Positions 1-38,876 of a stretch of 38,876 nt of DNA are shown piece after piece. The position numbers and the translations under genes are program-made. The stretch's first letter is position 1, and each line of letters opens with the position of its first letter. The DNA lies in assembly GCA_902766835.1 (NCBI GenBank), contig CACXFC010000201.1, forward strand, positions 1 through 38,876, read 5' to 3'. Below the pieces are notes generated by a model that was not told the DNA's origin, made no database searches, and worked only from the letters and a program-made list of their open reading frames with translations. The stretch comes from an uncultured Coriobacteriaceae bacterium. GTDB lineage: Bacteria > Actinomycetota > Coriobacteriia > Coriobacteriales > Atopobiaceae.

Positions 1-870
<870 letters not shown>

Positions 871-898
871 GCTGACGGCCAACAGGCAGTAACCGCAC

Positions 899-940
899 AG
901 GTGGCCCTGACGTGCAAGTGCGCCAGGGCCGCCTCTTCTT
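899..940 (+). terminator. Intrinsic terminator after the GH1 gene
   Basis: A stem-loop with arms around GGCCCTG and CAGGGCC, extended on both sides (AGG/CCT and CG/CG), is followed by the pyrimidine-rich tail CTTCTT. It starts 28 bases after the GH1 stop and probably ends that transcript. Confidence 0.6.
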
Positions 941-996
941 GCCGTACCTTGCGCAATCCCATTCATAGATGACATATTCCGCATGCAGCGAGCGAT

Positions 997-1105
997 CCAT
1001 TTCAAAGGGGCGATACCCTTTTGAAATTGCGAGAGGCAACGGGTCGCTATATATCCCCATTTCAAAAAGGGCATCACCCCTTTGAAATGGCCATTTTTGA
1101 AATGG
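997..1105. repeat. Tandem CCATTTCAAAGGGG palindromes (family 2)
   Basis: The gene-free stretch 871-1201 holds the terminator above and three related inverted repeats. They lie at 997-1029 (ATTTCAAAGGG with CCCTTTTGAAAT), 1057-1090 (CCATTTCAAA with TTTGAAATGG) and a collapsed copy at 1091-1105 (CCATTT with AAATGG). The same unit occurs as a perfect hairpin at 30476-30518. Between the repeats and the next gene, TTGTCG (1149) and TTGTAG (1172) with 17 bp spacing could be a weak promoter. No gene is seen in this gap. Confidence 0.75.
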
Positions 1106-1201
1106 CGGTAGATGTGACAGTTTCGACATGGTTACCGTCTGCCGTCGATTGTCGGTATCATGGAGCGGCAATTGTAGCAAAGCGCTAGGATTTAATGAGC
1201 T

Positions 1202-1963
1202 ATGCAGGCGTATCTTGGTGGTGGGAGTGTTTTGCAACTGAACATTGCGATAGTCGATGACCTTAAGCTCGACCGCGAGCGCCTGTCTGCGGACCTGCGC
1301 TCGTACTTTGCGCGGCGTCCGGATCTCGACATGAAGCTCACCGAGTTCGAGAGCGCCGAACAGCTCATGGAGGCCTATCAGCCGGGCGCTTTCGACGTTC
1401 TGTTCCTCGACATCCTCATGGGTGGGCTCAACGGCATCCAGCTGGCGGGCAAGTTGCGCGAGATTGACCAGAAGGTGCTCATCATCTTCCTGACCTCGTC
1501 GCCCGAGTTTGCCTTCGACGCATTCCCTGTGCACCCCTTCGATTACCTCATGAAGCCCTACGAGTACGAGCGCCTTGAGGCGGTGCTCGCCGAGGTGCTT
1601 CATGCCCTGTCGGCTGAGGAGCCGATCATTTCCATCCGCGTTCCGCGCGATACGCACGAAGTGCCCCTCAACAAGTTGGTGGCCATCGAGTCGCGTGGGC
1701 ATACCGTCGAGGTGCACCTCAGCGACGGCCAGACGCTTCGCAGCATCATGACCTTTGCCGAGATAGAGAAGATCCTGGCCGACGACCCGCGCTTCCTGCG
1801 CTGCAACCGCGGTGTCATCGTCAACATGGACCAGGTGCTCAGGCTCGACGGTGACGTGTTCAAGATGCGCGACGGCACCATCTTCCCGCTGCGCGTGCGC
1901 AACCGCTCGGCGCTGGTCTCGAAGTTCTCCCAGTACACGATTTCGCGGATGGAAGGGCGCTGA
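1202..1963 (+). CDS. LytTR-family response regulator
   Basis: Cytoplasmic two-component response regulator that binds DNA through a LytTR domain, as AgrA and VirR do. The receiver domain spans residues 14-130, with the acidic pair Asp19-Asp20, phospho-acceptor Asp70 (VLFLDILM) and Lys118 (MKPYEY). The LytTR domain runs from about 148 to the C-terminus. The ATG at 1202 has AGGA 11 bases upstream. A TTG at 1232 preceded by GGGAG would give the more usual short N-terminus (QLNIAIVDD), so the first 10 residues are doubtful. It is followed after 4 bases by its kinase gene. Family assignment is secure; target genes are unknown. Confidence 0.9.
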   Translation: MQAYLGGGSVLQLNIAIVDDLKLDRERLSADLRSYFARRPDLDMKLTEFESAEQLMEAYQPGAFDVLFLDILMGGLNGIQLAGKLREIDQKVLIIFLTSSPEFAFDAFPVHPFDYLMKPYEYERLEAVLAEVLHALSAEEPIISIRVPRDTHEVPLNKLVAIESRGHTVEVHLSDGQTLRSIMTFAEIEKILADDPRFLRCNRGVIVNMDQVLRLDGDVFKMRDGTIFPLRVRNRSALVSKFSQYTISRMEGR

Positions 1964-1967
1964 CGCC

Positions 1968-3305
1968 ATGGGCCCGCATGCCAACACCATCTTGCGCTAT
2001 GCCCTCGAGCTTGCCTCGGTCATTCCCGCGGCCGTGATTGCGCTCATTCCGGTGCACCGCAGCCTGCGCAGGTCGAAGACCCTCGTGTATGGGGCGATGG
2101 CAGTCGTGTTGCTGGCCTTCGTGGTTGCGGGCTCGTTTATTGGCGCCTACTTTGGCTGTGCGTCCAGCCTGGTCACCTTCGCCTTCATGCCGCTGTTGCT
2201 GGCAGTCTACAGCTACGTTGTCGACCTCAACGTGGGCAAGACGCTCTTTTGCTTCATGTTCTCCACGGCACTTTGTGCCCTGTCAACGCTGTTCGTGAGC
2301 CTGCTCAATGCGCCGGTCGAGGCGACGAACCCTTTGGTCACCTTCCTGCCCGAGACGTCGCTCATGGTCATCTTGGCCGAGGTGGTCATCGGCATTCTGT
2401 TCTATCGTACGCTTGATGCCAAGCTGTCCATGCTGCTCACGGAGGAAGACCTCGACGGCTCGTGGTACCCGGCCTCGTTTGCCGCCTTCCTACTTGCCGC
2501 GATTCTCATTTGGGTCTCGCCAACCAACTACGCCCTACTCCTGGAAGGGCGCATCCGCACCATATCGATGGCGGCCTGCGTCATTGTGGCCATTGGGCTC
2601 GTGTTTCTGATTGACGTGATTTGGCGCCTCTCGTCGCACCTCGTCGAGAACACCAGGCTTCGGCAAGAGAACAACATGCTTTCGATGGAAGAGCGTCGCT
2701 ATGCGCAGCTGCGCAGCTACATGAACCAGACGCGTGAGCTCCGCCACGACTTCCGCCAGCACATGCGCGTCATCAGCGGACTTGTGCACGGCAACCAGAT
2801 TGACGAGCTTACCAACTACGTCGATCAGATCAACCAGATGGCTGGGCAGGAGCACCGGCGCCTGTGCGCAAACCATGCGGTGGATGCGGTTGCCTCCTAT
2901 TACGAGGCCATGGCCGCCGAGCAGGGTGCCACCATCGAATGGTCGCTCGATGTGCCGGAGGAGGTCTTCATCAAGGAGGCCGACCTCTGCTCGATTATTG
3001 GCAACTTGGTAGAGAACGCCCTTCAGGCGGTAAGCAAGCTGCCGGCAGACCGTCAGATAGTCAAGGTGACCGTGCGCCTGATAACCGAGGCGATGCTGGG
3101 CATCACCGTCAAGAACCCCTACGAGGGCAAGATTCGCATGGGGCGCAACGGTTTGCCGCGCACGTACAAGCGCGGGCACGGCATCGGGCTCGCTTCGGTT
3201 TCGGCCATCGCAAAGCGCTATGGCGGCACCTGCGACATAGATGTCTCGAACGGCCAGTTTGCCGTGAGCATCCTCATGTATGGAGAAGAGAAGAACGCAG
3301 CATAG
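1968..3305 (+). CDS. GHKL sensor histidine kinase (AgrC-like)
   Basis: Membrane sensor kinase, 445 aa, partner of the LytTR regulator four bases upstream. Residues 10-218 form about six hydrophobic segments with short loops, the usual sensor layout of AgrC/ComD-type kinases. A helical stretch leads to the phospho-acceptor His260 in RELRHDFRQH. The ATP-binding domain has its N box at Asn346-Asn350 (GNLVENAL) and its G box at 403-407 (GHGIG). The D box is weak, as in other GHKL kinases of this type. The ATG at 1968 has GGAAGG upstream. I see no AgrB/AgrD peptide gene in the window, so the signal is unknown. Confidence 0.9.
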   Translation: MGPHANTILRYALELASVIPAAVIALIPVHRSLRRSKTLVYGAMAVVLLAFVVAGSFIGAYFGCASSLVTFAFMPLLLAVYSYVVDLNVGKTLFCFMFSTALCALSTLFVSLLNAPVEATNPLVTFLPETSLMVILAEVVIGILFYRTLDAKLSMLLTEEDLDGSWYPASFAAFLLAAILIWVSPTNYALLLEGRIRTISMAACVIVAIGLVFLIDVIWRLSSHLVENTRLRQENNMLSMEERRYAQLRSYMNQTRELRHDFRQHMRVISGLVHGNQIDELTNYVDQINQMAGQEHRRLCANHAVDAVASYYEAMAAEQGATIEWSLDVPEEVFIKEADLCSIIGNLVENALQAVSKLPADRQIVKVTVRLITEAMLGITVKNPYEGKIRMGRNGLPRTYKRGHGIGLASVSAIAKRYGGTCDIDVSNGQFAVSILMYGEEKNAA

Positions 3306-3391
3306 GCGTGTGGGGCTAGCTGCTCGGATTGACGTGCACTGGGGCGTCCCCCTGACACAGCGCGCTTGGCGCCATCTTAAGGATTTCGTAC

Positions 3392-3928
3392 CTAGTGCCG
3401 CTTGATGGTCTCCCTTGTTGCCACGAGCTTGTCGGCAAAGCACAGAAGGGCCGCCTCGCGATGCAGGGGAGGTAGGGGCACCATCGGGAACATGTGCGTG
3501 CGAATCATGTGCTGCTCGAGGCGGTCGATGTGATGGTCGCGCACGGCGTTGCGGCATGCGGTGAAGGGGTGCGTGAACCCATGCAGCTTGTTGTCGGGGT
3601 GCGGCTTGTGCCAGTCGTAGAGGAAGTAGTCGTGCAGCAGCGCCCCGCGGGTGAGGGCACGCACGTCAACGGCAATCTGCCAGTTTCGGGCAAGTGTGAG
3701 GGCTAGCGCCGTGACGGCAAGTGAGTGCGCCAGGACGCTTGTGGTTCCATGTTGCATGAAGCGTGCAGAAGAGCGCATGCCCTCCGAGTAGAGGATGTCG
3801 GAGCCATACGCATCGATGATATCGGCAACCGATGTTTCTTTTGCTATGAGGGTACGTGCCTCGCGTCGTGCTTCTTGTGCGGCGGCAATCTTTTGGGGAA
3901 ACGTGACTACATCATTAATGAAACTCAT
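3392..3928 (-). CDS. HD-domain phosphohydrolase
   Basis: Small (178 aa) soluble protein of the HD metal-dependent phosphohydrolase superfamily. The metal ligands fit His68, His99-Asp100 (LLHDYFLYDWH) and Asp166 (CFADKL), with further His residues at 107, 120 and 133 typical of this domain. It lies 15 bases after the histidine kinase stop on the same strand, so it is probably the last gene of the response regulator-kinase operon. The start ATG has GAGGG upstream. The substrate is not predictable; homologues are usually annotated only as HD-domain proteins. Confidence 0.85.
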   Translation of the reverse strand: MSFINDVVTFPQKIAAAQEARREARTLIAKETSVADIIDAYGSDILYSEGMRSSARFMQHGTTSVLAHSLAVTALALTLARNWQIAVDVRALTRGALLHDYFLYDWHKPHPDNKLHGFTHPFTACRNAVRDHHIDRLEQHMIRTHMFPMVPLPPLHREAALLCFADKLVATRETIKRH

Positions 3929-3943
3929 TATCAGCCCTCGTAG

Positions 3944-5296
3944 TTAAGCCTTTGCCGCAAGGCGTACGGTAAAGCGCGTGCCCACGCCTTCGTGTGACAC
4001 GACCTCGATAGATCCAGCGTGTGCGTCTACTATCCACTTCGCAATGGAAAGGCCGAGCCCCGTGCCCTCCGAGATACCACCGCGTGCCTGCTCGGCGCGG
4101 TAGAAGCGCTCGAAGATGTGCTTCACGTCGTGTTCGCTCATGCCCACGCCCTCGTCTTGGACGCTGTAGCTTACCGACGTTGTGTCGTGGCGGGCCGAGA
4201 GCGTGATGGTGGTGCCCGCGAGCGAGTACTTCTGCGCGTTCTGCACGATGATGCGCAGCGACTGCTTGAGCATGCCCGCATCTCCCGTCGTCAGGTAGCC
4301 CGGGTCCTCGCTGGCCGCCTCGTCAAGCGTGCATACGTAGGTATGGTCCGCGTCGATCATGGACGACTCTTCGCATACCTCGCGCACCAGCTGGGCCACG
4401 TTGACGTCCTCTTTGCTGAGGGTGTTGCGGCCCGAGTCGCCGCGCGCCAGGAAGAGCAGCTGCTCCACAAGCTCCTGCATGTGGGCAGACTCGGTCTTGA
4501 GGGCCGCAATCGACTCGTCGAGTACGCTCTCGTCGGTCTTGCCCCAGCGGTCGAGCATGTTTACGTAGCCCTGGATGACGGCGATGGGTGTGCGCAGCTC
4601 ATGGCTGGCATCCGACACGAAGCGCATCTGCTGGAGCTTGGCCTCCTGCATCTGGCGGAGCAGCCCGTTGAGGGCGACCTCAATGCTGCGCAGGTCGCGG
4701 TCGCCGGTGGTGACGGTGGGGGAGTCGACGCTCGCGCGCTCGATGGCCTGCTCGAGCGTGGCCATCTTGTCGGACTCCAGCGACATGGGGTCGGAGGAGG
4801 CCGTCGCATGCCCTATGGCCTCTGCCGCCACGGCAAGGTCATTGAGGGGCTGGAGCGTGCGGCGCACGCGGCGGGTGTCAGAGAAGAAGTCGAAGAGCCC
4901 CAAGACTTGGCAGAACAGCCAAAACGCAATATAGGGGGTAAGGAGGCTCACATACTGCGCCAGCGCGAAGACGTGCTCCTTGCCATCCGCCCCATGAACT
5001 ATGAACTGCCACGTGGCCAGGTTTGCACCGGTACCCGTGAAGACGCAAGCGTCAGGGCGCACTACCTGTGTCTGCATGATGTTGAACGTTATGCCGTCAA
5101 GGGCTGCAGGCGGAAGGCTCTGCGTGCAGTGCCAGGCAAAGATCATGCACAGCAAGAGGAGGATGACGATATCTTCGAGTAGATAGTCCCTGAACCTGCG
5201 CCAGGAGAAGCCCCAGCTGATGGAGCGCGCAATCGAGGCGGTGGGCCTTGCCACGGAAAGGCGCCTCTGGGTGTCGTTAGCCTTCTCGGATGACAT
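3944..5296 (-). CDS. Sensor histidine kinase (HAMP/HisKA type)
   Basis: Inner-membrane sensor kinase, 450 aa, partner of the OmpR-type regulator upstream. Transmembrane segments lie near 39-58 and 116-138 and flank an extracytoplasmic region of about 58 residues. A HAMP-like linker follows (140-215). The HisKA motif carries phospho-His232 (VSDASHELRTP). The ATPase has its N box at Asn353, G1 box at DEGVGM (381-386) and G2 box at GTGLGL (411-416). The ATG at 5296 has GGAG upstream and overlaps the regulator's end by 20 bases, suggesting translational coupling. An upstream in-frame extension was rejected because it reads through the regulator gene. Confidence 0.93.
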   Translation of the reverse strand: MSSEKANDTQRRLSVARPTASIARSISWGFSWRRFRDYLLEDIVILLLLCMIFAWHCTQSLPPAALDGITFNIMQTQVVRPDACVFTGTGANLATWQFIVHGADGKEHVFALAQYVSLLTPYIAFWLFCQVLGLFDFFSDTRRVRRTLQPLNDLAVAAEAIGHATASSDPMSLESDKMATLEQAIERASVDSPTVTTGDRDLRSIEVALNGLLRQMQEAKLQQMRFVSDASHELRTPIAVIQGYVNMLDRWGKTDESVLDESIAALKTESAHMQELVEQLLFLARGDSGRNTLSKEDVNVAQLVREVCEESSMIDADHTYVCTLDEAASEDPGYLTTGDAGMLKQSLRIIVQNAQKYSLAGTTITLSARHDTTSVSYSVQDEGVGMSEHDVKHIFERFYRAEQARGGISEGTGLGLSIAKWIVDAHAGSIEVVSHEGVGTRFTVRLAAKA

Positions 5297-5978
5297 ATCC
5301 CACTCCGCGTACGGTTGTGATGAGCTTGATGTCATACTGGTCGTCGATCTTGGCGCGCAGGTGTCGAATGTACACATCGATGATGTTGGTCTCGCCCACA
5401 AAGTCGTACCCGCAGGCGAGCTGCACGAGGCGGTCGCGGCTCATGACGACGTTGCGGTTCTCCATAAGGGCCTTGAGCACCTCAAACTCGCGGTTGGTCA
5501 GCTCGATGGGGTCATTTCCCACGCGCACTTCGTGCTGCTCGACATCGAGGGTCACGCCCTTGATGCTCAGCACGTGATGGTTGGGGTCAGGCGCCGCCTC
5601 ACCTGTCTGCGGGGTGGTCTCCCGGCGCTTGAGGGCCACGCGGATGCGCGCCAGCAGCTCCTCTATGGCAAAGGGCTTGGTGATGTAGTCGTCTGCCCCG
5701 GCATCGAGGCCGGCCACCTTGTCCATGACGGCATCGCGCGCGGTGAGCATGATGACGGGCACATCGCTCTCGCGGCGGATGCGTCGCAGCACCTCCATGC
5801 CGTTGAGCTGGGGAAGGAGCACGTCGAGCAGAATGAGGTCGTAGTCGCCTGCCAGGGCCTGCTCAACGCCCGCGCGGCCATCGGTGACCTTGTCGACCTC
5901 ATAGCCCTCATGGGTCAGCTCGAGCTCTACGAACCGGGCAATCTTCTCTTCGTCCTCTACGATCAGGATCTTTGCCAT
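5277..5978 (-). CDS. OmpR-family response regulator
   Basis: Transcriptional regulator, 233 aa, first gene of the operon with the kinase and HD protein. The receiver domain has Asp9, phospho-acceptor Asp52 (ILLDVLLPQ), Thr79 and Lys101. A linker of about 20 residues leads to the winged-helix DNA-binding domain (about 135-230) with the typical end TTVRGVGYVI. The ATG at 5978 is preceded by a strong GGAGGA site; the open frame continues upstream but without a better start. Function as a DNA-binding two-component regulator is secure. The genes it controls are unknown. Confidence 0.95.
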   Translation of the reverse strand: MAKILIVEDEEKIARFVELELTHEGYEVDKVTDGRAGVEQALAGDYDLILLDVLLPQLNGMEVLRRIRRESDVPVIMLTARDAVMDKVAGLDAGADDYITKPFAIEELLARIRVALKRRETTPQTGEAAPDPNHHVLSIKGVTLDVEQHEVRVGNDPIELTNREFEVLKALMENRNVVMSRDRLVQLACGYDFVGETNIIDVYIRHLRAKIDDQYDIKLITTVRGVGYVIREG

Positions 5979-6030
5979 GCGTTCCTCCGCGTGTGCCGCT
6001 TCTGTTACCTCTTGATGATAGATGGAAACA

Positions 6031-6071
6031 GAAAAACGCGGGTGGAGCGCTGCTGTGCGTTCCACCCGCGT
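6031..6071 (-). terminator. Intrinsic terminator after the UBA-domain gene
   Basis: A perfect 11-bp stem (ACGCGGGTGGA at 6036 with TCCACCCGCGT at 6061) is followed on the minus strand by a run of T. It sits between the UBA-domain gene and the OmpR regulator, so these are probably separate transcripts, or the regulator operon is reached only by read-through. Confidence 0.8.
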
Positions 6072-6082
6072 GATTGCCCGCG

Positions 6083-6628
6083 TTACTCGTTCTTCTTGAA
6101 GTCGCCCTTGATGCTCTCGGCTGCATCCGCGGCCTTGTCCATGGCCTCGTTGACGTCGATGGTCACGGGGCTTGCACCCTCGATGCGATACCTGAACCCG
6201 AAGAACAGGCCGATGATGAGCAGCCAGATGGAGGCGCCCCAGGCAAGGATGCCAATGATGATGAGCAGCAGGGGGATGGCCACGACGCGCTCGCCATTGC
6301 GCTCGGCGATGAAGGTCATGTCAAGGCCGCTGCGGACGAGGCGGCGCGCCTCATTGCAGAATGAGCTCCACATCTCGCCGAGCTTGGTCTTCTTGCTGGT
6401 GCGCTGGTACTCCTCCTGCGCCTCCTGCATCTCGACCGAGACCTCGCTCTTGGTGGCAGAACCCGTGGTCTCGTACGTGGCAGTCTGAGCCTCGGCCTTG
6501 CCGGCGTTCTCAAGCCAGATGATGGCGTCGAGCACGTCGAAGTCGCAGGCCTCGAGGGCTTCCTTCGCGTCCTGGTAGCTAACGCCGGTCTTCTCGCGGA
6601 CCAGTTCGACCTTTTCGAGCATTTCCAT
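6083..6628 (-). CDS. UBA-like and DUF4342-type membrane protein
   Basis: Small (181 aa) membrane protein of unknown role. Residues 4-42 form a UBA/TS-N-like three-helix domain (VREKTGVSYQDAKEAL... DAIIWLE). A charged linker follows, then a DUF4342-like part with a long hydrophobic segment at 115-146 (probably one hairpin or two short helices) and a charged tail. The start ATG has AAAGGGG nine bases upstream. It lies on the same strand as the downstream two-component operon but is separated by a terminator. Similar proteins are common in Firmicutes and Actinobacteria, without a known function that I can name. Confidence 0.75.
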   Translation of the reverse strand: MEMLEKVELVREKTGVSYQDAKEALEACDFDVLDAIIWLENAGKAEAQTATYETTGSATKSEVSVEMQEAQEEYQRTSKKTKLGEMWSSFCNEARRLVRSGLDMTFIAERNGERVVAIPLLLIIIGILAWGASIWLLIIGLFFGFRYRIEGASPVTIDVNEAMDKAADAAESIKGDFKKNE

Positions 6629-6746
6629 GATGTACCCCTTTGTGTAGGTGGTTGTACTTGTTGGGCACTATGATGCACGCCGAAGATTAACCGTCCCTTG
6701 GGCCAAGATTAAAGATTGATGAGTTATTCCGTAAGCTTCCGCGGGG

Positions 6747-6779
6747 CAAGTAGGGGACACGCCCCCAGTGCGCTACTTG
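6747..6779 (-). repeat. Decayed copy of the GGGACACGCCC palindrome at the msrA stop
   Basis: TAGGGGACACGCCC (6751-6764) matches one arm of the palindrome family seen in full at 10081. The flanks CAAGTAG (6747) and CTACTTG (6773) pair with each other, so the element still folds. It overlaps the msrA stop codon and may act as its 3' hairpin. Confidence 0.5.
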
Positions 6780-7267
6780 GGGAGGCGGTCAAGGTTTTCG
6801 AAGGTGATGTGGCAGTATCCGCCGGGGTTCTTCTTGAGGTAGTCCTGGTGATACTCCTCAGCGGGGTAGAAGCTGGCAAGCGGCTCAAGCTCCACTGCCA
6901 GGGGCTCGCGGTAGTGCTCCTGCTGGCGTGCAAACACCCGCGCGGCCACGCCGTGGGCATCCTCGTCCACATAGTAGACGCCCGTGCGGTACTGGGTTCC
7001 CCGGTCGTTGCCCTGCTGGTTGTGCGAGAGCGGGTCGATGATCATGAAGTACTGGTCGAGTATGGTCTCGAGGCTTACCAGACTGGGGTCGTACGTGACG
7101 TGGACCGTCTCGGCAAAACCTGTGGTGTCGGTGCAAACCTGCTGGTAGGTGGGGTTGTCGGTATGTCCATTGGCATAGCCGACCTCAGTTGCGGTGACGC
7201 CGGGAATGCGCGAGAAGTACTCCTCGACACCCCAGAAGCATCCGCCTGCAAGGTAAATCTCGCTCAT
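6773..7267 (-). CDS. msrA: Peptide-methionine (S)-S-oxide reductase MsrA
   Basis: Reduces methionine-S-sulfoxide in proteins, a cytoplasmic repair enzyme. It is 164 aa, a usual length. The catalytic Cys10 is in the signature GGCFWG near the N-terminus. Other conserved parts are EVGYANGHTDNPTY (about 28-41) and DPLSHNQQGNDRGTQYR (78-94). Cys45 or Cys152 could serve as the resolving cysteine. The ATG is preceded by AAAGGA. It is transcribed away from the dipeptidase gene. No MsrB domain is fused or adjacent. Confidence 0.97.
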   Translation of the reverse strand: MSEIYLAGGCFWGVEEYFSRIPGVTATEVGYANGHTDNPTYQQVCTDTTGFAETVHVTYDPSLVSLETILDQYFMIIDPLSHNQQGNDRGTQYRTGVYYVDEDAHGVAARVFARQQEHYREPLAVELEPLASFYPAEEYHQDYLKKNPGGYCHITFENLDRLPK

Positions 7268-7282
7268 GTCTGTCCTTTCGTA

Positions 7283-7300
7283 CGCGGTATAAAAACCGCG
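7283..7300. promoter_or_regulatory. Inverted repeat in the msrA leader
   Basis: CGCGGT (7283) and ACCGCG (7295) form an inverted repeat with a 6-bp A/T spacer, 16 bases upstream of the msrA start, in the divergent msrA-dipeptidase spacer. It could be a regulator site or a leader hairpin. On the plus strand TATAGT at 7325 is a possible -10 for the dipeptidase gene, without a clear -35. Confidence 0.3.
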
Positions 7301-7386
7301 TCGGTCGCCACCTCGCGTAACAGGTATAGTAAAACGGTCTGTCCATTATCCGTGTGTCAGCACGAATTATATATGGGGGAGTGCCC

Positions 7387-8901
7387 ATGCCCTGCACAAC
7401 GATCCTTGTTGGCAAAAACGCTAGCTACGACGGTTCGACTATCATTGCGCGCAACGACGATTCGCCAAGCGGCGAGTTCACGCCCAAACGCATGACCGTG
7501 GTACTTCCCCAAGATCAGCCCAAGCAGTATCGCAGCGTCATTTCGCATGTGCAGATTGACCTGAGCGACCTTGAGCCTATGCGCTACACCTGCGTGCCCA
7601 ACGTGCTTGAGGGCGAGGGCATCTGGGCGGCTGCGGGAATCAACGCATGCGAGGTGGCCATGACCGCCACCGAGACCATCACCTCGAATCCCCGCGTGCT
7701 GGGCGCCGACCCGCTGGTCGATCTGCAGCCCGCCGTGGGCAAGGAGGGGCAGGAGGGCTATGTGCCCGAGACATGCGGCGGCATTGGCGAAGAGGACATC
7801 GTGACGCTCGTCCTGCCCTATATCCGCTCTGCGCGCGAGGGCGTCCTGCGCCTGGGCTCGCTGCTCGAGCGCTACGGAACCTACGAGATGAACGGCATCG
7901 CGTTTGCTGACCTCGATGAGGTGTGGTGGCTCGAGACCGTGGGCGGCCACCACTGGATTGCCCGGCGCGTGCCCGACGACTGCTATGTGACCATGCCCAA
8001 CCAGCTGGGCATCGATCTGTTCGACCTGGTAGATGCCGAAGGGGAGCAGCGCGCCCATCTCTGCAGCCCTGACCTGCGCGCATGGATGACGCAGCATCAC
8101 CTCGACCGCACCGTGCGTGCCGAGGGCGAGAGCGCCGACACCTTTGACCCCCGTGCGGCCTTTGGCAGTGCCTCGGATTCCGACCACGTCTACAACACGC
8201 CGCGCGCCTGGGCCATCCAGCGTCGGCTCAACCCGCACGGCAATGTCTGGGATGGCCCCGCGGCAGACTATACGCCCGAGAGCGATGACATTCCCTGGGC
8301 ACGCAAGCCGGAGCGTCTGGTTACCATCGAAGACGTGAAGGACGTCCTTTCGTTGCACTACCAGGGAACGCCCTACGACTGCTACGGTGCCTCCGGTGCC
8401 ACTCGCTCGCCCTACCGCCCCATCGGCGTCAACCGCACCGACGACCTCTCCATCATCCAGCTTCGCCCCTACGCTCCCAAGGGCGCGCGTGGCGTCCAGT
8501 GGATCACCTTTGGGTCCAACGTCTTCAATACCGTGGCGCCGTTCTACACGACCGTGCGCTCGATGCCTGCCTATCTTGCGGGTACGACGGCTGCCGTGGA
8601 CACCGGCAACTTCTACTGGGCGAGCAGGTTGGTGGCGGCTTTGGCCGACCCGCACTTCAACGCCTGCGCGCCGCATGTGGAGCGCTACCAGCTGAAGGTT
8701 GCTGCCATGGGCCATGCGCTGCTCGCCGCAACGGACGAAAAGGTGACGCAGGTATCCGAATATCAGCTCTGTGAAGCGCTCGAGGCAGCCAACAACCGCA
8801 TGGCCGACGACCTTCGCGCCCAGACCGACCAACTGCTTTCCAACGTGCTGTTCACTTCTAGCATGGGCATGCGGAACTCGTTTGCCCGCTCCGATGGGTA
8901 G
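7387..8901 (+). CDS. C69-family dipeptidase
   Basis: Dipeptidase of peptidase family C69 (formerly U34), an N-terminal-nucleophile hydrolase like lactobacillar PepD. The nucleophile is Cys3 in MPCTTILVGK, which is probably exposed after removal of Met-Pro. It is followed by the family signature DGSTIIARNDDS. The length of 504 aa is slightly above the usual 470-490. The start at 7387 is chosen because GGGGGAG lies directly upstream and because it puts the Cys at the N-terminus; an in-frame codon 11 triplets upstream has no such site. There is no signal peptide, so it should act in the cytoplasm. Eight bases separate it from the permease gene. Confidence 0.93.
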   Translation: MPCTTILVGKNASYDGSTIIARNDDSPSGEFTPKRMTVVLPQDQPKQYRSVISHVQIDLSDLEPMRYTCVPNVLEGEGIWAAAGINACEVAMTATETITSNPRVLGADPLVDLQPAVGKEGQEGYVPETCGGIGEEDIVTLVLPYIRSAREGVLRLGSLLERYGTYEMNGIAFADLDEVWWLETVGGHHWIARRVPDDCYVTMPNQLGIDLFDLVDAEGEQRAHLCSPDLRAWMTQHHLDRTVRAEGESADTFDPRAAFGSASDSDHVYNTPRAWAIQRRLNPHGNVWDGPAADYTPESDDIPWARKPERLVTIEDVKDVLSLHYQGTPYDCYGASGATRSPYRPIGVNRTDDLSIIQLRPYAPKGARGVQWITFGSNVFNTVAPFYTTVRSMPAYLAGTTAAVDTGNFYWASRLVAALADPHFNACAPHVERYQLKVAAMGHALLAATDEKVTQVSEYQLCEALEAANNRMADDLRAQTDQLLSNVLFTSSMGMRNSFARSDG

Positions 8902-8909
8902 GTATTGAC

Positions 8910-10052
8910 ATGCGCTATCCGAATCGCGAAGAACTGATTCGCATAGGTCTGACGGCCTTCGCGGTGTATCTGGGAATCTACTACTGGCGCTCCATATCCA
9001 AGATGCTGCTGCTATTGGTGAAGGCGTTCTCGCCCGTGGTGGTCGGATGCGCTATTGCCTACATCGCCAACATCCCCATGCGCTTCTTCGAGCAGAAGTT
9101 TGCAAAGCTGGGGGAGGGCGGTGCGATCACTCGTATGCGCAGGCCCGTTAGCCTGCTGCTCAGTGTGGTGATTGTGCTTGCCCTGGTTGCCTTCCTCGTC
9201 TGGTTCATTGCACCGGAGCTGGTGGCCAGCATGCGCATGATGAGCTACAAGGTGCCGGCTCTGGTGGCCAACATCCGACAGCTGTTCCGCGAGCTTGACC
9301 TCGAGACCCTCGTTGACAAGGAGCTCGACCAGTTCAGCGACTGGGATAGCATTCAGTTGCAGCTGTCCGAGTACCTCATGAGTGGCGCCGGTGGTGTCAT
9401 GGGCTCGGTGGTGTCTGGCGTTTCGTCAGTGCTCTCGTCGACGCTTGAGGTGTTCCTCAGCGTGATCCTTGCCCTCTACATCCTTATGGACAAGGAGCAT
9501 CTGGGCGCTCAGGTCTGCGCGCTCATCGAGACGTACTTGGGCAAGGACGTGCGCGAACGCTTCACATATGTGACCGGCGTGCTCGACCATTCCTTCCACA
9601 GCTTCATTGTGGGGCGCTGCCTGGTGTCGCTGCTCCTGGGCCTGATGTGCATGGGTGGCATGCTGCTGTTCAAGTTCCCCTATGCCATGACCATCAGCAC
9701 GGTGGTGGGAGTCACCTACATCGTGCCGGTGGTGGGCGGCTACGTGGGTGCCATCATAGGCGCCCTGCTGATCTTTAGCATCTCACCCATGAAGGCGCTG
9801 CTCTTTGTGCTGTTCCTGCTGGTGCTCGAGCAGTTTGAGGCCAACGTGATCTTCCCGCACGTGGTTGGCTCCACCACAGGCCTTCCGGGTATCTGGGTGC
9901 TGGCGGCGGTGGCCGTTGGCGGAGGCTTGGGCGGCGTGCCCTTCATCCTGCTGAGCGTGCCGGTGGCCGCATCCATCTATCAGCTGGTAAGCGACGACAT
10001 GCGCAGGCGCCAGCTGGCGGCTGCCGAGGCCAGCGAGAAGCCTGCCGAATAA
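8910..10052 (+). CDS. AI-2E family (UPF0118) transporter
   Basis: Polytopic membrane protein, 380 aa. It has hydrophobic segments near 10-55, about 80-110, 155-190, and a C-terminal group of four to five helices (225-360) containing the conserved stretch VPVVGGYVGAIIGALL. This is the layout of the AI-2E/UPF0118 family, whose members have been linked to autoinducer-2 export or Na+/H+ antiport. The substrate here is unknown. It starts 8 bases after the dipeptidase stop, so the two are co-transcribed. It ends before a long palindrome that separates it from the convergent GntR gene. Confidence 0.9.
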   Translation: MRYPNREELIRIGLTAFAVYLGIYYWRSISKMLLLLVKAFSPVVVGCAIAYIANIPMRFFEQKFAKLGEGGAITRMRRPVSLLLSVVIVLALVAFLVWFIAPELVASMRMMSYKVPALVANIRQLFRELDLETLVDKELDQFSDWDSIQLQLSEYLMSGAGGVMGSVVSGVSSVLSSTLEVFLSVILALYILMDKEHLGAQVCALIETYLGKDVRERFTYVTGVLDHSFHSFIVGRCLVSLLLGLMCMGGMLLFKFPYAMTISTVVGVTYIVPVVGGYVGAIIGALLIFSISPMKALLFVLFLLVLEQFEANVIFPHVVGSTTGLPGIWVLAAVAVGGGLGGVPFILLSVPVAASIYQLVSDDMRRRQLAAAEASEKPAE

Positions 10053-10080
10053 GGCACGTTCCCGGCGACGCGGGTTTGCA

Positions 10081-10142
10081 GAAATTAAGGGACACGCCCT
10101 TTTTTGCCCCGCGGGGCAAAAAAGGGCGTGTCCCTTAATTTC
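10081..10142. repeat. Perfect 62-bp palindrome (family 1, copy A)
   Basis: Every base from 10081 to 10142 pairs with its partner in the other half. Each half reads GAAATTAAGGGACACGCCC, then six T, then GCCCCG. It lies between two convergent genes (stops at 10052 and 10152). It is identical over 62 bases to copy D at 23681-23742. It may work as a two-way terminator, though no U-run follows the stem. Confidence 0.97.
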
Positions 10143-10151
10143 CTCGTACCG

Positions 10152-10871
10152 TTATCGGGTGCTGATGCTGTAGAACTCGTAGTCTGCGGTGTGACGCGAG
10201 GTGGAGTACTCGAAGGGCGTACCATCGTCGAGGTAGCCTACCTGCTGGACCTCGAGGAGGGGAGCGTTCTCGCCGATGCAGAGACGCTCGCGCTCGTCTG
10301 CAGTGGGCATGACAGCCTTTACCACGCGGTGGGCGCTGTCGATCTTGAGCCCCAGCTCCTTCTCGATGAACTGGTAGATGGAGTGCTCGATGGTGTTCTC
10401 GCGCAGCCCCGGGATGAGATTGATGGGCATATAGGTGTACTCGATGACCTTGGGGGTGCCGTCCACTACGCGGACGCGGCAGATGTGGTAGGCAAACTCG
10501 TCGTCCTCAAGGCCAAGGGCCTCGCATACCTCGTCGCTGGGGTGCACTACCGAAAAATCGTAGATGACGCTGCGCACATGGCCTGCGCCCAGCTCTGCCG
10601 AGAGACCCGTCATCTGCCCCGAGGCACTTCCGCCCTGCGTCGCGCGCGCCGAAGACGACGTTACCGTCTGCTTCACGTAGACGCCCGATCCTCTGCGGCG
10701 TGCCACCAGCCCCTGGAGCTCGAGGTCGTCCATGGCGCGCTTGACGGTGGTGTTGCTCACGCCGTAGATGCGGCAGATCTCCGGCGTGGTGGGCAGGCGG
10801 TCTCCCTTTGCATAGGTGCCGCTGGCAATCTCAGCCTTGATGGTGTTGACGAGCTCTTCGTACTTGAGCAT
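10152..10871 (-). CDS. GntR-family (HutC/UTRA) transcriptional regulator
   Basis: Probable repressor of the divergent beta-glucoside genes, 239 aa. The winged-helix DNA-binding domain spans residues 3-68 (RLPTTPEICRIYGVSNTTVKRAMDDL, quoted in part, then GSGVYV). A Ser/Ala/Gly-rich linker (70-92) leads to a UTRA effector domain (about 95-232), which in this subfamily binds sugar phosphates. The start at 10871 has GGGGGG upstream; a longer frame to 10958 lacks a site. The gene is divergent from a GH1 gene, the usual arrangement of BglR/GmuR/TreR-type regulators. The effector, perhaps a 6-phospho-glucoside, is inferred. Confidence 0.92.
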   Translation of the reverse strand: MLKYEELVNTIKAEIASGTYAKGDRLPTTPEICRIYGVSNTTVKRAMDDLELQGLVARRRGSGVYVKQTVTSSSARATQGGSASGQMTGLSAELGAGHVRSVIYDFSVVHPSDEVCEALGLEDDEFAYHICRVRVVDGTPKVIEYTYMPINLIPGLRENTIEHSIYQFIEKELGLKIDSAHRVVKAVMPTADERERLCIGENAPLLEVQQVGYLDDGTPFEYSTSRHTADYEFYSISTR

Positions 10872-10952
10872 ATTCCCCCCATTCGAACATGCTTCCATTA
10901 TGCCCGTTCGCAGACCAAGAAATGCCGTTGAGGAAAAATAAGAAAAAAACTC

Positions 10953-10987
10953 TTGCAAAAGAAATTAGAAGCGTTTAATTTATAAAC
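10953..10987 (+). promoter_or_regulatory. Possible promoter and operator of the GH1-EIIC operon
   Basis: TTGCAA (10953) and TAATTT (10976) have 17 bp spacing. The inverted repeat GTTTA-N5-TAAAC (10973-10987) covers the -10. This position is what a GntR-type repressor site would take. The leader then has the strong ribosome site GGAGG at 11011, ten bases before the GH1 ATG. Confidence 0.35.
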
Positions 10988-11020
10988 TGAAAGCTGATAC
11001 AAACGTTTTTGGAGGTAGGC

Positions 11021-12430
11021 ATGAGCGACCAGATCACCAAGCTCCCTGACGACTTCTTCTTTGGCGCCGCAATGTCCGGCCCGCAGACCGAGGGCATGTG
11101 GCAGGGCATGGGCAAGCTCGAGAACATGTGGGACCTCTGGTCCAACACCGACATCCGCGCCTTCTATAACCGCGTGGGGTCGTATGCCGGCAACGACATG
11201 GGCGCCCGCTATGCCGAGGACTTCAAGATGCTGCATGAGCTTGGCCTGAGCTCGGTGCGCACCTCCTTCCAGTGGAGCCGCCTGCTCGACGCCAACGGCA
11301 AGCTCAACCGGGAGGGCGCCGACTTCTACCACAAGATGCTGGCTGCAGCCAAGGAAGCCGGCATCGAGCTGTTCGTGAACCTCTACCACTTTGACATGCC
11401 TGCTTACCTCTTCCGTCGCGGCGGTTGGGAGAACCGCGAGGTCGTGGAGGCCTATGCCACCTACGCCCGCACCGCGTTTGAGGAGTTTGGCCAGGAGGTC
11501 ACGTACTGGTTCACGTTCAACGAGCCCATCGTCGAGCCCGAGCAGCGCTATGAGCATGCCAACTGGTATCCGTTCATCCACGACTACGCTCGTGCGCGCA
11601 ACGTGCAGTATGGCATCTCGCTGGCACATGCGCTGGCAGTCGACGCCTTCCGAACGCTGCAGGCGTCTGGCGCCGTGCGTGCCGATGCCAAGATCGGCCT
11701 CATCAACTGCTTCACCCCGCCCTACACGCGTGAGAACCCCACGCCTGCCGACCTTGAGGCCGTGCGCATGACCGACGGCATCCACAACCGCTGGTGGCTC
11801 GACCTGGTCACCAAGGGCGCGCTTCCCACCGATGTGATCGAGACGCTTGCGCAGCGCGGCGTGACGCTGCCCGTACGCGCTGGCGACGAGGCCATCCTTG
11901 CGCGCGGCGTGGTGGACTGGCTGGGCTTCAACTACTACCAGCCCGTGCGCGTGCAGGCGCCGGCCGCAGACACCGACGAGTTTGGCAATCCCTGCTTTGC
12001 CGACCCGTACAAGTGGCCCGAGGCCGTCATGAACGAGTCGCGTGGCTGGGAGATCTACCCGCGTGGCATCTACGACTTCGCGATGAAGATGACGCGCGAC
12101 TATCCGCAGCTCGAGTGGTTTGTGTCCGAGAACGGCATTGGCATCGAGGAGCACAACGCCGCGCGCGACGCAAACGGCTGCATCCAGGACGCCAGCTACC
12201 GCGTGCCCTTTGTGCGCGATCACCTGCGCTGGGTGGCTCGTGCCATCGACGAGGGCGCCAAGTGCCGCGGATACCACTACTGGGGCGTCATCGACTGCTG
12301 GAGCTGGAACAACGCCTACAAGAACCGCTACGGCTTCATCGAGGTGAACTTGCAGGACAACTACAACCGTCACCTCAAGGAATCGGCCGAGTGGCTGCGC
12401 AAGGTGGCAACCACGCACGTCATCGACTAG
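11021..12430 (+). CDS. Family 1 glycosidase, probable 6-phospho-beta-glucosidase
   Basis: Cytoplasmic GH1 enzyme, 469 aa, close to the usual length. The acid/base is Glu168 in FTFNEP and the nucleophile is Glu370 in VSENGIG. The N-terminal DFFFGAAMSGPQTEG is the GH1 N-terminal signature. The C-terminal YGFIEVN(L) stretch is typical of this family. With a PTS permease gene directly downstream, a phosphorylated beta-glucoside is the likely substrate. The start at 11021 follows GGAGG. The sequence is clearly divergent from the GH1 enzyme at the window start, so this is not a recent duplicate. Confidence 0.93.
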   Translation: MSDQITKLPDDFFFGAAMSGPQTEGMWQGMGKLENMWDLWSNTDIRAFYNRVGSYAGNDMGARYAEDFKMLHELGLSSVRTSFQWSRLLDANGKLNREGADFYHKMLAAAKEAGIELFVNLYHFDMPAYLFRRGGWENREVVEAYATYARTAFEEFGQEVTYWFTFNEPIVEPEQRYEHANWYPFIHDYARARNVQYGISLAHALAVDAFRTLQASGAVRADAKIGLINCFTPPYTRENPTPADLEAVRMTDGIHNRWWLDLVTKGALPTDVIETLAQRGVTLPVRAGDEAILARGVVDWLGFNYYQPVRVQAPAADTDEFGNPCFADPYKWPEAVMNESRGWEIYPRGIYDFAMKMTRDYPQLEWFVSENGIGIEEHNAARDANGCIQDASYRVPFVRDHLRWVARAIDEGAKCRGYHYWGVIDCWSWNNAYKNRYGFIEVNLQDNYNRHLKESAEWLRKVATTHVID

Positions 12431-12442
12431 CCGAGCACCAAG

Positions 12443-12475
12443 GCAACGACTCCGGGAAAAGGGGCCCGGAGTTGC
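12443..12475 (+). other. Hairpin between GH1 and EIIC genes
   Basis: CTCCGGG (12450) pairs with CCCGGAG (12465), extended by CAA/TTG with a small bulge. There is no T-run, so it is more likely a processing or mRNA-stability hairpin inside the operon than a full terminator. Confidence 0.5.
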
Positions 12476-12510
12476 GATAGACAGAAAGACGAAAGAAGGG
12501 AAGAACGACC

Positions 12511-13845
12511 ATGGCAGAAGGAAAGGGACAGGCGTTCCTGGACAAGTTCGCCGAGATCTCGGGAAGGATCGGCTCTGAGGTGCACCTGCGCTCGCTGCGC
12601 GACGCCTTTGCAACCATCATGCCGCTCTACATCCTGGCAGGCATCGCAGTACTCATCAACAACGTTGTGTTCCCGCTGTTCTTGGCGGACGACGCACTGG
12701 CCAACGCCCAGTACTGGGGCAACGCGCTTACGCAGGGCACGCTGAGCGTCTCGGCTATCCTGCTGTGCGCCGTGGTTGGCTATCGTCACGCTCACAATAT
12801 GCGCTACGAGGGCGACATCGCCTGCGCCGTGGTTGCGCTCGCCTCGCTCTTCGTGACGCTGCCGCAGAGCGTTGAGGTGGCCATCGAGGGCACCGAGACC
12901 ACCCAGCTCACGGGCGGCCTCTTCTCCACGGGCAACACCGGCACCAGCGGCCTGTTTGCGGCCATCATCATCGGCCTTCTGGCCACCGAGCTGTTCATCA
13001 AGCTGGCGCGCGTCGAGAAGCTCAAGATCAACCTGGGCGAGGGCGTGCCCACCGCCGTTGCAGACTCCTTCAACGTCATGATCCCGATGCTTCTGACCCT
13101 CGGTGTCTTTGGCCTGGTCTCTGCTGTGCTGCACATCTGCTTCAACACCGATGTCTCCACGCTCATCAAGATGTTCGTGCAGGCGCCGCTGCAGAGCCTC
13201 AACTCCAACATCTGGGGCGTCGTGATCATCTACACCTTTGCTAACCTGCTGTTCTGCCTCGGCATCCATCAGAGTGCCATCAGTGGCGTGCTGGCCGAGC
13301 CCATGCTTACCATCCTCATCACTGACAACATGGCAGCCTATGCCTCCGGCGGCTTTGCGGCCATCCAGCCCGACCACTACATGAACATGCAGATCGTCAA
13401 CACCTTTGGCCTCATCGGTGGTTCCGGCTGCACGCTCTGCCTGCTCATTGCCACCTTCCTGTTCTCCAAGAACAAGACCAGCAAGACGGTTGGCTCGCTG
13501 GCCCTGGGCCCTGGCATCTTCAACATCAACGAGCCCGTCATCTATGGCTATCCCATCGTGTACAACCTGCCGCTGATGATCCCGTTCGTGCTGGTTCCCG
13601 ATCTGTTCATGATCATCACCTACTTTGCCACCGTGGCTGGCCTCATCAACCCGTGCGTGGTGATGGTTCCTTGGACGACCCCGGTGTTCCTGAGTGGCTT
13701 CCTTGCCACCGCCGGCGACTTCCGCGCCGTTATCCTGCAGGTGATTCTGGTTACTCTGGGCGTGGCCATCTATCTGCCCTTCATGAAGGTTCATGAGCGC
13801 GTTATGGCCAAGCAGGCTGCCGAGAATGAGCTCGAGGCCGCCTAG
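12511..13845 (+). CDS. PTS lactose/cellobiose-family EIIC permease
   Basis: Membrane-embedded sugar channel of the phosphotransferase system, 444 aa, with about ten hydrophobic segments. Typical family stretches include LRDAFATIMPLYILAGIAV (about 30-48), the NLLFCLGIHQSAISG region near 246-260 and the FNINEPVIYGYPIVYNLPL region near 333-351, which carries the conserved NEP of the sugar site. No EIIA or EIIB gene is next to it, so the transporter needs subunits from elsewhere. The only EIIB-like domain in the window is in the fusion at 19804-21300. It lies 80 bases after the GH1 stop and is probably co-transcribed with it. Confidence 0.93.
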   Translation: MAEGKGQAFLDKFAEISGRIGSEVHLRSLRDAFATIMPLYILAGIAVLINNVVFPLFLADDALANAQYWGNALTQGTLSVSAILLCAVVGYRHAHNMRYEGDIACAVVALASLFVTLPQSVEVAIEGTETTQLTGGLFSTGNTGTSGLFAAIIIGLLATELFIKLARVEKLKINLGEGVPTAVADSFNVMIPMLLTLGVFGLVSAVLHICFNTDVSTLIKMFVQAPLQSLNSNIWGVVIIYTFANLLFCLGIHQSAISGVLAEPMLTILITDNMAAYASGGFAAIQPDHYMNMQIVNTFGLIGGSGCTLCLLIATFLFSKNKTSKTVGSLALGPGIFNINEPVIYGYPIVYNLPLMIPFVLVPDLFMIITYFATVAGLINPCVVMVPWTTPVFLSGFLATAGDFRAVILQVILVTLGVAIYLPFMKVHERVMAKQAAENELEAA

Positions 13846-13930
13846 GACGCCTTGGCACGAAGCACCGAATGCTTCCGGCCGCTGCACGCACGCAGCCCCC
13901 GCCTGAGGGTCAGAAAGGCAACCCTTCCTT

Positions 13931-14077
13931 CCTTTCGCGGTGGGCGGGAGGGGACGGCGGCAACCTATGCCCCTCCCGTCCGAGCGAAGGAACGCGCGGC
14001 GCACCTCGCTACCAACTTATATACACGTAGCGAAGTGCATGGTGGCAAAACTGCGGAAGGATAGCGCAAGTTTTGCC
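13931..14077 (+). other. Three stem-loops in the EIIC-manA gap
   Basis: First part of a 404-bp gene-free gap (13846-14249). Hairpin 1 has CGGGAGGGG (13945) with CCCCTCCCG (13970), and an outer CCTTTCGC/GCGAAGG. Hairpin 2 has GCACCTCGCTAC (14001) with GTAGCGAAGTGC (14027), one mismatch. Hairpin 3 has GGCAAAACT-GCG (14044) with CGC-A-AGTTTTGCC (14065). Two more hairpins follow in the same gap. I see no credible protein here. Confidence 0.7.
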
Positions 14078-14092
14078 CAAAATGGCTTGTCT

Positions 14093-14138
14093 GGCCCCGG
14101 TCAATCACATGCAGGTGCATTGGCCGGGGCCTTCGCAT
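14093..14138 (+). terminator. Long terminator-like hairpin
   Basis: GGCCCCGG followed by TCAAT (14093-14105) pairs with ATTGG then CCGGGGCC (14119-14131), with a CAC/GTG extension at the top. TTCGCAT follows. This is the most stable hairpin of the gap and probably ends the GH1-EIIC transcript. Confidence 0.6.
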
Positions 14139-14152
14139 AACCAAGCCAGCTG

Positions 14153-14182
14153 CCCCCTCGCAGATAAGACGAGGGGGTTTCG
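14153..14182 (+). terminator. Intrinsic terminator upstream of manA
   Basis: Perfect 8-bp stem CCCCCTCG (14153) with CGAGGGGG (14170), loop of nine bases, followed by TTTCG. It lies 68 bases before the manA start, so manA probably has its own promoter further on, or is controlled by read-through. Confidence 0.55.
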
Positions 14183-14249
14183 AAAAGAATCGTTAGAGTG
14201 AATGCTGAGATGAGTTGCATTTGCGCATGTCACATGAGAGGAGCATACG

Positions 14250-15218
14250 ATGAGCGCATGTCCTGAGCTGATTCGCCTGAAGCCGGTCCTGCACAACAAC
14301 ATCTGGGGCGGCAGGAAACTGCACGATGTGTTTGGGTACGACATTCCCGATGGCCCGGTGGGGGAGTGCTGGGGCATTTCCGCGCATCCGCACGGCGACT
14401 GCACCGTTGATGGCGGCCCCTATGACGGATGCACGCTCTCGCAGCTTTGGAGCGAGCATCACGAGCTGTTCGAGGGCGCGGAGGGTGACCGCTTCCCGCT
14501 GCTCATCAAGATCCTCGACGCGCGCGAAGACCTCTCCATCCAGGTGCATCCCGACGACGAGTACGCCATGGCCAACGAGAACGGGTCGCTGGGCAAGCAC
14601 GAGTGCTGGTACGTGATGGACTGCGACGAGGACGGCCAGATCGTAGTGGGCCAGCGCGCTCACGACCGCGCCGAGTTCGAGCAGATGGTCGCCGAGGGAC
14701 GCTGGAATGACATGGTCAACCTCATCCCCATCAAGCCGGGCGACTTCTTTGACATCAAGCCTGGCACGGTGCACGCCATCAAGGGCGGCACGCAGATCCT
14801 GGAGACCCAGCAGTCTTCCGACGTGACCTATCGCGTGTACGACTACGACCGGCGCCAGCCCGACGGAAGCCTCCGCGAGCTGCATCTCAAGCAGGCCGCC
14901 GACGTCATTGACTACGATGCGGTGGCGCCTGCCTCGGGCGATGTGACGGCGCCTGAGGAAAATGGCATCACCAAGCTCATGAGCTGCAAGTACTTTGAGG
15001 TCCTGCGCATTCGCGCCCGTGAGGGGCAGACGCCCGTGGCGGCACAGGACTATCCGTTCATGTGCCTGTCGGTCGTATGGGGCGAGGGCACCATCACCTC
15101 GCCGGCAGGCGTGGTCAACGTGAAGCGCGGAGACCATTTCGTGGCGCCGTGCGGCGCGGGCGAGCTGACCTTCGAGGGCGTGTTCAGCGTCATCGCAAGC
15201 TACGTGCCCAAGGCATAG
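14250..15218 (+). CDS. manA: Mannose-6-phosphate isomerase, class I
   Basis: Zinc enzyme of the cupin fold that interconverts mannose-6-phosphate and fructose-6-phosphate. It is 322 aa, the length of the short bacterial form (B. subtilis ManA type). Metal ligands fit Gln98 and His100 (IQVHPDDEYA), Glu118 (KHECWYVMD) and His175 (PGTVHAIKGG). Arg195 (TYRVYDYDR) is the conserved active-site arginine. The ATG has GAGAGGAG upstream. A ROK sugar kinase follows 40 bases later, so the pair phosphorylates a hexose and sends it to glycolysis. Confidence 0.96.
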   Translation: MSACPELIRLKPVLHNNIWGGRKLHDVFGYDIPDGPVGECWGISAHPHGDCTVDGGPYDGCTLSQLWSEHHELFEGAEGDRFPLLIKILDAREDLSIQVHPDDEYAMANENGSLGKHECWYVMDCDEDGQIVVGQRAHDRAEFEQMVAEGRWNDMVNLIPIKPGDFFDIKPGTVHAIKGGTQILETQQSSDVTYRVYDYDRRQPDGSLRELHLKQAADVIDYDAVAPASGDVTAPEENGITKLMSCKYFEVLRIRAREGQTPVAAQDYPFMCLSVVWGEGTITSPAGVVNVKRGDHFVAPCGAGELTFEGVFSVIASYVPKA

Positions 15219-15258
15219 AGCTTTCAGAGGGTGAGCGTAAGAAGAGAGGGATACGGGC

Positions 15259-16134
15259 ATGAATCGCATTGGCATCGACATCGGCGGAACCCAGCTGCGC
15301 GTGGCGGCATATGACGAGAAGGGCAACGAGCTCTTCAAGCAGGCCATGCCCAACGACCACAGCCTGGGGCCGGCGGAGAATCTGCAGCGCCTGGTTGACT
15401 GCATCGAGTCTTGGGGCATTGACTACGAGGGCATTGGCATTGGCGCCCCAGGCCCGCTCGACTTTGCCAACGGCCGCATCCTCACCCCGCCCAACCTGCC
15501 TGGCTGGGAAAACTTCGAGATCGTCTCGTTCTTCTGGAACGCCACCAAGCACAAGGCCTACCTCAACAACGACGCGAACGTGGCAGGCCTTGCCGAGGCG
15601 CTGCGCGGTGCCGGCTGGGGCCATACCTCGGTCTTCTACTTCACGGTCTCTACGGGTGTGGGCGGAGCCTACATCTACCGCGGCGAGATCGTGGGTGGTG
15701 CCAACTCCTGTGCGGCCGAGGTCTTCAACATGGTGGTCAACGAGTTTGAGGACGTGCGTCCCACGATGAACAAGGGCTCGCTCGAGGACCAGGCCAGTGG
15801 TACGGCCATTGGGCGCCTCGCTTCGAAGAAGTTGGGACGCACCGTGGATGCCGCCGAGGTCTTCGCACTGTACGAGCAGGGCGACGAGGCGGCTCGCCAG
15901 GTCATCGACCACGCGGCCGACACGCTGGCCAAGGCGGTGCACGACGTGTGCTGTGTGGTAGACCCCGACGTGTTCGTGTTTGGCGGATCGGTGGCGCTGC
16001 ACAATCCCTGGTTCATCGATCTGGTGCACGAGAAGGCCAAGAAGCTGGTGCTCAACCCCACGACGCTGCGCTTCGAGCTGGCCCGCTGCGGCGGGGATGC
16101 GGGGCTTGTGGGGGCAAGCCTGCTGGTGAAGTAA
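15259..16134 (+). CDS. ROK-family sugar kinase
   Basis: Probable hexose kinase (glucose, mannose or fructose), 291 aa. The phosphate-1 motif DIGGT is at residues 7-11 and the catalytic base is Asp105 (LNNDANVAG). The glycine-rich STGVGGAYIYRG segment is at 131-142. Typical ROK kinases have an EIGH motif and a CXCGXXGC zinc site after this point; here the region (150-180) has neither, so this is a zinc-less member. It is co-transcribed with manA, which favours mannose or fructose, but this is inference. A GAGAGGG site precedes the ATG. Confidence 0.88.
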   Translation: MNRIGIDIGGTQLRVAAYDEKGNELFKQAMPNDHSLGPAENLQRLVDCIESWGIDYEGIGIGAPGPLDFANGRILTPPNLPGWENFEIVSFFWNATKHKAYLNNDANVAGLAEALRGAGWGHTSVFYFTVSTGVGGAYIYRGEIVGGANSCAAEVFNMVVNEFEDVRPTMNKGSLEDQASGTAIGRLASKKLGRTVDAAEVFALYEQGDEAARQVIDHAADTLAKAVHDVCCVVDPDVFVFGGSVALHNPWFIDLVHEKAKKLVLNPTTLRFELARCGGDAGLVGASLLVK

Positions 16135-16145
16135 AGGACGACTAA

Positions 16146-16205
16146 GAAACTAAGGGACACGCCCTTTTTGCCCAGCTGGGCAAAAAGGGCGTGTCCCTTA
16201 GTTTC
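16146..16205. repeat. Perfect 60-bp palindrome (family 1, copy B)
   Basis: Each half reads GAAACTAAGGGACACGCCC, five T, then GCCCAG. It lies between convergent genes (stops at 16134 and 16231). It differs from copy A at the fifth base and in the centre, and every change is matched in the opposite arm. Confidence 0.97.
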
Positions 16206-16230
16206 CAGGGTATGCCCCCGGTCCACGTAT

Positions 16231-17364
16231 CTATAGCTCGATCGTCGTACCACCAATGGTGATGCTCGCTACCTCATCAAGGTCGAGGATGCGGTCGAAG
16301 AAGATGTTGGTATCGCATTCGGCAACCTCGCCGTTTTCGCTGATGTGCCCACCGTGGTTGTTCTCGACTGCCACGGTCGTGCCGTTGGCCATGGTGAGGG
16401 TCACCTCGGTGCCGAGCAGGCTGTCGGTGAGCTTGGTGTCGTGCTCGGACATCCGACCGCTCTCGCCGCTGGTCCAGGCAACCTTCTGGTGGGCGGTATA
16501 GCGCAGGTGGAGCGCGATGGGCGAGATGGCCAGCTCGTCGATGGTGGCGGGGATGCCGCTCACCTCAAAGTTTTGCCCCGTGGGCAACATGATGCTGGCA
16601 TCCTCGTAGTTGAGCGGGAACGAGAGGTTCCATGAGCCGTCGGCCAAAACGATGGGGTCGCCTTCGCCGTAGAGCTTGAGGGTGGAGAAATGCGCTGTCA
16701 ACGTGCGTCCGATGAGTGAGATCTCTCCGTTGCCGTCACTCTCGAAGCTGCGGGTCTCCACTAGCTGAATGGCATTGTCGGTGGGGTCCGCGTCATAGAA
16801 GTATGCGCTGCCGGTGGCGCCATAACCCTGCGTTATCTGGGCGATGAGCGGGAAGTCGATCTCGAAATCGTCTGAGAAGCCCAAGGGGAGAAAGCCGTCG
16901 TCATCGGCTTTGACTCCTTCAAAGGCCGATCCATCGTCCTTGGAGATGGAGAAGATGACAGCAACGTTGGTCTTGTCGCCAATGATCGCATCGGCCGAGA
17001 CGGTGACGCCGTTTGAACTCTGCGCTACGCCTACGGGTCGGCCGACCTTGTCCACAATCTCGATATTTGCCTCCTTGGCGCCAAAGAGGTGGCTGACGAA
17101 GCGCTCGACGCTCAAGAGCGATCCGGTTGCATAGGCCGCGCCTCCCAGTCCTAAGACGAGAGCGATGGTTGCGACGGCCGCCGCAAGGGGAAGCCGCTTG
17201 CGGCGCGCGGTGCTGGTGCTGGTGCTCATGGGGCGCTCTTTGGTGGATGCGTCTGCGAGGCGTGCCGCCATGCGTGCCTTTGCCTCGTCGGAAAAATGCA
17301 GCTCGTTCATGCTGGTACGGTAGTCGTCCATGCCGGGCATGGCATGGGTGTCGTGCGTAGTCAT
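16231..17364 (-). CDS. DUF4179-type membrane protein, probable anti-sigma factor
   Basis: Single-pass membrane protein, 377 aa, with the cytoplasmic N-terminus first. Residues 1-55 are polar. A positively charged RRKR stretch precedes one transmembrane segment (about 57-80). A long extracytoplasmic domain of beta-rich character follows, as in DUF4179 proteins. The ATG overlaps the stop of the ECF sigma factor gene by four bases (17361-17364), the classic sigma/anti-sigma arrangement, and TAGGAGA lies upstream. The anti-sigma role comes from this context and from the topology; no zinc motif (HXXXCXXC) is seen. Confidence 0.8.
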   Translation of the reverse strand: MTTHDTHAMPGMDDYRTSMNELHFSDEAKARMAARLADASTKERPMSTSTSTARRKRLPLAAAVATIALVLGLGGAAYATGSLLSVERFVSHLFGAKEANIEIVDKVGRPVGVAQSSNGVTVSADAIIGDKTNVAVIFSISKDDGSAFEGVKADDDGFLPLGFSDDFEIDFPLIAQITQGYGATGSAYFYDADPTDNAIQLVETRSFESDGNGEISLIGRTLTAHFSTLKLYGEGDPIVLADGSWNLSFPLNYEDASIMLPTGQNFEVSGIPATIDELAISPIALHLRYTAHQKVAWTSGESGRMSEHDTKLTDSLLGTEVTLTMANGTTVAVENNHGGHISENGEVAECDTNIFFDRILDLDEVASITIGGTTIEL

Positions 17365-17861
17365 GACTGGTCTCCTAGGGTGGTGCGGAGGGTGGCACGG
17401 GCACGGGAGAGGCGCTTGGTGACGGCCACTTCGCTGACACCGACCATCCGGGCGACCTCTGCGATGGGGTACCCCTCAAAGTAGTGCAGGTGGATGGCCT
17501 CGCGTTGGTCGTGGGGCAGGTGTGAGACGGCGTCGATTACGTCGGTATCGGGCGGTTCGGGGGCTTCGGGCTCGCCCGCTGCCTCAAGAGCAACAGTTGT
17601 GCGTCGCGCGGCACTCTTCAACAGGTCTTTGCAGGCGTTGATGGTAGTGCGGATAATCCAGGCGCGTTCGTGTTCCGGATTGGAGAATGCAGGCGCCTGT
17701 GTCATGGCGCGCAGCAGCACGGTCTGGCAGATGTCCTCGGCGTCGGCGGTGCTGTGTAGGTAGGTGTAGCTTAGCCGCAGGATCGTGTCGGCATAGGTGA
17801 TTACTAGGTGTGTCGCCTGTACTTCCGCGGTGTCAGGCGCCCGTAGTGCGAGCAGTTTCAC
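17361..17861 (-). CDS. ECF-type RNA polymerase sigma factor
   Basis: Alternative sigma factor, 166 aa from the chosen start. Region 2 covers about residues 15-55 (ITYADTILRLSYTYLHSTADAEDI, in part), and region 4 covers about 105-160 (LPHDQREAIHLHYFEGYPIAEVA, in part) with a helix-turn-helix ending VTKRLSRARATL. I chose the GTG at 17861 because AGGAGGGG lies six bases upstream; the ATG at 17903 has no ribosome site. It is translationally coupled to the DUF4179 gene. Its regulon is unknown and may include its own promoter. Confidence 0.88.
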   Translation of the reverse strand: MKLLALRAPDTAEVQATHLVITYADTILRLSYTYLHSTADAEDICQTVLLRAMTQAPAFSNPEHERAWIIRTTINACKDLLKSAARRTTVALEAAGEPEAPEPPDTDVIDAVSHLPHDQREAIHLHYFEGYPIAEVARMVGVSEVAVTKRLSRARATLRTTLGDQS

Positions 17862-17987
17862 GCGTGCCCCTCCTCTCGTACGTATTGTCAGCGATGACGC
17901 CATCTGCTAACAACACGAACGAGGGAGCATAAACCTGACAAAGTCTATCTTGAAATTGTCTCTCGTGAAATTCACCATGGGGTTAGC

Positions 17988-18251
17988 ATGTGTGAGCCGA
18001 GGAACGAGAGGGGCGTGATCGCGTGCCCAAGGCCGGTGAAAAATGGAGAGCACACGAACGAGTTGGCAACATGCGCGGCCAGCACGAATCGGGAGGGTGC
18101 AGCAGATGTCGCCCGCGAAACCACGGAGTTCTTTGAGTCACTGACCTATGAGAATCCGCCAGCTGAGTGGGGCGTTGTAGAGCACGACAAGAGAATCATC
18201 AATGAAGAGCGAGCGAAACGCTTTAGTTTGGTAAGTGAGCTTGCGCTCTAG
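17988..18251 (+). CDS. Doubtful small ORF (87 aa)
   Basis: The stretch 17862-18247 between the sigma gene and the thioesterase gene holds only this frame. The product is polar, with no recognised domain; its C-terminal half (EFFESLTYENPPAEWGVVEH) looks more protein-like than the N-terminal half. The ribosome site is weak (GGGG). The stop overlaps the convergent thioesterase stop in the bases CTAG. It may be a small gene, or the 3' end of a decayed gene whose start is lost. Confidence 0.3.
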   Translation: MCEPRNERGVIACPRPVKNGEHTNELATCAASTNREGAADVARETTEFFESLTYENPPAEWGVVEHDKRIINEERAKRFSLVSELAL

Positions 18252-18745
18252 AACCCCTCGACGCGACGTATCTTGCGCATTTCGGCGCGCCTGCGTGCGG
18301 CGATGCACTCCTTGTGCTGCTCGTCGGTTGTGGCCACCAGCCCCCAAGGCACCGGTACCGGGTGTCCGTTGGCGTCTATGCACACCTCGGTGAGGTAAGC
18401 GTGGTTAATCATGGTGCGCTCGCCGGTGGCGGGATCTTCCACGTAGCTGTCGGCGCGTACTTCCATGGACGTGCGTCCCACATGGGTGACCCATGCCTCG
18501 ATGACCACGATGTCGTTCAGCCAGGCAGGCGCCTTGAACTCTAGTGTGTCGATGGCTGCGGTGGTGATGTCGATGCCCGCATGCCGTCGTGCGGCAATGC
18601 CGGCCACGTCATCGATCCACTCCATGAGCCGCCCGCCAAACAGGCGGTTGAAGCCGTTGATGTCCTCGTGGCGAACCATGTACGTTGCCACCGAGAGCGA
18701 CGAACCAACCTCTTTGATGCCCATCGGGTAGTCGGATGCTGCCAT
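18248..18745 (-). CDS. Acyl-CoA thioesterase, hotdog fold
   Basis: Hydrolyses acyl-CoA thioesters in the cytoplasm. It is 165 aa, the length of single-hotdog YciA/BACH-type enzymes. The conserved N-terminal pattern is present as HEDINGFNRLFGGRLMEWID (residues 26-45), where Asn and the GG pair lie in the acyl-CoA site. A second conserved strand is VRADSYVEDPATGERTMINHAYLT, quoted in part, near 96-119. GGGGGG precedes the ATG. Chain-length preference cannot be seen. Confidence 0.9.
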   Translation of the reverse strand: MAASDYPMGIKEVGSSLSVATYMVRHEDINGFNRLFGGRLMEWIDDVAGIAARRHAGIDITTAAIDTLEFKAPAWLNDIVVIEAWVTHVGRTSMEVRADSYVEDPATGERTMINHAYLTEVCIDANGHPVPVPWGLVATTDEQHKECIAARRRAEMRKIRRVEGF

Positions 18746-18792
18746 GATAACCCCCCTATGCCGGACGACCAGTCTCAGTCAAAGATTGTATC

Positions 18793-18852
18793 GAAATTAG
18801 GGGACACGCCCTTTTTGCTCAGCTGGGCAAAAAGGGCGTGTCCCCTAATTTC
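18793..18852. repeat. 60-bp palindrome (family 1, copy C)
   Basis: Halves read GAAATTAGGGGACACGCCC, five T, and GCTCAG on the left against CTGGGC on the right. The single mismatch is T opposite G, still a wobble pair in RNA. Unlike copies A and B it lies between divergent genes, upstream of the toxin-antitoxin promoter, so termination cannot be its only role. Confidence 0.95.
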
Positions 18853-18877
18853 CTTAGCTCATGTGGGCAATAATCTC

Positions 18878-18930
18878 TTGCATGAGAAATAACTAGCAAC
18901 TAAAATATGTAATTGCTAATAATGCTAGCA
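18878..18930 (+). promoter_or_regulatory. Promoter and operator of the toxin-antitoxin operon
   Basis: TTGCAT (18878) and TAAAAT (18901) have an ideal 17-bp spacing. An inverted repeat TAGCAA-N13-TTGCTA (18894-18918) overlaps the -10, and the palindrome TGCTAGCA (18923-18930) adds further half-sites. Ribbon-helix-helix antitoxins bind such repeats and repress their own operon, so this is the probable autoregulatory site. AAGAAGGGA at 18930 is the ribosome site. Confidence 0.65.
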
Positions 18931-18943
18931 AGAAGGGAATACC

Positions 18944-19306
18944 ATGTCGGCGTCTACGGCAATGGCGCAGGTCAATATCCGTATGCAGCGCAGCCTCAAG
19001 GAACGCGGCGATGCAACGCTTGCCCTTGTGGGCAGCTCGCCTGCGGCAATCATCCGCCAGCTCTGGCAGGCGCTGGCAGAGGGCGGCGATGCGTACCAAC
19101 GTATCATGCAGGTGCTAACCAAGGCCGATGTGGCCGAGGCGTCACCTGCTACAGACTCTTCGTTGTGCCGGGCATCGTCCCTCTTCGAAGAGTTGGGCGC
19201 CTCTCTAGGTCTCGATCCTGCAAGCTTTACCCCCGATATCCGCCCAACCTCGGAGGTGCTCGAAGACATCGAGTGGGAACTGCTCGAGGAGCGGGGGCTC
19301 GCATGA
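18944..19306 (+). CDS. RelB/DinJ-family antitoxin
   Basis: Probable antitoxin, 120 aa. Residues 8-50 have the ribbon-helix-helix pattern of RelB/DinJ proteins: a short strand (QVNIRM), then two helices with the family-typical SPAAIIRQLW. The C-terminal 50 residues are acidic and rich in Glu/Asp, as expected for a toxin-binding tail. It overlaps the PIN-toxin gene by four bases (ATGA). An alternative start at Met7 (18962) is possible, but the AAGAAGGGA site fits 18944. It likely represses its own promoter through the TAGCAA repeats. Confidence 0.82.
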   Translation: MSASTAMAQVNIRMQRSLKERGDATLALVGSSPAAIIRQLWQALAEGGDAYQRIMQVLTKADVAEASPATDSSLCRASSLFEELGASLGLDPASFTPDIRPTSEVLEDIEWELLEERGLA

Positions 19307-19797
19307 TTGAGCGCACCAAGATAATCATGGTCGACACGAATGTCTGGGTTGACCTCTACGTTCCCGGAAGGCCTTTGCGTGAGGCCTCGATCTCTTTCTT
19401 CGAGGCCGCCCAGCGGGATGATATAGAGCTGACCTTTACGGTGGATATCGCCCGCGCAGTGTTTCGCATCGTATCGCATGAGGCGAAGCGTTGGGTGCGT
19501 CAGGACAAGGGCTCGCTGTCCGAAGCCTATGCAAAGGCCATATCCTCGCACGCGTGGGACTTCATGGAGAGCATGCAAGAGCAAGCGACGGCGGTTGGCT
19601 CGGCAACGGCAGACCTCTGGTTGGCCAGCAAGCTGTGTGACCAGCATGCTGAGATCGAGGACAACCTCATCGTGGCAGCATGCATGCGCATCAAGGCAGA
19701 CTATCTGGTAACCAATGACGAGAAGCTTCTGCGTCACGCGCCTGTGGCCGCGGTAACGCCGACAAAGATGGTGCAGCTGCTTGGCGTGATGTCGTAG
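19303..19797 (+). CDS. PIN-domain toxin (VapC-like ribonuclease)
   Basis: Probable endoribonuclease toxin, 164 aa. Acidic metal-binding residues of the PIN domain are visible: Asp11 (IMVDTNVWVDL), Asp120 (IEDNLIVAACMRI) and Asp139 (YLVTNDEKLL). A fourth, in the 48-60 region, is less certain. The start ATG overlaps the antitoxin stop. The family's members cut tRNA or rRNA at specific sites; the target here cannot be told. It ends 6 bases before the convergent stop of the EIIB-ROK fusion. PIN toxins usually pair with VapB or AbrB antitoxins rather than RelB/DinJ. Confidence 0.88.
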   Translation: MIERTKIIMVDTNVWVDLYVPGRPLREASISFFEAAQRDDIELTFTVDIARAVFRIVSHEAKRWVRQDKGSLSEAYAKAISSHAWDFMESMQEQATAVGSATADLWLASKLCDQHAEIEDNLIVAACMRIKADYLVTNDEKLLRHAPVAAVTPTKMVQLLGVMS

Positions 19798-19803
19798 CCT
19801 GTT

Positions 19804-21300
19804 CTATGCGATGCCCAGCGAGCGGTAGTTGGGGTCGCGCAGCTTCTGCAGGCAGAGGGCCATCTCACCCAAATACACGCGCTCGACGTAGTCGTCCACC
19901 ACAAACAGCGGGGGAATGAGCTCTTCAGGCAGGCCAAGCAGGGGTCCGCCCGTGGGGGTCGTGAGTCGGGAGCTGCCGGGGTTGTTAGCGTCACTGGCCA
20001 GCGCCTGATGCAGCTTGTCCATGTCGTCGACCGTGTCTACCGCAAAGTAGAAGGCCTCGGGAGAGATGAGCGAGATGCCCGTGAGCGCCACGTTGCGTGC
20101 AATCTGGAACATGCCCTCCTCGTTCCAGAGCATCTCCTCGTAGTTTGGGTTGTATGCGAACAGGCTCTCGTAATACTTGGGCTCGCCGGCAAGGTTGTGG
20201 CGCCCCTTCAGCAGGATTCCGTCGATGACGGTGCCCAAGCCGCCGGCTATGTGGCCAAACTCGTGACGGTAGAACATCACGCTCTCGTACTTGTCCTGCC
20301 CCACGTAGCAGCCCACGGCAGCCGCGTTGCAGTTGTTGTCCACCGAGGTCTTGATGCCAAAGCGCTTGTGGATGTGGTTGCCCAGGTCGTAGTCGCCATC
20401 CACCACGCCGGGCAGGCTGACGGTGCCGTGGTAGGCAACGCCAGGTACGGCAATGCCGATGATGTCGAGGTCGCGGACGCTCACGCCGCGCCCACCCATG
20501 GTCTCGAGCAGGTCTTCGACGTCGCGGTAGTCGAGCTTGGGCTTGCGCACCGAGCCTTGTGTGGTGACCCGCCCGTGGTCGTAGACGCGATACCCAAGCC
20601 GCGAATAGGTGCGCATGGTAAAGAGCGTGATGATGAGGATGCGCTTGTCATTGGAGAGGTCGCGCGCCACGCGAGTGGTCTCGTGATGGCCTTCGGTAGG
20701 AGCATGGAGGTCGCGCATGGCATGCATGAGCAGCTGCATGGCCCCGGCCGCGTCGTAGCTGCCGAAGATCTTGCCCGGTATCTCGAACACCAGCGCATTG
20801 GGATGGGCTTCAATCATCTGTCGGCGCATGTGGCTGGCCTGTGGGGCAAGCATGACGGCGGCATAGTTGCCACCCTCGCCCAAGGCGCGGTCGACCGACA
20901 TGGCCGTGAAGTCGTAGTCAAGCGAGAGGGTCTGGGCAATCTCGCCCATCTTGGCGGCAAAGAGGCTGGTGGTAAGGGCCGAGGTGCAGCAGAGCAGCAC
21001 ATGGGTCGTGGTGTGGCTTGCCTCATCCTCAAGGGCCTCTACCATCTCGCCAAAGAGCTCCATCGCGCGGCTGAGGTCGTCGAGCAGAACATGCAGGTAG
21101 AAGATGGCCTCGCCGTCAGAGGTACGCATTACCTGGTATTCGGCAATCTCGAGGTCGTCTTGGTAGGGGTAGAAGTTGACCTCGGCCACGGCAAGGCCAA
21201 TGTCGATGCGTATGCGTTGGTCGCTGAGGGCAACGGGTGCCACATCATGAACGCGCTGCTTACATATCCAGGCGCGGAAGATGTCTCCGTTTTGACTCAC
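19804..21300 (-). CDS. PTS EIIB-like domain fused to a ROK-like pseudokinase
   Basis: A 498-aa multidomain protein. Residues 1-97 are unassigned. Residues 98-195 match a lactose/cellobiose EIIB: Cys105 in LLCCTSALTTSLF aligns with the phosphorylated Cys of the family (C-SAGMSTSLL), and VMLAPQASHM aligns with the usual VLLGPQVRYM. From about 218 a ROK-like domain follows. It keeps VIDGILLKGRHNLAGE but has ITLFTMRTYSRLG where DIGGT should be, Asn323 where the catalytic Asp belongs (DNNCNAAA instead of NDANAAA), and no zinc motif. It has no DNA-binding helix-turn-helix. I chose the GTG at 21300 because of AGGAG six bases upstream. A phosphorylation-controlled sugar sensor is my inference. Confidence 0.8.
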   Translation of the reverse strand: MSQNGDIFRAWICKQRVHDVAPVALSDQRIRIDIGLAVAEVNFYPYQDDLEIAEYQVMRTSDGEAIFYLHVLLDDLSRAMELFGEMVEALEDEASHTTTHVLLCCTSALTTSLFAAKMGEIAQTLSLDYDFTAMSVDRALGEGGNYAAVMLAPQASHMRRQMIEAHPNALVFEIPGKIFGSYDAAGAMQLLMHAMRDLHAPTEGHHETTRVARDLSNDKRILIITLFTMRTYSRLGYRVYDHGRVTTQGSVRKPKLDYRDVEDLLETMGGRGVSVRDLDIIGIAVPGVAYHGTVSLPGVVDGDYDLGNHIHKRFGIKTSVDNNCNAAAVGCYVGQDKYESVMFYRHEFGHIAGGLGTVIDGILLKGRHNLAGEPKYYESLFAYNPNYEEMLWNEEGMFQIARNVALTGISLISPEAFYFAVDTVDDMDKLHQALASDANNPGSSRLTTPTGGPLLGLPEELIPPLFVVDDYVERVYLGEMALCLQKLRDPNYRSLGIA

Positions 21301-21400
21301 AAGATGCTCCTCACTACTCCTGCGCATACCTATACCTTACCCATTGGGATGCGCGGAGCACAAACGACAAAACTGCCAGTGGAGCCTGAAAGGAGGAAAG

Positions 21401-21431
21401 GGGAGGTGTCGGACGCAATCCGGCACCTCCC
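21401..21431 (-). terminator. Hairpin between the HUMPS-like gene and the fusion gene
   Basis: GGGAGGTGTCGGA (21401) pairs with TCCGGCACCTCCC (21419), one G-U pair, loop of five. On the minus strand it is followed by CTTTCCTCCTTT. It may end the transporter-decarboxylase transcript, leaving the fusion gene with its own promoter. Confidence 0.55.
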
Positions 21432-21451
21432 TGCATGTTGAATAGGCTGTC

Positions 21452-21479
21452 TGGAAATAAGGGGACACCCTCTAGTTTC
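21452..21479. repeat. Decayed family 1 fragment
   Basis: GGAAATAAGGGGACACCC followed by TCTAGTTTC resembles the outer arms of the family 1 palindrome (GAAATTAGGGGACACGCCC ... CTAATTTC) with the middle lost. Confidence 0.45.
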
Positions 21480-21525
21480 TGCGTGCCTACGCCACCGTCA
21501 CTTGGCTCATCGCGCGACCGATGGG

Positions 21526-22227
21526 TTACCAGGCCTGTGCGTGGAGCTTGGCACGCATGCGGTCGGCCACTTCCATCTGCCGCTCTGGCGAGGTCTTGTA
21601 CGCGCCGTCTGCCGTGGTGATGGCGCGGCCGACCATGACAATCTCGGGCTTGAACTTGAGCACCTCATCGAGGTTCTTCTCGTTGATGCCGGTGCCAAGT
21701 GCGAGCCCTGCATGGATGAGGTTGCGCTTGACGGCGGCGGCACGCTCGAGGGGCCTGAGCTGGAAGATGGAGCCGTGCTGAGGCTTCTCGAGGTCGTACT
21801 CGTGCTCCATGAGGAAGCCCGTCGAAACGTGGCAGTAGCGAACACCGAGCTTGTCGACCTCTGCGGTGCGTCGTCCCAGGTTACGCACGCCGTCAAGGTC
21901 ACACAGGATGGCGCCACCATACTCGTGCGCATGACGGACCATCTGCTGGATGACTTCGTTGGGGGCGTAGGCAAGCACGGTGACGATGGAGGCGCCAGCT
22001 TCGAAGCAGCGGCGCGTGACACCCGAGCCGCCATGGAAGACCTTGGCGTCGACGCAGATTTTGAGGTCGGGGTGCGCCTCGTGAATCTCCTTTACCACAT
22101 CGAGGCCAAACGTAATGAGTTCGGGATAACCAACCTCAAAGATGTCGACGTGATCGGCCATGCGGTCTGCCATGCGGATGAGCTCGTGGCGCTTGCCGTG
22201 GTCGAGGGTTAGCTGAAGTTGAGCCAT
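21526..22227 (-). CDS. HUMPS/KGPDC-like sugar-phosphate lyase
   Basis: 233-aa TIM-barrel protein of the orotidine-5'-phosphate decarboxylase superfamily, closest in layout to 3-hexulose-6-phosphate synthase and 3-keto-L-gulonate-6-phosphate decarboxylase. Visible family residues are Asp9 (LTLDHG), Glu31 (IFEVGYPE) and the DXK motif at Asp60-Ala-Lys62. The phosphate-binding end is LGTGINEKN ... VMVGRAIT. In the family DXKXXD motif the last Asp is replaced: DAKVFH, with His65. This suggests a changed reaction. It follows an MFS transporter gene by 44 bases, so it probably acts on the imported sugar after phosphorylation. Confidence 0.8.
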   Translation of the reverse strand: MAQLQLTLDHGKRHELIRMADRMADHVDIFEVGYPELITFGLDVVKEIHEAHPDLKICVDAKVFHGGSGVTRRCFEAGASIVTVLAYAPNEVIQQMVRHAHEYGGAILCDLDGVRNLGRRTAEVDKLGVRYCHVSTGFLMEHEYDLEKPQHGSIFQLRPLERAAAVKRNLIHAGLALGTGINEKNLDEVLKFKPEIVMVGRAITTADGAYKTSPERQMEVADRMRAKLHAQAW

Positions 22228-22271
22228 GAGAGGTCCTTTCTACGGGCTGTGTGCGAAGCCCTGTTGCAATG

Positions 22272-23465
22272 CTAGCTGAAGAGCTTCTTGTCGTTGCCCG
22301 AGGGCACCCGGAAGAAGACGACACCTACCAAGCCCACAACGATCAGGGCGAGCAGGAAGAGGAACATGGCAGGATAACCGGCAGCGTCGGCAATGCGCCC
22401 ACCGATATTGTTGGAGATGATGGTGCCAAAGCTTTGGCAGGTCTTGACCAAGGCGAGGCCGGCAATCTGTTGTCGCGCGTCGACGATGGTGTTTACCACC
22501 TTCATGTTGGTCATGATGTTGATGATTGCAGGCGGATGGCGGCCGAGGAACGTGGCCACGATGACCAGAGGCAGCGGGAGGTTAAGCCCGTAGACGAGCA
22601 TTTCCACTACCACGAGTACGAAGATGCCCATGAGCAGGGTCTTGTTGGCGATCTTGTCCATGAACTTGGACGAGAAGAGCAGAAGGGGAATCTCGAGCAG
22701 GGTTGCCACGGCAAGGATGGTCGAGGCGGTTGAGGCCTCAAGCCCCTTGCTGGTAAGAAATGCCGGGCAGAACGAGTACGCCGCGCCGGTGACCGCAGAG
22801 AACAGAATCTGGAGCACGAGATAGTAGAGGAACTTCTTGTTGGTGAGCAGGTCTTTGGTGGAAACCGGCGGGGCTGCGCCGTCCTCTTCGTCCTCGATGT
22901 TGGCCGCCTCGGTCTCGGCCAGGCGGGGGTTGGTTCCCCAGAAGCCAAAGGTGGCAATGAGCATGGCGATGATGACGCCCACATACGGGGCGGCAGGCGA
23001 GATGGCGTCGTAGATGATGCCGGTGAGCTGCGTGCCCACGGCAAAGCCGATGGAGCCCCACACGCGGATGGATCCGTAGCTGTAGGGGCTTGAGGTGGCC
23101 ATACGCTCGATGGTGGGGTTGACACCATTCATGAGCAGGTTCATGAGGGCGTAGGCACCGACGATGATGGTGAAGTTGGGGGCGACCACAAACAGGGCGG
23201 CCGAGACGCACGTTGCGGCGAACATGACCATGTTGACCGGCCGCATGCCGTACTTGTCGGTGAGTGAGCCAATGATGGGCTGGGTGACCATGTTGGCCAG
23301 CGCCGCAACAGAGATGCACAGCGAAACCTGACTCGCCGAGTAGCCCTTGCCGATGAGGTACACCGAAATGAGTGCACTGAAGAAGGCAAAGGCAAGATCG
23401 TAGAAGAAGAACAGGATGACGTAGGCGGCATAGCTGTTGGTATATTTGGCTAGCAATCGTTCCAT
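22272..23465 (-). CDS. MFS transporter, sugar or nucleoside symporter type
   Basis: 397-aa permease with 12 predicted hydrophobic segments. The loop 2-3 motif is GSLTDKYGMRPV (about 66-77). The segment YGSIRVWGSIGFAVG (about 129-143) is characteristic of the oligosaccharide/nucleoside:H+ symporter branch of the major facilitator superfamily. A hydrophilic acidic loop (about 183-200) separates the two halves. GGGAGGG precedes the ATG. It heads the minus-strand group with the HUMPS-like lyase. The palindrome CAACGTTG at 23485-23492, in the leader, could be a LacI-type half-operator, but this is weak. Confidence 0.88.
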   Translation of the reverse strand: MERLLAKYTNSYAAYVILFFFYDLAFAFFSALISVYLIGKGYSASQVSLCISVAALANMVTQPIIGSLTDKYGMRPVNMVMFAATCVSAALFVVAPNFTIIVGAYALMNLLMNGVNPTIERMATSSPYSYGSIRVWGSIGFAVGTQLTGIIYDAISPAAPYVGVIIAMLIATFGFWGTNPRLAETEAANIEDEEDGAAPPVSTKDLLTNKKFLYYLVLQILFSAVTGAAYSFCPAFLTSKGLEASTASTILAVATLLEIPLLLFSSKFMDKIANKTLLMGIFVLVVVEMLVYGLNLPLPLVIVATFLGRHPPAIINIMTNMKVVNTIVDARQQIAGLALVKTCQSFGTIISNNIGGRIADAAGYPAMFLFLLALIVVGLVGVVFFRVPSGNDKKLFS

Positions 23466-23680
23466 AGGCGCTCCCTCCCAGCGACAACGTTGCGATTGTT
23501 TTCTAGCTTACTATCACAGGCACGCCATGTGTTCCACGACTTATCTGAATCTGTTCAATTGGCCATCAGCCTAGGTTATGAATGGGGCACAGACGTACGC
23601 CGGGAGCGGTTCGTCCGTATTGTGACAGCGTTCGCCGGGGCACGCGCATGTGCCAGAAGACAAGCAGGGAAGTTAAGGGA

Positions 23681-23742
23681 GAAATTAAGGGACACGCCCT
23701 TTTTTGCCCCGCGGGGCAAAAAAGGGCGTGTCCCTTAATTTC
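23681..23742. repeat. Perfect 62-bp palindrome (family 1, copy D)
   Basis: Identical over 62 bases to copy A (10081-10142), with unrelated flanks. It occupies the middle of the gene-free stretch 23466-23793, which otherwise holds only the MFS leader and no credible gene. An extra half word (GTTAAGGGA) lies just before it. It is 52 bases after the stop of the HAD phosphatase gene on the minus strand. Confidence 0.97.
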
Positions 23743-23793
23743 GGTCAGGCAGAACGTCCGGGGTCCCGCCCCCTCGTTCCTGTCCGCTGTTCC

Positions 23794-24627
23794 TTAGATA
23801 AGGCCCAGGTGCTTGAAGGCGTTGTAGAGGCCATCGTTGTCGACGTCGTCGGTAATGTAGTCGGCAGCCTCCTTGATCTCCTTGCCGCCGTTGCCCATGG
23901 CAACGTTGTAAGCGCAGAGCTCGAACATGGAGAGGTCGATCTTGGCATCGCCGAAGGAGATGGTGTCGGCCTGGTCGGCGCCCAGGTGCTTAAGCAGCAC
24001 CTCGATGGCATGCTTCTTGGTGATGCCCTTGGGGCCAAGGTCACCAAACAGTGCCTGCTCGTCCTTGCCGCCCCAGGTGTTGCACTCCATGTCGGGGAAC
24101 TCGACGATGCTGTCCAGGTGGTCCTGATAGCTGGACAGAATGAAGCTCACCTTGTTGACGTCATCGCGGTAGAGGTCGTCGGTGCGGATCATCGAGTTGA
24201 CGAAGCCGTCGGCCTTGGCCTGGGCGGTTGCCTCGTCGGCACCCTTGCCCATGGCGTACTTGACCATGGTGGCCGGAGCCTGGACCTCGAACCAGTGGTT
24301 GATGTACATGCCGCTGTTGGCCTCGAGGTAGAAGCCCAGCTCGCGACCGTTGCACCAGTCGACGATGTGCTTGACCTGATCAACCGTGAGGGCCTGGTGC
24401 ATGACAACCTGGCCTGCGTCCTCCACGTACCCGCCGTTGGCACCGATCATGCCATCCAGCTCGGGAAGGTCACGCTGCTCGATCTCGGCCTTGGAGCAGC
24501 CAGTGCAGATATAGACCTTGTGGCCGTTGGCGCGTGCCAGCTCAACAGCCTTCTTGGCGGAATCGGGACAAACCGTCTCATAGTTGATGAGCGTTCCGTC
24601 CACGTCCAGAAAAACGATCTTGCCCAT
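23794..24627 (-). CDS. HAD-superfamily (Cof/IIB-type) phosphatase
   Basis: Probable sugar-phosphate phosphatase, 277 aa, cytoplasmic. Motif I is FLDVDGTL with Asp8 as nucleophile and Asp10 as acid/base. Motif II is YICTGCS near residue 40. The C-terminal motif IV is SFGDAKIDLSMF (about 226-237), followed by AMGNGGKEIKEAADYIT, all typical of Cof-type HAD proteins with a C2 cap. The ATG at 24627 has GGAGGAGAGG upstream; an upstream TTG would put this site inside the gene. It is divergent from the SpoIIE-type gene. Confidence 0.93.
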   Translation of the reverse strand: MGKIVFLDVDGTLINYETVCPDSAKKAVELARANGHKVYICTGCSKAEIEQRDLPELDGMIGANGGYVEDAGQVVMHQALTVDQVKHIVDWCNGRELGFYLEANSGMYINHWFEVQAPATMVKYAMGKGADEATAQAKADGFVNSMIRTDDLYRDDVNKVSFILSSYQDHLDSIVEFPDMECNTWGGKDEQALFGDLGPKGITKKHAIEVLLKHLGADQADTISFGDAKIDLSMFELCAYNVAMGNGGKEIKEAADYITDDVDNDGLYNAFKHLGLI

Positions 24628-24748
24628 GGGAATCCTCTCCTCCAATGTGATGCGACAACTCCCTCACTCTATCATGTACCTTGCATCATTTGCATGAGAT
24701 GCAGGTGAGGGCGGGGCTATTCGCCTGTTTGCTACAAGCGAGCGCTCA

Positions 24749-24754
24749 TATAAT
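24749..24754 (+). promoter_or_regulatory. Perfect -10 box of the phosphatase-STAS operon
   Basis: TATAAT, 46 bases before the ATG at 24800, would give a leader of about 40 bases. No good -35 is seen at 17 bp; TTGCTA lies 14 bp upstream, which is short. Confidence 0.4.
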
Positions 24755-24799
24755 GGAAATGGCGTTTATCGTTCCAGACACGCGTGAGAGGGAGCAGCA

Positions 24800-27424
24800 A
24801 TGTCTGATACGACCACAGAGCATTCCATGCCACGCGTGCACCCGCTGCGATGGCACGGGATCATGGCGTCGGAAACCTTGGCGGCCCAAAGGGCTGGCGT
24901 CATCATGTTCAGCATCATGTGTGTTGCCATGGTGGCCATGCAGCTCAACTATCTGGTGGTGGGCAATGCGCACATGATTGTGGTGCTTGCGCCCATGGCG
25001 CTGTGCGCGCTGTTGAACGGCACCGTCTCCGCCTTTGCCATAGGGGCAACCGCAGGATTGGCAGAGCTGATTCATGCCACATACCTGCCGCTTGACTACT
25101 ACGAGAAGTACTTTACGGTGCCTACCAATTCCGTCGTCCTCTTTGCGCTGTCAGGACTTGTGCTGGGAGTGCTCTTCTGTCTTTGGGACTACCGGTTCAA
25201 AGACACGCGAGGATGGCGCCGCAGCGTGGCCTTGGCAGCGTGTTGTGCGCTCGGCTCGGCTTTCTTCACGGTATTCTTTCACTGGAGCGCCTACCTCATC
25301 AATTCCTTCTTGGACATAGAGCTTCCTCAGGACCTGCTCACTCAGCTCACCGGTTCGCATGAGATATTCTCCCAATGGTTGGCTGACTTTGGGCTCATGG
25401 CGATCGTAACGCTTGGAGCCGACCAACTCCTTCTACGCTATAGGGCCTCGAAAAGCGAGAGGACCATCCGCACGACCTTCCAGGGATGGTTGGCCGTAGT
25501 GATGACCGTGGCCTACATGGTAAGTGGAGCCATAGGCTACACGAGCATCTCAGGGGCCTGTCTGCAAGAGGCTGACCGGAACATGCTGGGAAGGCTCGAG
25601 TATCTTGCCGGGCAGCTGTCAGAACGCGATAAGATGCTCGATGGCATAGCGCGTCGCACCAAGATCTTGCCGACCATTTTGGAAGAAGTGCATGCTTCCT
25701 CCATGGGTGGTGTGGCTACGGGCATCGATTTTGGCAGCGAGAACCTGAGCATCATCGCCGAGGACGGGGTGATTGTCTCTTCGAGCGAGCCGTCCTATGT
25801 AGGCAGGAGCTTTGAGGACGTCGTAGGCGCAGGCTTGCTGGGTGGGTTTAGCGAGGACCTCTATGATGCCAAGCGGGCAAGCGAATGGGATATGGGCGGC
25901 GGCCATCTTTCCTACATGCGTGCCTCCGAGCTTGGCTATGCGCGCCTGAGCCGTTCCGGAACCTACCAGCTTATGGTGGCGATGCCTTCCACCGAGGTCT
26001 TCCGCTATCGCGGCATTGCCATGGCGGCCGTTTCGGTGGCGTTCCTCGTGGTGTTCATAGCCGTCTATGTGCAGGCGGCGCAATTGCTTCAGAACGTGGT
26101 GGTACGCGGCTTCGAACAGACTAACGCGACGCTTTCGCTGATCACCAAAGGCGATCTCTCGCAAGAGGTTGACGTGCACGACACCGTCGAGTTCACCAAC
26201 CTCTCCGGTGGCATCAATGCCACCGTGCATGCCCTGCGCGACTCTATCGCCGAGGCCGAGACGCGCATCGACCGCGAGCTCAAGACGGCCAAGGCCATTC
26301 AGGCCAGCGCGCTTCCGCAAACCTTCCCGCCCTTCCCCGAGATCGACCGCTTTGACATCTACGCATCGATGAATCCCGCGAAGGACGTGGGTGGCGACTT
26401 CTACGACTTCTTCCTCATTGACGACCACACGCTGGGCTTTGTGATTGCCGACGTGAGCGGCAAGGGAATTCCGGCCGCCCTGTTCATGATGGCCGCAAAG
26501 ACCGAGATAGGCAATTACATGCTGAGTGGCATCGACCTTGCGCAGGCCATTCAGTCGGCAAACTATCACCTGTGCCAGAGCAACGATGCGGGCATGTTCG
26601 TGACGGTTTGGGCGGCGACGCTCGACTTTGTCACCGGCGAGCTCACCTTCGTGAATGCTGGGCACAATCCTCCGGCGCTGCGCCACGAGGGGGCCTGGAG
26701 CCTGCTTACCGACCGCAGCGGATTGATCCTAGGGACCTTTGAGACGGCAAAATACCGCTCGCACAGCATTACGCTGACACCCAACGACCAGCTTGTGCTT
26801 TACACTGATGGGGTAACCGAGGCATTCTCTGCGCAGGACGAGCAGTATGGCGAGGACAGGCTGATGGCTTTCTTGAACTCACATGCCCACAATCATCCGC
26901 ACGCGCTGGTTGATGGCTTGCGCTCAGACGTTTCCAGATGGGCGCAGGACACCGAGCAGTCCGATGACATAACGCTGCTCTCGCTTGAGTATGGCGTTGC
27001 GCCCGAGGTTTCCGGAACCATCACGGTACCCGCCACGATCGAGAACCTCAATGGCGTCATGAGCCTCATTCACGCAGAGCTGGCACGCAGGCTGTGCCCC
27101 ATCTCGGTGCAGAACCAGATAGACGTGGCGCTCGAGGAGCTCTTCGTCAATGTCTGCCGGTACGCCTATGCCAACGAGCCCGAGGTGGGAAACGTGCGCG
27201 TCGACTACGTGTACAACGCCTCGCCCAATGCCCTGACGGTTCAGCTGACCGACCAGGGCGTGCCCTTCGACCCGGTTGAGGCCTCCGACCCGATGCGCGC
27301 GTTCTCGGTCGAGGATGCTCAGGTTGGTGGTTTGGGTATATTCATGGCTAAGAAGTCCGTGGACGACCTAAGCTATATGCGCGACGGCGACTCCAACGTC
27401 GTTGCTTTCAGGAAGACATGGTGA
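24800..27424 (+). CDS. Membrane SpoIIE/RsbU-type PP2C phosphatase with RsbW-like ATPase domain
   Basis: 874-aa signalling protein. Residues 28-250 hold about six to seven transmembrane segments. An extracytoplasmic domain (about 255-400) follows, then another transmembrane segment (405-428) and a HAMP-like linker (430-495). The PP2C/SpoIIE domain (about 500-732) has metal-ligand motifs DVGGDFYD (529-536), ADVSGKG (550-556), YTDG (668-671) and SDDIT (721-725). The C-terminal HATPase (about 740-870) has E780/N784, DQGVPFDP (818-825) and GGLGIFMAKK (843-852), as in RsbW/SpoIIAB. The next gene is a STAS protein. One protein thus carries both opposing activities, dephosphorylation and possibly phosphorylation of STAS. 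Confidence 0.92.
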   Translation: MSDTTTEHSMPRVHPLRWHGIMASETLAAQRAGVIMFSIMCVAMVAMQLNYLVVGNAHMIVVLAPMALCALLNGTVSAFAIGATAGLAELIHATYLPLDYYEKYFTVPTNSVVLFALSGLVLGVLFCLWDYRFKDTRGWRRSVALAACCALGSAFFTVFFHWSAYLINSFLDIELPQDLLTQLTGSHEIFSQWLADFGLMAIVTLGADQLLLRYRASKSERTIRTTFQGWLAVVMTVAYMVSGAIGYTSISGACLQEADRNMLGRLEYLAGQLSERDKMLDGIARRTKILPTILEEVHASSMGGVATGIDFGSENLSIIAEDGVIVSSSEPSYVGRSFEDVVGAGLLGGFSEDLYDAKRASEWDMGGGHLSYMRASELGYARLSRSGTYQLMVAMPSTEVFRYRGIAMAAVSVAFLVVFIAVYVQAAQLLQNVVVRGFEQTNATLSLITKGDLSQEVDVHDTVEFTNLSGGINATVHALRDSIAEAETRIDRELKTAKAIQASALPQTFPPFPEIDRFDIYASMNPAKDVGGDFYDFFLIDDHTLGFVIADVSGKGIPAALFMMAAKTEIGNYMLSGIDLAQAIQSANYHLCQSNDAGMFVTVWAATLDFVTGELTFVNAGHNPPALRHEGAWSLLTDRSGLILGTFETAKYRSHSITLTPNDQLVLYTDGVTEAFSAQDEQYGEDRLMAFLNSHAHNHPHALVDGLRSDVSRWAQDTEQSDDITLLSLEYGVAPEVSGTITVPATIENLNGVMSLIHAELARRLCPISVQNQIDVALEELFVNVCRYAYANEPEVGNVRVDYVYNASPNALTVQLTDQGVPFDPVEASDPMRAFSVEDAQVGGLGIFMAKKSVDDLSYMRDGDSNVVAFRKTW

Positions 27425-27457
27425 CGGGGTAACCCGCCTAGAGAGAGGGATAGCTAC

Positions 27458-27760
27458 ATGAACATCACTACCGCAATCGATGGCGATACCGCCAAGATCA
27501 CCGTTGAGGGCAAGCTCTCGGTAACCACAAGCCCCGAGCTTGAGAGCGCCATCATGGGCCTGCCCGAGTCGGTCGTGCACTTCGACTTCGATCTTGCCGG
27601 CCTCGACTACATCTCCAGTGCGGGCCTGCGCGTGCTGGTTACCACGCAGAAGCTGGCCACGCACCGCGGCGGCAGCATGATTCTGCGCCACCCCGTGAGC
27701 GACGTCTACGATGTCTTCGAGATGACCGGCCTGACCGAGATCTTCACCATCGAGCAGTAA
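27458..27760 (+). CDS. STAS-domain anti-sigma-factor antagonist
   Basis: 100-aa cytoplasmic protein of the SpoIIAA/RsbV family. The phosphorylated serine lies in DYISSAGLRVL, Ser53 or Ser54. The rest fits the single STAS fold (VEGKLSVTTSPELESAI at the N-terminal strand-helix). It lies 33 bases after the phosphatase gene with a GAGAGAGGG ribosome site and is clearly co-transcribed. In the known scheme the unphosphorylated form binds an RsbW-type kinase and frees a partner such as a sigma factor. No such target gene is in the window, so the output is unknown. Confidence 0.94.
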   Translation: MNITTAIDGDTAKITVEGKLSVTTSPELESAIMGLPESVVHFDFDLAGLDYISSAGLRVLVTTQKLATHRGGSMILRHPVSDVYDVFEMTGLTEIFTIEQ

Positions 27761-27806
27761 GTGAGAGTCGGCGCCTGCCCCTAACGCTGAGTAAGGGGCA
27801 ATGGCG

Positions 27807-27902
27807 GAACAGCTAACTCCCCGGCACAAAAGTGTTCCCGTATGCGATTGCGCGCTTGCAACTGCATACGGGAACACTTACGTGCCGGGGAGTTAGCTGT
27901 TC
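27807..27902. repeat. 96-bp long inverted repeat (family 3, copy A)
   Basis: Arms of 39 bases (27807-27845 and 27864-27902) match at 37 positions, with an 18-base loop. The left arm begins GAACAGCTAACTCCCCGGCA and ends in CCCGTATGC. It sits between the convergent STAS and lipoprotein genes. There is no U-run after it. Confidence 0.95.
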
Positions 27903-27933
27903 AGTGCCGAGGAGCTGGGCGTTCCGAGTCCGC

Positions 27934-29364
27934 TTATTCGCCGGGCTTGGCGGGAGGTTCGCCGCCAGCGCTACCAGGGCCACCTGTGCCATCAGGCTTT
28001 GCAGGGGGCTCGCCGCCGGCGCCTCCGGGGCCGCCCTCACCGGGCATCCCACCGGGGCCACCTGTGCTTTCGGGCAGCGTGAACTCGATGGCCGAGCCGC
28101 TTGAGGAGGTGCCTGCCGTGTAGGCCTCTCCATTGACGTAGAGCGTGTGCCCGTTGAGGTCGATGGCGTCGGCGTCGCAGGTCAGGGCGCTGACATACGA
28201 GTCGCCGGTGAGCTTCCAGGTAGAGCCAGACTCAATCTCCACGTAGACCGCGCCCTCGTTGGCCGCATTGATGGCGCCCGTGTAGGCGGAGCCCTCCTTC
28301 AGGTACATGTTCAGCTCCGAGACGCTGTCAACCACGATGTCACCATCGAGGGTCTGCTTGCTGGCATTGAGCGTCACATGCCCGCCGTTTGAGCCCTCGC
28401 TGCCCCAGCCGGCTGCGGCAAGGCGTGCCAGTACGCCATTGGCATCCTGGTTGGTGATGGTCGCCTCGCTGAGGTTGATTGTTGCCACCGTGTTGTTCAC
28501 GAAGAACACGTCGCCGTTGGTGTTGGTGAGCGAGCCACCGTTCATGGTGAAGGATGCCTCGCCCTCGGCCGCATCGCCCGACATGGACTGATAGATCATG
28601 ACGGCCTGGTACCAGTCGCTCTTGTCGCTGTTCTTGGTGGTGTTCGAGGCGGTTAGCTCGACATTGTCGAGCGTGACGGAGTTCTTGCCCTCAACGACGA
28701 CTCCCTGCGAGGCGGTTGAGGTGAGCTTTGCATCGTGTACGGTGACGTCGGCGGTCGAATAGATGACGGGCGAACCGGTGCCATCTGTGGTGTAGGTGCC
28801 GCCGGTCACGTTTTGGGTGCCACCGCCACGGTCGGAGCGGATGGCTGCCGAGGAGTTGCCGGTGGTGTGGACGGTAAGGTCGGTGGCTTCGAGCGTTCCG
28901 CCGCCGGTGACCATGATGCCGCCCGAGCAGTTGCCCGTCGTGTCGATGGTCGAGTTGGCAATGGTGACGGTCGTGCCCTCCCCATACGAGAAGACGGCAT
29001 TGGCATGCGTGCCGTTTGTGGTGACGGTGATGTCGTCGAGGGCAAGGGTGGCGCCCTCCTCTGCGTAGACGGCGGCGTTGGTGCCATAGAAGTCGGCCTC
29101 GTCGCCATCCGCCTCGCCCGTCTTGGTCACATCGGTGGCGGTGTAGCTGGCCTGCTCGCCACTCACCGCAATGGCGTGACCGTTGTCTGTGTCGTCGGAG
29201 ATGGCCGTGCGCTCGGTGGTCTCCTCCTCTGCGGCAACGCCTTCGGTGCTGGTGTCAGTTGTCTGTGCGTTGGTTCCTCCGCAGCCGGTGAGGGCGATCG
29301 ACAGGGCAAGGGGGAGCGTCCAGAGCCCCGTTGCCAGACGAGTCATGTTCTTAGTGCCGTTCAT
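27934..29364 (-). CDS. Beta-helix-like surface lipoprotein
   Basis: 476-aa exported protein of unknown function. The signal peptide ends in the lipobox LTGC with Cys28 (ALSIALTGCGG). About residues 75-430 are Thr/Asn/Gly-rich with many short repeats of the form VTTNGT, TIDTTGN, GGTYTTDG, the pattern of a right-handed parallel beta-helix like those of adhesins and pectate-lyase-like proteins. The C-terminus has a Gly/Pro tail with two copies of GGPGxAGGEPPAKP. Codons begin at the ATG with GGAAGGAG upstream. It may bind carbohydrate or take part in adhesion; I see no catalytic motif. No sortase motif is present, in keeping with lipid anchoring. Confidence 0.8.
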   Translation of the reverse strand: MNGTKNMTRLATGLWTLPLALSIALTGCGGTNAQTTDTSTEGVAAEEETTERTAISDDTDNGHAIAVSGEQASYTATDVTKTGEADGDEADFYGTNAAVYAEEGATLALDDITVTTNGTHANAVFSYGEGTTVTIANSTIDTTGNCSGGIMVTGGGTLEATDLTVHTTGNSSAAIRSDRGGGTQNVTGGTYTTDGTGSPVIYSTADVTVHDAKLTSTASQGVVVEGKNSVTLDNVELTASNTTKNSDKSDWYQAVMIYQSMSGDAAEGEASFTMNGGSLTNTNGDVFFVNNTVATINLSEATITNQDANGVLARLAAAGWGSEGSNGGHVTLNASKQTLDGDIVVDSVSELNMYLKEGSAYTGAINAANEGAVYVEIESGSTWKLTGDSYVSALTCDADAIDLNGHTLYVNGEAYTAGTSSSGSAIEFTLPESTGGPGGMPGEGGPGGAGGEPPAKPDGTGGPGSAGGEPPAKPGE

Positions 29365-29568
29365 TGCGGCTCCTTCCCTAGACGGTGAGTCCATGGTAGG
29401 CGCAAGACCTTAAGGAACCTTGAAACGAAGCGAGCACATTTGTAGCACATGTAGCCAAAGTGTCTTTCAGGTTTGTCTGGTGGCTTTCTGGTAGAAACGC
29501 CTTCTCTGCATGGGCCCATTGGGTACCATCAGGGAAGGGTATTCGCGCGACCTTTGGTGGTGAGCAAT

Positions 29569-30459
29569 ATGGCCGTATTAAGCATCGGGTCGCTGAATTT
29601 GGACTACGTCTACTCGGTTCCTCACTTCGTGCAGCCAGGCGAGTCTCTGATTGCAACGGAGACTGCCGTGAAAGCTGGTGGCAAGGGCCTCAACCAAGCT
29701 TTGGCGCTCGCGCGTGCGGGGCTTTCCGTCGCTCATGTAGGGTGCATAGGGCATGAGGGCAAGGCATTGCGCGAGCTGCTGGTTGCCAACGGTGTGGACA
29801 CAACGCGCGTCGAAGAGGTCGAGGTTGCGCAGGGAACGGCCTTCATCCAGGTTGACAGCAAGGGCCAGAACTGCATCGTGGTGTATCCGGGTTCCAACCA
29901 AGCGCTTACGGAAGCCCAGGTAGACGAGGCCTTGGGCAAGCTGGATGCCGATGACTACGTGGTCATGCAAAACGAGACGAGCTGTGTGGCGCACATTCTG
30001 GACGAGTGCGCGCGCCGTCAGCTTCGCGTGGTATTCAATCCGGCTCCCTATTCGGCAGACATTGCAGCGATGGACCTGTCGGTGGTGGAGTGGCTGGTGG
30101 TGAACGAGACCGAGGCGGCTGGACTCACGGGTTCTGCCGACCCCGACGAGGCATGGGCCGTGCTTCACGACACGTGGCCTCACTTGGGCCTTGTCGTGAC
30201 GCTGGGCTCGAAGGGGTCCGTGGCATTTACGGGAGACAAGCGCAAGAAGCAGGCGGCCTACGCGGTTGAGACGGTTGACACGACGGCTGCGGGTGACACG
30301 TTCATAGGCTACTTCGTGGCTGGCTTGGTGGACGGGCTTTCGCTCTCAACCTGCCTGCGGCAGGCCTCGTGCGCGGCCGCGCTTGCTTGTACGCGCCCTG
30401 GGGCAGCGCCTTCGATCCCGCTTGCCCACGAGCTGCGCGCCCTCATGGAAAGCGAGTAG
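29569..30459 (+). CDS. PfkB-family carbohydrate kinase (ribokinase-like)
   Basis: Phosphorylates a sugar, probably ribose or a related pentose; 296 aa. The N-terminal signature is GGKGLNQALALARAG (37-51), of the ribokinase type. The C-terminal motif is DTTAAGDTFIGYF (237-249), with catalytic Asp243 and the anion-hole AAGD in place of the usual GAGD. The start is chosen at 29569 because GGTGGTGAG lies just upstream and the family begins MxVxSIGSLNxD at this point; the open frame continues 96 bases further upstream. No transporter or regulator is next to it, so the substrate is open. Confidence 0.88.
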   Translation: MAVLSIGSLNLDYVYSVPHFVQPGESLIATETAVKAGGKGLNQALALARAGLSVAHVGCIGHEGKALRELLVANGVDTTRVEEVEVAQGTAFIQVDSKGQNCIVVYPGSNQALTEAQVDEALGKLDADDYVVMQNETSCVAHILDECARRQLRVVFNPAPYSADIAAMDLSVVEWLVVNETEAAGLTGSADPDEAWAVLHDTWPHLGLVVTLGSKGSVAFTGDKRKKQAAYAVETVDTTAAGDTFIGYFVAGLVDGLSLSTCLRQASCAAALACTRPGAAPSIPLAHELRALMESE

Positions 30460-30475
30460 CAAACAGCAGGAGGGC

Positions 30476-30518
30476 CACCATTTCAAAGGGGCAAGGGTGT
30501 CGCCCCTTTGAAATGGTG
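30476..30518. repeat. Family 2 hairpin, perfect 17-bp stem
   Basis: CACCATTTCAAAGGGGC (30476) pairs perfectly with GCCCCTTTGAAATGGTG (30502), loop of nine. Same unit as the repeats at 997-1105. It follows the kinase stop by 17 bases. Confidence 0.93.
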
Positions 30519-30523
30519 CCCCT

Positions 30524-30568
30524 GAAGTGAAAAGGGAGGTGCCACTGGCCTGCAGTGGCACCTCCCTT
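30524..30568 (-). terminator. Terminator of the aldo/keto reductase gene
   Basis: AAGGGAGGTGCCACTG (30532) pairs perfectly with its complement at 30553, a 16-bp stem with a 5-base loop. On the minus strand TTTTCACTTC follows. It lies 26 bases after the reductase stop and may also stop the convergent kinase transcript. Confidence 0.75.
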
Positions 30569-30593
30569 CTGTAGCGTTGAGTTACCTGTGAGC

Positions 30594-31730
30594 CTACTCC
30601 AGCTCGTCGGCAATCTCGGCCAGGTACTCGATGATGGGCAGACGCTGCGGGCATGCCGCCTCGCACTGGCCGCAGCCGATGCAGTCGCTGGCGTTGACAC
30701 CGGCCTTCTCGGCAGTGCTCGTGTAGCGACGCTTGGCCTCCGCCTCGTTCTCAAAGATGAGCTTGCAGTTCATGGCCTTGAAGAAGTCGGGGATAGGGAT
30801 ACCCATGGGGCAGCCGTCGGTGCAGTAGTGGCAGCCGGTGCACTTGTACTGATGCACGCTGGCCAGCGCCTCCTGCGCGCGGGTGATGACAGCCTGCTCG
30901 TCTGTGCTCAGCGGCTGGAAGGAGCGCATGTAGCTGACGTTGTCCTGCACCTGCTCGAGGGTGGACATGCCGCTGAGCACGGTGAGCACGCCCTCCATGG
31001 ACGCCACGTAGCGAATGGCCCAGCTGGCGTACGAGACGTTGGGGTTGGCGGCGTCGAAGATCTCGCGCACCGTGCGCGGCGGGGTGGCAAGGCTGCCGCC
31101 CTTGACGGGCTCCATGACGGTGAAGGGAACGCCGTGGGCGCGGGCAACCTCGTAGTTGGCGCGCGCCTGGACGCTCGGCTCCTCCATGTCGGCGTAGTTG
31201 ATCTGCAGCTGGATGAAGTCGATGTCGGGGTAGGCGGTAAGCAGGCGCTCGAGGCGCTCGGGGCCGGCGTGGTACGAGAAGCCCCAGTGGCGAATGATGC
31301 CCTGCTCCTTGAGGCCGCGAATCCAATCCCACAGGCCGAAGTCATCGTAGGTCTGCTGGTTGTTGTCCTGCACCGCGTGGAGCAGGTAGTAGTCCAGGTA
31401 GTCGACGCCCAAACGCTCCATCGAGGTCTGCAGCTGAGCTTTGGTCTGCTCGGCAGTGGGGCTGCCCAGCCATGCGTTTGCCTTGGTGGTAACGGTGAAG
31501 GCGTCACGCGGATAGCGCTCTACCAGCGCCTTCCTGGTGGCAATCTCCGACTCGCCGCCGTCATAGACATAGGCGGTGTCGAAGTAGGTGAGCCCGGCAC
31601 CCATGAAGACATCCACCATCTGGCAGATCTGCTCCATGTCCATGGAGCCATCCTCGAGTTTGGGCAGGCGCATCATGCCAAAGCCGAGCTTTGGCGTGTC
31701 CTTGCCTAAATAGTTGTCTGCGTATGCCAT
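30594..31730 (-). CDS. Aldo/keto reductase with C-terminal 4Fe-4S domain
   Basis: 378-aa cytoplasmic oxidoreductase. The AKR barrel (about 10-270) carries catalytic Asp51, Tyr56, Lys83 and His118. A C-terminal ferredoxin-like domain binds two [4Fe-4S] clusters through CTGCHYCTDGCP (Cys297, 300, 303, 307) and CIGCGQCEAACP (Cys350, 353, 356, 360). This arrangement is widespread in anaerobes and suggests electron exchange with ferredoxin or NAD(P)H. The ATG at 31730 has GAGGAGAGGA upstream. The natural substrate is unknown. Confidence 0.93.
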   Translation of the reverse strand: MAYADNYLGKDTPKLGFGMMRLPKLEDGSMDMEQICQMVDVFMGAGLTYFDTAYVYDGGESEIATRKALVERYPRDAFTVTTKANAWLGSPTAEQTKAQLQTSMERLGVDYLDYYLLHAVQDNNQQTYDDFGLWDWIRGLKEQGIIRHWGFSYHAGPERLERLLTAYPDIDFIQLQINYADMEEPSVQARANYEVARAHGVPFTVMEPVKGGSLATPPRTVREIFDAANPNVSYASWAIRYVASMEGVLTVLSGMSTLEQVQDNVSYMRSFQPLSTDEQAVITRAQEALASVHQYKCTGCHYCTDGCPMGIPIPDFFKAMNCKLIFENEAEAKRRYTSTAEKAGVNASDCIGCGQCEAACPQRLPIIEYLAEIADELE

Positions 31731-31911
31731 GCGATCCTCTCCTCTCGCGAAGCCGATTGCCTCCCGCGGCAACCGACGTTTTTAGTTTATCAGACGTATT
31801 ACGTGGCCTTATTCGCCTCAGTGGGAAGCATCGTTCCTGCATGGGTTTCAGGTAAGATGTGCCTCGCTGGATACGGATGCAGACACATACTGGACTTGTG
31901 ACGAGAGGCGC

Positions 31912-32490
31912 ATGATGGCAAAGCTCTATTTCCGTTATGGCTCGATGGGTAGCTCGAAGACGGCAAACGCCCTGATGGTGGCCTACAACTACCAGGAGAA
32001 GGGGCAGCGTGCGCTTCTGGCCAAGCCTGCCTTGGACAACCGTGACGGTGACGGCATCATGGCTTCGCGCATTGGCCTGTCGAGACCCTGCATCTCGGTC
32101 GAGCAGCTGCTCGGCATGAGCGACGAGGAGATTAGGTCATACGACTGCATCATCGTGGACGAGGCGCAATTCTGCACCAAGGAGCAGGTGGCGTTTCTGA
32201 CTGACGTGGTTGATGTCCTTGAGGTGCCGGTCATCTGCTATGGCCTGAGGACCGACTTCCAGCGCAACCTCTTCGAGGGGTCGCTTTGGCTGATGGCGTG
32301 GGCAGACGTGATCGAAGAGGTGAAGACCGTCTGCTGGTGTGGGCGTGCGGCGACGTGCGTAGCACGCTTCGACGAGGACGGCGTCATGGTCACCGAAGGC
32401 AGCCAGGTACAGCTAGGCGGCAATGATTCCTATACGAGCGTCTGCCGCAGACACCACAAGCTAAAGGTCATTCGACAGCCGAAGGAGTAG
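31912..32490 (+). CDS. tdk: Thymidine kinase
   Basis: Type II thymidine kinase, 192 aa, makes dTMP from thymidine in the salvage pathway. The P-loop is GSMGSSKT (about 10-17). The Walker B and catalytic region is IIVDEAQFC (about 80-88), with the active-site Glu. The zinc ligands fit VCWCGRAAT and SVCRRHHK. Two ATG codons are adjacent (31912 and 31915); GAGAGGC is best spaced for the second, which would remove one Met. It stands alone with its own promoter in the gap after the divergent reductase gene. Confidence 0.95.
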   Translation: MMAKLYFRYGSMGSSKTANALMVAYNYQEKGQRALLAKPALDNRDGDGIMASRIGLSRPCISVEQLLGMSDEEIRSYDCIIVDEAQFCTKEQVAFLTDVVDVLEVPVICYGLRTDFQRNLFEGSLWLMAWADVIEEVKTVCWCGRAATCVARFDEDGVMVTEGSQVQLGGNDSYTSVCRRHHKLKVIRQPKE

Positions 32491-32516
32491 GGGCCCGGCA
32501 CAGGGCAGCTCAGGGC

Positions 32517-32533
32517 AATTAAGGGACACGCCC
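32517..32533. repeat. Half copy of the family 1 palindrome
   Basis: AATTAAGGGACACGCCC matches one arm of the family 1 palindrome; the other arm is missing. It lies between the stops of tdk and the convergent MazG-like gene. Confidence 0.75.
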
Positions 32534-32539
32534 CTACCG

Positions 32540-32866
32540 CTAGGCTTCGCGATTGATGGAGCGCTCGGCCGAGAAGCCCTCGGGGTAGCGCCGGCGTAGC
32601 TTTGCGATGTTGGTTTCGAGGATGTCGTCGAGGTCCAGCTCAAGCGCCGTTGCAGCCTCCGCCAGATACCAGGCGATGTCGCCAAGCTCTGTTGCCATGG
32701 CCTCCCTGTCGAGCTCATGGCCTTGGAACAGGTGCTTTTTCACCAGGTCTATTGCCTCGCCGCTCTCGCCGCAGAGCCCCATGACGGCATTGCTCAGCAC
32801 TTCGGTGGTGCTGAGGCTGGGATTGAGGGTGCGCATGGCAAGGCGCTGGTATTCGCTGGCGTGCAT
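32540..32866 (-). CDS. MazG-like nucleotide pyrophosphohydrolase
   Basis: Probable house-cleaning enzyme that hydrolyses nucleoside triphosphates to monophosphate and pyrophosphate; 108 aa, a single MazG fold. The metal-binding pattern EXXE...EXXD is seen as Glu34/Glu37 (GESGEAID) and Glu60/Asp63 (ELGDIAWYLA). The start ATG at 32866 has GGGGAG upstream. The frame stays open upstream to 33493, but that part overlaps the divergent HAD gene and is not coding. Its divergent neighbour is the HAD phosphatase. Confidence 0.88.
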   Translation of the reverse strand: MHASEYQRLAMRTLNPSLSTTEVLSNAVMGLCGESGEAIDLVKKHLFQGHELDREAMATELGDIAWYLAEAATALELDLDDILETNIAKLRRRYPEGFSAERSINREA

Positions 32867-32962
32867 GTATACTCCCCGGAAGTCTGTTGTTGGTCTGGTA
32901 TACGATAGCAGCTGTGAAGTGGCCTTGCGTCCGGCAGGGTTGCGCCGGGTGGAGAGGTGTGT

Positions 32963-33787
32963 ATGGGAACCCTGTACGTGAGCGATCTTGACGGAACGCT
33001 GCTGCGACGCAACCAGCAGACGTCTGCCTACACCAATCGCGTCATTAACCAGCTGGTTAAGCAGGGCCTGTGCTTCTCGTATGCCACCGCGCGCTCGTAC
33101 AGCACGGCGCGCCTGGTGACCAAGGGAATGGTGGCAGCGTTTCCGCTCATCGTGTACAACGGGGCCTTCATCCGCGACAACGCAAGCGGCGAGTTGCTCC
33201 ATACCTCCGCGTTTGAGCCCTGCGACGCTGAACGCATTGTGCGCGAGCTTTCGGGGCAAGGCGTGGCACCCATCGTCTACGAGATGATTGATGGGGCGGA
33301 GCGCTTCTCGTACCTGCCCGATGCCATCAACAGGCAAACGGCGGAGTTCATTGCGCTTCGCCAGGGGGACGGGCGCGACCGCAAGGTGTCGACACTGGAG
33401 GAGCTGCTGGTAGGGGAGGTCTTTTACTTCACATGCATTGGTGAGCCTCAGCAGCTGGAGCCCTTCTTCAGACGCTATCGCACGACGTTCCATTGCGTCT
33501 ATCAGCGCGACATCTACTCGGGCGAGCAGTGGCTCGAGATCATGCCGAAGACCACTTCAAAGGCCCATGCGGCGCGCCGGCTCAAGGAGCTGTTGGGCTG
33601 CGAGCGCGTGGTGGCCTTTGGTGATGGCCCGAACGACATCGAGCTGTTCGATGTGGCGGACGAGTCATATGCCGTGGCCAATGCGGTGCCCGAGCTGAAG
33701 TGCCGGGCGACGGCGGTCATAGGTTCGAACGAGGACGACGGCGTAGCCAAGTGGCTCGCCGAGCACGCTAACCCTAAGGGCAATTAG
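32963..33787 (+). CDS. HAD-superfamily (Cof-type) phosphatase
   Basis: 274-aa probable phosphatase. Motif I is VSDLDGTLL (Asp8, Asp10). Motif II is SYATARS near residue 37. Motif IV is AFGDGPNDIELFDVADESYAVANA (quoted in part) near 215-232, typical of Cof/YbjI-type proteins with a C2 cap. GGAGAGG is five bases before the ATG at 32963; an in-frame GTG two codons upstream overlaps that site and is unlikely. Substrate unknown. It is not closely similar to the HAD gene at 23794. Confidence 0.93.
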   Translation: MGTLYVSDLDGTLLRRNQQTSAYTNRVINQLVKQGLCFSYATARSYSTARLVTKGMVAAFPLIVYNGAFIRDNASGELLHTSAFEPCDAERIVRELSGQGVAPIVYEMIDGAERFSYLPDAINRQTAEFIALRQGDGRDRKVSTLEELLVGEVFYFTCIGEPQQLEPFFRRYRTTFHCVYQRDIYSGEQWLEIMPKTTSKAHAARRLKELLGCERVVAFGDGPNDIELFDVADESYAVANAVPELKCRATAVIGSNEDDGVAKWLAEHANPKGN

Positions 33788-33795
33788 GGGATGGT

Positions 33796-33821
33796 GAAAT
33801 TAGGGCATGTCCCCTAATTTC
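33796..33821. repeat. Short family 1 derivative
   Basis: GAAATTAGGG (33796) pairs with CCCTAATTTC (33812) around CATGTC. It equals the outer ends of a family 1 palindrome with the inner stem deleted. An extra AATTAGGGGA lies just upstream (33782). Confidence 0.8.
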
Positions 33822-33904
33822 CGGAATGCCCCCCAGCGCACGTCATTGCCCTACAATCCACTGGAGGGGAAGGCGTGCAGGGCAAAGCCAATGAGGGGGC
33901 TGCC

Positions 33905-34678
33905 ATGGGACTGCTTGAGAGGCTCTTCGGAGAAGTGCACGTGCCAGGCGCCGATGGTGTGCGCATCCTCGATGTGCCCAGCGCCATGAACTTGCGCGAG
34001 CTGGGCAACTATGACACCCCGGCAGGCAAGACGGCTGCTCATCGCTTTTTGCGTTGTGGCTCCACGCGCTGCATGAGCCAGAAGGACCGCGCCTGGCTGC
34101 GCGAATACGGTCTGACGCATGTGCTTGACCTGCGCGGCTATGGCGAAAGCCCCGAGCAGACTTGCCCCTTTGCGCGCGAGCGGGGCATGGTGTGGAAGAA
34201 CGTCTCGCTCTTCGGGCAGAACCTCTCGGACCCCGAACTTGTGGCGGCACAGGGCAACCTCGACTACCTGGCGCGAGGATATCTGGCCATGCTGGGCAAC
34301 CACGAGGCGGTCTGCGAGGCACTGACCTTTTTGGCAGAAGTTCCGCAGCAGGAGTGCGCGCTCTTCCACTGCGCGGCGGGCATGGACCGCACCGGGATGG
34401 TCTCGATGCTGCTGTTGGGCGCGGCCGGTGTGTCGCGCAGCGACATTGTGCGCGACTACCTGTACTCGTTTGCATCCGTGCATGACGTAGACGCCTTCGT
34501 GCAGACAGGCGAGGTGCCCAAGGCCCTGGCGGGAACTCGGCTTGAGGGCAGGCTGCAGACGGTGGGCAAGGTCTACGACGCGCTGGTGCGTGCATACGGA
34601 GATGTGGGTAGCTACCTGCGAGCCTGTGGTATGGACGACGCGACCCTTGCGGCCCTGCGCAGCCGCCTGTTGGGATAA
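33905..34678 (+). CDS. Tyrosine-protein phosphatase (PTP/DSP-like)
   Basis: 257-aa phosphatase with the P-loop HCAAGMDRTG (His155, Cys156, Arg162), the CX5R motif of the dual-specificity/LipA-like bacterial family. The preceding strand ends in LFHCAAG, and the conserved N-terminal NLRELGNY (29-36) and LDLRGYGE (75-81) are typical of this family. It could act on phosphotyrosine or on inositol phosphates or phosphoinositides. The start at 33905 has GAGGGGG upstream; a GTG at 33875 with GGAGGGG would add ten residues and is possible. A weak -10 (TACAAT, 33852) lies just before. Confidence 0.88.
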   Translation: MGLLERLFGEVHVPGADGVRILDVPSAMNLRELGNYDTPAGKTAAHRFLRCGSTRCMSQKDRAWLREYGLTHVLDLRGYGESPEQTCPFARERGMVWKNVSLFGQNLSDPELVAAQGNLDYLARGYLAMLGNHEAVCEALTFLAEVPQQECALFHCAAGMDRTGMVSMLLLGAAGVSRSDIVRDYLYSFASVHDVDAFVQTGEVPKALAGTRLEGRLQTVGKVYDALVRAYGDVGSYLRACGMDDATLAALRSRLLG

Positions 34679-34687
34679 CGTGCGCCG

Positions 34688-34786
34688 GGGGCACAAAACT
34701 GCCCGGCAATTTAGCGCTCCGGGGTTGCAGATTCGAGACCGCACCTTAGTCCTGGAGCACTAAATTGCCGGGCAGTTTTGTGCCCC
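34688..34786. repeat. 99-bp long inverted repeat (family 3, copy B)
   Basis: Arms of 36 bases (34688-34723 and 34751-34786) match at 34 positions; the loop has 27 bases. The outer end is GGGGCACAAAACTGCCCGGC. It shares the words GGCACAAAA and CCCGGCA with copy A at 27807 but in a different order. It lies between two genes on the same strand. Confidence 0.95.
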
Positions 34787-34871
34787 AAGCATCAGGGCGC
34801 GACTCTCAATCACCCTAAAAGGGGTAGCATCAAAGCCGCAAATAGAAGCAGCTCTTTCGAGGAGGAACCTC

Positions 34872-35339
34872 ATGATCGTCTCGGCACTCGATGCGGCACA
34901 GTTTGACACCACGACCGCAAAGCGCCTATCCCGCGCCATGGAATGGCTTGGCCAGACCGATATGGCCGCCCTGACTCCCGGCCGTCACGACATCGATGGC
35001 GACGAGATCTATGCCAACGTCATGGAGGTCACTACGATGCTTCCGGCCGAGAAGCAGTTTGAGGCTCACCATCGCTACATCGACATTCATTACGTCATCG
35101 AGGGTACGGAGCTCATTGGCGTGGCGCCGGTGGGGGAGTGCCCGGTCGTGCAGGAGTATGCGGAGGCGGACGACTACAGCCTACATACCGACCCTGCCGA
35201 TCCCGCTCGCGTGAGCTGGGCGCTGCTGAAGGCTGGCGAGCTTTGCGTGACGCCGCCCGCCGATGCCCACAAGCCTGCGTGTGCGGCAGATGGGCCGACA
35301 CATCTCAAGAAAGCCTGCGTTAAGGTGCTCGTGGGCTAG
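34872..35339 (+). CDS. YhcH/YjgK/YiaL-family protein
   Basis: 155-aa small cupin-like protein of the YhcH/YjgK/YiaL (DUF386) family, which includes EbgC and proteins of sialic-acid and uronate pathways. Typical parts are PGRHDIDGDEIYANVMEVTT (41-60), FEAHHRYIDIHYVIEGTE (69-86) with the clustered His residues of a metal site, and the end FxxGELCVTPPADAHKP. These proteins are thought to act as sugar anomerases or isomerases. The site GAGGAAC lies before the ATG. Neighbours give no sialate or uronate pathway, so the substrate is open. Confidence 0.92.
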   Translation: MIVSALDAAQFDTTTAKRLSRAMEWLGQTDMAALTPGRHDIDGDEIYANVMEVTTMLPAEKQFEAHHRYIDIHYVIEGTELIGVAPVGECPVVQEYAEADDYSLHTDPADPARVSWALLKAGELCVTPPADAHKPACAADGPTHLKKACVKVLVG

Positions 35340-35395
35340 TTTGAATATCCGGGGCAGCAGGGGTCCCGTATGCAGACGAAAACGGAGGGACGTGG

Positions 35396-35426
35396 CACTC
35401 TCACTACCAATCGGTAGGCTAGAGTG
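35396..35426 (+). promoter_or_regulatory. Inverted repeat before the dehydrogenase gene
   Basis: CACTCT and CTACC on the left (35396, 35404) pair with GGTAG and AGAGTG on the right (35413, 35421). It ends 39 bases before the ATG at 35466 and could be an operator or a leader hairpin. Confidence 0.35.
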
Positions 35427-35465
35427 TTGCCCGTGTCGACCGGTATTTCAGGGGAGGGGCTTGAG

Positions 35466-36425
35466 ATGATGGACCTAAGGGGAGAGCGGGTACTCGTAAC
35501 GCTGCCATTGACCGAGGCGCAACGTCTTGAGTTTGATGCGCTTGCCGCAGGCGCAGGTGCTACGTGCGTATTTGCGCCATCCAACGAGGTGACCCAGGAA
35601 GACGTTGACGGTGCAGCCATCGTGCTGGGCAACGTGCCGGCAAAGCTGCTGCACGGGCAACAGAGCCTAAGGTGGCTGCAGACTTACACGGCCGGCTACG
35701 ACCAGTATGTGGCGCCGGGCTTGCTGGCTGAAGGTACCATCCTCACCTGCGCGACCGGCGCGTATGGCCAGGCGGTGTCGGAGCACATGTTTGCCCAGCT
35801 CCTCTGCCTCATGAAGAAGCTGCACCTCTATCGTGATCACCAGCATGAGGGCGCTTGGACAGACGAGGGTCCCATCACTTCGCTTGTGGGGGCAACTGTG
35901 CTCGTGCTGGGCACCGGTGACATTGGCTCGAGCTTCGCGCGCCTGGTGTGCGCGCTTGGCGCCACGGCGTGGGGTGTGCGGCGTAGGGTTGACGAGCCCG
36001 TGGAGCCCTTCGAGCGGCTGTTCTCGTTTGATCAGCTCGCTGAGGTGCTTCCCCAGGTTGATGTGGTTGCCAGCGTGCTGCCGAGCACGCCCGAGACGCG
36101 CGGCCTTGCCAATGCGGAGTTCTTCGCGGCCATGAAGCCCGGTGCGTTCTTCGTCAATGCCGGCCGTGGCGACCTTGTGGTCTCCGAGGACCTAATTGAC
36201 GCGCTGGAATCAGGGCACCTTGCTGGCGCTGCGCTCGACGTGACCAATCCCGAACCGCTGCCTGCAGACCATCCGCTCTGGCAGCAGACCAATGTGCTGA
36301 TTACGCCGCATATCTCGGGTGGCTGGCACCTTCAGGCAACCATCGACAATGCGGTGAGTCTCTGCAAGGGCAACCTAGAGGCCTACCTATCCGGAAATCC
36401 GCTGCGCAACGTGGTGGCGCGCTAA
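35466..36425 (+). CDS. D-isomer-specific 2-hydroxyacid dehydrogenase
   Basis: NAD-dependent dehydrogenase, 319 aa, cytoplasmic. The Rossmann motif is LGTGDIG (148-154). The catalytic residues of the family are in place: Arg234 (NAGRGD), Glu263 (NPEPLP) and His282 (TPHISGG). The substrate-binding N-terminal lobe is divergent from LdhA and SerA, nearer to the phosphoglycerate/glyoxylate-type branch, so I cannot name the substrate. The ATG at 35466 has GGAGGGG upstream; a second ATG follows at once at 35469. It may follow the YhcH-type gene on one transcript, across 126 bases. Confidence 0.92.
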   Translation: MMDLRGERVLVTLPLTEAQRLEFDALAAGAGATCVFAPSNEVTQEDVDGAAIVLGNVPAKLLHGQQSLRWLQTYTAGYDQYVAPGLLAEGTILTCATGAYGQAVSEHMFAQLLCLMKKLHLYRDHQHEGAWTDEGPITSLVGATVLVLGTGDIGSSFARLVCALGATAWGVRRRVDEPVEPFERLFSFDQLAEVLPQVDVVASVLPSTPETRGLANAEFFAAMKPGAFFVNAGRGDLVVSEDLIDALESGHLAGAALDVTNPEPLPADHPLWQQTNVLITPHISGGWHLQATIDNAVSLCKGNLEAYLSGNPLRNVVAR

Positions 36426-36446
36426 CGATCGCGTTCGTGGCGTAGC

Positions 36447-37694
36447 CTAATTCCTGCGCTGCTTCTCCCAGGGGCGTGTGGTCACACGCCAATGCAGGTA
36501 GAACAGCAGGGCGCCTGCGGATGCCGCGAGGATGATGCCCGCGCCGATGGGGGCGGCGTAGGAGCCCGTGATGTCGTAGGCAAAGCCTGCGATTGTCACG
36601 CCAAGGGCCGAGGCAAGGCTCGTGAATAGCGACATGGCAGAGTAGGCATCAGCGTACTGGCGGTCGCCGTAGAGGTGGCGCGTGAGCAGCGAGACGCCGA
36701 GCGAACCGATGGAAAAGCTTGTGCCGAACAGGAAGCCGGAAGCAAGCAACGACGCCTGACCACCAAGGTTGAGCAGGATGAGCACGAGGCCGCAGGTTGT
36801 GGTGACTAGCGAGCAGACGATGGCCTTGAAGATGCCCCATCGGTCGGCGATGGCGCCAAGCGCGAATTTGCTGAAGACGTTGCCTACCATCGACGCGGAG
36901 AGAAGCAGGGCTCCGACCTGCGCGCTGTAGCCATAGTCTTGGGCGAGCGATGCCATGTGTCCGGAGAGCGAGGTGATGAGGACGATGCACAGCACGAAGG
37001 CGACCAGTGCGACGAAGGTCGGGGTGAACACGCGGAAGGTGAGGCCAAGGTCGCTGGGGGTGCCGGTATCCGTCTCTTCGGGTTTCTCATCGGCTCCGTA
37101 GGGCGTAAGTCCCACCTCTTGTGGGGTGAGGGGGCAGAACAGGAGCACCGGAAGAATGGTGAGCAGGGTGAACCCCACGTAGCCAAGGTACGCCGTTTGA
37201 TACCCGAAGCGCTGGATGCAGCTCGTCACGATGGGGCTGGCGATGGCCGACCCGATGCCGGAGCCCGAGAGCGCGATGCCCGTGATGGTGCCCCTGCCCT
37301 TCTCGAACCAGTTGCCGATGTAGAGCGTGATGACGAGCATCGAGACGGCGGCAAAGCCGATGCCGCGCACGATGGCCGCGACATCCATCACGAGCGTGTT
37401 TGGTGCCAAGGCTATGACTACGCCGGATACGAGCACAAGCAGGCTCGCAACGGTCATGATGTTGCGCATCTTGTGCCCATGCGCAATAGAGCGTGACACG
37501 ATGGGCGTGAAGAAGCCAATGGCTAGATTGGAGAGGGAAAAGTGCATCGTGATGGCACCTTGGCCCGTTCCCAGACTGTCTGCCATAGGCTTGTAGAACA
37601 CGCCGTAGGCATTGGGAAGACCCATCGTTCCGCATGCCATCAGGCAGACGAGAACGGCAACTTTCAAGTAGGTGAATTTGCTTGCCTTGCCCAT
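36447..37694 (-). CDS. MFS transporter, OFA (oxalate/formate antiporter) type
   Basis: 415-aa permease with 12 hydrophobic segments. Family hallmarks are the N-terminal YGVFYKPMADSL (31-41) and the RG-motif segment VRGIGFAAVSML (109-120). The two halves are separated by a hydrophilic linker (about 195-220). The OFA family includes oxalate/formate and monocarboxylate antiporters, but the substrate here is unknown. It converges with the hydroxyacid dehydrogenase (gap of 21 bases). A link to the acid produced or used by that dehydrogenase is only suggested by position. GGAGGGA precedes the ATG. Confidence 0.87.
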   Translation of the reverse strand: MGKASKFTYLKVAVLVCLMACGTMGLPNAYGVFYKPMADSLGTGQGAITMHFSLSNLAIGFFTPIVSRSIAHGHKMRNIMTVASLLVLVSGVVIALAPNTLVMDVAAIVRGIGFAAVSMLVITLYIGNWFEKGRGTITGIALSGSGIGSAIASPIVTSCIQRFGYQTAYLGYVGFTLLTILPVLLFCPLTPQEVGLTPYGADEKPEETDTGTPSDLGLTFRVFTPTFVALVAFVLCIVLITSLSGHMASLAQDYGYSAQVGALLLSASMVGNVFSKFALGAIADRWGIFKAIVCSLVTTTCGLVLILLNLGGQASLLASGFLFGTSFSIGSLGVSLLTRHLYGDRQYADAYSAMSLFTSLASALGVTIAGFAYDITGSYAAPIGAGIILAASAGALLFYLHWRVTTRPWEKQRRN

Positions 37695-37768
37695 GTGATT
37701 CCCTCCGAGCCTGGCATTTCCATGTGTGGCTATCCTCCTCGTATTCTATCTGAGGGTTTTGCATAGCC

Positions 37769-38047
37769 GTGCTAGCTGCTGAGTATGGTTGTCATGCACT
37801 ACGTGTATGGGTTGGGGCAAACAAGAACCTTCCCACGCTGAGCGACTTGAGACGGCGCGGCGTCACCCTCTGCCTTATTACGCTCTGCTACTCCTCGCCC
37901 AACGTGGGCCTCTTTGACCACGTGATTCGCCTGTCTTCGCGTGAGTACTCGAACGTGGGCATCCACCCCATGAAGGTGCTGGTCGAGTACATGATGCGTC
38001 GCGCGCTTGTGGTGAGCGCGGAGGAGTGGGCCACACCTCCTGCATGA
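37769..38047 (+). pseudogene. Possible remnant of a SIS-domain (RpiR-like) regulator
   Basis: The region 37695-38142 has no confident gene. The frame 37769-38047 encodes 92 residues whose C-terminal two thirds look protein-like: LRRRGVTLCLITLCYSSPNV, then IRLSSREYSNVGIHPMKVLV and a helical end. The layout (GVxxxLIT, SP, DHVIRL) resembles the end of a SIS domain of RpiR/MurR regulators. No start codon with a ribosome site and no helix-turn-helix are present, so I read it as the 3' remnant of a lost gene. This is a weak call. Confidence 0.3.
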
Positions 38048-38090
38048 ATGAAACCGGCGCACGTTCAGCCTTGCATGCTGAACGTGCGCC
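38046..38090 (-). terminator. Terminator after the isomerase gene
   Basis: A perfect 14-bp stem (GGCGCACGTTCAGC at 38056, GCTGAACGTGCGCC at 38077) with a 7-base loop. On the minus strand GGTTTCATTC follows. It lies 53 bases after the isomerase stop. Confidence 0.65.
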
Positions 38091-38142
38091 GAGTGTGTGA
38101 GATGGCCAAAGGATGTAGGCCATCGGTTTTGGATGATGGCTT

Positions 38143-38876
38143 CTAGCAGACGACCGTCACGGGCACGTCGAGGATCTTGGCCACCTTCTTGATGGTCTCG
38201 GTCCAGCTGCCCTGCGCTGCGGCAAAGTGGTGCGTGGGGCCACACTCGCACCAGCGGTTGTTCCACTCGCGCGCGCCGATGCTAAAGCGCGTGCGGAAGG
38301 TCGTGTCGCCGTTGCCCAGCGTGGGGCCGTCCTCGATCACGCCCTCGCTCACCACGAACTTGAAGTGCCCGTCGGCATCCTGCGTGATGCCCAGATAGGT
38401 GATGGGGCCCGCCTTGGGGTAGAAGCGCGTGAGGAAGCCGCCGCCCGCCTTGCCGTGGAACACATCGACGATCTCCATGGAGGCCTTGCGAGCGGTGGAG
38501 AAGCACGCATCGCCCGAGCCAGAGTGGCCGATGAGCACCACGTCGTCGTTGAAGTCGAAGGTGTAGAACTCCGAGAGCTGGCAGGCACCGGAGAGGACCT
38601 TGCATATCATCATGCCCATGGCCACCTTGATGTCGCCCTCCACAGCGCAGGCGACGCCCTGCTTGATGAGCATCGAGAACGCGGGAATGAGCATGGAGTC
38701 GAGGACTCCTGCCTTGCCCTGGGCGAAGCCGTCGTCGTGGCTGGCAACGAAGCCCAGCTCCTCGTCCTTCACCCACTGCTCGAAGGCCACGACGTAGCGT
38801 GCCATCTCGTGGATGCTCGCCTCGTCGTAGTCACCGAGGATGTCGAAGGTGTCGTGGATGTCGGCAACCTTGGCGG
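38143..38876 (-). CDS. L-fucose/L-arabinose isomerase-family protein, partial
   Basis: C-terminal part of a sugar isomerase-like protein of the L-fucose isomerase fold; 244 residues are seen and the frame runs off the window, so the ATG at 38805 is internal. Family traits include EGDIKVAMGMMICKVLSG (about the metal-binding core, with the Glu-Gly-Asp stretch), DFNDDVVLIGHSGSGDACFS, and the end HHFAAAQGSWTETIKK. Full-length members have about 450-600 residues. A keto/aldo sugar isomerisation fits the sugar-rich surroundings. The exact sugar cannot be told from this part. A hairpin terminator follows the stop. Confidence 0.85.
   Translation of the reverse strand, partial: AKVADIHDTFDILGDYDEASIHEMARYVVAFEQWVKDEELGFVASHDDGFAQGKAGVLDSMLIPAFSMLIKQGVACAVEGDIKVAMGMMICKVLSGACQLSEFYTFDFNDDVVLIGHSGSGDACFSTARKASMEIVDVFHGKAGGGFLTRFYPKAGPITYLGITQDADGHFKFVVSEGVIEDGPTLGNGDTTFRTRFSIGAREWNNRWCECGPTHHFAAAQGSWTETIKKVAKILDVPVTVVC

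Follow-up and report, generated by a model that had tools for sequence, protein, structure and literature searches.

What might a protein do that joins a lactose/cellobiose-type EIIB domain of the PTS to a ROK domain without its phosphate loop? Such a protein is encoded in a 38,876-nucleotide stretch of DNA from an uncultured Coriobacteriaceae bacterium (contig CACXFC010000201.1), the whole of which we call the window. A preliminary description had proposed that both domains lie in one chain, and sequence searches together with an AlphaFold model bear this out: the open reading frame is real and intact, with three folded parts, namely an N-terminal domain, EIIB and ROK. An EIIB–ROK fusion is not described in the open-access literature that we searched, although absence there is no proof. 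On the minus strand, the gene spans 19804..21300 and its stop codon is at 19804. A mechanical list of open reading frames gives its longest form as 507 amino acids from ATG 21327, but we prefer GTG 21300, and thus a likely product of 498 amino acids, because a GGAG stands 6 nt 5' of this codon and most homologues have an ATG start at the aligned position. Residue numbers follow the 498-residue product (507-residue numbering minus 9) unless stated. The model has a mean pLDDT of 78 and a pTM of 0.55, the latter too low for reading contacts between domains.

The middle part (residues 98–200; 20701..21009, minus strand) is a lactose/cellobiose-type EIIB domain, as judged by TIGR00853 (E 8.5e-9 in a sequence search), by a match to ChbB (1h9c; E 7e-6) and by the model, in which residues 107–209 of the 507-residue numbering fit the IIBcel structure 1iib of E. 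coli (Z 17.8; rmsd 1.6 Å over 103 residues). The segment first assigned to EIIB, residues 98–195, therefore does fold as EIIB in the prediction. The preliminary description had also claimed a retained phospho-acceptor and PQ loop, and both are there. Cys105 (20986..20988, minus strand) aligns with the active-site Cys of ChbB/IIBcel, opposite the phospho-Cys of 1h9c and after strand 1, as membership of the lactose/cellobiose EIIBs requires; this Cys and the Ala-Pro-Gln (APQ) loop are invariant in 55 of 55 family members. Pfam PTS_IIB (PF02302) scores the window copy at 13.8 bits, under its cut-off of 23.6 bits, which most of the paralogues tested pass (20–37 bits, the highest at 36.8).

The ROK domain (residues 219–488; 19837..20646, minus strand) was delimited by Pfam, model and alignment. 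It passes the Pfam ROK threshold (PF00480; 25.3 bits, cut-off 22.9), and its model matches ManNAc kinase 6jdc with Z 22.3 and an rmsd of 2.8 Å over 234 residues, and Mlc (3bp8) with Z 18.1. DxGGT and the catalytic Asp, by which ROK sugar kinases are recognized, are both missing from the window protein. The reported loss of DxGGT is confirmed here and in all 25 aligned ROK parts of fusions. Replacement of the catalytic Asp by Asn holds for the window protein (Asn323 by alignment; 20332..20334, minus strand) but is not a family-wide loss: at this position of the NDAN motif, 46 of 55 members have Asn, and the nine with Asp are metallophosphoesterase fusions (described below) and members of one small-genome genus. 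Among the fusions, none of the homologues that we found has DxGGT, although some paralogues do carry the Asp. Because this residue varies, the label 'dead kinase' is best placed on the missing phosphate loop, where it is well founded, and less so on the Asp. The sugar-side motif GRHNLAGE (20182..20205, minus strand) is present as described and keeps Glu373, but the GH that usually follows is lost, with Tyr in place of the GEIGH His (ROK sugar/zinc site). Across the family, N322, the first Asn of NDAN, is kept in 54 of 55 members and E373, the Glu of AGE, in 50 of 55. Sequence comparison supports assigning this part to a non-catalytic ROK fold.

The first 97 residues had been left unassigned as a possible output domain. 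The AlphaFold model gives residues 3–94 (21019..21294, minus strand) a folded domain of their own, made of a helix, five strands and a helix (pLDDT about 78–93 per 10-residue block), but not an obvious output domain. A helix-turn-helix (HTH), which the preliminary description had denied, is ruled out here by the lack of a Pfam HTH match and by the alpha-beta5-alpha model. The domain has no Pfam match above cut-off and no PDB sequence match of note; fold searches were run on whole proteins, and the matches listed were to ROK and EIIB, which filled the list. We rejected the name of the TriTu immunity domain, which one member alone matched, below cut-off (E 1.2e-4). Glu54 (E63 in the 507-residue numbering) is invariant in 55 of 55 members. 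Of 298 genomes of the class, 13 match a profile of the domain; these belong to three genera of the same family, and no match lies outside the family's genomes.

The organism's own genome holds four family members, the other three being 38–44% identical to the window copy, and up to eight copies occur per genome. Within the same family-level group (140 genomes), strong multi-copy matches fall in a handful of genera, and the weak matches in the remaining genera are ordinary EIIB or ROK. EIIBs in other genomes match the family profile with up to 69 bits over the EIIB part only, and full-length matches to the ROK profile, sought in 396 genomes of the phylum, came from the own genome only, the other matches being generic ROK cores. 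As far as sampled, the fusion is restricted to some genera of one Atopobiaceae-level family; related contigs are labelled as metagenome bins of Atopobiaceae/Coriobacteriaceae, from ruminants and deer, and no fusion was found on plasmids or phages. Reading frames are intact at 29–81% identity over several genera, with a mean column identity of about 44%. Some paralogues are decaying or misassembled, among them a fragment that holds the N-terminal domain alone (L108 8952–9290, plus strand; G133) and a frameshifted copy (L073 8371–9803, minus strand; G076). One metagenome contig (CADBRX010000087.1) carries the same stretch twice, inverted (L015 and L016), probably an assembly artefact.

Our strongest evidence for joint action of the EIIB and ROK halves, and for transcription as a possible ancestral output, comes from genes that are not fused. 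In two species of a sister genus (L106 and L107/L212), an NTD-EIIB protein (the N-terminal domain joined to EIIB), a Cof-type HAD phosphatase and an HTH-ROK protein are encoded separately. G034 has them in one same-strand run, with an NTD-EIIB of 207 amino acids from its ATG and a ROK protein of 329 amino acids; G035 has the same set over two contigs, its NTD-EIIB broken by a frameshift. Against the family profile the unfused NTD-EIIB scores 122 bits over positions 8–193 of 195, and other separate EIIBs in the loci scanned, the G035 copy aside, reach at most 56 bits over shorter spans. The unfused ROK scores 82 bits over 40–258 of 260, compared with at most 62 bits over 49–162 for other ROKs. 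The N-terminus of the unfused ROK aligns with the HTH region of Lmo0178, a ROK repressor; its Pfam MarR_2 match lies below cut-off. A tree groups HTH-ROK with the fusions (support 100/98), with the caveat that the HTH-ROK branch is very long. Both halves of this split set are the closest non-fused relatives that we found; the set differs in that its proteins are separate and its ROK half keeps the HTH that the fusions lack.

One paralogue subfamily, of about 737–750 amino acids, places a calcineurin-like metallophosphoesterase ahead of NTD-EIIB-ROK, and this enzyme is, from the sequence, our clearest candidate for an output. It matches PF00149 with 26.6 bits (cut-off 21.5), and the motifs GDIHG, CGDFG, DGNHEN, H-E/D-VP and GHYH are all intact in the 24 loci inspected, some of which are the same gene counted twice. 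We base the assignment on Pfam and motifs because the phosphatase part of the model, built from only four close sequences, is of low confidence. At L061, L111, L120 and L122 the gene lies downstream of genes for MupG (6-phospho-N-acetylmuramidase) and EIIA-lac, and at L120 and L122 a PTS EIIC gene stands further upstream; the EIIC and some of the EIIA and MupG copies were identified from similarity and by eye. The metallophosphoesterase fusion lies, in several species, about 5 kb from the orthologue of the window gene, in the opposite direction. Y_phosphatase3 tyrosine-phosphatase genes flank it on one or both sides at L062, L063, L077 and L115, a third phosphatase type near family members, and another Y_phosphatase3-like gene, recognized by eye and clustering only, lies near a different paralogue (L060 1970–2764, minus strand).

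The window gene itself ends a minus-strand run in the order Cof-type HAD phosphatase (23794..24627), MFS transporter of LacY/sugar-efflux type (22272..23465), HUMPS-family enzyme resembling hexulose-phosphate synthase or KGPDC (21526..22227) and fusion. The MFS and HUMPS genes recur in about ten related loci, the HUMPS gene as a conserved neighbour within the genus, and in another branch, in sister species, the Cof-type HAD gene is directly 5' of the fusion. By majority, 4 of 12 sequence groups have it on the same strand and no more than three genes away (binomial p about 0.0005 to 0.004, the range depending on the background assumed; Hydrolase_3 matches number about 25 in the own genome). We regard this linkage as suggestive only. 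The HUMPS-family enzyme scores 140 bits where the HPS cut-off is 200, and it reads DAKVFH at a motif that is usually DxKxxD in the family, with His in place of the last Asp. Adjoining the fusion gene on its other side is a plus-strand gene for a PIN-domain protein (18944–19797), preceded by one for a 120-residue protein without a Pfam match; both are kept in several relatives and are possibly a toxin–antitoxin pair. Elsewhere in the window, 24800–27760 (plus strand) encodes a single protein with SpoIIE phosphatase and HATPase_c_2 domains, after which comes a small protein of STAS-like (anti-sigma antagonist) type, and 12511–13845 (plus strand) encodes a PTS EIIC that adjoins GH1. No EIIB or EIIA gene lies in the 400-base gap between this EIIC gene and manA, whereas in other genera EIIB and EIIA genes come after the related EIICs. 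The own genome does contain EIIA-lac genes.

We propose, at about even confidence, that the fusion is a regulatory module with two inputs, PTS phosphorylation through EIIB and sugar through ROK, and with phosphatases as likely outputs; the proposal draws on sequence, model and analogy. The protein would be a cytoplasmic regulator, neither a kinase nor a transporter subunit. EIIA-lac~P would phosphorylate Cys105, so that EIIB reports PTS flux, and the ROK domain would bind a sugar or sugar phosphate in its kept pocket; with its phosphate-1 loop gone from the sequence, ROK should be unable to transfer phosphate from ATP. The two states would be read against each other in one chain, as in Mlc/EIIB-Glc. 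The family would descend from, or be sister to, the two-gene set of NTD-EIIB and HTH-ROK repressor, fused members having no DNA-binding domain. Output would probably be control of a phosphatase, exerted in cis in the metallophosphoesterase-fused paralogue and perhaps, more tentatively, in trans on the linked Cof-type HAD enzyme in the window group. The preliminary description had read the protein as just such a sensor of PTS phosphorylation and sugar, and that reading is now partly supported; it is strengthened by the unfused NTD-EIIB/HTH-ROK gene pair and by the EIIA-lac gene in the paralogue operon. Counted against a regulator are the Asp in nine of 55 members, the replaced His of the ROK site, the modest Cof-HAD linkage, the long HTH-ROK branch and the pTM of 0.55. 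The family most likely serves as a sensor of sugar supply that relays its signal, in one sister protein probably to the fused phosphatase.

A regulator could also act elsewhere. The fusion might act by protein contact on a transcription factor (RpiR), an antiterminator (PRD) or some other partner, the phosphatases being bystanders. One genus has an RpiR gene between the HAD gene and the fusion (L109), and the run of genes that precedes the split set at L107 includes a PRD antiterminator, identified by eye, but neither recurs beside the window group, and we judge this version unlikely.

A role in transport is harder still to sustain. The protein could be an ordinary transporter EIIB with a ROK tail that serves an EIIC without an EIIB of its own, for example the one encoded at 12511–13845; the reading is made somewhat more plausible by the fact that neither EIIB nor EIIA lies beside that gene, where its relatives have both. 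That gene is, however, 6 kb away on the opposite strand, other EIIB genes are present in the genome, and a transporter subunit would sit poorly with up to eight family copies per genome. The operon of the metallophosphoesterase-fused paralogue at L120 also seems to hold its own EIIB (by eye, in a disturbed frame). We consider a transporter role improbable.

Very unlikely, in our estimate, is a soluble PTS kinase, in which the phosphate on Cys105 would pass straight to a sugar in the ROK pocket, ROK standing in for the membrane EIIC and no ATP being used. Such an enzyme would be PEP-dependent, its phosphate arriving via EIIA and its sugar through the linked MFS transporter. It would account for the loss of the ATP-loop motif alongside retention of N322 and E373 on the sugar side, for the invariant phospho-Cys, and for the transporter and sugar-phosphate enzyme upstream. 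Against it stand the catalytic base, which is Asn rather than Asp in most members, and the unfused version, which pairs EIIB with an HTH-ROK repressor; we know of no precedent. That the protein is what remains of a decaying regulator, without function today, is scarcely credible, since for all the loss of ROK motifs and the frameshifts in copies such as that of G076, the frames stay intact across several genera at the identities given above and the active-site residues are invariant.

In E. coli, ROK proteins and PTS EIIB interact through a reversible complex. If the dual-input proposal is true, a covalent EIIB–ROK chain with a non-catalytic ROK part, and with a phosphatase in one branch, would be a new form of PTS control over metabolism without transcription. 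A single purified protein would then also allow phosphorylation of EIIB, binding of a ligand by ROK and the output of the phosphatase to be measured together. With lactose/cellobiose-type EIIBs (ChbB/CelA; 1iib, 1h9c) the fusion shares the fold over 103 residues, the phospho-Cys and the PQ loop, yet its EIIB is joined at both ends and the window copy lies outside any EIIC operon. With ROK kinases and repressors (ManNAc kinase 6jdc, Lmo0178 5f7p, the XylR family) it shares the fold and the PG, NxxN and AGE motifs, but it has no DxGGT, mostly Asn for the catalytic Asp, no GH after AGE and no HTH, and so differs from repressors of the Mlc/NagC/XylR type in lacking the N-terminal winged HTH. The nearest precedent in logic is from enteric bacteria, where a ROK protein and a PTS EIIB are likewise read against each other (PDB 3bp8): in E. 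coli the ROK repressor Mlc is sequestered by dephosphorylated EIIB (PMC10100716). Here both partners are in one chain, the EIIB is of the lactose/cellobiose rather than the glucose type, and the HTH is missing. By analogy, the fusion may work like Mlc/EIIB-Glc in its logic, yet it is not a member of that system.
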